A DNA stretch of 64,000 nucleotides from Marvania coccoides (Eukaryota; Chlorophyta; Trebouxiophyceae; Chlorellales; Chlorellaceae), in assembly GCA_963854735.1 (NCBI GenBank), contig OY978100.1:434001-498000 (forward strand), in the 5' to 3' direction. The notes below the pieces were generated by a model. It was given only the letters and a program-made list of their open reading frames with translations. It searched no databases and was not told the DNA's origin. The translations under genes were made by a program, and so were the position numbers. Positions within the stretch are counted from its first letter, which is position 1. Every line of letters starts with the position of its first letter. This document shows, piece by piece, positions 1 through 64,000 of this stretch.

Positions 1-138
1 AAGCGACGACAGCTGGGCTTATCCGTGCATTGGAGGGGGCGATTGGCAAAGAGCTGAGGCTGGTGGTGGCGAGGCCCGATGGGGCTGGCGGCAGCAACAC
101 CGTGGTGCTGAGCGTGAGCGCAGAAGAAGCGCGATCAA

Positions 139-170
<32 letters not shown>

Positions 171-864
171 GGAAGAGGGTGCGCGTTTGGACCCCAGCGA
201 GAAATGGCGGTAGAAGGGTGCCCCTCTGGTTGTATTTCATCGATGTGCAAACGAAATCTATTGTTGTTGTATAGCTCTATTCTTTCTAGCAAGATTTAAT
301 ATTTCCCCCTTTCTTTTCAGTTTTCGATCTCAAAACGGGTTGTGCAAAATTTTCAAAAGGTAAACACACATGGTTCAAGCGTTCATTTCGTTGCGCCGGC
401 GCCTCTGCTGCTGATCAATGCGCACTCCTGCTTGTGGCCTGGCTTCCACGCCGCACGCTGGCACGCTATGAGCAGAACCAAATGCCCCGACACCCGCTGC
501 ATATTTTACGAAGCAGCGCACAGGCCTCAGCCTGCGCCAGAAACTCTAAATTCGAGCACTTTCAGCCAAATCATTGCGGCAGGTGAGCTCCTGACTTAAT
601 TGTTAGGACCAAAGCTTACCACCTCTGCTGTGTGTGCCTTAGTGCCGTCCCTGTGCGGAGGTGAAACTACCTCATGAATTTGTATTGTGTATTGCAGCGT
701 CCCTGCCGCCCTCGCTCGTGCTTTCAGTCGCGCCTCCCAGGCAGCCCCTCCCCCCGCCTCTTCACCCTTCATCGCTCCTACTAGCTCCTCCAGACGGCAT
801 GTCCACCTTTGGACGTCTCCCTGTGAGATTCCTTTCCACCGTATGCTGCCCTGCTCAGCATTGC
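1..864. other. Left-edge region without a recognised gene
   Basis: I see no supportable gene here. A (TA)n microsatellite of about 28 bp lies at 143-170. Open frames of 70-150 codons occur on both strands but show no recognisable family, and the opposing frames over 596-1110 come from GC-rich composition. Confidence 0.5.
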
Positions 865-1850
865 TCAACACTCAATACAGCGAGAAACGTCCCCAGCTCG
901 GGGGCGAGCGCCACCTTCTCCCCAGTTTCGCAGCACGCGATGCGCAGGACGCAGCACATGGGCCTCGGCGTCTTCTTCTTGAGAAGCCAGCATGTGGGGG
1001 AGCGCCGCTGCCGTGGCTCTCAGCAGCGCCAGATCCAGCCCCGCAGCCGCTTCCTTCGCGGCGGCGTGCAATGCCCCACCCGCTTTGAGGCGATGATTCA
1101 ACGCCATTGACGCGTGGGGAGGCGCAGCAGAGGATTCAGCACAGGAGAAATGCCGCCAATTCCGCCGGGCGGCAGGTTCGAGGGCGCAGGAGCGGCTTCG
1201 ACCACCGCGCGGATCGCCTTCAACGCTGCCCCAGAAGCAGCGAATCCGGTCTATTGCAAGGCCTCGTCAGCGAGGCTTGACCCAAGAAAGACTCGCTCGC
1301 TGGGGACCACAAAATGCCCGCAAAGCCAGCGGAAAGCGCCATGATGGGGATAACGTTGGCATAAACCCGAGGTTGACGGCCGCAGAAGCCGAAAGCAGCT
1401 CCAAGCTGCGCGGCGTTGACCAGCAGCACAGCCGTGTCGTTGGCATTTTTCCCGCCGCCAGCAGCTTTGATTTCTGATCCCAAGTCGTACCCCGACAGAC
1501 TCTCCATGCAGATGAAGGTGTTGGGCGCGAGCCTGAGCATGTGTGATGCGAGGCGAGTTTTTTTCCACTGAGGGTCTCTGCTGTTCTTCCGCTCCTGCAA
1601 GTAACCCGCAAAACTGGTGGCCATCGTCGTGACGCCCCGCAAAATCCGCACCAGGGAAGCTCTATCCGGGGTGGAAGCGGTTTCGACAGCAAACATCTGG
1701 ATGACTCCAGCCAGCATCTCTCGGTCGCGTTCTCCATCATGTGGCATCGCAGCCAAGACGGCGTTTGCTCCGCCATGGCGCGCAGCAGCAGCAATTCGCA
1801 CGCGTTCAGCAGCTGCTCATGCACCTTTGGGCAGGAAACACCTAGAAGCA
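865..1850 (-). pseudogene. Degenerate armadillo-repeat-like coding remnant
   Basis: Read on the minus strand, the stretch from about 1810 down to 1690 encodes a segment beginning AERVRIAAAARHGGANAVLAAM, followed by a run of short helices. It resembles one armadillo repeat (pattern IAAAGGIxxVLxAM). A second helical piece lies at 1107-865 (RLKAGGALHAAAKEAA). The pieces are in different frames. Joining them needs at least two frame changes, no ATG opens the reading and no AT-rich intron separates them. I infer a decayed gene or gene fragment. It lies beside a SINE-like repeat at 1929, in the gene-poor end of the window. It could also be an exon with badly resolved boundaries. Low confidence. Confidence 0.25.
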
Positions 1851-1928
1851 GCCCTGCAGTTCGCCGTCTTTGGCGATAGTCCGTTTGCAGTCAGGAGAGT
1901 CCTGCTTCCCCCCCCATTTTTTTTGTTC

Positions 1929-2148
1929 ATGTCGGTCGCGTCGTTGGGGGACTCAGGAAGGCAAGGGCCAGAGCCTTACATTGTGGGCGGTATCGGCGTA
2001 ATGCTGTATCCGTACGCCCCCAGTACCTGAGGTTGATCTCACCGGTGGAAGGGGGTATTCCGCCTTACTGTGGCGGGGTGAGTGGCACGTCGGCTTGCAC
2101 CAATCTTGGTAGTAGACGTTACAACCATATGTAAAACCTCCAAACCTC
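1929..2148 (+). repeat. SINE-like dispersed repeat, copy A
   Basis: About 220 bp that recurs at 7811-8110 (plus), 15978-16216 (minus) and 17527-17734 (minus). Shared landmarks in order are ATGTCGGTCG, GGGGACTC(A)GGAAGGCA, GTATCCGTACG, a short stem of type TGRG-GTYGAT-CYCA, TACTGTGGCGGGGTGAGTGGC, GTAGACGTTACAACCATATG and then TAAA. This copy ends in a tail starting AAACCTCC. A T-rich run precedes it. The reading frame after ATG is not maintained between copies, so it is probably non-coding. Family unknown; a tRNA-derived SINE or a MITE are the main options. Confidence 0.6.
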
Positions 2149-2891
2149 ATCCGTGGGAAATAAAAATCCGCCAAATTAAAATTAAATTTAAAAATACTTC
2201 CATGCCAGCACTTCAAGAGAGGCCGGTACTTCGGGCGTCCACTCGGAGCTCAGACTCACAGTCTTGGTCGACTTTGTGGTCTCTCAGCACTTCTTCGCTC
2301 CTCTGAAGGGCCTCCTTTCTCGACTTTTCGACCTTTGTCATTTCCATGCAATGGACTCAGTCCAGCGCAGAGCATTTTGGCCACATAATTATGATCTCCA
2401 GAGCTTCACTTTAAATCCGACCTTCTCGCCTTCATGCAGCCTTCTTGCATCTGAAGGCTGGATTTTTCTTCCTTTGACGGCCGCTCTCCGCTAAGTTATT
2501 GCAATTTTCCTCCTCAAGTTTGGGACTCGATGCTTTGTAATGCCATGTTATCAGTGTCTATTTATTTGGGCAGGCTGAGAATCTTCTGTAGGCAAGAAGA
2601 AATTTAGATTCTTAGTTTTCTTGCAAGGCAGTGTGTCCTGCTGTTGCACGCAACGGGGCCATGGGCGCATGCGGAGCTGCGGCGGTGGTGCCATAGACAG
2701 TCATCGACCTTCCCGCTAAAGAACCGTGCATAACTATTTGGGCGTATGAATAACTATTTCAAGCACACAAAAAAATTAGGAAAGACAAGGATGGCCACTC
2801 ACCACCATTGAAGATGCAAGAGCGGCAATTGCCCATAAATTTTAATAATAAAGCATCAAATCACAAGTGGGGTTATTCAGAGCAGGGCCCG
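2149..2891. other. Intergenic, no gene seen
   Basis: Mixed-composition spacer between the repeat and the HHL1 start. It contains no frame I can support and no RNA gene that I recognise. Confidence 0.5.
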
Positions 2892-3714
2892 ATGAAAATG
2901 CTGGCAGAGTGCTCGATGACCAGCAGGCGAGTGATTTTATTTTGTGCCCACTGTCACCTCGCATTTTACGTATAATATTTGATCTCAGCTTAGTCCGGGC
3001 TTCTTATATCTTGTTCAGGTCAAGCGCCTTCATTGCGGCGCGCCCGCTGGCTATCAGGCCATTCTCATCTCGCACCTCCAACTCCAGGCCGCAGCTCCAG
3101 GTAGCTTTTTCGCCTTAAAAACAACCATTTAAGCCCTCCAAAAATCCCCGCTCACGCATTCCCCCCCCAACACACAGGTACTCGCCTCTAAGGGCAAGCA
3201 GCGTATGCGCACCGGCGGTGGCCGGATGTCGCAGACGGCCATGCCGCAGATCCCCACCCCTCCCGTGGACCCTGACAACGTCGAGTTCGTCATCTTTGTG
3301 CGCTCCAAGAAGCTGCTGTCGTGGATGCCTCTCTCGGTCATGAAAGGCGGAGGGCCGGCAAACATGCTGGTGAAATCTCTGGAAACCGACATCGGAAAGA
3401 ACTTGTACGGCAACGCGCTGGTGGAAAACATCGGCAAGGCCATCTATAAGGACCAGGCGGGCATCGAGCGCGCCATTCGCGGCCAGTTCCCGATGCTTAA
3501 AACTGCCAAGGAATTCGAGTTTGGCTTCAAGATCCGCGACAAGGAGAACCCCAAGAACTGGTTCATGGCCACCCCCGACATCCAGGTGATTCCCCCTGAG
3601 GCCGAGCTGGGCACCACACCCATCGACAACATCAACAAAATGGCCAACGAGGCGGGATCTTTCTTTCAGAACATTGGAAAGAACCTCGGCATCGGGCAGG
3701 CAGCGCAGCAGTAG
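2892..3714 (+). CDS. HHL1: HHL1-like thylakoid protein (hypersensitive to high light 1)
   Basis: Exons 2892-2926, 3019-3100 and 3178-3714 give 217 codons. The C-terminal exon reads FVIFVRSKKLLSWMPLSVMKGG, then ANMLVKSLETD, NLYGNALVENIGKAIY and FPMLKTAKEFEFGFKI, the conserved order of plant HHL1. That protein is known to help repair photosystem II in thylakoids under strong light. The first 45 residues are rich in Ser, Arg and Ala without acids (SRSSAFIAARPLAIRPFSSR), as in a chloroplast transit peptide, and are followed by VLASKGK. The ATG at 2892 was chosen because splicing 2926 to 3019 keeps frame, but this needs a GC-AG intron (donor CAG|GCGAGT). The third exon is secure; the first is inferred. 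Confidence 0.85.
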
Positions 3715-5408
3715 ACGTTAAATCGGTGTATTAAACGATTTTAATAATGACAAATGGAAAAAGAAAAAAAATGCAGCGTCTAAATTTCTTTCCTTCGTTC
3801 CCTCCCCAATTACATTTTTTTCAAAACATATATTGAGTTTTTAAATATATTTACACAGTTTTGTAAAGAATATGGACGGGAGTATGCTCAACAAATATAA
3901 TGTTGTTTAATTATTTTTTCCCAAATCCGTGAACGCTAAGGTTTACAGGTTTGCACTTTCCTATTTGTAAATCTTGAGATCGACTGTTCCTGTCCTTTTC
4001 AGCGTTTTCGGGAGTAAGCGATGTCTGGGCAACTCCCGCTGTACGAGCAGTGAAATTTGGAAGCCCTTAAGCTTCGGCCCCGCTCCCTTTCTTCCCAGCA
4101 TGCGCATGCCACTCATCTAAGTCTGCTTGATGCTTTTTTGTCTTGTTTCAATTCAACAAGAACGTTCTTGTTAACCCTGCACGAATGTAAGCCAAAACGA
4201 GTTTTCACTGTGCAGCTGAAAAGTGAGTGGTAAAATAATGGGGTCTTGCCTTAGGTTTGACTAGTTCGGTGTCGAAAACCCTTGACTGGCAGTGCTATAT
4301 ACAATTAAATCGTTTATTGGGAGCGGAATAAATAATATGGGTACGCAGCCGAATGTGTATGGCTGGGTCTACTGAGGTGGCGAAAGTACTTGCAATGCCG
4401 CTGACTCCGCTCTCAGTTATACCGCTCTCAGTATACGCCTTTGAGGGAAAACGCCTCCGGTGTCCGACTCAAAGTCGCGCTCTGTAGTTCTGTAGTCCCT
4501 AAGCCTGTAGTATTGCCATTTTCGCGCTCCCCCGACCAGCTCGTTACAGGATGTACAGGCTCATCGTTATGAAATCGTAACGATCTTGGTTTGAAAATGC
4601 ATTAGTTGAAAATTGGTCGAATTGTCCATAATCAACCAATGTAATTTATATAAATCTTGAAAAATATTTCCAGAAATGAGTAATGCGCCAAAATTGGGTT
4701 TAACTTCTTTTTGGGCAAGGGTGACGATTTCCTGATTTTTAGGCGTTTTCATAGCGGCTCGCTCCGCTCGCCGCCCCCAAGCAGACAATTTCCCCCTCAC
4801 AGCATCACAGCACACAGTCATTTGAAAAGTCGTCTAAGGGTAGTCCAACTTCTGAGATGATCTGGGCGGTGAAATTAAATACAAGATAAATACTACCAGA
4901 TTCAGCCCCAGCAGCCTCTTTAGCTCGCGTCAGCAAGGCAGATGATGTTGGATGGTAAATCTCATTGCGTTTATTAAATGCCCGGCATCTCCAACCCTTC
5001 TTTATGTATGCCTTATTCGGACTGGTAAGTGTACTCAGTTCCGTAAAATATATGGGTGGTGCCCTGGGACTTGCCCAACGCACTTTTAAAATTGGTCGTA
5101 CGTCTCCCCAACAGAAAATTTCATTCCGGAATATTGAACTGGGACCGCGGAAAAATAAGCCAGGTTCCGCAGGTTGGTGATAAATTTCGATCTATTCTTC
5201 GCGAGGTGTGAAGGAGGGGCCAGAGCGTGAATAATAGCGCCAACGTACAAAGAAATTCTGGCTGTCGAAGTGCAGGCCCTCTGTGGTAATCTTCAGGGCA
5301 CTCTGTGCGCATGCCCCGAATCATGCGGTGGTTTGCAACCCAGGACGTGGTCTACCACGCAATACGCGGATTCTTAGATAATTACGTCGGCATCGGCAAC
5401 TGCAGAAA
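3715..5408. other. AT-rich spacer, no gene seen
   Basis: About 1.7 kb of mostly AT-rich sequence. The longest frames (about 90 codons at 4805-5083 minus and 84 at 4567-4821 minus) have no recognisable motif and no coding-like composition. Nothing supportable. Confidence 0.5.
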
Positions 5409-6563
5409 TTAGTGATGATGGGGAGGTGATGCCTGTGGCCCACCGAAGCCTTGAGCAATGTGCCAGCGCACCGCATACTTGATAGCTCCTGGAGGCCGAG
5501 AAGCGCGTGCCTGTTTAAATCGAACGCTGCTTGAACAATTGGCTATATATCCCCCCCCCCCCCCCCCCTCTTCTGCAGTCCTGCACTTGTCGTGCTTCTG
5601 CACTGCGCTGCAAAAAATGGTTTGTTCGGGGTTGGTTTGGGGATGCAGCGCTGAGCGTCTCCAACGCGCAGGAAATTTCACAGAGTTCACTGCTGCAGTC
5701 AGAGGGCGGGGCTCGGAATTTGTGCCCTCTGACTCGCGATTTTCACTATTTTTTAAAGCCTGGTTGCAACTGCGGTGTGTTGAGACAGCTGTCAGCTGGC
5801 TGCTTGTTGTCAAGGTGGGAGCGCATGAAATAATCCAGAGTCAGCGCCTCACAGGTGGCAGAGCAGTATTTTAGGTACGCGGCAGGTCTGATTTTGTGGA
5901 TGAAACACTGCTACTGCTGCAGTCGTCATGCCCATGCGGCACCTTCAAGGTTTTTTTCGGGCGGGTTTCAATCTTCCGACGTTCAGCTCCTCGCAGCAGC
6001 CACCGCTGTAGAGCAATGCTGCTGCCGCCGTGGCGCCGCCTGGGGGTCTCGTGGTGCTGTCTGGCGGCTTTTGCCGTGTCCTCCAAAGCGCTGCTCCTGC
6101 AGCTGCTGCCGCCGCTGTATAGTTTTCTTGCTGCCCGACCCTTCCCCTGGCGCAGTGGACCTATGCCGAGACAGCAACAGCGCGATATACCCAACGTAGC
6201 CAGGGGTCCGCTCCGAATAAAACAAACGTGAATCCTGGGTGCCCGGTTGTCTCATTAAAGAGTTGGTTGCAACATCACGACATCGTAAACAAAGAGCCCC
6301 CCAAAAATTGAACGTACGCTGCCGCAGTTTTATCTGTTTATTATCTCAAAATAAATAATGTCTTAAACACAGAAAATCGCCTGATAATCGCGAGAGATCG
6401 GTGACGGCGGAAAAAGAAGAAAGGTGCAATTCGACATGAAAAAAAAATCGACGGAATTTCTTGGGCCAAATTTAATGCGTTTCGGGCCACCAGCGAATGC
6501 GATTTTGTTTGGGGATATATTCATGGCAGGGGACTTACACAACGAAAAAAGTTGCCACCTACC
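5409..6563. other. GC-patchy region with poly-C tract, no supported gene
   Basis: A run of 18 C lies at 5551-5568. From 5890 to 6230 the sequence is rich in CTG/CAG-type triplets, giving overlapping open frames of 100-138 codons on both strands with Cys-, Ser- or Arg-rich translations. None looks like a protein family. I treat them as composition effects. Confidence 0.45.
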
Positions 6564-6568
6564 AAAAA
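6564..6568 (-). terminator. Pol III terminator of the permuted tRNA
   Basis: On the minus strand, five T residues follow the 5' half of the tRNA by eight bases. A second run of six T lies at 6545-6550. Runs of four or more T end RNA polymerase III transcripts, which supports the assigned strand and the extent of the precursor. Confidence 0.65.
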
Positions 6569-6576
6569 GTTGGCGA

Positions 6577-6662
6577 CCTTAATGCTGCGCCTTAGACCAC
6601 TCGGCCAACCGATCGTGTGATAATCGGTACGCGATTCGAACGCGCGCACTTCCGTACAGCAG
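6577..6662 (-). tRNA. Circularly permuted tRNA-Leu(AAG)
   Basis: On the minus strand the 3' half (6662-6621) comes before the 5' half (6614-6577), with a 6-base linker TCACAC (6620-6615). Joined in mature order, all arms form. The acceptor is GATCGGT with ACCGATT plus discriminator A. The D arm is GCC-GAGTGGTCTAA-GGC. The anticodon stem is CAGCA (5' half) with TGCTG (3' half), and the loop is TTAAGGC with anticodon AAG. There is an 11-base variable arm, and the T arm is GCGCG-TTCGAAT-CGCGT. The class II layout and A73 fit leucine. CCA is not encoded. Leader TTGG (6668-6665) can pair with trailer CCAA (6573-6570) beside the two cut sites, as expected for a bulge-helix-bulge substrate. T-runs end the transcript. 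No uninterrupted tRNA reading of this locus exists. Permuted tRNAs are known from Cyanidioschyzon, Mamiellales and nucleomorphs. Confidence 0.88.
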
Positions 6663-7810
6663 AACCAATCTGTGAGATCGTTGGCAATAATCGGCTGACT
6701 ATAATCACTTATCACAGTCTAAACACGCTGAAAGCCACAAAACCAGCAATCCAATAGCTCAACCATATTTCTGACACAATGGTACGACATGACCACCAGG
6801 AGCACCAGCGTCGCGCTGCCCATGCTCACTTCCAAGCACATTTTCTGACTCCGGGCGGTACTGCACATGCCTTTGCAGTTCGTGAATCTTTCTCTTCTTT
6901 GTTCTCCTGATACGTCATCATCTTCTTCTTGTTGTAAATTCATTTCTTCTTCTCCTTCGAATATTTTTGAGTCTTTACAGCAAGCTCGCTGCCAACTAAG
7001 CAAAACCCCGCGAATAGCGCGCTTGACCATACTTTGCTCAAGTGCAATGCATTGTTCTTTTCCGTATCTACATTAATAAAAAGTGATTAATTAATATAAC
7101 TGCTGACAGATGCCACAGAATTGGCAAATTCAAACGCACTTCATATTTCTGTCGGCATAACTCACCACTGGCAGTGAGCTGCGCTCCCATTCTCCGCATA
7201 TAATTGCACTTGGTGGTGCCCAAGACTACAATATAGGCTGATTTAATTAAACAAAGACTCGGCCTGGCGCCTACTGGGCCCGCTGATTTAACTAAACCCT
7301 AACCCTATAATTTCATGTAATATTAATGAGAGAGGAGGTAAAAGAGGAGTATGGGTGGCAAGCTGATACCGTGGGTGGAGATTTCTTCAAAAGCCTCCCT
7401 TTTGGGAGCAGGGAAAATTCAAAAGGCAGAGAGAATTATTCTAAAAAAAATGTGGAATATGCCAAAGGGGTGTAATTTCTGGACCTATCAAGTAGAACTC
7501 GCCTCGATTTGGGGGGCAGCGGGGAGAGCGGCGGGGGCAGGCTCGGGCCTCTCAGCCTTCGGCTGCGACAGCCCGGCGGCCGCTGCCTCGGTCTGGAGAA
7601 CCGAATGTGTGCTCGACGTTGCTCCAGCCTGCGATGAGGAAGAAGGGGGGAACAACAAAAGGGGTTTGAGGCTGAGTGGTGCAGGCGGTTGGTGAATCTT
7701 TTTTAGCAAGGGGTACCATTAACGGCTCAGAGCGAGAAGCAAACAACGAACGAAGTGAGAATGTGCACGTATGTGGCTAGTTTTTTTTTATATTTTATTT
7801 TATTTTATTT
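6663..7810. other. Spacer, no supported gene
   Basis: Contains two telomere-like units (AAACCCT AACCCT at about 7293-7306). A frame at 7351-7695 (114 codons) includes the phrase MWNMPKGCNFW and may be a worn transposon piece, but I cannot place it. No other feature is seen. Confidence 0.4.
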
Positions 7811-8110
7811 ATGTCGGTCGCGCCGGTGGGGGACTCAGGAAGGCAGGGGCCAGAGTCTTATATTGTGGGCGACGGTGCGGTCGCCGGCGCAGTGGCAGTA
7901 TCCGTACGTCCACAGTACCTGGGGTCGATCCCACCGGTGGAAGGGGGTACTCCGCCTTACTGTGGCGGGGTGAGTGGCACGTCGCCTTGCAGGTCTCTAT
8001 AAGAGCGCCTTCGGTAGTAGACGTTACAACGATATGTAAACCCATAAACCCATAAACCCATAAACCCATAAACCCATAGCTGGGTTTATGGGTTTATGGG
8101 TTTATGGGTT
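7811..8110 (+). repeat. SINE-like dispersed repeat, copy B, with hairpin tail
   Basis: Same landmarks as the copy at 1929 (ATGTCGGTCG, GGGGACTCAGGAAGGCA, TACTGTGGCGGGGTGAG, GTAGACGTTACAACGATATG). The body ends near 8040 and runs into a tail of CCCATAAA units. The tail is followed by the reverse complement of itself. The tail unit differs from copy A (AAACCTCC). Confidence 0.65.
8047..8110. repeat. 30-bp perfect inverted repeat of an 8-mer
   Basis: The left arm 8047-8076 is built of AAACCCAT units. The right arm 8081-8110 is its exact reverse complement (TTTATGGG units). The spacer is the four bases TAGC. It would fold into a long hairpin. The unit resembles the plant/algal telomere unit AAACCCT with one extra base. 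Confidence 0.9.
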
Positions 8111-9470
8111 GAACATACCGAGTTCTTTGTTGTGAAATCATATATTCCCCCTGGGGTCTCTTTAAATCTTATTTTTGTTGAGAAATAAGACTGAGATTAA
8201 TTTTCCTCGGTACTTATTGGGCATATGCATTGCCTTGGTCTTGAAGCCCTTGGGCGGGACAACCTGCAAGAAGGTTTGCGATGCGTGAACGAGTTAGCTC
8301 CCAAGCAAATAAATTACAGGGTTTATTTGTGATGGAATAGAAACTGCCATCTCACAGCCATGTCACAGGAGGAGGAGAAAGAGGAGCTGGTGTTAACAAC
8401 CAAACACTGGCCATTCACCTTCGGCATGATGTCTCAAACTGGATTTAAACTGGTGCCTTCAGGTCAATAACGGAATACACGGTTAGTTGAAGCAGCAGCA
8501 GCGGACTTGGAGAGCAGAAAACATGCAAAAAAATATTAGATCAGAATATTTTGGAGGGCAACAGCAAAGAGGCAAACAGCAGGCAGCCAGGGCCAGCGGA
8601 GTGCGGGCAAGCAGGGGAGTGGCATTCAGCGCACAGCGCCGCAGAAACAAGAGGGAGGAGAGAAATATACGAATTTTGGGGGGCAAAAGGCCCAGCTCTC
8701 AATGGGGAGGATGATATGTCTTACCTGTCACCTCTTCGGCGCCTTAGCTTATATGAAAATTATAAAATTTAATTTAAAAAGAAGCAGCACTTTTTAGGGA
8801 TCGATGTCCTTTATCTCTTCAAAAGAAAGAATGGTATTTTTTCATGCCATTTGTTTCTGGGTTATTCCATGCACTCCACCTTGGCAACAGGCGGCATGCC
8901 TACGGCTGCTTTAACACGCCGTTTCTGCAATCAGACTGCCAACAGAGCAAAAGTCGCGAGTCGGAGGGCAAATTGTTTAGTCCCGCCCTTTGACGGCAGC
9001 GATGAACTCTGTGAGATTTCCTGTGCGTTGGAGGTGCTCAGCGCTGCAATGCCACCCCCCCACCCCCCACGCGCGGCACGATGCCGCCGGCATGTTTCCA
9101 CTCCCAGCCCCTCTCAACCTGGCCGATTCCAAAAACGACGATTTAGGATAGGATGAGGTTGATAGCGAGCCCAGATTGCATTTGGTCGAGGCGGCGATTA
9201 ACTCAATTCTGAGTTGGGCAACACCCTATCAGGCGCCATGTTAATGGGCGTGGGGCCCATATATTACGAAGGAGCACCGCCGCATTGCAACAATTCTCAG
9301 TCAGCAGTCCTCGAATGGCTGCATGGGGCAAAAACATAAATTTTAAAACTTAATTTTTAAAATTAAAACAATTGTTTAAATTAAAAAATTCCAGTTAACT
9401 GCAACGTTGCAACTGGATTTGTTTTGGAAAAAAAAAACTCGCTTGGATTTTCATTATTTAAAATTTTTAA
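8111..9470. other. Spacer upstream of the mutase gene, no gene seen
   Basis: Mixed and AT-rich sequence. Small frames (for example 8851-9156 plus) show no family features. The last 150 bases before 9471 are strongly AT-rich, as expected for a promoter and leader. Confidence 0.45.
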
Positions 9471-12400
9471 ATGGCGTTAATAAAGCAGGGGCTGCGTCGA
9501 ACAGCCCAGAGGGCGTCGTCTCTATGCCGATTTTCCGCTATCGCAACACCCGAAAGTAATGACGATCCTCGTGCGGTGTGGGAGACGAAAGCCAAAAAGG
9601 AGGCCAAGGGTGCAGACCCATACCAAGCATTTGGATCTACGAGCCACGACGTGAGTGCCTCTTGTTATTTTTTCTTTGAGAGATGAGATGGGTTGTTTGA
9701 ATTTGTTCGCTTTTTTATGCGAGCGCAGGGCGTGACTTTGAAGCCGGTGTACAGCCGGCGCGACTTGGATGAACTCCCGGATTACGGGGAAGAGTTTCCA
9801 GGCTTGGAGCCTTTCACCCGCGGCCCCTACGCCTCAATGTCAGTGATTTGGGCGGCACCGGCAGCAGACCGCTGTCCTATTACTAAAACGCAATCTCTGC
9901 ACACAGCTTACCGCGGTGTTTTCCCCTCTCCCACTTGCAGGTACACCGGCCGGCCCTGGACCATCCGCCAGTATGCAGGCTTTTCCACCGCCGAGGAGTC
10001 CAACGCCTTCTATCGGGTAAGGGAGGGGAACAGAACTGAAAGGAACAGCAGAGTGGAATCATACTGCATTCAAATATACAACATCGTTTTTTTCCTCTCT
10101 CTTTTGGGCCTCAGCCATGCAATGTGCTTTTTACAATTTCGTAAAATTGTTTAATTCTCCGCTAAATGCAATACCAGCTTAATCCCCTCTCAGCATACAG
10201 CGAATCCTAATTTATTTATTTGTCAGTAGCTATGTTTTATTCTAGTTACTTACTCTTTTTTATTCTAGTTACTTTCTGAAACGGCTGTTCCGGCTCGGTT
10301 TGCCTGCTTGCTCGTGTTTGGACTGCAGCCCACCGCCTCACACCATGCTGCAAGCTTCAGGGTCCCTTCTATGTGTCCCTAGCAAGTAGCCCCGGTTGTG
10401 ATTACTTCGTTTTTTCTTTTCATAAAGTTATGATTCCAAACACTTCGAGTGCTGTCCCCAGACAGGGCGATGCTTGTATCCCCCTCGTCTTCATCATCTA
10501 AACAGCACCGGTCGCCTCGATTACCTCTTGCTGCTCCACCTTTTTGTCCTCAACCCTGACTCAGGCGTCGACTGATATTTCTAAATAATTAAAAAATTAT
10601 GAGGGGGCCGTTTCAATTCATCGCCCATTTCATCAGCTCTGTTGTGTTTTGTTTCTCCAAATTCAACCCCTTCTTCACCTCATTTAAGCCTTCAACATTT
10701 CTATTCTTCTCACTCCCCGCCCCCCCTTTCCCCTTCCAAAAAATTATATTAACTCGCAGAGAGCGCTCGCAGCGGGGCAGCAGGGCGTCAGCGTTGCCTT
10801 TGACCTCGCCACCCACCGCGGCTACGACAGCGACCACCCCCGCGTGATGGGCGACGTGGGCATGGCGGGGGTGGCCATCGACTCGGTGGAGGACATGAAG
10901 ATCCTGTTCTCGGGCATCCCGCTCGACAGCGTCAGCGTCAGCATGACCATGAACGGCGCGGTGCTGCCCATCCTGGCCATGTTTGTCGTGGCGGCGGAGG
11001 AGTCGGGTGTCCCCGCCGCCAAGCTCAATGGCACCGTGCAGAACGACATCCTAAAGGAGTTTATGGTGCGCAATACCTACATCTACCCCCCGCACCCCTC
11101 CATGCGCATCGTCGGTGACATCTTTGCGTACTGCGCACGTGCTATGCCCAGATTCCATCCTATTTCGATCTCGGGGTACCACATGCAAGAGGCGGGGGCC
11201 ACGCCGTCGCTGGAGCTCGCTTTCACGCTGGCAGATGGGCTGGAGTACCTGCGCTGCGCCAAGGAGGCGGGGCTGGAGGTGGACGCAGTGGCGCCACGAC
11301 TTTCATTTTTTTTCGCGGTGGGCATGGACTTTTTCAGCGAGATAGCCAAGCTGCGGGCGGCGCGGCGGCTGTGGGCGCGGCTGGTGCGCGACAGGGCGGG
11401 GGCAAAGGACGAGCGGTCGCTGCTGCTGCGCACGCACTGCCAGACCAGCGGGTACTCCCTCACGGCGCAGGACCCCTACAACAACGTCGTGCGCACCACC
11501 GTGGAGGCGCTGGCGGCGGTGCTGGGGGGCACGCAGTCCCTTCACACGAATTCTTTCGACGAGGCCATAGCGCTGCCCACCGAGGCTTCCTCCCGCCTGG
11601 CGCGCAGCACGCAGCTGATTTTGGCGGAGGAGACCGGGATCACAGCGGTGGCAGACCCGCTGGGCGGGTCTTACTACGTGGAGACGCTGACGGCGCAGAT
11701 GGTGGCAGAGGCGGAACGCATAATCCAAGAGGTCGAAGACATGGGGGGGATGACGGAGGCCATTGTGGCGGGGCTGCCCAAGCTCAAGATTGAGGAGTGC
11801 GCGGCGCGGCAGCAGGCGCGCATCGACAGCGGCCGCCAAGTGATAATTGGCGTGAACAAATACGTGCCTGAGGCCAAGGGGCCGGTGGCCAGCAATGGGG
11901 GCGATGAGGACAGCAGCAGCACCAGCAGCGGGGATGACGGCGAAGGCAGCGGCGGGGGAGAGGCGTTTGCGGTGCGGCAGATTGACAACTCTGCCGTGCT
12001 GGCCACGCAGCTGGAGCGGCTGGCCGTTTTAAAATCCTCCCGCGACACGCGGCGCGTGGACGCGGCGCTGGAGGCCATCGAGGCGGCCGCGCGGTCGTCC
12101 TCCCGCGACCCGAATCTGGTGGATCTATGCGTGGCGGCAGCGAGAGAGCGGGCGACCGTGGGAGAAATCACGGCGGCGATGGAGAAGGTGTGGGGGCGGT
12201 ACGCTGCCAGCACAGGCATGGCGACGGGCACCTACGGCTCGGAGCTGGGGTCGGCAGGTGCAGCAGAGGTGGAGGCGGTTGCGACAGCTGTGGCTGAATT
12301 TGAATCTGCCGAGGGGCGGCGGCCGAGGATTCTGGTGGCCAAGATGGGCATGGACGGGCACGACAGGGGCGCCAAGGTGATGGCCACAGGGATGGCTGAC

Positions 12401-12969
12401 TTGGGCTTCGATGTGGACGTTGGTCCCCTGTTTTTGACCCCGGAGGAGGTAGCTCGCCACGCTGTAGACGCTGACGTGCATATCGTGGGGGTGTCGACGC
12501 AGGTGAGGAAAATAAAGATGTAAATTTTTCGTGTTTTTCTTTATGCTGGACTTTGTTCTTCCTTCAACTCTTTCTTTTGAATACCGAGAGCATGGCTAGT
12601 ATGTATTAATTCATTAACGCCCAGGTTGGCGATCCCTCCCCCACATCTCGTCCCTTTGATTTTTAATTTGCTCTGACCCCCATTCCTTATTCTTTTTTGC
12701 AGGCTGCAGGGCACCGCACGCTGGTGCCGGCGTTGACGCGGGCGCTGCGGGAAGCTGGTGCTGAAAATGTGCTGGTGGTGTGCGGTGGCATCATCCCTGC
12801 GCAGGACCACGTGGACCTGAGAAAAGCGGGGGTGGCAGCATTCTATGGCCCAGGCACCAGGGTGCCTGCAGCGGCGCTGGATATGCTGTCAATGCTGGAA
12901 GAAAGGAGGAAACAAAGCAGCGGCGATGATTGGAGCGGCGGTGTGGTGAAAAAGGGAGACGCGGAATGA
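9471..12969 (+). CDS. MUT: Methylmalonyl-CoA mutase, mitochondrial (B12-dependent)
   Basis: Exons 9471-9650, 9729-9838, 9941-10016, 10760-12502 and 12703-12969 give 790 aa with consistent phases. The enzyme interconverts methylmalonyl-CoA and succinyl-CoA in the mitochondrion, for propionate and odd-chain or branched amino acid breakdown. Seen: an N-terminus rich in Arg and Ser (mitochondrial targeting), [68 protein letters not shown], and the cobalamin-binding domain with DGHDRGAKV (DxHxxG), then [11 protein letters not shown]. It is the single-chain eukaryotic form. It carries an extra acidic Ser/Gly-rich insert (about residues 350-370) between barrel and B12 domain. Intron 3 is long (743 bp). 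TGTAA-type polyadenylation motifs follow at about 13064. The B12 chaperone MMADHC is in the same window. Confidence 0.95.
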
Positions 12970-13042
12970 TTTACGTAATTGTATGAATAATGCGAGCAGA
13001 CTTGTTTTCATCCTCATATTTTCTATTTCATGTTGGTGGTGT

Positions 13043-13670
13043 ATTTTAAGCGAGTAAATATGCTGTAAATTTGTTGTAAGCTGCCCACGGCCTTTGCCCG
13101 ACAAATGTGAAAGAGGTTATTGGTTACTCAGTCACCCTCACCCGAATATGCTACCTTAACTAACAAAATTCCAACGCCAGGCCAGAAACTCTGGTATTCG
13201 ATCTGCCCTAGGGGGAGTGCCCTAAGGAGATCGTGCAAAGGCGGCGGGGTGGTCCTGGGAATTTACAAACAGGTAACTTTCAAATTTGTTTTGAACTCAT
13301 TTAAACTAAATCCCAATACCGTAGTTGAAAAAAATATATATATATATATATATATATATTTTAAGCGAGTAAATATGCTGTAAATTTGTTGTAAGCTGCC
13401 CACGGCCTTTGCCCGACAAATGTGAAAGAGGTTATTGGTTACTCAGTCACCCTCACCCGAATATGCTACCTTAACTAACAAAATTCCAACGCCAGGCCAG
13501 AAACTCTGGTATTCGATCTACCCTAGGGGGAGTGCCCTAAGGAGATCGTGCAAAGGCGGCGGGGTGGTCCTGGGAATTTACAAACAGGTAACTTTCAAAT
13601 TTGTTTTGAACTCATTTAAACTAAATCCCAATACCGTAGTTGAAATATATATATATATATATATATATAT
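13043..13670. repeat. Tandem duplication, two copies of 315 bp
   Basis: The segment beginning TTTTAAGCGAGTAAATATG recurs at a period of exactly 315 bp (copy 1 about 13043-13357, copy 2 about 13358-13670). The copies differ at only a few places, such as CTGCCCTA versus CTACCCTA and the length of the A run before the (TA)n tract that ends each copy (13332-13359 and 13646-13670). Copy 1 overlaps the mutase 3' UTR. Near identity points to a recent event. Confidence 0.9.
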
Positions 13671-14491
13671 TTCCAAGGACTGCAGTACCCCGCAATCATC
13701 GCCCGCAGCAACGCAATCAAAAAGATTTTTCTGGGGGGCAGCTCCTGCTTCCTCAGCCACCTTTGGACAACGTCAGCGTAAGCGGCTACTGCTGCTGTCG
13801 TCGCGCGCGCAGTCGCGTTCTGCGGGCCTGTTAGTGTTTGTTTGTTTCCAACAGCACAGCTCATTCCCATGCTAGCGAAGTACCAAGCGCCCAGCCCTTT
13901 CCCTTGCGGCAGGGAATGGAGCTGCAGCTGCTGCCGCTGCTTGACGAGCTCCACCATGATAGGGGGTTGCCATGGCCCCCCACGTCAGCATTTTCCCCTT
14001 CAACCAGGGTCTCTCTCCCTGACTCAAAGGAAGCTCAGCTGCATTCAGGTTTCGATTGGCAGCGGGGGGATTCTGGGGTTTTCAGCCAGTCCCCATGGGT
14101 CGCTCATGGCTGGTGCAATTCACCGCGCTTGTGAAGAGAGGAATAAGAGGAATAAAACAATAAAAATGAAGGATCAGTTCAGTGCAAAATTTCAGAGCCA
14201 AACAGTTGTGCGGAGATTATGTATGTAGATTCTGGATGGCAATTTATAATTCTCGAATAAATAATAGGGCGATATACTGCATGCAATCTGCCAATAACAA
14301 ATCCTTTTCGTTTTCCACTCGAAATAGCAATGCAGCTGCCATAGCCGTTTTTGTGCAATTCTAATGATTTAAAAACTAAATTGAGAAAATTATGTATACG
14401 AAAACAGGTCTTAATCGCACAAACACTCAAGAACTCAACACCCACGATCGCTTCATCTCTATTTTTCGAAAACTCGAGCAACTAACTCAAA
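13671..14491. other. Spacer, no supported gene
   Basis: Open frames of 100-150 codons overlap on both strands at 13435-14230 but read like translated repeat and triplet-rich DNA. No family is recognised. Confidence 0.45.
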
Positions 14492-15322
14492 ATGCGCGCA
14501 CTCCCATTTTCGATCAACAAAAAGACTCCACACGTTACCTGCAACGCTGCTCCAGACCCCCCCTCCGCCCAACCCACAACACCCTCACTGCCGCCTTTCC
14601 CCGACCGTCGTTTCTCAAGCCATCCACCGTCGGTGCCGCCCCTCGCCCGCTGCGACCACTTCGTCAACCTCACGAATGGTCTCGAAGCGCTGCCTGCCCT
14701 CCGCGCAGCAGGCATTGACCCCGGGTTTGTCCGCCTCCAGTCAACGCTGTGCGAGCAAGGGCACATGGAACTAATAGCGCAGTCCCTGGAGTCAGATCTG
14801 CTATTGAAGCTCGCGCTGGGGCGGTGCTGCCTGATGTACGACTTTGGCAGCAGAAACAAGAAGCGAGGCGCGCCCAGGGCGCTGTGGTACGGCGTTGAAT
14901 TTGTGAAGTACGCGCTGGCTGCTGTTTGGGGCACCAAAGGCACAAAAAGGGCGTTTTTGAGAGGTCACGACACCCGCGCTGCGTTTGACAGCCACATCCG
15001 CAAGTTTTCCACCTCCACCAAGCGAAGATTGAACTACTACGCCCAGTTTTTGCCGCCCGAGGGGCTCGAAGAAATTCCGCTGTATGGGGTGTACAACAGC
15101 ACGGAGAGGGACATGGACGCAGAGTTCTACCGCAACATTGCGCATGAGCACTTCCTGCCGGGGGGGGAGGGTGCTGTGCGTGCTGCGGCGGACCCAGAGG
15201 TGGAAAGTTTATTGAATGGCGACCCGCATGTTGCAGTTCAGCGGTTGTTTGGGATGCACCTATTCCTGGGCGGCCTGTCTCACGCAGAGTTTGCTAAAGC
15301 TCAGATTGAAATCAAAGATTAG
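14492..15322 (+). CDS. Conserved plant/algal-looking protein of unknown function
   Basis: A single exon of 276 aa. The first 50 residues are rich in Pro and Ser and low in acids, compatible with a plastid transit peptide. The core begins CDHFVNLTNGLEALPALRAAG, then FVRLQSTLCEQ, LLLKLALGRCCLMYDFGSR and ALWYGVEFVKYAL. These phrases (LTNGLEA, RLQSTxCEQ, YDxGxR, WxGVEFxKYxL) look like a conserved plastid protein family that I have met only as uncharacterised. I assign no function. The ATG was chosen as the first in frame with AT-rich sequence before it. The neighbours are repeats, so context gives no clue. Confidence 0.7.
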   Translation: MRALPFSINKKTPHVTCNAAPDPPSAQPTTPSLPPFPDRRFSSHPPSVPPLARCDHFVNLTNGLEALPALRAAGIDPGFVRLQSTLCEQGHMELIAQSLESDLLLKLALGRCCLMYDFGSRNKKRGAPRALWYGVEFVKYALAAVWGTKGTKRAFLRGHDTRAAFDSHIRKFSTSTKRRLNYYAQFLPPEGLEEIPLYGVYNSTERDMDAEFYRNIAHEHFLPGGEGAVRAAADPEVESLLNGDPHVAVQRLFGMHLFLGGLSHAEFAKAQIEIKD

Positions 15323-15897
15323 GGATATATCATGTATGTAAAACATAATTCATTCCTGGGGACTCTTCGCCCGCCATACTGCGGCGAGGTGGCACAGCGA
15401 CTTTCGAGCCTCTTCGGGAGAGCCCACTCAGGATCCGTATACCGAAAAAAAACATGTAAACCTTGAGCTTGTGACAACATATTAACCCGTACATGCGCGT
15501 ATTTTCTAATAGTGAATGCAACAGTATCATCGTAACATGCGGAAGCTTTTGTTAGTTTTTTCCCTTCAGTTTCACGGCACGCGCTCAGAAGGCAGGGGCC
15601 AAAGTCTTGGGTGATGCTCTGCCCGTCCGTCGTGTGAGGCTTCCTTGCACTCCCGTCGCACACTCCAGATCACTCTCCATGATTGCTATGAAGTGGCGCA
15701 CCAAAGGGACCCCAAAGGACCCCAAAGGGACCCCAAAGGAGAGTGAGCGGCAAGCGCCAAAGCCAACGGAAAAGCGCCGCAGCGATAGCCACCAAGCAAC
15801 GTTCTGGAGATATTCGAACAGCAGGGGCCAGCCCGTTGGCATATTTTCATCGACTAATTTCCTGATTGCGGCCTCAAAGCTCGCCAGGATGCCCATG
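15323..15897. other. Spacer with minisatellite
   Basis: Contains three copies of a roughly 12-bp unit (CCAAAGGGACCC type) at 15702-15739. A worn piece that may belong to the SINE-like family (CGCCATACTGCGGCGAGGTG) lies near 15370. No gene is seen. Confidence 0.4.
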
Positions 15898-16216
15898 CTG
15901 TGGGTGACACGTCGACTTGCAGGTCTCTTTGGGAGTGCCTTCAGGTTTCAGGTTTTACATATTGGTGTAACGTCTACTTGGAGGTTTGGAGGTTTGGAGG
16001 TTTTACATATGGTTGTAACGTCTACTACCAAGGTTGGTGCAAGCCGACGTGCCACTCACCCCGCCACAGTAAGGCGGAGTACCCCCTTCCATCCGTGGGA
16101 TCAACCTCAGGTACTGGGGGCGTACGGATACAGCATTACGCCGATACCGCACCGTCGCCCACAATGTAAGACTCTGGCCCCTGTCTTCCTGAGTCCCCCA
16201 CCGGCGCGACCGACAT
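15898..16216 (-). repeat. SINE-like repeat, copy C, with nested fragments
   Basis: The minus-strand copy runs from 16216 (ATGTCGGTCG) down to about 15978, ending in AAACCTCC units. Beyond it lies a second tail (GTAGACGTTACACCAATATG, then AAACCTG units; 15942-15977). A plus-strand piece (15898-15941, CACGTCGACTTGCAGGTCTC) follows. The arrangement suggests repeated insertion of the same family into one place. Confidence 0.6.
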
Positions 16217-16592
16217 GAATAAAAGAAAGAGGAAAAAAAAAATGGGGAAAGCAGGACTCTCCGGACGGCAAACGGCCCGTCCGGTTTGGGGTTCGCGCTT
16301 GGGCAATGCTGGCCCGCCCATCACCCCTCCCATCTACAGCGGTCACTCAACCCCTGGCTTAAGGGTTTATGGTGTACTACCCGGTGTGCTCACTGGAAAT
16401 GTGGCACCCGCCATTTGTACCCGTCCGATAGAGACTACGATACCACGGGGAAGTGAAGCATCCGACGTCGCAGTGCAGTAAACAACCAAAGTTTACGCAC
16501 TGGCAGCTACAATGAGCTAACTAGTAGGGAGCGCGAACCACCGCATGTGCAAGCATAATATATTAAATAAATCACCATATTGTAAAATTTCT
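16217..16592. other. 3' flank of LINE fragment
   Basis: No gene. A small GC hairpin (CCGGAC...GTCCGG) lies at about 16259-16284. The rest may include the LINE 3' untranslated region. Confidence 0.35.
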
Positions 16593-17525
16593 TCATCTTC
16601 GTAATCTTGACTCTCTCTCGCTCCTTGTGCTCTCTTTATTCGCCGCCTGTACGCCCTCCAGGTGCGCCCGCACCAGGGCTGCCACCTGGGTGAGGTCTGC
16701 CTCCGCCATTTCCAGCAGGCTCCTAGTCGTTGGCGCCGCTGCCAACGCTGTGGCCGCCTGCGCCCGCTCTTGATGCAGCGCGGAGCAGGTGCGCAAGATG
16801 TGCGATTCGTGGTGCGGGCCTGGCTGCGCGCACAGGGGGCACACGGCTGGTGGGTGCCAGACTCCACTCTCCCCCACCCTTGGGACTCGGATCCATTGCA
16901 CTCCTAGCCGGAAACGCGACAGCGCTGCTCTGTCCGCTCTCGGCAAGAGTGCCTGCAATACCGTCCCTTCCGCACTCTGCAGGTGGCGGTGGGGCACGTA
17001 GTCCTCCGCGGAGAGCGGTGTAGGGTACCAGGTGTCGAGATAAGTGCTAAGCTGCAAACTTGCCGACCCCGTCAGTGCTGCCAGCCATTTCACCTCGGCA
17101 TTGGTGCGCAGCAGTCCTGACGCGTCGTCATGGAGGGAGCCATTGGCGCGCATCACGCCGAACTCCCTTAGCATTGCGCGCGCCTCTGCCGCCCAGCACG
17201 GTGGCCACGCCGCCCTTGGCTCCGCCACCGGCAACCCAACCGCCGCCGCCGCCGCTGCTGTCACCTCCGCGGCAGCCCGCGGCGCCAGCTCGCCCTTCTC
17301 CATCTCCTCGCTGGCCAGAAACGCCTGGTGGGCCAGGTGGTCCTCTGGGAGCTCGCGGAGCCGAGTCCAGAAACGCAGTACAGCTGCGGCGTATCTGATT
17401 TCCACCGGCCACATCGCCGCCTCCACCAGCAGCGCAGCCGTCCTGATCCCCATCGTTGGGACTCCAAGGAGCGGGCGCAGGAAGCGCGTGAGCAGGCGGT
17501 AGCTCCCGGCATGGCTGCCGCTCAA
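16593..17525 (-). mobile_element. 3' portion of a LINE (non-LTR retrotransposon) reverse-transcriptase ORF
   Basis: 310 codons open without a clear ATG. The first part (LLGVPTMGIRTAALLVEAAMW then RYAAAVLRFWTRLRELPEDHL) matches the region after the reverse-transcriptase core of LINE ORF2 proteins, where a (L)GxPxxxxxAALLxExxxWP...LRFWxRLxxLP pattern is usual. Near the C-terminus CPLCAQPGPHHESHILRTC is the CCHC-type knuckle that ends many such ORFs. The catalytic core is absent, so the copy is 5'-truncated, which is usual for LINEs. Its 5' edge abuts a SINE-like copy on the same strand. It is probably inactive. Confidence 0.75.
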
Positions 17526-17526
17526 C

Positions 17527-17734
17527 TACCGAAGTCGCCCCTATAGAGAACCGCAAGTCGACGTGCCACAAACCCCGCCACAGTAAGGCTGAGCCCCCCT
17601 TCCACCCGCCGGATCAACTTCAGTTCCTGTGGACGTACGTCACAGCAGCGCCATGCAAAACCTAGCAACAGGTCGCCGCCCACAGGTAAGGCTCTTGCCC
17701 CTGCCTTCCGAGTCCCCGACGGCACGACCGACAT
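17527..17734 (-). repeat. SINE-like repeat, copy D
   Basis: Minus-strand copy starting ATGTCGGTCGTGCC at 17734 and ending GACTTCGGTAG. At that point the LINE fragment begins instead of the usual GTAGACGTTACA tail. A loose plus-strand tail piece (GGCGTTACAGCCATATGTAAA) lies at 17768-17800. Confidence 0.6.
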
Positions 17735-18447
17735 AAAACATGTGCAAAAACAAAGACACTTCTGTAATTGGCGTTACAGCCATATGTAAACCTTGAAACC
17801 TTTTATATTCGTTGCCCAGATAGGTTTACAGCTTTTTCAGGCTTTTCTTTTACGACCTTCTGAATTTGAGCTGGTTTCAGGAAGGAAGAAATATTTGTCA
17901 AACAACAACAACAAAAAAGGAAAAAAAGACCCCCCTCCCTCTTCTTCTATAACGCCTACGACCAGCTCATATTTACAGAACCGTGGGAGGTGCAGCCTGT
18001 TATACAGGGAAAAAATCAAAGAAATGGTAAAATGGGGCGGCGTCATGTGTGCAAGAGTTCGGAGCCGCTTGGCGCTTCAGCACCAGCTATTATCACTCCA
18101 CTGGCATGCAAAGTTCATGAATAAAGGGCAGGCAGGGTTATTTATTTTAATAGAAGGCATCGACCCACGTAAAGGTAATTTATTTCGAGGATGAGTAGAT
18201 TAGAGGGTACTATTTCAAAGACACCGTAATAAGTGAACTTTGGGGTAAAGAACAGTACTACTTCGTTAGTAATGAAAGCAAGCAGGGGCATCAAACGAAG
18301 ATGGACAAAATGATGCCAGAGGGACAGAGTCGCAAATAAACAAGTGAATGCGGATGGCAGCAAAAATAGTGGCAAAGAGTCTGAGTTTGCATTCTTGGTC
18401 ACGTTGGAACAGGCGCTGTCAAAGTGGGTAGTGCCGATAGGGGATTT
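17735..18447. other. Spacer, no gene seen
   Basis: AT-rich, with one stray repeat tail at 17768-17800. Frames at 17793-18402 lack recognisable features. The 3' UTR of the minus-strand gene ending at 18448 probably lies here. Confidence 0.45.
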
Positions 18448-19660
18448 CTACCACATGCTGCCATCCGGCATCAGCTTCATGTCGGCGTCGATCGCTTTTG
18501 GGTCCAGCATCTCCAGCAGCGCCTCCTCCTCCGCCTCCTCCTCAGACAGCGGCCCCAGCGAGGACCAGCTCTCAAACAGGCTGCAGCTCTCGGAGCTGCG
18601 GGGATCGAGTGACTGGGTCCGCGGCTCGGTGAGCCTGAGGGGGGGCACCTGGGGGAGGGCGGGGACAATGACAGCTGGGGGAGCGTTTGAATGGAGGGCA
18701 TCGAACTGGGCCTGCACGGCGTTGATGCGGTGCTGGTCCGCACGCAGCCGCTCCGCAGCGGCCACGAGGCTCAGGGACGGGGTGCGTTGCAGCGGCAACT
18801 GCAGCGGTGCTTCTGCGGGAAACGGCTGCAGCGTCGCGGAGATTGCTTTGGGGAGGGCCAAAATTGGGCGGTCGAAGGAGATGTGTCCCAAAAATGAGAC
18901 GGAGGTGCCTCGCTGGGCTTCCGCCAGGCTGCTGTTGGGGGTCTGCACCGAGAGGTTGTGCTCAGAGGAGCTTTCTGTGAGAAAGGGCGAGTGCCTGCAT
19001 TATTGAAAAAAATAACGGAAGGGGGGTGAGATGGAGGGAGTACAAAGCAAATATACAGTTTTAGTTTACTTACAAAGTGCGGGCGGAGCGGGAGGTGGGG
19101 CTGCGGGAGGCCTGTTCGCAGGAACTTTCTTGCCTTGGGCTCATCGAGGAGTTGGACGGTGTGTCAGTTGGGTTCTTGGCACGGCTGGAGAGAGGGAAGT
19201 GCTCGGCAGGCTTGAGGCGCAGCGCTACAGGGCGCCAATGAAGATAATTTTTTGGGGGTTAAGTACCATCTACTAGTTCCATGTTGATGTACAAGTCAGC
19301 GTCGACAGCTCACCTTCGGCAAGTCTCCTTTGCAGCCAGCGCTTGTTCTGGCTCTGCGTGGGGGCCTTGTACACCTTTTCAAATAGCGACTGCGCGATAA
19401 TATGGGAGAAAAGGGGGGTTTATGAGAGGTTGTGGGCAGCAGGACCATGCTTATTTTGTTGCAATGTTTTTGAGTCTCACCCTCAGCTGGGCAGGTTTCT
19501 TCGATCGCAGCATTTCCAGCGCTTCGGTTATGTTTGATGCTCCCAGTATTTTCAAGGCTGCACGGCGGCTAAGCCTCGCGGGAGTAGCGTGGCGTTGGAA
19601 ATGATGCAGGCGGGTTCGCGTGAACTGACATTGCATTTGGTCGTCATCGGAATCTGTCAT
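18448..19660 (-). CDS. Unknown protein with K-x-P-T-x-S-x-N-x-x-W-L motif
   Basis: Exons on the minus strand are 19660-19481, 19389-19314, 19224-19074 and 18994-18448, giving 317 aa with every junction in phase. The start was chosen at ACCATGACAG (MTDSDDDQ). Residues about 40-85 form a basic helical stretch (ITEALEMLRSKKPAQL, then LFEKVYKAPTQSQNKRWLQR). The KAPTQSQNKRWL phrase resembles a short motif (KPTxSxNxxWLxxKL) that I associate with plant nuclear proteins. The middle is Ser/Pro-rich and the C-terminus strongly acidic (LSEEEAEEEALLEML) ending in Trp. This suggests a nuclear or transcription-related protein, but I cannot name a family. Confidence 0.65.
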
Positions 19661-20595
19661 GGTGGGCGTCGCTGGGGTGGTCAATTAATTAATATAAATG
19701 AAAATAATGGAGAAAACAACCGCTTTCCCTCTTATATTTTCATGGTACTTGGGCCGCGTCGGCTTTTTGGCAGTGCCGCTCTCAGCTGCCGGTCCATTCA
19801 GAATAACAGACGCGTGCGTCCGACCAGGACCTTCATTCGCCAATTTAAACAATTGGAATTGAATACTAACGTTAGAGCCTTGCCGTGCGAACAGCTGAGC
19901 GAACAGCGAGCCAGCTGGTTGCAGCCTCAAAATTTTGCAACCGTTGTGTTGAACATCTGGTCTGCCACGATGACTTGGCTTTGGGGGCACGAATGCGTGC
20001 GTTTAACGGTAATTTGCAGCTAAATTACACAAACCCAGGCTATATATGCATGAGCTACAAGCACAGGCAGCTTTACGCTGTAGCAAGCTATCACATGCGT
20101 TTTTTAAATATATCTGACCAACTCTCTCACATGCATTTTTTTAAAGGATAAACCCACTCCATGATCTTGAAACATTTACGTGGGAGTTGCTCAGTTGAGC
20201 ATTTCGAACTTCCTCTTTTTAGATTTGTCACGAAATGTCACGAAAATATTCGGGCTCTATACTGGCAGAATCAATTATATATCCAGTCCACGAATCTGAT
20301 TTGCCGCTAGAAATAAAAATGGCTTCTCAGAAAAATACTTGGTGGAAAAAAAAGTGTACCTGTATGCTGGGAGGCTGCGGCGGCCAAGTTTTTTTCTCTT
20401 CATAATTCATTTTCGAGGAGAAATCCCACGAGTCCCACGAATCGCTAAGCGAGGCATGCAATGGTCCTCTCCTGCATGCTCTTCTCAGGTTTACAATGCA
20501 GCCTGCTGTGCTGGCCAGAGCATGGCCTCATACAAGAGAAAAAATCTCAATAAGAGCCCAAAACTACATTAAAAACGTTATCGTCAATCGTCAAG
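19661..20595. other. Divergent spacer, no gene seen
   Basis: AT-rich region between two divergent genes. Both promoters should lie here. No convincing core element or RNA gene was recognised. Confidence 0.45.
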
Positions 20596-22055
20596 ATGCT
20601 GATGAGATTGGTGCGTGCGGTTTGCCCTTGCTGCATCCCCTATATTTGTGCTTCATAAGAAACATCTTGACCCGGCGTCTGTCCGCCCTTGTTGCAGAAA
20701 CTCCGCGATGCCGCCGCGGCCTACTCCAGGAGATATGGCTCTTTCTCTAATCTGACCGAGAAGGCTAAAGAAGCAGCCAAAAAGTGCGTGAATTTTCGCC
20801 ATCTCTCCAACGTGATTCCTTTACTCACCCTCTGCTCACACCTATGCTCCTCCGCTGCGACTCACCCCGCAGGACAAAGGAGGCCGCAGAGGGGCTCAAA
20901 CCTGGCGCCGAAGCCGCGGAAACCGCCGAGCGCCTGAAGCAGCAGGCCACCGCCGCCGCCTCCACTTTGGGCGAAAAGCTGAGCCAGGCGCAGGAGCTGG
21001 GCAAAGCCACGGTGCAGGAGCTGTTCAAGGGAGGTGCCGAAAGCGCAGAACTTTCTTCTTCTTCCGCCTCTGGCACAGACGGAAGCGAAAAAGGCGGCGC
21101 AGGAGGTGGGCAAAGCGCGCACGAACATGAACAGCAGCAGCAGCAGCAAACGCAGCGGGAAACTGAAGGCGAGGCGTCGAAACCCGGCGTGGGGGGGCGC
21201 CTGCGGCGCGCAGTCTCCGTGGCGTTGGCCGAAATGAAGGCGGCGGTGCTGCCTGAGGCCGCGTCGGCATCCGCCTTGCGTGGCGCCTCCGCCAAGGCCG
21301 CCGACATCCAGACCTCCTCGGTGTCCTCTCTGGCGGTGGCCGCGGCCCCTGAAGAGACCTCGTGGCAGCGTCAATGGCGGGAAATGGGGGACAAACTGGG
21401 CAGCCATGCTTTCTTCCAGCGGGTGGCTTCTGGGCTGACAGACAACCGCGTGGTGGGCGCAGGGCGCGACGTGGCGGAGTCCATTCGCGAGAAGTGGGAG
21501 ACCTCCGACTCCCCGCTGGTGCACCGCATCCAGGACGCCACCGACAGCTTCTTTGCGGAGGGCGAAGCCGCCACCGCGCTCCGGGAGATCCGGGCGCGGG
21601 ATCCGGCGTTTGACATGGTAGACTTCCTGCGGTTACTTCGCGCGGACGTGCCGCTGCTGATTAAAGCCTACCTGGTGGGCGATGAGGCCGTAATCAGGGA
21701 GCACTGCTCGCCTGAAATGATTGAACGCCTCACCGGCATAGTGAAAGCGCAAGCAGCGGCCGGGTTGGTGCCCGACCCCACGCTACTGGACACCTCTGAG
21801 GTGGAGCTGGTGGACCTGAAGATGCTGGACGACTCGCCCGTGATTGTGACGCAGTTTACTTGCCAACAGATCAATTGCACCCGGGACGGGCATGGCAACG
21901 TGGTGGAGGGCGGGCCTGACGAGGTGCACCGGGTGTACTACTACTGGGCAGTGCAGCAGGAGGCGCAGGGGTACGTGGGAGAGGACGGCAAGCACCACCC
22001 CCCAAGGTGGCAGCTGCGCGAGATGATGATTCGCGGCATGCACCACCTGCTGTGA
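20596..22055 (+). CDS. TIM44: TIM44, mitochondrial protein-import motor subunit
   Basis: Exons 20596-20610, 20698-20783 and 20873-22055 give 427 aa. TIM44 tethers mtHsp70 to the TIM23 channel at the matrix face of the inner membrane. The N-terminus MLMRLKLRDAAAAYSRRYGS is basic and amphipathic, as a matrix presequence. Next is a Lys/Glu/Ala helical region (residues 25-75), a Gln/Ser-rich linker, and the C-terminal Tim44 domain from about residue 190: FFAEGEAATALREIRARDP, FLRLLRADVPLLIKAYLVGD and VILTxF-like VIVTQFTCQQINC, ending in a Trp-rich tail. The first exon encodes only five residues. It was chosen as the only ATG that joins in frame after an upstream stop. It is convergent with DONSON, with a perfect palindrome between them. 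Confidence 0.92.
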
Positions 22056-22430
22056 TTGCCTTCTATTCTATTGGTCTTTCTCTCTTGGAAAAGAAGAAGG
22101 GAAGCTGTGGGCTGGGAATGGCATTGTACTTGCCTCTCGTGAACCTGTATGAAGTATTGTTCATTCGTTGCAGCCGGAGGGGAGGGTGTTTGTTGGATTT
22201 GCTAAATTTACTTCAGAATTCTTACATAAACGTAAACAAAAATGAATGTAATACATGTGCAAACGCAATATGTATAAAGTAATAGCCGTGTAGCTCTCAT
22301 AATTTGTGGAATACATGAAAGGAAAAACAATCTCGAAATATTTAATCATTACTTGATTAATTATAATTAACTGACGCTAATTAGCGTCAGTGATTTGATT
22401 GGATAGTACATTAGGAAGTGTTTTCTCGCT
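22056..22430. other. Convergent 3' region of TIM44 and DONSON
   Basis: 375 bp of AT-rich sequence between two convergent stops. It contains a 22-bp perfect palindrome (listed separately) close to the DONSON stop and no gene. Confidence 0.6.
22370..22391. terminator. 22-bp perfect palindrome between convergent genes
   Basis: ACTGACGCTAA followed directly by TTAGCGTCAGT, self-complementary over its full length with no spacer. It lies 40 bp past the DONSON stop and 315 bp past the TIM44 stop. It could be a 3'-processing hairpin, a binding site for a dimeric protein, or a transposon end. Confidence 0.5.
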
Positions 22431-24353
22431 CTATTGTACCCTGGCAGCCACGGTGCCCGTCGTTTTGTTCACTTTGAAGCTGCCGTTTTGGAAGGTCACC
22501 TCTTTCACTCCCGCCATATCAAGGCCAGCGGTGGGGCTGCACCATCGCCGACTTTCTTCCTCCCATGCACACCCTCCGCTCACACCCAGCTGCCGCGCAG
22601 CGTCTTCTTCCCCTGACACCGTCCCTGGGCGCCAGTTCAGCGCGGTGGAGACCGGCAGGGGGTCTGCTGCAAGGGTCAAGCCCGCTGAGCCTTGTGCTGA
22701 GCTCAGCACGCGCAGCAGGCGCTGCGTGACCCACCCAGGGACGTTCCCACCCGCGACCTCCAGCTGGTGCACCTTCCGGGTGGCTCCCAGCCCTCTGTTG
22801 GCGTCCGCGCGGGCTGCGGGCGCCGCCACCGTCGCCGCCGCCATCACAAATCGCTTCACCGCTGCGTGGGCAAACTGAGAGGGCGCCAGCAGAATGGGCA
22901 CGTCGCAGGCGTCTTCCGAGTTCGACAGCCCTTTGAACCCCTCGTTTAACAGGTAATCAAACAGCGCGTGCACCCTCAGGGAGCCTTCAAAGACAAGCAT
23001 CGAGCGCGATGTGTCAGCCCCCACAGCAGCCTCTCTGCCTCTGTTAGCTGCCCCAGCTTTGCCCGATGGCGCGGGCGCGATGAAGGGGGCTTCAAACTCC
23101 ACCCCCTGCTGCTCCAGCTTGGACCGCAGGCCCGGTGTCGATCGAGTGAGCACAGCGTGAAGGCGGGACCGTCCGCCAACCCCTGCCGCGCCAAATATTA
23201 AGCTATACGGCTTGTGGCCTTTACCCTGAGGGAGCTGCGGGGACGCCACGTAGAAGGTGGCGCAGTCGCCGGCGCGCAGGGCGTCATAGAGCGAGCACAG
23301 GGCCTCCTGCCAGTCCTTCCGACGTTGAATAAGGGAGGCGGGGAGGGCGGCGCGGTCGCGCACGGGGCCCAGCGGAGGTTGCGGGTTTTGGGGGAACTGC
23401 CAGGACATGGAGGCGGCCAGCAGGCGCTGCGGCAGCGACAGTGCGGCCTCGCTGCTGCAGGTGGCAAACGCTCGCTCAGCCTCGAGCACTGCAGCAGATT
23501 GGTGGGAGATTGAATTAGTGTGGATACTAGGGCGATTATTAATCAACAGTTTATAGGCATCATCCTGCATTTTTTTCAGGAAAAACAGCCAATGATAAAA
23601 ATATTGATATCTCATCAGGCGCTTACCATCTGCCCTAGGGGCTGCACGAGCCTGCTGCCAGGCCGTAAACGGCTCAGCGGAGACAAACCGCAAAGATCGT
23701 TGGAGGCTCCAGTCCATGGGGGGCTCAGATGACGGGGCCAGCGGGCCAAAGGGGTTGTTTGTTAACGCTGTTAAGGGGCCCCCGCCTGCAGCAGCTGAGC
23801 GCGTGTCTGGCTGCGTTGGCTTGGGTGCCGGCCTCGGGTGGAGCACAGGAGGCAGCCAGTCGGTCTGAGACAGCGGGAGGAGGTCTGTAGGGGCGAGGTT
23901 GGAGTGCTGGTGGGCAACTTCAGTAAAGGTCTTGATGCGGCGCAGGGGGCGAGCCTCTGCTGCCTCCGCGGCGGTGGTACTGATGAGGCCGACGAAGGAG
24001 GTTGGGCCGCTGTAAGGGAAGAATGAGAGGGGCAGAGTTGAAGATTTCCTTCATAAAATTGAAAACAAAAGCGCAGTGCAACTTCTGCAATCGAAATTGA
24101 AAAGAAGAACTCACCCTGGGGCGGGCATCGCAGGGAGCTGAGAGTCGTAGATCCTGCTGGTGGTTTCGATATTCTCTTGCTCCCTTCGCCGCTTCGTGCC
24201 CCGGCTCGCAGCTGATACCTGTTGCAAATTGCAAATTGAAAGAGGTGAGGCAAAATTCATTTACCGAAATGCGGAACACCAGTGGCAGTTTCTTACCCGC
24301 TGGCCGAGCTCTGCAGCAGCATTGGACGTTATATTCCTTAGCGCCAAAGACAT
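22431..24353 (-). CDS. DONSON: DONSON-like replication-fork protein
   Basis: Minus-strand exons 24353-24297, 24218-24115, 24009-23627 and 23488-22431 give 533 aa, close to the animal length of 566. DONSON is known to help load the CMG helicase at replication origins and to protect forks. Seen: SLRFVSAEPFTAWQQAR, a central DWQEALCSLYDALRAGDCATF, YSLIFGAAGVGGRSRLHAVL, LRSKLEQQGVEFEAPF, SMLVFEGSLRVHALFDYLLNE and DVPILLAPSQFAHA, in the order of the animal protein. The last intron (23626-23489) is 138 bp, a multiple of three and free of stops, so its retention would add 46 residues. TTTGGCGC, an E2F-type core, overlaps codons 3-5. Confidence 0.87.
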
Positions 24354-24619
24354 TTTGTTTTATTACAATTCAAGTTTGTAGAGAAACGCGGCTCGTCGAG
24401 CCTATTATGAATGCACAATGTTATGGAGATATATAATAGATCGAATTATTTGAAATTTGTTGTGTTTTGTGAGGGGAAAATTAAATAACTCAAACTTGAA
24501 ACGAGGGTTTTAAGGGTTTAAGCCTGGTTTGAAATTAATGACGTTTCAATGAAAAGCAGGACTAGACTCCACAAGGATACTCTTAAAAATGATGCTCTTT
24601 AAAAAAAAAATCTACTGCC

Positions 24620-25150
24620 ATGAGAGACGACCCCCTCTCCCAGGCAGGCCCCAGCTCTTGGCCTGCATCTGAAATCTACGGCATCAGACTTCAGCTGACC
24701 GTCCGCCAGCTCAACGAAGAGATCCAAGCTCTGCGTGCCGCGCAGGTGGAGCAACAGCGCACCATACTCGAGATTGTGGAAGCATTGGCGGAGCTGACTA
24801 CGGGTAGCACCCTAGGGGGCAGTGGGTCGCCTCACCACCGAAGAGAATCGTCGCCTAGGAGGGGAGACTCAAACGACGCAAAAAAGCCTCAACGAAGACC
24901 ATCTCGACCTGCATGGGACGACAGACCGCTGCCCAAGAAGCCTCCTTCAACCGGCAAGCGAAGCGGCGGTGGGCAAAGCAGCAGCACTGGCATGCAGCAG
25001 GGAAAGAAGAAGGCCGCAGGGAAGCCATTGCCGCTGCAGCGCCAGCTGGGTGGGTCAACGAGGGGTGGGGCGGAGCGGAGAGGGCAGACTGCGGCAGCAA
25101 CAGCTGAGAAGCGTGGCAGTGGCAGTGAATACATACGAGTGTCAGCGTGA
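24620..25150 (+). CDS. Small basic protein of unknown function with N-terminal coiled coil
   Basis: A single exon of 176 aa. Residues about 22-65 (LQLTVRQLNEEIQALRAAQ, then EQQRTILEIVEALAEL) form a good amphipathic coiled coil. The rest is a disordered, strongly basic Ser/Arg/Lys/Gly-rich tail with no motif that I know. It is divergent from DONSON with about 270 bp between the starts. It could be a spurious frame, but the heptad pattern and ATG placement after AT-rich sequence favour a real gene. Confidence 0.5.
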   Translation: MRDDPLSQAGPSSWPASEIYGIRLQLTVRQLNEEIQALRAAQVEQQRTILEIVEALAELTTGSTLGGSGSPHHRRESSPRRGDSNDAKKPQRRPSRPAWDDRPLPKKPPSTGKRSGGGQSSSTGMQQGKKKAAGKPLPLQRQLGGSTRGGAERRGQTAAATAEKRGSGSEYIRVSA

Positions 25151-25483
25151 CCGCCATTGAGTCCTGAATATTCATTATTACCTCATAACTCATTTTCTCT
25201 CTCTTACTTATCGCTTCAGCAATATTTGATGAAGAAAATAGAAACAAATTTGATTGAGCAAGTCAAATTAAACAAGTTTTTGTCAGTAACACGATTTAAC
25301 ACGCACACGCATGGTTGAAAAGGCAAGGGTTTTGTTTGAAGAGGAAACAGAAGAGGTGAATGGAGAGGCAATATCGTCGCGTGTTGAAAAGCACTCTGGG
25401 CTCTGCTTCACAAATAGTGCTAGTAGCGTGCCAGTCTGCTACGGGGCTTTATGTGCTTTAAACCCTGATGCACGTACGCCATT
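25151..25483. other. Convergent spacer, no gene seen
   Basis: AT-rich 3' region shared by the small basic protein and the BASS transporter. No other feature. Confidence 0.5.
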
Positions 25484-27049
25484 TTAGTTGGTCCTCGCTC
25501 TCCAAGCAGCAATCCACGACCGTACCTGCGCCGGCTCATCAACCTCCCCAGTGCGCTGCCTCCACGCCGCAATCCAGGCCTGCACCTTCTCCCGCTCGCT
25601 TCCTGCCCCACCATCAGCAGCACCAGCACTGCTGTCTGCAGCGGTCTCCTTAGCGTCTCCTGTAGGCTGAGTCCTCCACCACGACGCCAGCAGCGACCCC
25701 ACCACGCTGTGGGTGCAGGCGGACACCGCGCAAGGCACCGCCGCCAGCGGATGCGCCGGGAAGTGCACGGTGGCCAGCAGGGCGCCCAGCGCTGAGTTCT
25801 GCATTCCTACCTCAATGGAGTTGGTGCGGGCGACCTTCTCAGGCAGGCCCAGCGCCTTGCTGAACACATACCCCAGCGCAAAGCCGCCGCAGTGCAGAAT
25901 AGCAACTGCCAGCATCAGGCGAGGGCCCGCTGCAGCCACCGCAGCGGCGTTTTGGGCGATGACGCTACCGCAAATGGCGGCGATGAGCAGCACGGCGGAC
26001 AGCGCTGCCAGGGGGGCCACCTTCTCGACCTGCTTGGGGAAGAGCTGGTTAATGGCGGCGCCCACAAGGACGGGGAGGAGGACGACTTGTGCAGTGGAAA
26101 CCAGCAACGCGATGGGGTCAACGGGAACAAGGGTGCCCAGAAGGAGCTTGGAGATTAGGGGGGTGGCAACCACTGCGCCCAGAGTGCTGGCGGTGGTCAT
26201 AGCCACGCTGAGAGGCACCTGCGCAAAAAAAAACACGGTTTACGTTTTTCTTTGTTGTTAATTTGTTGTTTTTTGTTCTTACGTCAGCTTTGGCGAGGAA
26301 GGTGACGACGTTGGAGGCGGTGCCACCCGGACAGGCGCCCACGATGCACAGCCCGACCGCAAAGTCCAGGGGCAGGGTCAGGAGGCGGGAAACAGCAAAC
26401 GCCAGCAGCGGCATCACAGTGTACTGTTTTATAAAGAAAGAAAAGGGAATGACGTTAATGCGAAAAAGAAAGAAAGAAATGAGCTCTCCCTTCAAAATAA
26501 ACAATTGCTAAATTCTCTCACCTGCAGCGCAAAGCCGGCAAAGATGCGTTTGGGCGCTGCAAGCACTCGCCTAAAGTCGTCAAAGGTCAGCGTGAGGCCC
26601 ATGCCCAGCATGGTGATACCCAGGGCGGGCGCGACATAGGCAGGGACGAACCAGTCAAAGGAGGAGGGGCTGACCAGGCCCAGAACCGCTGCACCGACCA
26701 CAAACAGCGGGAAAGCTGTCGTGGCTGCGGAAACGATGGAAGAAAGGGCGGAAGGAGTGGGCGAAGTGGCTGCTGCTGCGGAGGCCTGCACTGCGATGCG
26801 CTTAGGGGCGCGGGCAGGGCAGCACTGCTGCTGTGGCGGGGAAGAAGAGAAATGCCTTGTGCTGGGCAGGAACGAGGGGCGAGGGGCGGCAGCGCGCGGG
26901 GCGATGCGTGCGTGGGGCCTGTATATGGCGAATGCGGGTGTGAAATGCGCGATCGGTGGTGAAAATAATAGTGATGTTCATATGTGTTAACATTTTTACC
27001 TGGTGCTGCTCATGGCAGGCGCGCAGCTCGCGCGCTGCACAGCGATCAT
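25484..27049 (-). CDS. Plastid sodium/metabolite cotransporter of the BASS family
   Basis: Minus-strand exons 27049-27000, 26918-26522, 26423-26283 and 26218-25484 give 440 aa. BASS carriers sit in the chloroplast envelope and move organic anions with sodium. The first 60 residues (MIAVQRASCAPAMSSTRPHA onward) are Ser/Arg-rich without acids, a transit peptide. Then come about nine hydrophobic segments with family phrases: LGITMLGMGLTLTFDDF, YTVMPLLAF, GLCIVGACPGGTASNVVTFL, IEVGMQNSALGALLA and PCAVSACTHSVVGS. The substrate (pyruvate, 2-keto acid or other) cannot be read from sequence. The C-terminus has an unusual duplicated WIAAWRxRT motif. It shares a 350-bp divergent promoter with starch synthase II. 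Confidence 0.92.
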
Positions 27050-27399
27050 CTTGACGGTCTTTAATGTTTTAAACTCTACAAGAGTGTAAAAATTGTTGAT
27101 TTTTGAAGCGAATTTGGCGGGAAAAGGTGTTCGAGGCTCTCTTCCGCTTCGCGCTCAATCGTTGTCGTTTTGAAGCATTCGATCGACATTTTGCGGTATA
27201 TTTAGATAAAATTAAATTTGCGAGGTGCACACACAAGCATCTGGGGCTGTTGGCGATCGCCCATTGCCCTGCCACGCATATCCGAGATAAACACTTTCGA
27301 AACTTTTTGGCAGAGCGCTCGCTCGCCTGATCCAGCCTTCCAATATCTTAAAAACACAAGCTTTGATTTTTTTGTGGCGCAAAAAGCATCGTCTGAGGA
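27050..27399. promoter_or_regulatory. Divergent promoter of BASS transporter and starch synthase II
   Basis: 350 bp between two divergent starts. It contains TTTGGCGGGAAA (27113-27124), a full E2F/DP consensus, and GGCGATCGCC (27252-27261), a 10-bp palindrome that also occurs in the MsrB/FPPS divergent promoter. No clear TATA box was seen. Confidence 0.5.
27113..27124 (+). promoter_or_regulatory. E2F/DP-type site
   Basis: TTTGGCGGGAAA matches the E2F consensus TTTSSCGS plus flanking AAA. It lies about 75 bp upstream of the BASS start and 276 bp upstream of the starch synthase start. It suggests cell-cycle or diurnal control, by inference only. Confidence 0.4.
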
Positions 27400-29525
27400 A
27401 TGAAATTGACACAGACCGGTCACCAGCTGGCCCAAGCAGAGGGAGGGAGTAGGGCATTGCGCCCGGCGCTGCGCGGGCCCAGCCGTGGTGAGCACCTTAT
27501 TTTTCACGCACATTTCATCTATGTTAAATCAAAACTTATGGCGCAGCAGGCAGCCCCAACGAATGTTTTTCAAAATCATTTTCCCACTTTTCACTGACTT
27601 GCAAAATCTCCAATTTCGCGGTTTCAGGCGGGCCGGTGCTCGCTGCGGCCTCCAAGCCTCGCGCCCCTCGCGGCAAGAAGCCCAAGGCCAAAACGGCAGA
27701 GCCCGTGCCCTCCGCTCCCGCCTCTGCTGAAAGTGCCGACGATACCATGATCGTGGCCGACGCCAGCAGCGACGAGGACCTGCTGCGCCTGCACTCCGAG
27801 CTCATGTTGCAGATCGAGGAGCGCAAGCGCGCGCAGGAGACCCTCTCCGCGCAGCTGGACTCCCGCCGGTCTCCCTCCCCTGCTGCCCCCGCCCCCAAGC
27901 CCACAGTGCTGACCTTCCAGCCCCCCGCCGCCGCCCCCCCCGCCCCCGCCCCCGCCACAGCCCCCCAGCCGGCGGCAGCGGCCGCTGCCGCGCCAGAGGC
28001 CCCCGTGGCGAACTACGTTCCCCCGCCTGCCGCCAACCCCAACGCCATGAACGTGGTGTTTGTGGGGGCGGAATGCGCGCCCTGGTCCAAGACTGGCGGG
28101 CTCGGTGACGTCATGGGGGCGCTGCCCAAGTCCATGGCTGCCCGGGGACACCGCGTGATGACCATCGCCCCGCGGTACGCGCATTACGACGACGCGTGGG
28201 AGACGGGCGTGCGCCACCGCTTCAAGGTGTTTGGGCAGGAGCATGAGGTGGGGTTCTACCACACCTTCAAGGACGGTGTGGACCACGTTTTCATCGACCA
28301 CCCTGCCTACCTGTCGCGTGGCAACGACATCTACGGCGGCAACCGCGAGGAGATTCAGTTCCGCTGCGCGCTGCTGAGCAAGGCCGCGCTGGAGGCGCCG
28401 TGGGTGGTGCCCTGCGGTGGGGTGCCGTACGGGGAGGACAACCTGGTGTTCATTGCCAACGACTGGCACACGGCGCTGCTGCCGGTGTACCTGCAAGCAC
28501 ATTATCGGGATCACGGGAAGTACACGTACGCACGGTCCGTGTTTGTACTGCACAACATTGCACACCAGGGGCGCGCCCCCATGGACGACCTGCAGAAGAT
28601 GGAGATTCCCGACAACTACCGGGAGCTGTTCCGCCTGGACGACCCCATTGGCGGGGAGCACATGAACATCATGAAGGCGGGCATCTTCACCAGCCACCGC
28701 ATGGTGGCGGTGTCGCACGGGTATGCGTGGGAGTGCCAGACGCAGGACGGGGGGTGGGGGCTTGACGCGGTGCTGCGGGAGAACGCTTGGAAGCTGCGGG
28801 GGGTGGTCAACGGCATTGACGTCCACGACTGGAACCCTTCGGTGGACCGCCACCTGGACGGGGACGGCTACACGCGCTATACGATTGAGACACTAGACAA
28901 GGGCAAAGCGGCGTGCAAGGCGGCGCTGCAGAAGGAGCTGGGGCTGCCGGTGAATCCTGACGCCCCGATGCTGGGTTTCATCGGGCGGCTGGACTACCAA
29001 AAGGGCGTGGATCTGATCCGGGACAACTACGAGTGGATGATGGGCGAAGGGGTGCAGCTGGTGCTGCTGGGGTCGGGGCGAGAGGACCTGGAGACAAGCT
29101 TGCGTGACATGGAGGGGCGGAACTCCGACAAGTGCAGGGCTTGGGTGGGCTTCTCGGTGGCCATGGCGCACCGCATCACCGCGGGCGTGGACATCCTGCT
29201 CATGCCGTCGCGGTTCGAGCCGTGCGGCCTCAACCAGCTGTATGCCATGGCCTATGGCACGGTCCCTGTGGTGCACGCTGTCGGCGGTCTGCGCGACACC
29301 GTCAAGCCGTTCAATCCGTTTGATAACAGCGGTACCGGGTGGACGTACGAGTGGTCTGACGCCGGGGCGTTCCGCCAGGCTATGGGCGATGCGCTGTACA
29401 CCTTCCGGGAGCACCGAGAGTCATTCAGGGGCATCCAGCTGCGCGGCATGGAGCAGGACCTGAGCTGGGAGCACGCGGCAGAGCAGTACGAAGAAGTGCT
29501 GGTGCAGGCCAAGTACCAGTGGTAG
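27400..29525 (+). CDS. SSII: Soluble starch synthase II, chloroplast
   Basis: Exons 27400-27487 and 27628-29525 give 661 aa. It extends alpha-1,4-glucan chains of starch from ADP-glucose in the plastid (GT5). The N-terminus ([30 protein letters not shown]) is basic and transit-like, followed by an Ala/Pro linker (about residues 115-160). The catalytic part has [17 protein letters not shown] (ADP-glucose site KxGG), [72 protein letters not shown] and [10 protein letters not shown], and ends VLVQAKYQW. That end and the 140-residue linker are typical of plant SSII. A TGTAA motif lies 33 bases after the stop (29558-29562). Frames antisense to it are composition artefacts. Confidence 0.96.
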
Positions 29526-30039
29526 GGGTTTAAAAATGTTGGCAATAATATGTGCGGTGTAAAAAGTGGGGTGAAAAATGACATTTGGGTTTTTATGATT
29601 TCGTATGTGTGATGTGATGATAATGATAATGATAATGATAATGATGCGGTTGTTTCAAGGAAATGTGGTGGATTTTTTTTTTTTTTTAATGTCATCTTTT
29701 TTTTCTTTTTCCTTTTCTTTTTTCCATCGTTCGAATTTTTTTTGCTGCCGAGAGTTTGGGAGTGTGCTTGGCGTCCGCGGAGAGGGCGTAAAAATGTGGA
29801 TGCTGGGGTGAGAATGAAAAAAATTGCCTTGATATAACACTGATGATTTTGTTTCCTTTTTCATATTTCAAATGCTTTTAATCGTCGAAAAAAAAAACAA
29901 AAAAAAAACGATGTAAATTTTGTACCGCGCTCGATAATGCGCCCATCAAGGGTGCCTTGTGCCGCCAGCACACACGCCTCCGGTCTGCGCTGAATAATCG
30001 CTTTGCTCTGTAGCCGTTTAGCATTCCATGCCAGAACGC
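29526..30039. other. Convergent spacer with microsatellite
   Basis: Holds a (TGATAA)n run at about 29613-29645 and T-rich and A-rich tracts. 3' UTRs of starch synthase and Asterix are expected here. No gene is seen. Confidence 0.6.
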
Positions 30040-30357
30040 TCAGTCGGATGGCCGTCCAGGCTTCGGCAGATCTACGTACACGGTAAACAGAGCAAATCCA
30101 GCGACACATAGCGTGCTGATAATCTGTTTCAAGTCATTCTCGGAGCCACGGGTATTACTGATGCTCACAAACGTCGACACCATGCACAGCAGCGCTGCCC
30201 ACCGAATACGCATCATCAGAGCTGCCATGCCGAAGGTCAGCCCGAACAGAATGAAGGCGTCGGGCGGGAAATCCTCTGGCGTGAATGCATCCGCGCTGTA
30301 AGGCCGCACCTCTGCTAGTCGCCGTGGGTCTCCAGAGTATTTTAACTGGGGAGCCAT
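30040..30357 (-). CDS. WDR83OS: Asterix/WDR83OS family ER protein (PAT complex)
   Basis: A single exon of 105 aa, the family's usual length. Asterix partners CCDC47 in the PAT complex, which shelters membrane-protein segments during insertion at the ER translocon. Seen: DPRRLAEVRPYSADAFTPED, then two hydrophobic segments (FGLTFGMAALMM and WAALLCMVSTFVSISNTR) and NDLKQIISTLCVAGFALFTVY. The order RxxPYxAxxxxxDD-FGLxFGMAxLMM-RWxxxL-NxRxxxDLKQI matches the family closely. Confidence 0.88.
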   Translation of the reverse strand: MAPQLKYSGDPRRLAEVRPYSADAFTPEDFPPDAFILFGLTFGMAALMMRIRWAALLCMVSTFVSISNTRGSENDLKQIISTLCVAGFALFTVYVDLPKPGRPSD

Positions 30358-31267
30358 CTTTCGTGGGCCTGCGTTGCGCTGTTCAAGTGTCGGACTTTTT
30401 TCGTCGGGGTTTCAGATTGGATCTCCTGCATTCAGAGTTTCGGTAGTCCACATTGGGAGTCGATGAAAAAAAACATGATCATTAATTTCTTGATTAATTG
30501 TTACGATTTCGCACCTTTCCCAGCGCCCGACGCAAAGTTTGCTCTCCGTTTCCTCTATGTAAAAAACAGAAATTAAATAATGCCTGATTTCATTAGGTTT
30601 TTACTCATTTTCTTTTGGACTTTCCTGGGTTTCTTAGGCAGCGAGAGTTGCTTGAGTTGTATTCCAGCCAAGGAGTTTTTGCCCCCAGCTGGCGAAGAGG
30701 TATGCAGGGATGCACAGAGGTATGCAGGGATGCCTGAACATGGGACCATGCCCGCAGTATGCTCCCAGTGAGAAGCTGTTTTTTCGCCCCACCTTCGCTT
30801 TTGCGCTGGTAGCAGCATAATGGCCCTGGTGTCATCCTTCTGCCTCGAAAAACTCTCAATCCGATCGTTGTATCTATAATACAGCCTTGTCGTATTTCAC
30901 CCATTATTGAATGGCTGTATCTTCTGCCATAAATGTCTTTTAAATAACATTTTAAAAAGACATAGCCGGCATGCAAAACGTAGTACGAGAACAGCAACAA
31001 TGCGTAACGAATGAAGAATGTACTGAGGAGCTTGGTTGTTGGGAGATCATTCATTAGAAGGCATACTGCACAAGACGAGGAAAAAAACACGGGGAGGGGC
31101 GCCCAACAAAATAGTACATCGATGCAGATTAAAAAAAAAAAAGGAAATGCTGCACACGTCTTTACCGCGTTTTTAGCTGCTAAAGATCAAATACATAGCG
31201 TGTGGTGATCGACCATCAAGTTTAAAATTAAAGAGAGACATCCATAGCAATTAACGCTATCATATAG
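30358..31267. other. Spacer, no supported gene
   Basis: AT-rich. A direct repeat of about 20 bp (AGAGGTATGCAGGGATGC) occurs twice at 30699-30740. A 161-codon minus frame at 30605-31090 has no recognisable motif and AT-rich codons, and I do not call it. Confidence 0.45.
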
Positions 31268-32735
31268 TCATGCCCGGGACTCGTGTTCTAGCGAAGGAGG
31301 CGAGGGGGTGCGAGGACGACGCGTGCTGCCCTGCTGAGCGGTGCGATCCACCGCCATAAAGCCTCCCGGTACCAGCGAAAACTCTGCTTCCAGCCCTTCC
31401 AGCACCTCGGCCACAATCCGGCGAGGTGCAGGGCCAGAATTTGCAGGAAAGTTGACTGGGTTTTGAAGCGCAGTCACCAAGGCGCCCACGTCGTTGGGAT
31501 TCCACTCTGCAATTGCGAAACGCCATGAAAAAATGGGTGTCAAAAGTATTAAAAAAAAAATGTGTTCAACATCAACGTCAGGGCTCTCTCTCCCTCTCTT
31601 GCCTTTCCGCAGCTGCTTCAGGACGTCGCCCACGAAGTAGGCGTGCACGGAGCGGCTGCTGCGCCAGTCGTCGTGCTCCACGCCCCCAGGCCCGGAGCAC
31701 AGCGTGCACGCCAGCTGGATGCTTTCTTCCAGCCGCCAATCCCTCGCGTCGGGGCCCTGTCCGCCCTGCTGCGCCGCCCGCAGCTGCTGCAGCACCCTGC
31801 CAGCGAAGAGAGAAGCCCTGTGGGAAGGCCCTCCAGCTGGCCCAGCATCGTCGAACTTTTTGTGCAATGCGCAGGCCACTGATGCAGCTGCGGCGGGCGT
31901 CTGCTCCTCTGGCGTCCAAATGGCGTTTAACAGCATGCCCACGCGCACTGCATAAATACGAGGTACAGAAAAAGAGGCATGTTGGTGTATAGCTGAAAAA
32001 GCAAGTTGACAGGGAAGGAGTAACCAGGCAAAAAAATGCAGTTAATAATCTGCATAATGACTTCATTAATAGTCTATCACCTGCGGGGTTGAGCGCGTCG
32101 TCGCCCTCGGTGGCGTCCACCTCCTCAAAGTCAGCAAAGTCTAGTTCATCGGCGTCGATGCAAACCTGGGCGGTCTCACACACAAACGCCGCGCCGTGCG
32201 TTCTTGCCCACCCAGGAGGCAGCAGGCACGACAAAAACGCGCTCAGGTCCCCGCCCCACGCATACCCGTCCTCCCACAGCACCCGAATGGCAGCCGCCAC
32301 GTCACCCACGTCCAGCACGCAGCCTCTGCCCTCAAACACGGTGCGCAGCGCGGTGCCCGCCTCCTGGGGGGAACTGCAGGCGGCGTTGCCCTTGGACAGC
32401 AGCAGCATGGCGGAGAAGAGCTCCCCAAAGTCTTCGCCAGTGAAGGAGTGCCAGTACACGGGGAGCGCTTCGAGGAGAGGGGGGAGGAAATGCACTGGGA
32501 AGGAGGCGTTGGGGGAGCGGAGGGCGTCCAGCAGGGCTAGTGCGAACTCGGGGGTGAGAGGGGTGCCCCCAGGGGTGAGGCAGGCCGCCAAGCGCTCGAC
32601 TCCACAGTGCTCGGCGACGTCGGTGCATGCGGAGCGCAGGCGGGAGCGCTCTGCGTCGCCGGCGGCCCCGCCGGAGTGAACCACCGCGGCGAGGAGCGGC
32701 GGGAGGGCGGCTTCGGGCTCCAGCCCGTCGATTTT
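31268..32735 (-). CDS. Unknown helical-repeat protein, 5' end unresolved
   Basis: Minus-strand exons about 32735-32081, 31947-31603 and 31506-31268, roughly 412 aa. The first exon has no in-frame ATG, so a further upstream exon is expected. Content is almost all amphipathic helix, with a loosely repeated pattern of a glycine, a hydrophobic LLxxL element and a Trp-acid pair (GMLLNAIWTPEE, GRVLQQLRA, GDVLKQLRKG then EWNPND). That suggests two to four degenerate repeats. The last intron needs a GC-AG donor (GGAAAG|GCAAGA), since only this keeps frame into EWNPNDVGALV. No family is recognised. The C-terminus is a short basic Ser/Pro tail. The gene is divergent from the next gene. Confidence 0.6.
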
Positions 32736-33122
32736 GAGCGTGTGTGGTCTCAACGTGGACAGATTGAAAAAAATACAAAAAATAGTATGGGGGTGATGGA
32801 GGGAAGTCGCCTTCGCCAGGCAGGCTATAAAGAGCCTATTAACGCAGTTTGATGTATAAAATTAAATATCTGTATCGGCCTAGATTCGAGATGGGCTCAA
32901 AATCGCGCTTTTGCGCTCGCCAGGCAAAGGTGGAGAATTCCCGGCCTCACGAGACGTTAATAATTCAAAACATTGCATTTATTTTGTCGGGAAATCGATA
33001 CGTAAAGTTTGAAGTCTGTGAGGACAAGCCACGCGTTTCCCCCCCCAACAAATCTTTGAGAATCGAAGCAGCGTCACTGGCATGGCGTCATTCTCCCTGG
33101 TTTTGTGACGATTCCCACAAAA

Positions 33123-34618
33123 ATGACCACTATGACCCCTGAGCTCCCGCTCGCCGCTGACTGGGTCTCTCAGGGCGTTTGTTCGCCTCATGGCTCGATT
33201 CACTATGGTCCGTATTCCTTTCCCAGCTCGTCGAATCCCCCAAACCACGCCCCAGATCCCCATCTAACCTCGTCCCCGTGCTTGCAGACGTCCCCGAGTC
33301 GAAACCTTCCCATGGGGCAGGCCCCTCTGGCGACCCCGCCCCGCCCGCCCCTCAAGGCCGATCCCAGCTGGCCACGCTGCACGCCCCGGGGCGCACGGCC
33401 TCACTGGCGGGCGCCAGCATCGGCCAGGTCTTCCTGCAGCGCCGCAGCTGCTCAGAGGGCACGGTGCAGGTGCAGGTAGCGGGCGAACAAGCGCTGACGC
33501 AGACACAAAACAATCAGCCTGCCAGCCCCCGCCCGGCCACCGCTTCTCCCGACCTAGCGGCCCTCCCCGCCAGCAGCGCCGCGGTGCAGGCCGCCCCCCG
33601 GGACTTTCGCAACGCTGCACCGTTGCCCAGCAGCAACGCTGCGATGGGCGGGGGGCGGGCTCACTTGCACCCGCCCCCAGAGCCTGAGGATTCAAATACT
33701 GCGGTTTCGCAGGCGCCTCGCGCCGCGGGGGGTAGAGGGCATGCCAACGGCGCGCTGCCCGCGACCGCGCAGCTGCTGGGGGGCTGCGGGCAGGCAAAAC
33801 CAACGGACTCATTCTCGTCTGCCGCCGCCGACGCCCTGCCCCCCGAGGGAGGAGCCCTGCAGTCGCGCCCAGCAGCGGCCGCGTCGCTGTTTTCGCACAA
33901 GTCCGACGGCGGGGGCGCCGCGGGGCGCACGCCCGCTGCCGCTGCTGCGGCCGCCGCCACGCCGGCTGCAGCAGAAGAGGAGGGGGACGCCGATCCGCGG
34001 CAGCCGACGGCGCAGCAGGTCATGGGCACCGCCCGCGTGGGCAGCAGCGGCGTGCTGTTGACCCCTGCCACCGCAGCAGCGGCGGGGCTCACCCCACTGC
34101 AACTGCAGAGCGTGGTGAGCGCTGCGCTGGGGCGGCGGCATTCCGGCACCACGGCGGCGCGTGCCGCGGTCCCCGGCGACAGCTCCAACAGCGGCAACCG
34201 CCCCCTGGTGCTTGTTGGCCTCAAAAGAAAGAAACCGCCCAGCCGGGGCGGCAGCGCCGCCGGCCGGCGCCCCATGGCGCCCCCATCGCACCTCCCTCGC
34301 GCCCCAAACCAGCATCAGCAACACCAGCACCCCACCCCGCAGGGAGGTCAAAATGGCGGCCCCCAGCCCACCGCTTCCAGCCCTGGTGTGCCTCATCAGC
34401 CCACCGACATAATTTTGACCGTAGAGGACGCGGTGTCGATGGTGGAGCACGGGCTGGAGGCTGCAGACCTGGAGGTAGCGTGCGATGCCGTCAGCAAGGC
34501 CAGCGGGGAGCTGCAGCAGCAGTTGCTAGGGGAGGAGGCGGGGACAGGGGGAGGGGGAGGCGCCCGAGGCTCCGCGTGCCCCTCACTGGCTGGACCGCAA
34601 GACTCTGGAGTTCAGTAG
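33123..34618 (+). CDS. Large low-complexity protein of unknown function
   Basis: Exons 33123-33207 and 33288-34618 give 471 aa. The short first exon (MTTMTPELPLAADWVSQGV) joins in phase to DVPESKPSHGAG. Most of the protein is disordered Ala/Pro/Gly/Ser/Gln sequence. A basic patch (LKRKKPPSRGG) near residue 350 looks like a nuclear localisation signal. The only ordered-looking part is near the C-terminus (DIILTVEDAVSMVEHGLEAA, then LEVACDAVSKASGELQQQLL), two helices that could mediate dimerisation. A nuclear regulator is plausible but unproven. Confidence 0.6.
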
Positions 34619-34933
34619 AGTTTATGCCGTGTATCTTCCCAAGTTGGAGAGTTCAAGGGAGCGTTTAATGTGATTTTATCCTTTTTGTGACTTGGTGGCG
34701 GGGCAGAAATTCGCTGCCCAAATGACGACTTGCCCCTAGGGCTCTGCCAAGAGGGCAGGTTGAACCAGTGTGTGTTTTGCTGGTTGTTGTTTGACTCCTT
34801 ATGACTCTGCTGTGCTGTGACTGGCGACCGACGACTTTGATTTTATTTTCCTTTTAGCGGACACACTTTCACCTTCAGATTTATTTCTTTGATTCAAGAC
34901 ATCTTTACGTTGAAATTATATTTTTAACACGAC

Positions 34934-36561
34934 ATGGTGTCAGCGTCGCAAGCGGGCGGTTTGGAGGCTCCAGAAGGGAGATGGCAACTTCAAGCTGAGC
35001 GAATGCCGTCGTGCTTGACGTTCAACCCCGACTTTCAGACCTCGTTAGCTGTCGCAGAGTTACGAAGAGGGCCAGCTGCTGGCAAATACCTGATATGGAA
35101 CACGCACAGCACATTGTTCATCTACAATTCAAATCTCGCCCAAAAGGTGAGTGAAGGAAGGAAGGAAAAGGAAGGAAGGAAGGAAATAACAATATGACGT
35201 CGTTACCACGAGCAGGAACCGCTGCGCCGAGTGGAGCTGCGCCAGTCCCCCCCCATGTCTTCTATGGGCTCAACGCCCCACGTCACCTGCCTGGCCTACG
35301 CAGCTGTCAATGCCGTGGATGAGCACGACCTTCTCGTTGGCATGTCCAGTGGAGAAGGCAAGCTTCATTAACAATTTCGTAACATATTGCAACTCTGAAG
35401 ACTTATTTTTCGAACAGCAACGTCATAATTTCAAATTTCTTCATTTTCTCTTTGCAGTCAAGGTGCTGTCGCTGTCAGCGCAGCTGAACGCGGTTCCCAA
35501 CACCGGCAAACCGGTCTCTCTCCTCTCGTACAACGCAGACGGCAGCCTCTCTCCCTCCCGCTGCGTCGCTGTGGCATGGCTTCCCGGCAGCGCCACAGGC
35601 GCCTTTGTGTCCGCCCACGCCGACGGCAGCGTGCTGCTGTACCAAATGATCGTCGGCAGCTCCTCAGACGAGCGCCTGCTGGCGGCCTCGGGCGATCCCA
35701 ATTCCAGGCCGCCCTCAGCTGCGCTGCTCCGCCCCAAAAACCCCACAGCGGGGGCTGCCGCCGCCGCGGTGTCCCCCTCGGGACGGCACCTCGCGTTGGC
35801 GTGCCGCGACGGCGTGCTGCGCGTGCTGGAGCTTTCTACCGGGGTCTTAGCGGGCGGTTTTCAGTCGAGCTACGGCGGGCTGCTGTGCTGTGCGTGGAGC
35901 CACGACGGGCGGTTCATCGCTGCGGGTGGGGAAGACGACCTGGTGACGGTATGGCAGTGGGGCGCGGGCAGCGGGCAGCGGCAGATTGTGGCCCATTTGG
36001 AGGGGCACCGTTCTTGGGTAAGCGGTGTTGCTTTTGACGCGTGGGGGTCTGACAGCGCGGCTGGAAGGTACAGGCTAGCGACCGTGGGGCAGGACTGCAG
36101 AGGAATGCTGTGGGAGGTGGACTTGGAGGCGGGGGATGCTGCGGTGGCGGGACAGCAGGCGCAGCAGCAGCGGCATGGGAACGGAAGAGTTGCGGGAATG
36201 AGGGGAGGGAGGGAGGATTGTGAAGCGGATCTGATCACGCCGGCGCTGCCGCGAGCGGAGATGGCGATTGAGGAGCCCCTGGCGGCGCTGAGGTGAGAGA
36301 CCAATTCAGAAAAAGAAAAATGCGCTAGAAAATTTTAATTATTTTTATGTTATTTTGGCTGAAATATCGATTGATGTACGCAGGATTCATGGAGAGCCGC
36401 TGTGCGATGTGTGTTTCCTGCCGAATGCCCTGCTGGTGAGCTCTCACGATGGCTGCGTGAAGATGTTTTTGCGGCCAACCCCACCGCCGCCGCCACCTCT
36501 GATAGAGGAGGAGGAAGACGAGGAGGAGGCAGTGGATGCTCTCGAAGAAATGAGCGATTGA
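34934..36561 (+). CDS. WDR20: WDR20/CreC-type WD40 protein
   Basis: Exons 34934-35146, 35216-35357, 35458-36292 and 36384-36561 give 455 aa. In animals WDR20, and in fungi CreC, bind and activate USP12/46-type deubiquitinases. Seen: VTCLAYA, VGMSSGEVKVLSL, CVAVAWLPGSATGAFVSAHA, AVSPSGRHLALACRDGVLRV, SSYGGLLCCAWSHDGRFIAA then GGEDDLVTVW, and GHRSWVSGVAFDAW and VGQDCRGMLWEVDL. The YYGGLLC-WSPDG-GGEDDLV block is diagnostic. The second intron uses a GC donor (GAGAAG|GCAAGC), needed to restore SGEVKVL. The C-terminus is acidic with a polyproline run, shorter than in animals. Confidence 0.9.
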
Positions 36562-37086
36562 AATATAAATGTATACGATTGACTAGGCAACAATGTAATA
36601 GAAAGTGTCTGCTGAGGCAATGCTGCTGCTTTGGGTGACATGGCGGAGGCAGGTGATGCATCCTTGCATGCAGAGCGGAGCTGCTTCAGATGGAGGAGGG
36701 AAAGAAGCTCAACAACTTCAACAACTTATGAAGCTCGACCAATGTACCGCCATGTCACCAGTGCAGACAAGAGCAGCGCCTGCAGGCGGCATTTTTTTAT
36801 AATTCATAATAATATATATCGAGTGTCAGGTCCATTGAAACCGCACAGTACAAGCAACGTGCGTGCCAAACTTGTTTGATAAATTCGAAGATTTTTATTC
36901 TTTGCGACTGCGTATTCTCAATTCTTCGCCGCCTCCAACTCTTTTCACGCAGTTAAAAATCTTGACACCGCCAGCAGAAACACTGCCGCTTTGTGCTTGA
37001 GCTCGAAGAAATAGTTTTCAGCCCCGCTGAAGGCAGTCTGCACCATTTCCCATTTCTTCCGCTTCCTAGACGACCCGAAATAAGGA
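36562..37086. other. Spacer, no gene seen
   Basis: 3' UTR of the WD40 gene and promoter of the methyltransferase. No supportable frame. Confidence 0.5.
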
Positions 37087-37971
37087 ATGGCTGCTGCTGT
37101 GGACATGGCTGCGATGGCCAAGAACGGCGAAATCACTGCTCTATTCCACGAGAGCTGGGACTCTTACCGCCGGGTTGTTGAGCTCAACCACCTGCACCAC
37201 GCAGAAGTGCTGGAGACCTACAAAAAGGAGCTGGCTAAGCTGGGTGGCAAGGAGATTCGCTGTCTGGACATCGGCGTGGGCGACGGCTTCGTTCCCTTCA
37301 CGCTTTTTTCTACTGAAGGCAAGAGCGGGAGAACACCTTATTTAACATATATTATTTTATTATTAATTTAATTTGAAATTATATGGCAACTTCCCAGCAC
37401 ATTTTCTAATAGACACATCTTCTTTTCTTTTCCCTTCGCATCGGCACACGCAGGCATGCCCCGCCCTAAGGTCTTCGTGGGCGTCGACTCCACCGCCGAG
37501 GCGCTGCACATCGCGCGCGCCGCCAACACACTCCCCGGAGACTGCACCTTCGACTTTATATGCCAAGATATGACCCAATACATGGCGCAGCACCGCGAGG
37601 CAGGGCAGTTTGACGTCATCATGACGTCATTCACGCTGCACCATCTTGACACCCCGGGAAAAGCCTCCATTTTGCGTAGAATCTACGAAGCTTTGGGCCC
37701 CGGGGGGCTGCTGCTGTGGACTGATGTTTACAACCACGTGGAGGGCCGGTCGCTGGAGGAAACGATGCAACGGTGGCGGTGCAAGTTCAGGGAGTACCAC
37801 GGGCTGACGCAGGAAGAAAGGGAGAAAATTTGGGACCACGTGAGCAACTACGATCTGCCGGAGGACGGGCCCACCATGCAACGGCTGATAGAGGAGGCGG
37901 GGTTCAAGCAGCCGCGGATGGCGTACTCGGACGATTTTTACGTGGGCACCTGGGCAGCGAACAAGGAATGA
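37087..37971 (+). CDS. SAM-dependent class I methyltransferase
   Basis: Exons 37087-37318 and 37454-37971 give 249 aa. Seen: motif I IRCLDIGVGDGFVPF, an acidic end of strand 2 (KVFVGVDSTAEALHIAR), motif post-II ICQDMTQ, motif IV FDVIMTSFTLHHL and YEALGPGGLLLWTDVYNH. Together they give the full Rossmann methyltransferase order. The substrate is not evident; the TSFTLHHLD and GGLLLWTD phrases are those of small-molecule methyltransferases. The intron requires a GC-AG donor (TGAAG|GCAAGA), with no GT in phase nearby. No transit peptide is obvious. Confidence 0.85.
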
Positions 37972-38212
37972 AAGAGAGAGAGAGAGAAGTGCATTTCCCC
38001 CCTTTTATTTAGAGCCAGATTTTATTTTTTTCAATGCGGTCGAAGGCGCTTCTCCCTCAAGATTATATTCCCTTTGTATTATCTCCCTTCGTTTACTTCC
38101 CTTTCACCCCCCTTTATACCCCCATCTCTAGATTGATATTACTCGTTATCATTTCATTCAATCGATACGTTTACCGACACAGTTCTTTGCGTAATCTGGA
38201 TTGTTGTATTTT

Positions 38213-40927
38213 CTACACCGTCGGCAGCGCCCACTTGCGCTGAAGGCGAAAAAACGAGGCCTGCGCCTGGTGCTCGAGCGCCTCCAGCTCCCTCAAGTGC
38301 ACGGCCACCCCTTCCGCCCTCTCCGCCACTTCATGCGCAAACACAGCGTCGTCGCTGCCCTTGCTCCCTTGCCCGTACTTCATCTGCCCCCCCTCCCCGG
38401 ACGCCCTCGCAGCGATCTCGGGGGGCAGCGTCAGGTCGGGCGGCAGTGTCGGTACTGCATGGCCCAAACGACTCTCAACTTCCTGCAGCAGCGCTGACTC
38501 ATCGTACCACACAGTGTGGCCGCCCTGGTCGCTCAGCCGCGTGTTTTTTTGGTTAGGGGACAGCCACGGCTTCAGCCCTTTTTGGACGCAGTACCTTCGA
38601 AAAAAATTAAAAATAAACCCGGTGTAATGTCAATTTGAAACAACAGGACCGTTGAAAGTTCAATATAGTATTATGTGCATTGCCATTCAGGAATTATCAA
38701 TTCAATAAAGACCCTGGTTTAAAAAAATGAAAAAGTTTGCCCATAAGGGTAATGCAGATGCAATAAGTAAAACCTACCAAACTTTCTCTGGTACCGTCGA
38801 CACCAACGATACTGCCAGCCCAATCGCGTCTGCGCGGCCCACACGGCCCACCCTGTGCACATAGTCCTCTGCTCGGTCGGGCAGCGTCATGTTCACCACG
38901 AGAGGCAGCCCCTGAATGTCAATACCTCGCGCTGCAACGTCAGTAGAGATCAACAGCCGCACCGCACCCTCTTTAAACGTCTGTAGCGCGGCGCGGCGCT
39001 CCTCCATGCTCCGCGCACCCGCCAACACCATGCAACTGTAGCCGTGCTGCGGCCCCGAATCCCCAGGCCGCTTTCGTTTGCTTCCTCCGATTGCTGCCCC
39101 GCCGTCGCCGCCGCTGCCCACCTCGTTGAGAAATTTCTCGAGGTTGTCGCAGTCGTGGTTGGTGCGGCAGAAGATGAGGGCCTGCTCCGCCTTCAGCGAT
39201 TCCAGCAAGCGCAGCAGCAGACGCGGTTTGAGCTTCTTTACGGCTTCCGACATGGCTTCTTTGGAGGAAGAGGCAGCAGTCAAAGGAGGGTCCACGCTGT
39301 GCAAACCGTCGGTCCACACCTAAAAAAATACGAAAAATGCACAATCGGTATAAAAATAAGCTGTGCCTTTCAGACAATAAAAAAAAAAAAATAATAATAA
39401 AGAGAAAAGAGAAGAAACAACATGAGAAAATTTCGAGGCCAACTGACCTGTGGCTCTGTCTGCAGCCAGGTGCGGTCCTCCTCAGGGTCTATTTTGATCA
39501 CCACGTGGTCCACGGTGTCGGGCACAGCGTCCTTCCCCTTCAGGTCCACCACCACAGGGTTTTCGCAAATTCTGGCCGCCAGCTCGCGAATCTCAGGCGA
39601 GTGCAGCGTGGCAGAGAACATTAGCACCTGCAGTCGCGCCACCCCCGCGCCCGCCTTGGGCAGCCGTCTGAACAGCTTCATGATAGCTTCCCTATTGCCA
39701 GTGTCCAGTAGCCGGTCCGCTTCGTCCAGCACAAAAAACTTGACGCTGTCGACCGAGAGCTCCCCGCGGTCCATCAGGTCGACCACACGCCCCGGAGTGC
39801 CGGTGACGATGTCCACGCCTTCTTTCAACGAGCGGACCTGCCCTGCCGCCGAAACGCCGCCCACCAGCAGCTCAGCACGCACCGCAGGCTCCACCATGTG
39901 CTTGGCGAAGGACACCACCGCGTCGTGGGTCTGCTCCGCCAGGTCGCGCGCGGGCTCCAGGATCAGAGCTAACGGCCGACGCGCCCCCGGGGCGGCAGAA
40001 GCAGCGGTGGCTTGGTGGAAAGTGGCGGTCGCTTCGGGAGGTGCAGCGGCCAGGGGGACGTACCCATGGGGCGGAGGGTACTTTGTGCCACCACCGCCAA
40101 CGTCAGCGCCCCCAAAGTTGAGCCCCAGCTCTGCGTTTTTGAGGCAAATGGCCGGGAACAGTGGCTGCCCCCGCAGCCCGCCTGGCGCGGTGAACGCCAC
40201 CCCCAGTGACACCCCGTTCTTGCTGAACCCCATCTCGCCGGTGTCGCAGTCCAGCCAGCACCCAATTGTGTCGTTTAATCCATAGGTTTCGCCATAGTCC
40301 TGGAAAGACTTTGAGTGGCTTTTTTTCCCAGTTCCGCCGTAGCCAAAGCTGCCTTTGTCGGTACCGATGTCCAAGGTCGCCCCCAGCGTGGCCCAGCCCA
40401 CGCGGCACAACCCTTCGTCGCGCACCGTGGCCTCGTAGTAAACTTTGCCGGTGAAAGCACCGATGGTGGCCCTGCACCCGCCCCATGAGTGCTCCGAGCG
40501 TGCCTGGCACGTTAGCCGGTCGTCCTCGATGGCTACCACGTCGTTGCGATCATCAACGTTGACCACGCAGGCATCAGAAGCTGAGGACGCCTCAGCTGCA
40601 CCCCTGGAGGACTGAGAGAGGGCCTTGATGGAGAGGCTCTCGTGCACGATCTGGAGGACGGGGAGAGAGAAGGCGCCGGTCTTGCCGCTGCCCGTTTCCG
40701 CCGCGGCCATCACGTCGCCGCCGCCCAAGATGAGCGGCACGGCTTCAGCTTGGATGGGCGTGGGGAGCCTGCATGCGTGGGAAAAGCATATGTTCCACGT
40801 CTGAATTCCAAAGATGGGCGGGCCAAGCTTTGGTATCAAAATAATAAATCAAATCTTACGTCCATCCCAGCTCTTCCACGGCTCGGATGAGCTCGGGCGC
40901 AACGCCTAGCTCCTCAAACGCCGACAT
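38213..40927 (-). CDS. DDX1: DDX1, DEAD-box RNA helicase with SPRY insert
   Basis: Minus-strand exons 40927-40860, 40768-39448, 39319-38778 and 38594-38213 give 770 aa (animal form 740). DDX1 unwinds RNA and takes part in tRNA splicing (tRNA ligase complex), mRNA 3' processing and repair. Motifs: Q PTPIQAEAVP, I AAETGSGKT, then a SPRY domain (about residues 90-290: HSWGGCRATIGAFTG, GYGGTGKKSHS, GCWLDCDTGEMGFSKNG) inserted between I and Ia as in DDX1, Ia EPARDLAEQ, TPGRV, II DEAD, III SAT, IV ALIFCRT, V STDVAARGIDIQG and VI YVHRVGRVGRAD. The DDX1-specific C-terminus (TRLSDQGGHTVWYDESALL, MKYGQGSK, HEAQASFFRL-like end) is also present. Confidence 0.95.
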
Positions 40928-41069
40928 ACTATTTTACAAACGCGTTATTAAATTAAAATGAGCAGCAAAAGCAAATAAAACAATTTCAATATTTTCTATT
41001 TTCGAGCTCCCGGAAAGCTGTTCGCAAGGCCAATTGATAAGAGCAAGTGCTGAATAATACGGTAATTTA

Positions 41070-41861
41070 TCAAGTTTTGGCTGCGTTCGCCAGCGCCTGT
41101 TCCGTCGCCTGCACCGCCTGCTGCACCGCCTCTGCCGGTGCCTTTGCAAATATCGACGACGGGTAGACAGCAGAGCCCCAATGGGGGTGCAAAATGACCT
41201 TGCAGCACCCTGCGTTTGCAGTCTGGTACCCCAGCAGCGTGCACAGCGCCTCCACCTCGCCGTAGGGGCTGCCGGTCTGTTTGTGTACCATAGGCAGCCC
41301 GGAGCAGGGATCGATGTAATCTGCCCAGAAACCTGCAGCCGCTAGCCGCTTGCACACCTCTGCGCCAAACTCCATAAACCGCTCTAAGAGGCGGTCCTTC
41401 TCGTCCTCCACGTTCTCCCCTCGCTGCACCAGCTCCATAGCGGCGTGTTGGCTGCTTGCGGAAATGAATTAAAATATCTGGTTGATAATGATTCTTTTTT
41501 GTGAAAGAATGATCAAATATTGCATGAGAAAAGGGGGTTGTTTTTTGCTAGTTAATATGGTATTTCTACCTACCACGTTGGAATGACCAGCATGTCTTCT
41601 AGTTCGACACCAGGGAAGACGGAGCTGACGTAGTCTTGGTGCCGCTTGGGACAGCCTGCAGTACCAAGAAATTGGGCGAAATTTGAGGAGAAGTGGCAGG
41701 GGAATGAAAGAATTCAGAGTGGAGGAATAAGCGTCTACGGCGCGTGAGCCAAACCACTCGCTGGTTTCAGGGACGCCTGAAGACAATTTGCGCTTACTGT
41801 GAACCGAATACTCGATGCCATTGGCGGTTGTGGTGACTGGGACCAACGGAGGAGTCGGCAT
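41070..41861 (-). CDS. MMADHC: MMADHC (cblD) cobalamin-trafficking chaperone, short form
   Basis: Minus-strand exons 41861-41798, 41655-41574 and 41451-41070 give 175 aa. MMADHC hands vitamin B12 from MMACHC to methionine synthase in the cytosol and to methylmalonyl-CoA mutase in mitochondria. The C-terminal exon (ERFMEFGAEVCKRLAAAGFW then ADYIDPCSGLPM, LLGYQTANAGCCKVILHPHW and GSAVYPSSIFAKAP) follows the animal protein's AxGYWADFIDPSSG, LGCCKVI and WGTHVVVGSIFT blocks. The middle exon (SCPKRHQDYVSSVFPG) matches ECPxLxxxDFxxLFPG. The animal protein is 296 aa, and the N-terminal 110 residues with the targeting region are missing here. The acceptor of the last intron could be three bases upstream. 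The window also encodes the mutase it serves. Confidence 0.9.
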
Positions 41862-42231
41862 TTTTGAAAAAATAAAATTAAAATGTCTTTCGAGGCGGAA
41901 AAAAGGGAGTCGGCAAGATTACAAGCAACATATACTAGGATTCGATAAATAAATAACAATAAATTGGTGCATTGTGGCTGAGAAGTTTTTGCAAATTTGT
42001 TCTCCGAGAGGCTCAAGAAGATTTTTCCAAACCACGACGAAATGAACGTCAAATGAGGTCGGACACCTAAATTTTAAACATCCAAAAATATATTTTGACC
42101 CGTAGCAGCTGCAGCAGGGTCTTTACCACCCTTTCTGAGACGGAACACAAAAATCTCATTCGCTATTTTCACAGCCCAACACGCAAAATTCTACACAACC
42201 ACAGGCGTTCAACCCTAATAAAACGCTTGCC
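41862..42231. promoter_or_regulatory. Divergent promoter region of MMADHC and Nab2-type gene
   Basis: 370 bp, AT-rich in the middle, between divergent starts. No specific core motif was recognised. Confidence 0.4.
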
Positions 42232-43964
<1,733 letters not shown>

Positions 43965-44392
43965 AGTTGATTTGTTACTTGACAATAAGTGATAATTAAA
44001 AAAATAAAAAGAATTCATCAGAGCATCGTATCATGGCCAGAATAGACGGCAACGGAAAGAAACATATGCGCGTGTATGCATGCAGGAAGACATTAAGAAG
44101 TACAAACAGTTGGTGATTGAAATTAAAGTGCAAAAGAATGCAAAGAACAGAGCAAGGACCAGAAAGAATGGGGGAAAAAAATAGAAGAGGGCTAAATAAA
44201 GAAGAGAAAACAAAAGAGGGGGAAATCTATATTAAACGTGAGAATCATGAATGACGCGTTGTTCATTTCCACAGATTATTGTTTTTATATATCATGAAGC
44301 CCTACTAACTGAATGCTGTTTGCTGCCTACGAATTTTCCTAATTATATATTGTATATTTTCCCTCCTTCTCCAAAGCAACGGGTGGCGCTTT
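43965..44392. other. Convergent spacer, no gene seen
   Basis: AT-rich 3' region of two convergent genes. Confidence 0.5.
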
Positions 44393-44950
44393 TCACTGCT
44401 GTGACGCGGCGTTGTCGCACTGCACAAGCTCCTCCACGCCGTTCCTGCTCAGCCGCTGCAGCTCCTCGAAGATGTCGTAAACGCTGTCGGGGGCCAGGGA
44501 CGTGGCGCTGCCGTCGTTAACGTTTGCGGCGTTAGCGAGAAGGCCCTCGTTGAAATAGCGCCCGACCTGGGGGCCAGCGGGTTTCACTAAGCGGGCCATC
44601 AGCGAGGAAGACGCATGGCGCAGGGAGGAGGGGCGCTCGTTGGAAGGGGCGGTGGCTGCGGCATCCTGCAGGTCGGCGTCGTGGTGGAGGTGGAGCCTGC
44701 GAGAAGGAAAACAATTAATTTAGTAAAGGGTTAGGTCACGAGGCAAGAGTGAAACAATGATAGAGACAGAATTGAAGTGTCACGCCGCTTGCCTGAGGGG
44801 TGCGGCTCCTTCGAGGACCTCGTCGTTCAGCATGAAGTGTGTGGAACGAGAGGCAGCGCCTGCGGTTGCCCGAACCGAGTTAACAATTGATTTGCCCGCG
44901 TTACCCTTCAGCGATCGTGAGGCTGCGGCAGCGGCGTGTGAAAGAGACAT
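44393..44950 (-). CDS. Small protein of unknown function, possibly organelle-targeted
   Basis: Minus-strand exons 44950-44793 and 44696-44393 give 153 aa. The junction is in phase only with a GC-AG donor (CCTCAG|GCAAGC). The N-terminus (MSLSHAAAAASRSLKGNAGK then SIVNSVRATAGAASRS) has Ser, Ala and Arg/Lys without acids, like a mitochondrial or plastid targeting peptide. The C-terminal part (RLVKPAGPQVGRYFNEGLLA, YDIFEELQRLSRNGVEELVQ) looks ordered and helical. No family is recognised. It is divergent from PRKRIP1, with about 430 bp between starts. Confidence 0.6.
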
Positions 44951-45379
44951 TTTGCAGTGGTTTGATCCAAACACGCGCACGGAAATGAGAAACCGAAGGC
45001 TAAATTCTTCGCCGCCAAACAAATTAAATGAATGACAAAAGGTTTATGTGTAGGTCAGCACAACGAAGAGGGTATCGGGAATGAGCTTCGCTTGAACGTT
45101 CGTATGCAACATGTAATTATTTATGAGGACAATGGTTGGAAGAATTCTCCATGTTTTTAACTTTTTCAACGTTTTTCGCTTGAAAAACGCGCAAAGTGCT
45201 TTCAGGAGGTCGAACGAGAGCAAACATTCTAAACCTTGTCTGCATACATGTCTTAAAACAGTGGCTGGATTGTCCCTGTGCAACGCTCTTTGGGCTGCCA
45301 CTTAGTTTTTTACTTAATTTCAATTTTTATTCTAGAATTCCTCTCCTAAGCCAGCTGCACTCCTTCTTGCACTCCCACG
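44951..45379. promoter_or_regulatory. Divergent promoter region
   Basis: AT-rich region between a minus-strand unknown gene and PRKRIP1. No specific motif was recognised. Confidence 0.35.
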
Positions 45380-45997
45380 ATGGCTCTTCAGCCGTATCAG
45401 GATGCAGGGCAGGCTCTGGCCCTGTACCAAGCCGCACAAATCTCGCCAGAAGAGCAGGAGCGTCGGCGGCAAGAGGCGGAGGAGCTGGACAAAAAGCTGC
45501 GCTACATCGTGGAGGATGTGCCCGACCGGATGTACCACGTGATGGGCTCCAACGCAGGCGCCGGCTCCAGCGAGTTCCACACTTATCGCAACTCTCGGCG
45601 TCGGGAGCAGGAGCGGCTGAAGCGGGTGGATGCAATGACGGAGCATGAAGAGAAGGAGGCGGAGCGGCAAGAGCGGCTGGCGCAGCTGGAACATGCCGAT
45701 GAGGAGCGCACCGCCAAGCGGAGAGCCAAGCGACAGAAGAGAAAAGTGGGTATTTTGTGTTTATTTTTTATGCCGAGATATGACAGCATAATTAACCAGC
45801 TGTTGCCTATTTTTGTGCAGGAAAAGCAGCGGGGCAAGAAATTGAAGCGCGAGGACGGCACAGCAGGAACAGTGCAAGAAGGAGAGGGCGGCGGAGCAAA
45901 ATATGCAGCAGCAGCGGCGGTGGAAAAAGAGGGCAGTAGTGATGAAGAAGAGGATGGCGCCCCTGTTGTGCAACCGCAATCCAAGCGCAAAACATAG
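45380..45997 (+). CDS. PRKRIP1: PRKRIP1 homologue (DUF1168), splicing-associated
   Basis: Exons 45380-45745 and 45821-45997 give 180 aa. PRKRIP1 is known as a PKR-binding protein and as a component of catalytic spliceosomes. Seen: the family core DVPDRMYHVMGSNAGAGSSE then FHTYRNSRRREQERLK, a long charged helix (MTEHEEKEAERQERLAQLEH) and TAKRRAKRQKRK, with a Lys/Glu-rich acidic tail. The 75-bp intron is a multiple of three without stops, so retention would insert 25 hydrophobic residues in frame. Confidence 0.88.
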   Translation: MALQPYQDAGQALALYQAAQISPEEQERRRQEAEELDKKLRYIVEDVPDRMYHVMGSNAGAGSSEFHTYRNSRRREQERLKRVDAMTEHEEKEAERQERLAQLEHADEERTAKRRAKRQKRKVGILCLFFMPRYDSIINQLLPIFVQEKQRGKKLKREDGTAGTVQEGEGGGAKYAAAAAVEKEGSSDEEEDGAPVVQPQSKRKT

Positions 45998-46095
45998 CAT
46001 TCAATGTGTATTGGCATCTTACAAAAATCTCGTTAAAATTAAACATTAATTCCCGGCTCGAAAGAAACTAGAATTTCAGTACAATGGCCATGCGC

Positions 46096-47178
46096 TCAGA
46101 GGGTCTTGAAGGTGGACACCACGTGGCGCAGCGCCTCTTCGTCCGCCTTGAACGACTTGGTGGGGCACTTAACGAACAGCGCAAAAACCTTTCCCATGTT
46201 GACTGTGACTGTCATCAGGTACTGAACGTCAGGCGAGTCCACCTGGATGTCGTAGTAAACCTGCCCGTCAATCTCGCGCTCACCCTTGATGCGCTCGGTG
46301 GCCGATCCCAGCGCATCTTGCCTGCAAATAAACAACATTTTTTGGTGAGATATTGCTTGTTTTATATAAAATTTTCTCCTGCGACGCCATTCCCCCCCCA
46401 TCATTTCTCACAGGTCGTAATCTGCGCCCGCGAAGCCAGCGATGGTGGTGTCGATGTCGGTGAGGCGGAAGCTCTTGTTGTCCTCGCCAGCACGGCCAAA
46501 CGTCACCACGGTGATCTTCTGCAATTTGTTCTTCGGCTGCAGCCAACAAGCAACAAACAACCAAAATTTAGAAGCAGGGTACATTTAGAACACGTAATCC
46601 ATGGCATGTATGCTGAGTCCCGTCACCCCCTTACGTTGAATACTCGGCAGTCGATACCCTGAGTGCCCTTTTCCACCTTATTGGGCGCCGCCGACTTCCA
46701 ACCTGCAGGGTACTCAAAAGTGTACTTTGCGTCCTCCTTGGCGTTGCCGCCGTACCCTCCGTAGCTGGTGGGCGGACTGGCAGCGCCGAAGAAGACCTCA
46801 TAGTCTGCAAGCAGTTGGAAATATTGTGGATTTTTGAAAAATAAAATAAAGCAGGGCTACACCCCCTATCGAAGCCGCTTAAAATTGAGTTTAAAGGCGC
46901 AGGTTTCAGCTGCAGGCGTGGAATGCGCCTGAAATTGGACGCGCCACCTCACCTTGTGCCTGTGCTGCGAGGGGGAGGGGGAGCTGGGAGGCCACCGCTA
47001 CGGCAGCGAGGCCAAAGATAACACCCCTTCGGTCGGTCTCGGCGCGCGCATCGGAACGGGCGGATTGACACATCACCACGTTGAGACTACGAGCGGATGC
47101 AGCGCCAAGCCTGGCGTGCAACTTTCGCTTGATCGGGTTCACATTTGCCTTGAAGGCGCTGCTTGCTGTGACCTGCAT
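46096..47178 (-). CDS. PsbP-domain protein of the thylakoid lumen (PPD4-like)
   Basis: Minus-strand exons 47178-46953, 46804-46635, 46536-46412 and 46321-46096 give 248 aa. The N-terminus is bipartite. A Ser/Lys/Arg-rich stroma-targeting part is followed by a twin-arginine Tat signal (ETDRRGVIFGLAAVAVA) ending AAQAQ, so the product should enter the lumen folded. The mature part (YGGYGGNAKEDAKYTFEYPA then GWKSAAPNKVEKGTQG, VVTFGRAGEDNKSF, DALGSATERIKGE, YYDIQVDSPDVQYL, HVVSTFKTL) is a PsbP fold. It is closer, as I remember it, to the 29.8-kDa lumenal PPD4 group than to the water-splitting PsbP itself. The exact function of that group is poorly known. Confidence 0.82.
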
Positions 47179-47289
47179 GCCGGCGTATTTTCAGGGTATA
47201 GATCGAGTTGGAGCAGTATTGATTGAGCTCCGAAACTGCAAGGAAATGGAGATATCAGCTCGATTTCTTTTCAGCTCGACCGTCGACGG

Positions 47290-47297
47290 TATAAAAA
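47290..47297 (+). promoter_or_regulatory. TATA-like box
   Basis: TATAAAAA, directly preceded by a 12-bp palindrome ACCGTCGACGGT (47279-47290), about 120 bp upstream of the plus-strand frame at 47418. Confidence 0.4.
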
Positions 47298-47417
47298 ACC
47301 TCGCTTTCAGATGCCTCTCTAGCAAAAATAAAATTTGATGTTATAAAATAAATCATTATAGCAGCGCAATGCGGCTCCTCTCGTAGCTGGCGTCGTCGGG
47401 CCTAAATACAAATTAAA

Positions 47418-47708
47418 ATGTCCCACGAACCCGCAAACCCCTCCCCACCCGCACCGGCCGCTCCAATTTACAGCGTCAAATTCACCGTTCCGGCCCTCCC
47501 CGACTACCCGTTCCTCCAAACCATCGTCTCAAAGTGCGCCCTCCAGTTTATGTCCTTCGAGAACGGATCCTTTTACGCTTCGCGAGACGATCAGCCTGCG
47601 AGTACCATGACATGGGCAAATCTTTGCTTTCTTGCCGAGGAAGATGCGCAAGCTTGCGCGGCGTGGTTGCGCCGCAGCAAGCCCGGCTCAAACCCAGAAA
47701 TCTTATGA
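47418..47708 (+). CDS. Short unknown ORF at a compositionally odd locus
   Basis: 96 codons from AAAATGTCCC to a TGA. The translation looks protein-like (YSVKFTVPALPDYPFLQTIV, FMSFENGSFYASRDDQP, WANLCFLAEEDAQACAAWLR). The same frame stays open for about 60 more codons after the TGA. It overlaps the next ORF in another frame. No family is recognised. It may be one gene broken by mutations, or the first exon of a gene whose introns I cannot see. Confidence 0.4.
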   Translation: MSHEPANPSPPAPAAPIYSVKFTVPALPDYPFLQTIVSKCALQFMSFENGSFYASRDDQPASTMTWANLCFLAEEDAQACAAWLRRSKPGSNPEIL

Positions 47709-47935
47709 CACGCCGGCGGACCCTCCAACGAGCTCCCCCCTCAGAAACCTTCTCCCACACCAACCGTGATTCTTTCCGAAGAAGGGGAAAGCCGAAGCGG
47801 CAACCCATCCTTCAAAGTTGCCCGCATCCTGAGCCATGTCTTGAAGGAAAGACCCATCCCCAATCCACCGAGGCAGCCAAAGGGGTATCCCCGTTGAAAG
47901 GCTTAAAACAGCGCGACTGTGAGCCCGAGCCCGCC

Positions 47936-48823
47936 ATGGCTTCGATCACGCTTGAGGTGGATCATGTTGCGACCACAGAGGTCGCTTCGGAGTCAACAAG
48001 CAATGAGCGCTCACTTTCGGTCACCAATCCCACGCCCCTTGCCGTGGGCGCACCCCCTTCTGAGCGAGAACAAGCTACTCCAACCCCCATCTCAAGCCCA
48101 ATCAACCCTCGGGTTCGAGAAGATTGTAGGAAGCTCATCGACAAGGCGTTTGTTACAGGCATCCAAAAAGAAAAGGCGGCTTTCCCCAAAAGCACGCGTG
48201 CATGGCTTGTGGTGGAGATTGAGAACGCGCTTGCAGCCTTGGGCCCTTCAGTGTTTGATTACGTGAAACGCTACGAGGCGTTGGCAACCACGCTTCAAAA
48301 CAACGACTCGCTTAGAAACATGGTGCTGGGAAGCATGATGTCTCCTACGGAGGTGGTGGAGATGCATCAAAACGCCGCTAATTCTCCGCCCTCTCGCCGA
48401 AATAATAGTCAAAAAGCTATGGAAGAAAAGCCCGCCATGCACCGTGCTAAAGAAGTACTTTCTTTTCACGATAATAGGCCAAGCTTTGGCGGCAACAAGC
48501 GCCCTTCTATTGCCTACCCCCCAACGAGGCGTCCAATTGACGTGGCATGCGGAGGACCACCTCCCGAGGCTGGGTGCCGCACCTCCCACCCATGTTCTTT
48601 GCCCCTTGCCTCAAAGATTGCTTCTCGCAAAAGCCATGCTAGCAAGCGGGCCTACGACGGCGACTTGCGAGAGTCTTCTAAGGTCCATATGATTGAGAAG
48701 AAGAAGCAAAAGCTCTCAGATGTGCCAAGCGAACAGTGTTACCTTCTTTTGGGGTGCTGGAGGCCAGGCTTTGTAGCTGACAATTTCAAGGTGGCAATAG
48801 ATATCACGGCAATGCCATGGTAA
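47936..48823 (+). CDS. Intronless unknown ORF
   Basis: 295 aa from a good-context ATG (CCGCCATGG); the frame is open from about 47534. The centre (REDCRKLIDKAFVTGIQKEK, RAWLVVEIENALAALGPSVF, YVKRYEALATTLQNNDSLRN) is helical and slightly resembles a TFIIS-N/LW-type fold, but I would not assign it. Codon use is less GC-rich than the neighbouring genes and there is no intron. With the overlapping upstream frame this suggests a retroposed or transferred sequence. Confidence 0.45.
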   Translation: MASITLEVDHVATTEVASESTSNERSLSVTNPTPLAVGAPPSEREQATPTPISSPINPRVREDCRKLIDKAFVTGIQKEKAAFPKSTRAWLVVEIENALAALGPSVFDYVKRYEALATTLQNNDSLRNMVLGSMMSPTEVVEMHQNAANSPPSRRNNSQKAMEEKPAMHRAKEVLSFHDNRPSFGGNKRPSIAYPPTRRPIDVACGGPPPEAGCRTSHPCSLPLASKIASRKSHASKRAYDGDLRESSKVHMIEKKKQKLSDVPSEQCYLLLGCWRPGFVADNFKVAIDITAMPW

Positions 48824-49111
48824 CTTTTGACAGCCTCATTTTAATTTTTACCATACTTTTTCTCTACCTCAATACTACGATGTCGGCGTCTCAAAATATA
48901 ATAAAACAAGTAATAACAAATAATGAATTCTTTGCTTTCCCCTGCTGCCATATCTACCAAATTTCTCCTAAATTAGCTCATTTACCGTTACAATTCTCTA
49001 AAATGGTGATGGCTTTGACGCAATTCGCATCCAACAACTTGTAACGTTTTCTCTCTCTCAAATGATTGTCAGTCAATTCTCTCTAATGCACTTCAAATTT
49101 GCTGCCGCGCC
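48824..49111. other. AT-rich spacer
   Basis: 3' sequence shared by the intronless ORF and the PEP mutase-family gene. No feature is seen. Confidence 0.5.
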
Positions 49112-50294
49112 TCACTGCGGCACGCTCACCGACTTCACTAGCCCCTTCACCTTGACTCTCAACCGCTGGTCAATGCTGGACGCGGGGCCCTGGATTGCCG
49201 TGAAGTGCTCGTCGACAGCGTACTTCTCCTCGATGCCCAAGATCGACGAATTCAACGCTCGCCAGCTCACCATGTCCTCCCACAGCGCTTGGCTGGTGCC
49301 ATGCTCAGCCAACGTGCCGTACACATCCTGCAGCGCTCGTGCCACCATGAACATCGCCGACAACGGGAACACCGCCATGTGGAAGCCCATCTCGCCAAGC
49401 TGCGCCCCGCTGCACAACGGGGTGACACCGCCTTCCACCATGTTGGCCACCCGCAGGCCGTGCGTCTTCTCCGCCACGATCTTCAGCTCCTCCACCGATC
49501 GCAAGCCGCCCACCAGCTGCGCGTCGGCGCCGGCGTCAATGTACAGATTTGCGCGCCCGATGGCGTCCTCCAGGCCATACTTGGCGGAGGCCGACCGCGC
49601 GTCGGTCCTGGCGATGAGGAAGAAGTCCGAGTCGCCGATGACTTCACGCGCAGCCAAGATCTTGGCGACAAACTCCTCCCGGTGGATGATCTCCTTGTTG
49701 CGGACGTAGCCGATGCGCTTGGGCCACGTTTGGTCCTCCAGCAGGCAGCCCGAGGCGCCGGACGCCATGAGCAGCCGAATTGTGCGTTGCACATTGAGGA
49801 TGCTGCCGCCGCCGGTGTCAGCATCCACAATGACGGGGAAGCCAGGGACGGAGCCGCAGATGCCACTGGAGCGGCTGGCCATCTCGGAAGGGGTCAGGAG
49901 GCTCAGGTCGGGCTCACCCAGCATGCTGGCTGTCACTGCAGCGCCAGAGACGTAAGCAGCGCGGTGGCCAGCCTGCGCCAGGATCATGGCGGAGAGGGCG
50001 TCGTAGCAGCCTGCAGGGGTCCAATTTAAGGGTTAGAAAGGGGAACAGGCGAAGATCGGAGCAGAATTGGGCTGAGCTGGGCACCAAACAGATTTGTAAA
50101 AGTGAAAAAGATCTCTTCTTACCTGGCACCACCAGCGTGCCGAGCTCATTTATCAGTTTCGAGATGGACGTAGATCGGGGTGCTCCGTTCGATGTCGAAG
50201 CCAGCACCTTGACGGCAGTCCGCCTGCTGCGCTTTCTCAAGCAACATGTTGCCGATGGGCTCGCCTGGGGGAGGGACGACACCGCTCGCTGCAT
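49112..50294 (-). CDS. PEP mutase/isocitrate lyase superfamily enzyme lacking the catalytic Cys
   Basis: Minus-strand exons 50294-50123 and 50010-49112 give 356 aa. The N-terminus (MQRAVSSLPQASPSATCCLR then KRSRRTAVKVLAS) is transit-like. The domain starts LGTLVVPGCYDALSAMILAQ and has YVSGAAVTAS, PVIVDADTGGG, the ASGCLLEDQTWPKR loop, FLIARTDARSA and GADAQLVGGLRS. These are the superfamily's substrate and Mg-binding elements. In lyases of this family the loop reads K(K/R)CGH, with Cys as the proton donor. Here it is KRIGY, so Cys and His are both replaced. Ordinary (methyl)isocitrate lyase activity is therefore unlikely. Hydrolase, phosphonomutase-like or other chemistry remains open. Confidence 0.85.
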
Positions 50295-50584
50295 CGCGAT
50301 GTCAATTGGTCGGGATTCTTTGAAACGAAATGAACAATTTATAGAATGCCCGAAACGAAACTGGGGATATCTTCGTTTCATCCCAGAGCGACGAGCAGAA
50401 ATTTTCTTGCTGTGAAATTTAATACGCTTCATGCATGGGCCCAGCTGGCATTTTTTTTCATTTATGATTTATGATCAACAACGCTGGAAGCAGCGGCAAA
50501 GCCTCACAGCTTCATTTTAATCATCAAATTTTATAATAAAAAGCACCCATCTCCTAAAACAAAGATCATACTCCAATACTAGCG
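50295..50584. promoter_or_regulatory. Divergent promoter of PEP mutase-family gene and CLP1
   Basis: 290 bp between starts. No specific motif was recognised. The minus frame is open upstream to 50432, so the mutase-family start could lie further 5'. Confidence 0.35.
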
Positions 50585-52184
50585 ATGGCCGAAGCAGAAA
50601 CAGCCACGCAAGAGCACATGATCGAAGCAGTACGTCCCGCGTGTGAATTCTCTTTAGTATTCAAACGTCGGCCTCCTCTCATTTTCACCTCTTCTCTTCT
50701 CCCACAGGGCCACGAGCTGCGCCTGGAGGTGGACATGGGACAGGAAGTGTTCCTCACCCTGCGCGACGGCAGCGCCGAGGTGTTTGGCACCGCGCTGGAG
50801 CTGGGCCAGCGCACCCGCGTGTCTGGCCAGAAAATAGCAATCTTCTCGTGGAAGGGCGCCACCCTGAGCATCGACGGGCAGCCCAGCGTGTCCTATCAGT
50901 CGGAAGACACCCCCATGTCGCAGTACTTGAACGTTCACGACACCCTGGACGCCCGCAGAACGAAAGCACGGGGCGCCGCTGGACAGGGCCCTCGCGCCAT
51001 CATTGTGGGCCCCACAGACTCCGGAAAGAGCACGCTGTGCAAGATACTGCTGAACTACGCCGTGCGCAGCGGGTGGATCCCCACGTTTGCGGATTTAGAC
51101 ATCGGGCAGGGGGCGGTGACGGTGCCTGGTTGCATTGCAGCAACGCCGGTGGAAGCGCCAATCGACGTAGAAGAAGGGCTGCCCACGGACGCGCCGCTGG
51201 TGTACTACTACGGCCACCTCACCCCCAGCGAAAACGCGGCGCTGTACCGGCGGTTGGTGGAGCGGTTGGCGGAGGTGCTGGACGCTCGGGCCGAGGCTGA
51301 CCCTGCTACGCGTGCTGCGGGGATGGTGGTGAACTCGATGGGGTGGGTGGAGGACCTAGGTTACGACCTGTTGTTGCACAGCATACGCGCCATGAAGGCT
51401 GACGTGGTGCTGGTAGTGGGTCAGGAGCGGCTCTATAGCCAGCTCTCGGTGGAGCTGAAAGGCAGCGGTAAGAGGACAGCATGGAGGAGGGGAGGCTTGC
51501 TGGGGGGTACTTTGAAGTGTGAATTTCAGCATTTTGGGGTTGAGTCCCCCTAGAGCCCATTCAAATTGTGTTTCACACAAAATGACACACTGAACCCCTA
51601 AATTTCTCATTGATTTCAGCTTTATTTTTATTTGGAAGCAAACATTCTTGCTGTGAATGGATTGTATAATAACTCAGTCTTTATTATCCCTTTTTTTACC
51701 TCTTTCCCTTGTTTTTTCGCTTGCAGGCGTGTCGGTGGTGAAGCTTGCAAAGTCTGGGGGCGTCGTCACGCGGCCCAGGGAGCTGCGCATCGCCTCCCGC
51801 AAAGCGCGCGTCGATGATTACTTCTACGGCCCCTTCAAAGAGCTCGCCCCCGCCTCTCAGACCGCAAAAATCGACGGCTTGCAGGTCTACCGTGTTGGCG
51901 GCGGGCCCAAGGCCCCCTCCTCCGCCCTCCCCATCGGTGCATCCTCCGTGACGGACCCCCTCAAAGTCACCCGCATTTCCAACCTGCGAGACGTGCTGTT
52001 CACCATGGTGGCTGTCTCCCACGCGCCCTCAGCAGATCTGCTGCTCTCGGTCAACGTTGCCGGGTTTATTTACATCCAGGACGTGGACTTGGTGGCAGGC
52101 ACGGTCACCTACCTTGCCCCCTGTCCTGGGCAGCTCCCAGGGCAGCTGCTGCTGGCTGGAAACTTCAAGGTGTACCTAGAATAA
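50585..52184 (+). CDS. CLP1: CLP1, polynucleotide 5'-hydroxyl kinase of mRNA 3' processing
   Basis: Exons 50585-50629, 50708-51467 and 51727-52184 give 420 aa (human 425). CLP1 belongs to cleavage factor II and, in animals, to the tRNA splicing endonuclease complex. Seen: an N-terminal beta domain (LRLEVDMGQEVFLTLRDG, VSGQKIAIFSWKGATLSI), Walker A GPTDSGKSTLCK, WIPTFADLDIGQGAVTVPGC, YYYGHLTPSENAALY, GMVVNSMGWVEDLGYDLLL, VGQERLYSQL and the C-terminal domain with LRDVLFTMVAVSHAP. Intron 1 is 78 bp and stop-free. A TGTAA motif follows the stop at 52221-52225. Confidence 0.95.
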
Positions 52185-52465
52185 TGCTGTCGGGATGTTG
52201 CTAGATATATATGTTTCATTTGTAATTAAGTGTAGATAAATCAGCAGTAATACACGCAGGGGGGAGGGAGTAGGTAACAAACAGAGAGCCAGTGACTGGT
52301 GGGCGCACGAAAAAATATATATAATTCAAAAGCAAGAACGATAGGGATGTACAAAAAAAGCCAGGGCTGCAGCTGCCGTCTGCGATTCCTGTCTCAAGAA
52401 TGCTGCCACAGCTCCAGCCCTGTTGCTGCTGGCATGTAGTATGTAATTAATCAAATCGCAGCATT

Positions 52466-54049
52466 TTACGGCTTTCCAAAGATTCGTACGTAATCCATGC
52501 TGACCGTGGCAGGAAGCACCGTGGCCTCGGTGGCGTTGCCTGGGTACTTTCCACCCACCGCCAAGTTGAAAATAAGGTAGAAAGGGATGTCAAAGGGGGC
52601 GCCGGGCCCAGCACCGTAGGCATCAGAATAGTACGCCTTGGGGTCGCTGGGGTTGGTGGCCCGGCTCTGCAGCGTGAAGAACTCCTCGCCAGACATTGAC
52701 ACTGCGGGGGAAAGGAAAAAACATGGGTAAAAAAAGGGCGCATTTCATCAGTTGAAAGTGCATTGAACTGGCGCGGGCGGTGAGCCACTCACTGGTGATC
52801 TGCGAGCTCGTCCACTCCATGGTCATGGGGGTGAAGACCTCGCTGAACGCCTTGCCGTCTGGGCGGGCGTTGTACAGGTTGTACCGCTTGTTCAGCTTGG
52901 GGTAGGGCCCGCCGTAGTGCAGCGCCATGTTGGTCTTGGTGAAGTCGTTCTTCATCTCGTACACGTCGATCTCGCCGGAGGAGGCCCATACCCCGTACCT
53001 CATGTCTGTGGGCAGCATCCAAAAGGCAACCCACAGCCCGGTGGGGGCTGCAACGCACACACGAAGACGAAGTTTAGAAAAAGAGAAGAAGAAGAAAGGA
53101 ACATAAAGACGAAAATACAGCAGGCTTATGGGTTAACGAAAGTGGGGTGCGGATCGAAAATAAAAAATTAATAATTGAACAAAAATAGACAAAAAACAGT
53201 CGTGGACTTACAAGGTGCGGGGGCTTTGATGGCTGCTTCTATCTTCACGGTTCCCCACTTTCGTCCGTCCGACGTGGTCATCCCTCCGTAGAATCCCACT
53301 TTCCCCCGCGTGTTGAGCCTCGCAGAGCTGTATTTGAACACGTAGCCATCCGGCATCTTGGTCTCTTCCCGCTTGGCCGTCACCTCCAGCACCCCGTTGG
53401 CCACCCGCGCGTTCTCAGGCTTGTAATACTGTTCCTCTCGGTTGCCCCACGCCCACAGCCCGTAGTCTTTGCCGTACCCTGTGTCGTAGTTCCAGTTGTC
53501 CATGTTCAGAGAAGTACCGTCGAATTCGTCCCACCAGAGCGCCGTCCACCCCGATTCCACCGTAAATGGCGGGTTGGCCATCACCTTCATTTTGCCGTCC
53601 GCAGCGGTGTCAGGGCGTTCGGGGATGGGGTCTCCGCCGTCTCCAGCGCCGCCGCCCCCACCGCTGCCGTCGTTGGTGTCGGGTTTGAGGGTGCCGGGCG
53701 GCACGTACGGCTGCTCGCTGCCTGTGTATCGGTTGTCGTGCACCACCACCATCACCACCGCCAGAACAATCACGCCGGCAAACAGCGCCAGGGCCACCAG
53801 CGTCCAGATGGTGAACTTGAAGCGGCTGTAGCAGCTGGCGGTGCCGTCGTTGTCGGGGACGTCGGCGAAGATGGAGCGCCAGCTGCTGGCCTCCTGGATC
53901 TTGACGGAGGAGTAGTCGTCGCCAGCTGTTGGCGCCTCCTGGCCCTTGATGCTTTTGCTGCTGGGGATGCGCCTGGGGGCCGGCACCACCGCGGGGTCGA
54001 CTTTGGGGGCGTAGAAGAAGACCTCCGGCCGCTCCTTTGAGTCACCCAT
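52466..54049 (-). CDS. Membrane-anchored GH16 beta-glucanase-like protein
   Basis: Minus-strand exons 54049-53212, 53047-52793 and 52701-52466 give 442 aa. It has a type II layout: a cytosolic basic N-terminus (residues 1-78), one membrane span (FTIWTLVALALFAGVIVLAV), a Gly/Asp-rich linker and a lumenal or extracellular GH16 domain from about residue 165. Domain elements: LWWDEFDGTSLNMDNWNY, NREEQYYKPENARV, GVLEVTAKRE, KYSSARLNTRGKVGFYGG, LWVAFWMLP, the catalytic SSGEIDVYE (ExDxxE), NMALHYGG and FYLIFNLAVGG. The family hydrolyses or remodels beta-1,3/1,4-glucans; laminarinase-like sequence is suggested but the substrate is not proven. Both catalytic Glu are intact. Confidence 0.9.
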
Positions 54050-54546
54050 GGCGGGGCAGAGAGAGGGTGGGCTGTAAAAACAGGAGAAGAAGTGGTTGGA
54101 GCAAATTAAAAGTCGCCGCGAGGAACTCGCGCGTTTATGATCACGCACAAAGTTTGGCGATAGCTAAATATGGCACCAGGTACCTGTCTGACGCGAGTGG
54201 TTGGTTTGGGATTGAAATATATAAAAAAAGTTTGCGGGCAAAACGTTGCCCGTCTTTTGGGGGCCTTCCGATGCGTGCAATCAAGTTGTGTATTTGACAA
54301 TGTCTTTATGCAGCGGGCCGCGGGAGTTAAACACGGCAAAGTGCGCGCCATTTTTGTTTTAATTAGGTGAATTCTTGATGATTATATTGCTGAAATACAC
54401 CGCATTGAATGCGTTGTCAATCTAGATCTGCTGTGGATCGATTGTTGAGCACGTAGGAGGCCTCAACGCCCAGAGTTCTTCTTCTTGGAAATCTGAATCG
54501 AATCTCTTTGGCTTTTCATCGACTCCGCCTCCTCGCTTGGCCCAGC
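54050..54546. promoter_or_regulatory. Divergent promoter region, GH16 and Sec14
   Basis: 497 bp between divergent starts. No specific motif was recognised. Confidence 0.35.
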
Positions 54547-55616
54547 ATGACCGTGATCTTTGAAGCTTACGCCCAGGGGCTGACTTCTGAGGAGGAGGGC
54601 AAGGTGACAGAGCTTGCTGCAGCTGTCGCTGCCACAGTCAAGGTATTTTTTTATTCAATTTGCACTCACTCTCCCAGAGCCCTAGCTCAATCTTCGGCCG
54701 TCCTACGAATGCAGACTTCCGCTGCGCACACCGCCTTCTGCACCAAAGGCACCTACGTGCGCTACCTCCGCGCTCGGTCCTGGAGCGTCCACAAGGCTGC
54801 CCACATGCTGGAAGCCACCTTGAAGTGGCGGGCGGAGCAGCTTCCCGACTCCCTCACATGGGATGACATGGAGGAAGAGGCGGCGCGCGGCAAGGTGTTC
54901 GTGCTGGACAACCCCGATAAGGAAGGGCGCCCCGTGGTGTTCATGCGGCCACGCAAAGAAAAGTACGGTGGCGATGACGAGCAGCGCGTGAAGTGGGTGA
55001 TTTATGTGATGGAGGTGGCGTCCAGGGTGGCGGACGAGCGATCGCCCGACGGCAAAATGACCTGGCTCATCGATTTTGTCGGGTGAGTGGGTGGAAGGGG
55101 TTTCACGATATTTTATTCATTTTTTGGGAATTGAAATTATATTTTAGATTGCATGGGAGGCCGTGTGCTGCATGCACAGCGTTCAAGCAGTCCCCTGTTC
55201 AAGCTTGCACTGAAATCTCTCGCTCCTCCGCCTGCAGGTACAACCGCAAGAACCAGCCACCGTGGAGGGTCTCCCTGCAGACGCTCAACATCGTGCAGAA
55301 CCACTACCCCGAGCGCCTGGGCCGCGCCGTCAACTTCCAGCCCCCATTTTTATTCGAGCTCTTCTGGAAGGCCATTCGTCCCTTTGTGGACCCTGTGACC
55401 CGGGACAAACTGGTGTTCCTGCACCAGGCGGACGCCTCCGAAGGTATGGCCACGCAGTTTGACCTGGCGCACCTGGACGAGCCGCTGGGCGGCGAGCTGC
55501 CCGAGGACGGCCTATGGAACTTTGAAGCGTACAGGGAGCGAATGAAGGGGCTGGAGACGGAGCATGCCAAGAAGATCAAGGCTGCTCAAGACAGCATGGC
55601 AGCTGCGTCGTCGTAG
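54547..55616 (+). CDS. Sec14-like CRAL-TRIO lipid-transfer protein
   Basis: Exons 54547-54642, 54715-55082 and 55238-55616 give 280 aa. It has an N-terminal CRAL-TRIO-N helix set (YVRYLRARSWSVHKAAHMLE, ATLKWRAEQLPD) and a lipid-binding domain: GRPVVFMRPRKEKY, VKWVIYVMEVASRVA, MTWLIDFVGYNRKN, LNIVQNHYPERLGRAVNFQP, then FLFELFWKAIRPFVDPVTRD and KLVFLH. Proteins of this group exchange phosphatidylinositol and other lipids between membranes. The ligand is not readable. The start at CAGCATGACC is the first ATG in frame. Confidence 0.88.
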
Positions 55617-56077
55617 GGCGCGAAAAATCGAATATATGCTGCTAACGATGTCTTATTACTTTTTCCCCCTTCATCTCTGGGACTGAAGTCCTTGAAAGAT
55701 CCTCAGCTATACCTTTTGAACAAAACTATATGGCACGCGTGTGCCTGTTTTTTTAATCACCAATCATTCTTCGAACTGCGATATGAATTATTTTTACTTC
55801 TCTCCAGCGCAGCAGCATTGGCGGAGCGGCGCTAAATAAGAATCCTGGCGAAATAGCCTCCTCTCTAATTTTATTTTAGTGTATTCTTCTGGCTGAGTTT
55901 ATTGCAGTACTGATTATTATTTTGAAGACGGAGCCAGAGAGAAACTCGAGCTCGAGATAAGAGCAGCGGAGGCCCCAACGGCTGGGCAGTGCCCAGCGTG
56001 GAAGTGGCAGGGCGATTTCAAAGCGCTTTTTCAACGCAACGGCATTTTAAAAATATCATTAAAATAATCTAAAGACG
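55617..56077. other. Spacer, no gene seen
   Basis: 3' UTR of the Sec14 gene and promoter of LAS1. AT-rich with no other feature. Confidence 0.5.
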
Positions 56078-57908
56078 ATGTCTGTGGGCCGCATGGTGCC
56101 TTGGGCGAGCTGGGAGGAGTGGCTCCAGGTTGGGACATGGCTGCAGGCTTCAGACGCTGGCAGCGTGCAGCAAGGGCTGGAACGCGTGAGCGCATGGCGC
56201 TTGCGAGGCAGAATGTCACTGGGCGTTGAATCCACCGCTTCACTTGCCGAAACACGGCTCAGGTGCGCGCTGCATCGCATCTCATCCCCTGAAAATATTT
56301 CAAATTTTATTCATGTCGCTTGAAATGCCCACGAATTCTCTCTAACATCATCAATTTTCTTGAGCCTGCAGCGATGCGCGGGGAGAGCTGTCGGAACGCT
56401 CGCTGCGAATGCAATACTCGCTGGCGGTGGTGAGGATGGTCAACGGCATCACAGACTCCTCGCAAAAGGGGCGGGTGGCGGCGTCAGTAGCGAGTTTAGC
56501 AGGCACAGCAGGACTGCCGCGCATCTTGGTGGACCTCCGCCACGAAGCCACCCACAACGAACTGCCCACGCTGCCAGCGCTGCGCTTGGCCACCCGCCAC
56601 GCGCTCGCCTGGCTGGACACCAACTACTGGCGGCGGCAGACCGACGCACTGGAGGCAGCGCGCACTAAAATTGGCGCGCTCGTGGGAGATTATGTGGGAT
56701 GCCATGCGGCGGCGTCGGCCGCCGCTGCACCGCGAAAACAACGCAGCAGCGAATCGGAGGAGGACGAGGCGGAAGATGGAGGGTTAGAGTATGAGCCATA
56801 CAACGCGGCGGAGGGCCGGAAACGGCGAGCGGCGCTGCTTTCGGAGATGAAATCTGCGGTGCCGCGGCCGGCGGCAAGGCTGCTGGTTTCTGGCATTTTG
56901 CAGGCGCAGCAGGCGGCTTCCGCCAGCGCGGCGCCCGAGGTGGCCACCCGCGCGGTTTTTCACGCGATGCGCCACCTTGCGGAAGCCTGGCCGCAGCTGG
57001 GGCCCCTAATTTTGCAAGGTTTAATAGAGCGACTCACTCCACCGCCGACACCAGCAGCAGCAGCGCCCCAAGTTTCGCTCTTCAACGCAGCTTTAAGCGA
57101 AGCTCCAGACCAAGCGTCGGTGAGCCTCTGGCTGGGTGTGCTGTTTCCTGAGCGAATAAGTGAGCTATCAGCGCAAGGGCTGCTAGCAGCGGCAGCGGCA
57201 GCGTACGCTGCGCACACTCAACAGCAGCTGGTGCGGTGGGCGGCAGGCGGCGAGAAAGAGGATCCTCCTGCGCCGCTTTTAGATCTCATTGAGGGTCTCA
57301 TGGCACAGGTGAACAGCGAGGACGCTAAGCGACGGTGCCGTGAGACGGTGTCTGCATTTTCGCAGTCTTTGGAACCGGCCAAAAATAACGGCGCACAGCC
57401 AGGCAGCAGCGGGGTGCAGCCGGTTGTCATCTCTCTCCCGCCACGTGCAGCAGAGACGGCGGATGAGCCTGCCGAGCCTGCTGTGGCCTCAACTTCAGCA
57501 AAGCGGCGAAGAGCGGAGAAGGGGGCTGCCGCCTGGCGGCTGAGGAGGGACTGGCAGGCTTGTGCCGTTGGGATGACGCCTTCTGCCGTGGATTTCAACG
57601 GCAAACTGCCGAAGCTAGACCTTCCAGCGGCGTTTTCCTCCCATTTGTCAGCGGAGAAGAGCAAGGAGGGAAGACAGCAACGTTCTGCGTCGTTAGCTCT
57701 TGACGAGGTCGCAGCAGGAGGAGAAAATATGCTGGTGGATGATGTAACAGCCGCATTTGAGGAGCGGAGCGGGGTTCGAGAAGAAAACGAGGCTGGCAAA
57801 GCGGCGGTAGAACTTGAGAGCAATGGCGATATTGGCGCTGCTGCAGCGCCCTCCCAGCAGCAGCCGCGGTGTTTGCCACCTCCCGCTGCAATGATTGGGC
57901 TCATATGA
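56078..57908 (+). CDS. LAS1: LAS1, HEPN endoribonuclease of pre-rRNA processing
   Basis: Exons 56078-56262 and 56372-57908 give 573 aa. LAS1 cuts ITS2 of pre-rRNA, working with the GRC3 kinase. The N-terminal LAS1 domain shows WASWEEWLQVGTWL, GLERVSAWRLRG, SLGVESTASLAETRL, MQYSLAVVRMVNGITD and GLPRILVDLRHEATHNELP. RHEATH contains the HEPN catalytic Arg and His (RxxxxH). The remainder is weakly conserved: an acidic stretch at about 165-185 (SESEEDEAEDGG), helical segments, and a basic then acidic tail, as in other LAS1 proteins. A TGTAA motif follows at 57947-57951. CLP1 (CLP1/GRC3 kinase family) is also in this window. Confidence 0.92.
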
Positions 57909-59032
57909 CTGTGATTCTTTCTTCTTCTTCTTTCTGTGACTAGATTTGTAACATCGTCGCCATAGGATCTATGATACAAAAGAGAAAAAAAAGCATAGAG
58001 AATAATCGATATATGTGTGCAGTCAAGTCGAATAAAGCAAAAAAAAAGGCAAAGCATCATGTGGCGGGTTTTTTCTTGAGCGTATATGTGGAGCGCACGC
58101 CTCTCACAAACACATGGCGGCATGGCTCAAGGTAAAGAAGTGTAATTTTCTTCAGAAGGCAAATAAGCTTGCGGCTTCGGCTGGGAATCAAAGCGGCATC
58201 TTTTCAAAGGGGGGTTCGCTATATAGCGAAGAAGATGAAACGAGAGGAGCAGAGAAGCAGTGCAAGGAATAAACAGGTAGAAACAAGAGGGAAAACATGA
58301 CAAATCAAGTATGTCAAACGACAGGGGCTCTTTGTGGTCACAAAGGGAAAAGGAATTCGCCTTATGGCGTGGGCAACAGTTGCCTCGCCCTTATCTTTCA
58401 AAGAAAGAAAGGAGAAAAAGAGCCCCGTCCTCACAGATATCTCGATCTCGGACGCCTCGGGTAGCAAAAGCAGGAAATTATAGGGTTGGAAGCTCATATG
58501 TATCAAAGGGGACCATCATGCAAAAAAAACAGTGGAACAAGGAAAGGAAAAAAATATGGTAAAAAAAAAGATCGTCCTTTCTCCAAGCACACCATCTTGG
58601 AAAAGGGGAGGGGGTGGTGGTGGTGGGGGGGGGGAGTGGGGTGAGGTGAGGAGGATAAGAAGAAGACTACTACATCGACATTATTTTTTTCTCTTCTTGG
58701 GGGGCGGGGTGGAAGGAGACTGCCCCGCCTTGGTACTGGACATCTCAGAAAGAACAAACATGATGAAATGGGGGGAAGTTGTAGAAATTCAAGGGGTGAA
58801 AGAGAAAGAGAAAGGGGTCTAATATTTTTCGTGGGGCTTGGCATAAACAAAGAAGAAGACACATTCGTCCTCGTCACTGGAATAAGACGAAAAGGGAGCC
58901 TACACACGCTGCAAGGGCGGGGAGGCATGGTAGAGAGAGAAGAAAAAAACCAGCAGCAACATCGCACACCGAATTTTATCCTCCCACCTGCCCGTCGCTG
59001 CTCCACCCAATGTTTAACACGGCAGCGCGCGC
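57909..59032. other. Long convergent 3' region, purine/G-rich tract, no gene seen
   Basis: 1.1 kb between LAS1 and bZIP stops. Contains a G-rich stretch at about 58597-58645 (GGGG AGGGGG TGGTGG ... GGGGGGGGGG) that could form a G-quadruplex. The frames here (up to 177 codons minus) are Pro/Ser composition artefacts. Confidence 0.5.
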
Positions 59033-60044
59033 TCAAAGCACCATGCCCATCAGCTTGTGCGTCGCGGGGAGTACCATCTGCCCCTCCAGCCCGTTGGAAG
59101 ACTGCGGGGCGGTGAAGGGGCCGCCGGAAGATTCATGCATGGCTCCAGGCTCGGTTGAGGGGTGGTCTTCGTCCAGCCCAGCGGACGAGCCGGAGGTGGT
59201 CAGCGCGGAGGCGAACGCGGGGGGCATGGGGCGGCCGGTGGAGCAGGCGAGCTCACGGCGCAGGCGGTCTACCTCAACCTTCAGGGCGTGGTTTTCGCAC
59301 TCCAGGGTTTTCATGTAGGCGGACTTGCGCTGGCGGGAGCGCTGCGCGGACTCGCGGCGGCGGCGCTTGATGCGCTCCTGCTGCTCGGCGATTTCAGAGG
59401 CGGTCTTGCCGCGCTTGCTCACCGGCATGGAGGCGCAGTGCTGCTCCGCCTGCAGCTGGGCCAGCATGTGCTGCTGCAGGATGGCCTGGGTGTAGTGCTG
59501 CTGCAGGGTGGATGCGGGAGGGGGTCCGGCGACGGAAGGGGGAGCCGCGGCAAAGACGGGTTGGGACTGCGCCTGCTGCTGAGCCAGGGCCTGCATCTGC
59601 TGCTGCTGCTGGGGCTGCATGCTGGGCAGCAGGCCCAGGGCGGCGGTGGGATACATCAATGGTTTCATCTCCGCATCAATGGGCTGGCCCAGAACAGCAT
59701 TGATCGCAGGTGCAGCCTGCGCCTCCTGCGCGACCTGCGTCGCGTTGAAAATCTCCAGGAACTGGAGGTCTGCGACAAGAGAAACACATGGGGGGTGAGG
59801 GACGGGCGCTGGCATAGCCGCGTGCGGCGTTTCCTCGAAATGGGAAGGATTGAAAAGTTGACAAATTGTCCCGAGGGCGCTCGCTGGGGACAAACTCACC
59901 AGCCTCAAACTCGCCGTTGTCCAGAACCTCTCCTGAGAAGAGCTCCGCAAAGTTGAGCTCGTCGTTCCGCCCCATGAGAGCATCGGCGTTATTCACGCCC
60001 GCTTCAGCGGGCTGAGGTGCCCGCGCGATGTTGACACGACACAT
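59033..60044 (-). CDS. bZIP transcription factor with altered basic region
   Basis: Minus-strand exons 60044-59900 and 59769-59033 give 293 aa. An acidic N-terminus (MGRNDELNFAELFSGEVLDN) is followed by a Gln-rich middle (QPQQQQQMQALAQQQAQSQ), probably activating. The bZIP lies at about residues 180-225: ERIKRRRRESAQRSRQRKSA then YMKTLECENHALKVEVDRL, with a short zipper. The usual N-x7-R signature (NRESARRSR) reads RRESAQRSR. The near-invariant Asn is Arg, and a contact Arg is Gln. DNA specificity is therefore likely changed. The gene is well bounded, with an ATG in good context. Confidence 0.88.
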
Positions 60045-60752
60045 GGCGTCCGTTGAAAAATAGCGGTATTAGTGTTTTTTAATTAAGCGGTGCAAAACCC
60101 GAAGAAGCCGTAGGCGATTCTTTCTTGAAAAATGAGGCGATTGATTTACCGAATCCAATCGTGGCGATTCTCAGTTCTCCCCACCATGCAGCGGCGCCCA
60201 TGCAAATGGTTTAGAGGCGTACGCCATCTGGTGCGCTTCCTATGAGGCCCCTGATGCCGCCGCACGGTTTTTTATAAGCTTTCTAACCTTTCGCCAGGCA
60301 GCGGCGGGAAAGGGGGTTGCTTCCCAACTCACGCCAGCGCTGCTGCCAAGCCTCTGATCACCCGGGGTTGGTGCATTCAAATAATACTAACGCTAGCAAC
60401 TTCTTGTTGCATTCCTCTACAGCAAAGCAGTCGAAAGAGTGCCCTGGCGTGCGTGCGGTACCAGCGCATGGGCGGGCCCTGGCTCGCTCAGCTGCTGCGC
60501 TTAGCCAGGCCCCTGCTTGACACAGCTGAATCCCATGCCAAAATGTATGTGCTCCTCTCCGCCTTGCACTATTTTCACGACAGCCAGGCCAGGTGGAAAA
60601 CACCCTCTCTCGCGTTTGGCCAAAAGTAGGAGCCATCAACAAAAATATTCAATCAATATTTCATTTCGAAGTGGTGCTACGTATCAAAACAAAAAACACG
60701 CCGCGCGGGCTGCAGCTATTACTAAATCGATTTTTTTAGAACCGAAGTCGAA
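60045..60752. promoter_or_regulatory. Divergent region between bZIP and COX5C
   Basis: 708 bp. Upstream of the bZIP gene the heptamer GGCGATT occurs three times within about 65 bp (60110-60170), possibly a binding site cluster. No gene is seen. Confidence 0.35.
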
Positions 60753-61108
60753 ATGGCCGGCAAGGAAGTTATCCGCGCGGCCCAGATGTTCACCAAGAAT
60801 GGAATGGCGAGCCAGGTCTCCGTGACGAAGGAGATCATCATTGGCTTGACGCTGGGAACAGTTTTGGGATTGGCGTGGCAGGTGCGTGATTGATAAGGGC
60901 GTTTCGACGGTATTTAGATATAGTTTGTCGTATGCAGTGGTGGGATGGGCAGTCTGGCACCGCTGGAGAGATATTCGCGCTCCATTTTTCAAGAGAATTA
61001 CTTTTTTCTCACTGCATTTCCCCCCCTCACTTCCCGTAGAAATATCACTGGGCCGAGGACGCCAAGTGGGAGGCCTTCTACAAGGGTCTCGAGGAGAAGC
61101 AGCAGTGA
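60753..61108 (+). CDS. COX5C: Cytochrome c oxidase subunit 5C-like
   Basis: Exons 60753-60881 and 61040-61108 give 65 aa, the family's usual size. It is a single-span accessory subunit of mitochondrial complex IV. Seen: SVTKEIIIGLTLGTVLGLAWQ-like membrane span, then KYHWAEDAKWEAFYKGLEE. The plant form has VVKELIIGLALGLxAGxxWKMHHWNEQRKxxxFYDLLE. Close fit. Confidence 0.85.
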
Positions 61109-61300
61109 ATGGCTGGCTCCTCTTCAACTTTAATGAAATAGATTATCTTCCCCGCTGTGGCAACGGTGGTGGGTTTGATTAGCATTCCCCCTCCTTGCGC
61201 TTGTATATTTTCTCGTTTTGCTGTAACTGTCAACCTTCCCATACCATTACTCAGTTAGTTACAACGGATAAGCTCATTGCTTCAATTTCGAAGAAACGTT

Positions 61301-62609
61301 TCATTGGGCAAGGGGCTTGCTCTCCTCCGGCAGCGGCTCTCCCTCAGGGATGAACTTGAGCGCCGCGGCATTCATGCAGTACCGCTTTCCCGTGGGCCTG
61401 GGGCCGTCGTTAAACACTGCACAGGAGAAAAAAGCAGCAGGGGGTGGGGTGGGGTCAGCAAAGCTCAAATTACAGCCAAAATAACACGGCGGGAAAAGCA
61501 GCTCAAACGCTTACCGTGGCCCAAGTGCGCCCCGCTGCGTGCGTCAATCACCTCCACTCTGGGCATAAATGCGATGCTGGTGTCGGAAATTTCGATTACG
61601 TGTTCAGGGTCAATGGGCGCCCAAAAAGAAGGCCACCCGGTGCCCGAGTCGTATTTCTGGTCGCTGGAAAACAGCGGCAGGCCGCCCACCGCTCCAACGT
61701 AAACCCCCTACGGAGGAACGGAAACCGGGGGGAACGTAAGCAGCGAGCAGAAATTGATATTTTTACATTTTTTTTCTGGCTCAGCTTCTCATATATTTTT
61801 TCAGCCTCTCCCCTCCTCCCACATATCCCCTTGCTTACCTTGCGCTTGTTGTCGTGCGGCGAGCCGTCCACCGTCTTTCCAGTGAAGGCCCGCTCGGTGC
61901 CAGCATGGAAAGACACTTGCCTACCAATCGTAATAAAGAAGCATCAGAAGCATATATGTAAATACAAGCTGGTAGTTATGTTGATTTTTACCATGGTGAA
62001 AAGCATTGCGTGGCCTAATAAAAAGAAGAGAAAAAACATTCTCACTTTTGAAAGGCGGTCAGCCCAGCAGACCACTTCTTCTGCTCCTCAGGGGTGAGAG
62101 GCGTGATGTCGTGCCCAGACTTGCTGAGCTTCCGCTCGGCAGCGCCCGCCGGGGGCGAAGGCTGCCAACTGGGTTTGCTGCTGCCACCGCCCATTGCCTG
62201 CAGGTAAGAAATACATCGAAAAATCGGCTTTTTCTGTGGAATTAAAAACAAAAAATGCCAATGAGCGATTTTCTATTCCCTCCCCACCAGAAAGCTTAAA
62301 ATGCCGAGGATTGTGGCCCCTGCTAACAACACTGCCAGCGGACCAGTGGCCGAGGAGGGCGCCCGTCGGGGCATCAGTTGCCAGCAGGTCTCTTTAATAG
62401 TATCTGACCTTGTCTTTGTTGCCAAACAGCCCGCTAAAGAGGGCGCGAGTTACCACACGGCGCGGGAGATCAGTTCCTGAGGTTCCAACAAGTGTTCCTC
62501 GGAATGAGGGCGAGATCGCTGGCGGGCGACTCAGCAGCTGCATCCCATTATTTGATGGAGAATTAAAATACAAATTTTGGTCCGGAAGGTGAGAAAATGA
62601 GTTCAGCAT
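61301..62609 (-). CDS. MSRB: Methionine-R-sulfoxide reductase MsrB, no Zn site or resolving Cys
   Basis: Minus-strand exons 62609-62409, 62197-62046, 61920-61839, 61707-61515 and 61416-61301 give 247 aa. It reduces methionine-R-sulfoxide in proteins. The N-terminus (about 65 residues, Ser/Arg-rich) looks plastid-targeting. Core: [70 protein letters not shown] and CMNAAALKF with the catalytic Cys. The two CxxC zinc motifs read GAVGG and DARSG, and the resolving Cys position (SGCGWP) is Thr. It should therefore be a zinc-free, 1-Cys enzyme needing an external reductant. The start could also be at the later Met of MQLLSRPP. It is only 145 bp from the divergent FPPS start. Confidence 0.9.
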
Positions 62610-62754
62610 TATTGTTTTCGAAGGCGCCAAAACAATTCTTCATTTTTTGCATCGGCCGCCCATCCATTTGGGCGATCGCCCACTTGATCAGACGCAAATT
62701 ACTAGTTGTAGTGATCTGGGGCAGTGCGCTTGGCAGTTGGCCTGTCGCAGCAAA
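62610..62754. promoter_or_regulatory. Compact divergent promoter of MsrB and FPPS
   Basis: 145 bp between the two start codons. It holds GGCGCCAAAA (62623-62632), an E2F-type core in reverse, and the 14-bp palindrome TGGGCGATCGCCCA (62669-62682). The inner GGCGATCGCC also occurs in the BASS/SSII divergent promoter. Confidence 0.5.
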
Positions 62755-63854
62755 ATGGCAAGCACCAAGCAAAAACTTGATTCCGACCAGGACAAGCAGG
62801 CAAGGGAGAAAAGCCGGTCAATTTTCTGCTAAAATACGTGGTATATATATTGATGTTCGTTTGCCTTCGCGCCTGCAGGACTTCCTCAAGGTGTTTGAGC
62901 AGCTGAGGGATGAGCTGGTGGGCGATGACCTCCTGGCTGGCCAGCCTGAGCCCTCCAAGCAGTGGGTCAAGGAGGTGAGACCTTGGCTTTCATGATCTCA
63001 AGGAAGCCAACGGCAGCTCGATACTATACTCAGGATTGGCAGAGCAATAACGACACGCATGTTTAAATCATTCCTCGCCCTGTATTTATATTTATTCTTC
63101 AGATGTTGGACTACAACGTGCCCCTGGGGAAGCTGAACCGCGGCATGGCGGTGGTGGACATCGTGCGCGCCATCCACAAGAACAAAGAGCCCACCGCTGA
63201 GGAGCTGCACGAGGCAAGGGTGCTGGGCTGGTGCATCGAGTTCGTAAGTTTTTTTACGAATTTTTGTATGTATATGTATGACGCGCTAGCATTCGTTCAT
63301 AAAATGCTGCTGTTGTTTCCTCCCTCGCATTAGTATAGTGAAAGGAGAATTTGCATGCCCAATACAATTTTAGCTGACATTGAACCGGCATTTCTTCCCC
63401 ACGCTGGTCTGTGCAGCTCCAGGCCTACTTCCTGGTGGCAGACGACATCATGGACAACTCTGTCACCCGTCGGGGGCAGCCCTGCTGGTACCGCGTCCCC
63501 AAGGTAGGCCTGGTGGCCATTAACGACGGCATCATCCTCGAGTCCTGTATCTACCGCATCCTCAAGAAGAAACTAGGCACCCACCCCGCCTACGTCCACC
63601 TCCTCGACCTCTTCCACGAAGTCACCCACCAGACCGCGCATGGGCAACTCCTGGACACCACCACCGCCCCCATCGGCACGGTGGACTTGACGAGGTACAC
63701 GCTGGAGACCTACATGCGCATTGTGACCTACAAGACCGCGTTCTACACCTTCTACCTCCCGGTGGCCTGCGGACTGCGCCTTGCGGGCGTCACCGACCCC
63801 GCAGCGTACGCCCTGGCCGAGGAGATCTGCGTGACCATGGGGCAGTACTTCCAG
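62755..63854 (+). CDS. FPS: Farnesyl diphosphate synthase (3' end outside window)
   Basis: Exons 62755-62799, 62879-62974, 63103-63243 and 63417-63854 encode the first 240 aa. The fourth intron begins at 63855 (GTGCGC) and no further exon is visible to 64000. The enzyme makes farnesyl diphosphate from IPP and DMAPP for sterols and prenylation. Seen: [36 protein letters not shown] with the first Asp-rich motif DDIMD, SVTRRGQPCWYRVPKVGLVA, HEVTHQTAHGQLLD and IVTYKTAFYTFYLPVACGLR. The second DDxxD lies beyond the edge. Intron 1 needs a GC-AG donor (AAGCAG|GCAAGG), since the GT alternatives shift frame. No targeting peptide is seen, so it is probably cytosolic. Confidence 0.93.
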
Positions 63855-64000
63855 GTGCGCACTACTTTCTTTTCCTCATTTCTTTTCATTGCAAATTATG
63901 CATTTCTTCAGTATTCTTCTATTCCCTTTTCTTTAACAAGAATGCATGATTGGTGTATTATTGCGTGATTATGACGACCGAATGACGCTGTAGTTAAAAT

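Follow-up and report, generated by a model that had tools for sequence, protein, structure and literature searches.

Circularly permuted tRNA genes, in which the 3' half of the tRNA is encoded ahead of the 5' half, are collected in PMC3978253, which gives 34 of them from six algae and one archaeon. According to that source 11 of 43 genes are permuted in Cyanidioschyzon merolae and two to six in each green alga or nucleomorph, the latter mostly of type II, and its section 6 reports that permuted genes of both red and green algae give rise to circular intermediates. Its table contains no Leu(AAG), and the longest linker given there is 74 nt. Permuted tRNA genes are also described for Auxenochlorella UTEX 250-A in the tRNA passages of PMC12633428 and PMC12636532. 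PMC13353863 does no more than cite Soma 2007, and the word 'permuted' is absent from PMC9871001. Type II permuted tRNA genes are already known, then, from prasinophytes, Cyanidioschyzon and Auxenochlorella, and an earlier note on this DNA fairly restricts them to a few groups of algae, to which the trebouxiophyte Auxenochlorella was added in 2025.

The locus described here lies in a window of 64 kb (the whole stretch of DNA analysed, C4:434001-498000); the assembly comprises 15 contigs with 22,462,713 bases in total. The permuted genes of this genome resemble those of the prasinophytes (Ostreococcus, Micromonas) and the Bigelowiella nucleomorph in Table 1 of PMC3978253 in having the 3' half first, a junction between positions 37 and 38 and short linkers. 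They resemble those of C. merolae in their nuclear location and in the T stretch behind the 5' half; a circular intermediate has been reported in that alga. Very probably the candidate is a functional tRNA-Leu(AAG) gene in the nucleus of a green alga, circularly permuted and of type II; it is probably also the alga's sole source of the AAG anticodon.

Structure of the tRNA-Leu(AAG) gene

The minus strand from 6662 to 6577 carries the 3' half (42 nt), a linker (6 nt) and the 5' half (38 nt) of tRNA-Leu(AAG) in that order, so the reversed halves and 6-base linker described in the earlier note are borne out by the sequence. The parts of the gene and its surroundings are as follows.

6665..6668, minus strand: leader TTGG (positions -6 to -3), placed by a register test over 15 genes
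6621..6662, minus strand: 3' half, positions 38-73, from sequence and pairing; 100% genome match at C4:440621-440662
6615..6620, minus strand: linker TCACAC, from sequence; its removal would follow PMC3978253, in the part on such genes
6577..6614, minus strand: 5' half, positions 1-37, from sequence; 100% genome match at C4:440577-440614
6569..6576, minus strand: trailer, including CCAA at 6570-6573, from sequence
6564..6568, minus strand: TTTTT, likely RNA polymerase III terminator; a T run is present in 15/15 permuted genes
6545..6550, minus strand: second T run, TTTTTT, possible back-up terminator, from sequence

Read on the minus strand, the 3' half is C TGCTG TACGGAAGTGC GCGCG TTCGAAT CGCGT ACCGATT A, and the leader before it ends in CACAGATTGGTT. 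This half supplies N38, the 3' strand of the anticodon stem, the variable arm, the T arm, the 3' strand of the acceptor stem and A73. The 5' half reads GATCGGT TG GCC GAGTGGTCTAA GGC G CAGCA TTAAGG and supplies the 5' strand of the acceptor stem, the D arm, the 5' strand of the anticodon stem, the anticodon AAG and G37; its trailer is TCGCCAAC, directly followed by the first T run. The linker has no T run. A short inverted repeat precedes the second T run and appears as a hairpin in the unconstrained fold. Both T runs had been pointed out before.

When the halves are swapped, all pairs form in the acceptor stem (7/7), D stem (3/3), anticodon stem (5/5) and T stem (5/5), which upholds the complete class II tRNA proposed in the earlier note; that description lacked the G.U wobble at acceptor pair 1:72. 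The reordered tRNA has the anticodon AAG, A73 and TTCGAAT loop already recognized, an 11-nt variable region and no encoded CCA, and is a canonical eukaryotic tRNA in its U8, GG in the D loop, U33 and UUC at 54-56. Its anticodon, A73 and variable region fit tRNA-Leu. Signs of a tRNA pseudogene (broken stems, missing invariant positions) were looked for in the candidate and none was found. The junction at 37/38 comes from reading the sequence so that all stems pair, the anticodon stem being formed across the permutation as had been proposed. Points against a functional gene are the G.U at 1:72, the reversed order of A-box and B-box and the lack of a conserved TATA upstream.

Searches for the gene

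A permuted-tRNA model (R1, 81 positions) was trained on 5 nuclear and 16 organelle tRNAs of this genome (21 in all) after their halves had been rearranged in silico; the candidate was left out of the training set, and R1 is derived from class I tRNAs. Run with default filters on both strands of the window, R1 returned the candidate as its sole match with E up to 10 (25.3 bits, E 1.7e-6). The match spans model positions 11-70 only, the candidate having a long variable arm and R1 being a class I model. A strict scanner, which demands that all stems are paired and that T33 and a T run are present, found one site in the window and none in 60 Markov-1 sequences of equal length, both strands being scanned; it recovers 13/14 of the remaining permuted genes. 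ARAGORN and Rfam (at the gathering threshold) reported no tRNA in the window, as expected because the gene is permuted.

In a search of the genome DNA, the 80-nt reassembled tRNA matched this locus alone, with both halves at 100%, and no collinear tRNA-Leu(AAG) of the same sequence, which the earlier note named as one of two findings that together would make the locus a relic, was reported elsewhere. Since the related tRNA-Leu(CAG) was likewise missing from the results of this search, a collinear tRNA-Leu(AAG) of diverged sequence may have gone undetected; three further Leu anticodons were also unrecovered.

Host genome and processing machinery

Contigs C14 (49,038 bp) and C15 (99,873 bp) have a high AT content and carry genes for mitochondrial and plastid proteins. 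Frames read on C15 include rbcL and chlN-, chlL-, minD-, cysA-, tilS- and ftsH-like frames; in the two that were checked, the chlL-like frame belongs to the NifH/frxC family and the cysA-like frame is an ABC transporter. On the evidence of these organelle contigs the host is a green alga, in agreement with the algal lineage suggested before, and from its gene content we take it to belong to the Trebouxiophyceae. The window itself also holds an HHL1-like frame, a methylmalonyl-CoA mutase reading frame with a B12-binding domain (10844-12523) and, at about 8022-8129, telomere-like inverted and direct repeats of TATGGGTT, which were a false match of the scanner.

Putative genes for the two catalytic subunits of the tRNA-splicing endonuclease (Sen2-/Sen34-like) are present. 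A PF01974 match on C8 has Sen34 as its closest solved structure (E 1.1e-13), and one on C2 has Sen2 (E 1.3e-18). RtcB matches occur in three stretches on C1.

For tRNA-Leu(AAG) we infer transcription, cutting, circle formation and aminoacylation, the circular intermediate by analogy with earlier studies of genes of this type. A single linear transcript, running from the leader through the 3' half, linker and 5' half into the trailer, would be made by RNA polymerase III and stop at the T run. In the folded precursor both halves would contribute to the anticodon stem, and the anticodon loop would be paired with the leader. The tRNA-splicing endonuclease (Sen2/Sen34) would then cut after position 37 and before position 38, and a ligase (RtcB is encoded) may join 37 to 38 to give a circle, from which RNase P and tRNase Z would excise the 6-nt linker. 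CCA would be added afterwards.

Permuted and collinear tRNA genes in the nuclear genome

An Rfam tRNA search of the genome gave at least 61 matches, and nine of the matches listed were on nuclear contigs. As few nuclear tRNAs appeared in this list of best candidates, a survey by B-box was chosen, T-arm words being independent of the order of the halves. The words searched were GGTTCGANTCC, GGTTCRANCCC, GGTTCAANTCC, AGTTCRANTCT, CGTTCGANTCG, TGTTCGANTCA and CGTTCAANTCG; the nuclear matches read were, in word order, 17/17, 55/55, 14/14, 42/42, 18/18, 13/13 and 2/35, together 161/194. These 161 sites were judged by R1, ARAGORN, Rfam (24 stretches), a purpose-written scanner and hand reading. They yielded 15 permuted genes with a readable anticodon and 17 collinear genes, that is 32 different anticodons, none of which was found in both forms. 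The fraction 15/32 refers to the recovered set, with 33 B-box matches and other B-box words lying outside it. About a dozen anticodons expected of a nuclear set, among them those for Tyr, Trp and the initiator Met and three for Leu, were not found among the 161 sites. The permuted genes are the following.

Leu(AAG): the window
Leu(CAG): L034
Glu(CTC): L035
Ser(GCT): L037
Ala(CGC): L043
Thr(CGT): L053
Arg(TCG): L061
Asn(GTT): L076/L153
Phe(GAA): L078
Thr(TGT): L089
Arg(CCG): L094
Ile(AAT): L095
Arg(TCT): L098/L154; R1 18.9 bits (weak), hand-read, linker 56 nt
Arg(CCT): L103/L155; R1 15.5 bits, 32.6 on the longer L155, hand-read, linker 54 nt
Gly(GCC): L033/L158; R1 on the T arm only, 10.9 bits, hand-read, linker 85 nt

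The collinear genes are those for Val(TAC), Gln(CTG), Met(CAT), Gly(TCC), Cys(GCA), Asp(GTC), Lys(CTT), Thr(AGT), Ser(TGA), Glu(TTC), Ser(CGA), Ile(TAT), Ala(AGC), His(GTG), Arg(ACG), Pro(CGG) and Pro(AGG), and introns are present in 10/17 of them. Every stem is fully paired in 14/15 permuted genes; the anticodon stem of Asn(GTT) has 4/5 pairs.

Four ARAGORN calls were reassigned. L170, called 'Leu aag', is a class I tRNA-Pro(AGG) with an intron, the loop TTAGGG, a Pro-like D arm and discriminator C, and so was kept out of the count of collinear tRNA-Leu(AAG) genes. For L110 ('Ser tga') the class I form and the loop CTTATG give Ile(TAT). The long variable arm in the Rfam alignment and the loop together identify both L038 ('Thr tgt', loop CTTGAA) as Ser(TGA) and L047 ('Gly ccc', loop TTCGAA) as Ser(CGA). 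Five more complete T arms in the fetched stretches could be assigned to no readable tRNA.

The survey also brought up incomplete and duplicated sequences. L060/L159 (C2:2868680-2869080) and L088/L190 (C9:367400-368000) are permuted remnants with neither a close T run nor a readable anticodon arm; L060 and L088 are probably decayed permuted tRNA genes, L088 resembling tRNA-Leu. L086 (C8:773506-773726), about 5 kb from the whole tRNA-Lys(CTT) gene in L027, duplicates the intron and 3' part of that gene and is apparently truncated at the 5' end. L144 and L145 (C5:389066 and C5:397040) are identical stretches of 201 bp, 8 kb apart, and reflect a recent duplication.

The permuted genes for Arg(TCT), Asn(GTT) and Ser(GCT) have permuted counterparts in the prasinophyte and Bigelowiella nucleomorph sets tabulated in PMC3978253. 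In contrast, Ser(CGA), Ser(TGA) and Cys(GCA) are permuted in those sets and are collinear with an intron in this genome, which has at least 15 permuted genes compared with two to six per genome there. The longest linker is 85 nt here, exceeding that of the table, and while class II tRNAs tend to be the permuted ones in the table, they make up only 3/15 here. In C. merolae, Leu(CAG) and Thr(CGT) are permuted at 37/38 as they are here; however, junctions in that alga lie at several positions (types I-IV) whereas all 15 here are type II, and Arg(CCT) is type IV there and type II here. Auxenochlorella UTEX 250-A is alike in being a small green-algal genome with a tRNAscan-SE set that is incomplete because of permuted genes, as reported in the relevant parts of PMC12633428 and PMC12636532; its genome has a GC content of 63.9% compared with 49-62% per 4-kb block in this window. 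No genome with at least 15 permuted tRNA genes was found in the literature searched.

Shared anatomy of the permuted genes

All 15 permuted genes can be read with a 37/38 junction (type II), and their linkers range from 6 to 85 nt. A run of at least four T begins 2-8 nt past the 5' half in 15/15 (at 5 nt in Arg(TCG)), against a background in the window of 0.052 per random site. In L089 the linker of permuted Thr(TGT) carries TTTT immediately ahead of the 5' half, where Pol III might terminate too early. TATA-like words were present in 6/15 leaders, with no conserved upstream position or TATA, in contrast to C. merolae, where TATA-like sequences lie upstream of most permuted genes. A G.U pair at 1:72 is commoner in permuted genes (7/15) than in the collinear ones whose pair could be read (2/16, out of 17), but at Fisher p 0.054 the difference is not put forward as a finding; such a pair might ease end cleavage in a circle.

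Geometry of the junction

In ordinary eukaryotic introns, the nucleotide that pairs with position 32 of the anticodon loop is the third one ahead of the 3' site. Positions 32 and -3 are pairable in 7/8 of the collinear introns examined here (10 were found). In the permuted genes, loop positions 32-35 set against leader positions -3 to -6 give 41/60 pairs (mean with swapped partners 31.3), a count reached by 10/20,000 permutations in which leaders and loops were swapped among the 15 genes; a six-position version gives 53/90 pairs, reached by 75/20,000. This register came first among the 27 tried, and the second and third are on the same diagonal. The neighbouring register, with 32 opposite -4, is also somewhat favoured (37/60; 419/20,000 permutations), and the single pair 32/-3 is found in 9/15 permuted genes, equal to 32/-4 (9/15), and is not decisive alone. 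Leader complementarity of free length is marginal, being reached by 1,721/20,000 permutations for the loop and by 1,181/20,000 for the loop plus trailer.

A BHB-type junction register thus holds across the permuted genes of this genome, and from this result the leader appears to occupy the place of the intron 3' end. In the candidate, leader TTGG and loop TTAA (32-35) form 4/4 pairs, two of them G.U, which is a weak helix for one gene, and in the unconstrained fold the trailer hairpin competes with it. The earlier note had paired TTGG with the trailer CCAA. That pairing can form as an alternative, but the register of the gene set places TTGG against the loop.

Alternative explanations

The locus could be a rearranged non-functional relic, the true tRNA-Leu(AAG) being encoded elsewhere. 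The genome does contain permuted remnants, L060 and L088; unlike those decayed sequences, however, the candidate has all stems intact and a T run behind it, and its only genomic match is the locus itself. This explanation is therefore improbable. Far less probable still is a split, trans-spliced tRNA, whose adjacent halves would each be transcribed alone. Split tRNAs likewise consist of two halves with complementary flanks, but here the halves share a strand and are separated by only 6 nt, a spacer that contains no T run; both acceptor strands belong to a single hairpin, and the linkers of the 15 genes measure 6-85 nt.

Chance assembly of tRNA-like pieces would fit the unconstrained fold of the 127-nt region, which is unexceptional (z -1.09), yet it hardly deserves belief given the E value of the R1 match and the failure of the strict scanner to find any site in the 60 shuffled windows. 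A working permuted gene for tRNA-Leu(AAG) is thus strongly preferred.

Conclusions

As far as searched, what is new is the permuted Leu(AAG) gene and the extent of permutation, with 15/32 of the recovered set as against the maximum of 11/43 in the 2014 table of PMC3978253. Many of the alga's tRNAs are probably produced through circular RNAs. On balance we lean towards permutation being a standard architecture in this genome, in which about half of the nuclear tRNA genes are permuted, much of translation depends on RNA circles, and permuted genes have arisen repeatedly from genes with a 37/38 intron, the leader keeping the splice-site geometry. Since permuted genes are missed by standard tRNA finders, algal tRNA sets are under-annotated.

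Through the register shared by leader and anticodon loop, permuted junctions and ordinary introns come under a single endonuclease rule. With at least 15 permuted genes of one junction type and distinct anticodons, the origin of permutation becomes directly testable, the competing routes being tandem duplication of intron-bearing genes and reverse transcription of circles. The gene set points to circular pre-tRNAs as a possible basis of essential decoding.
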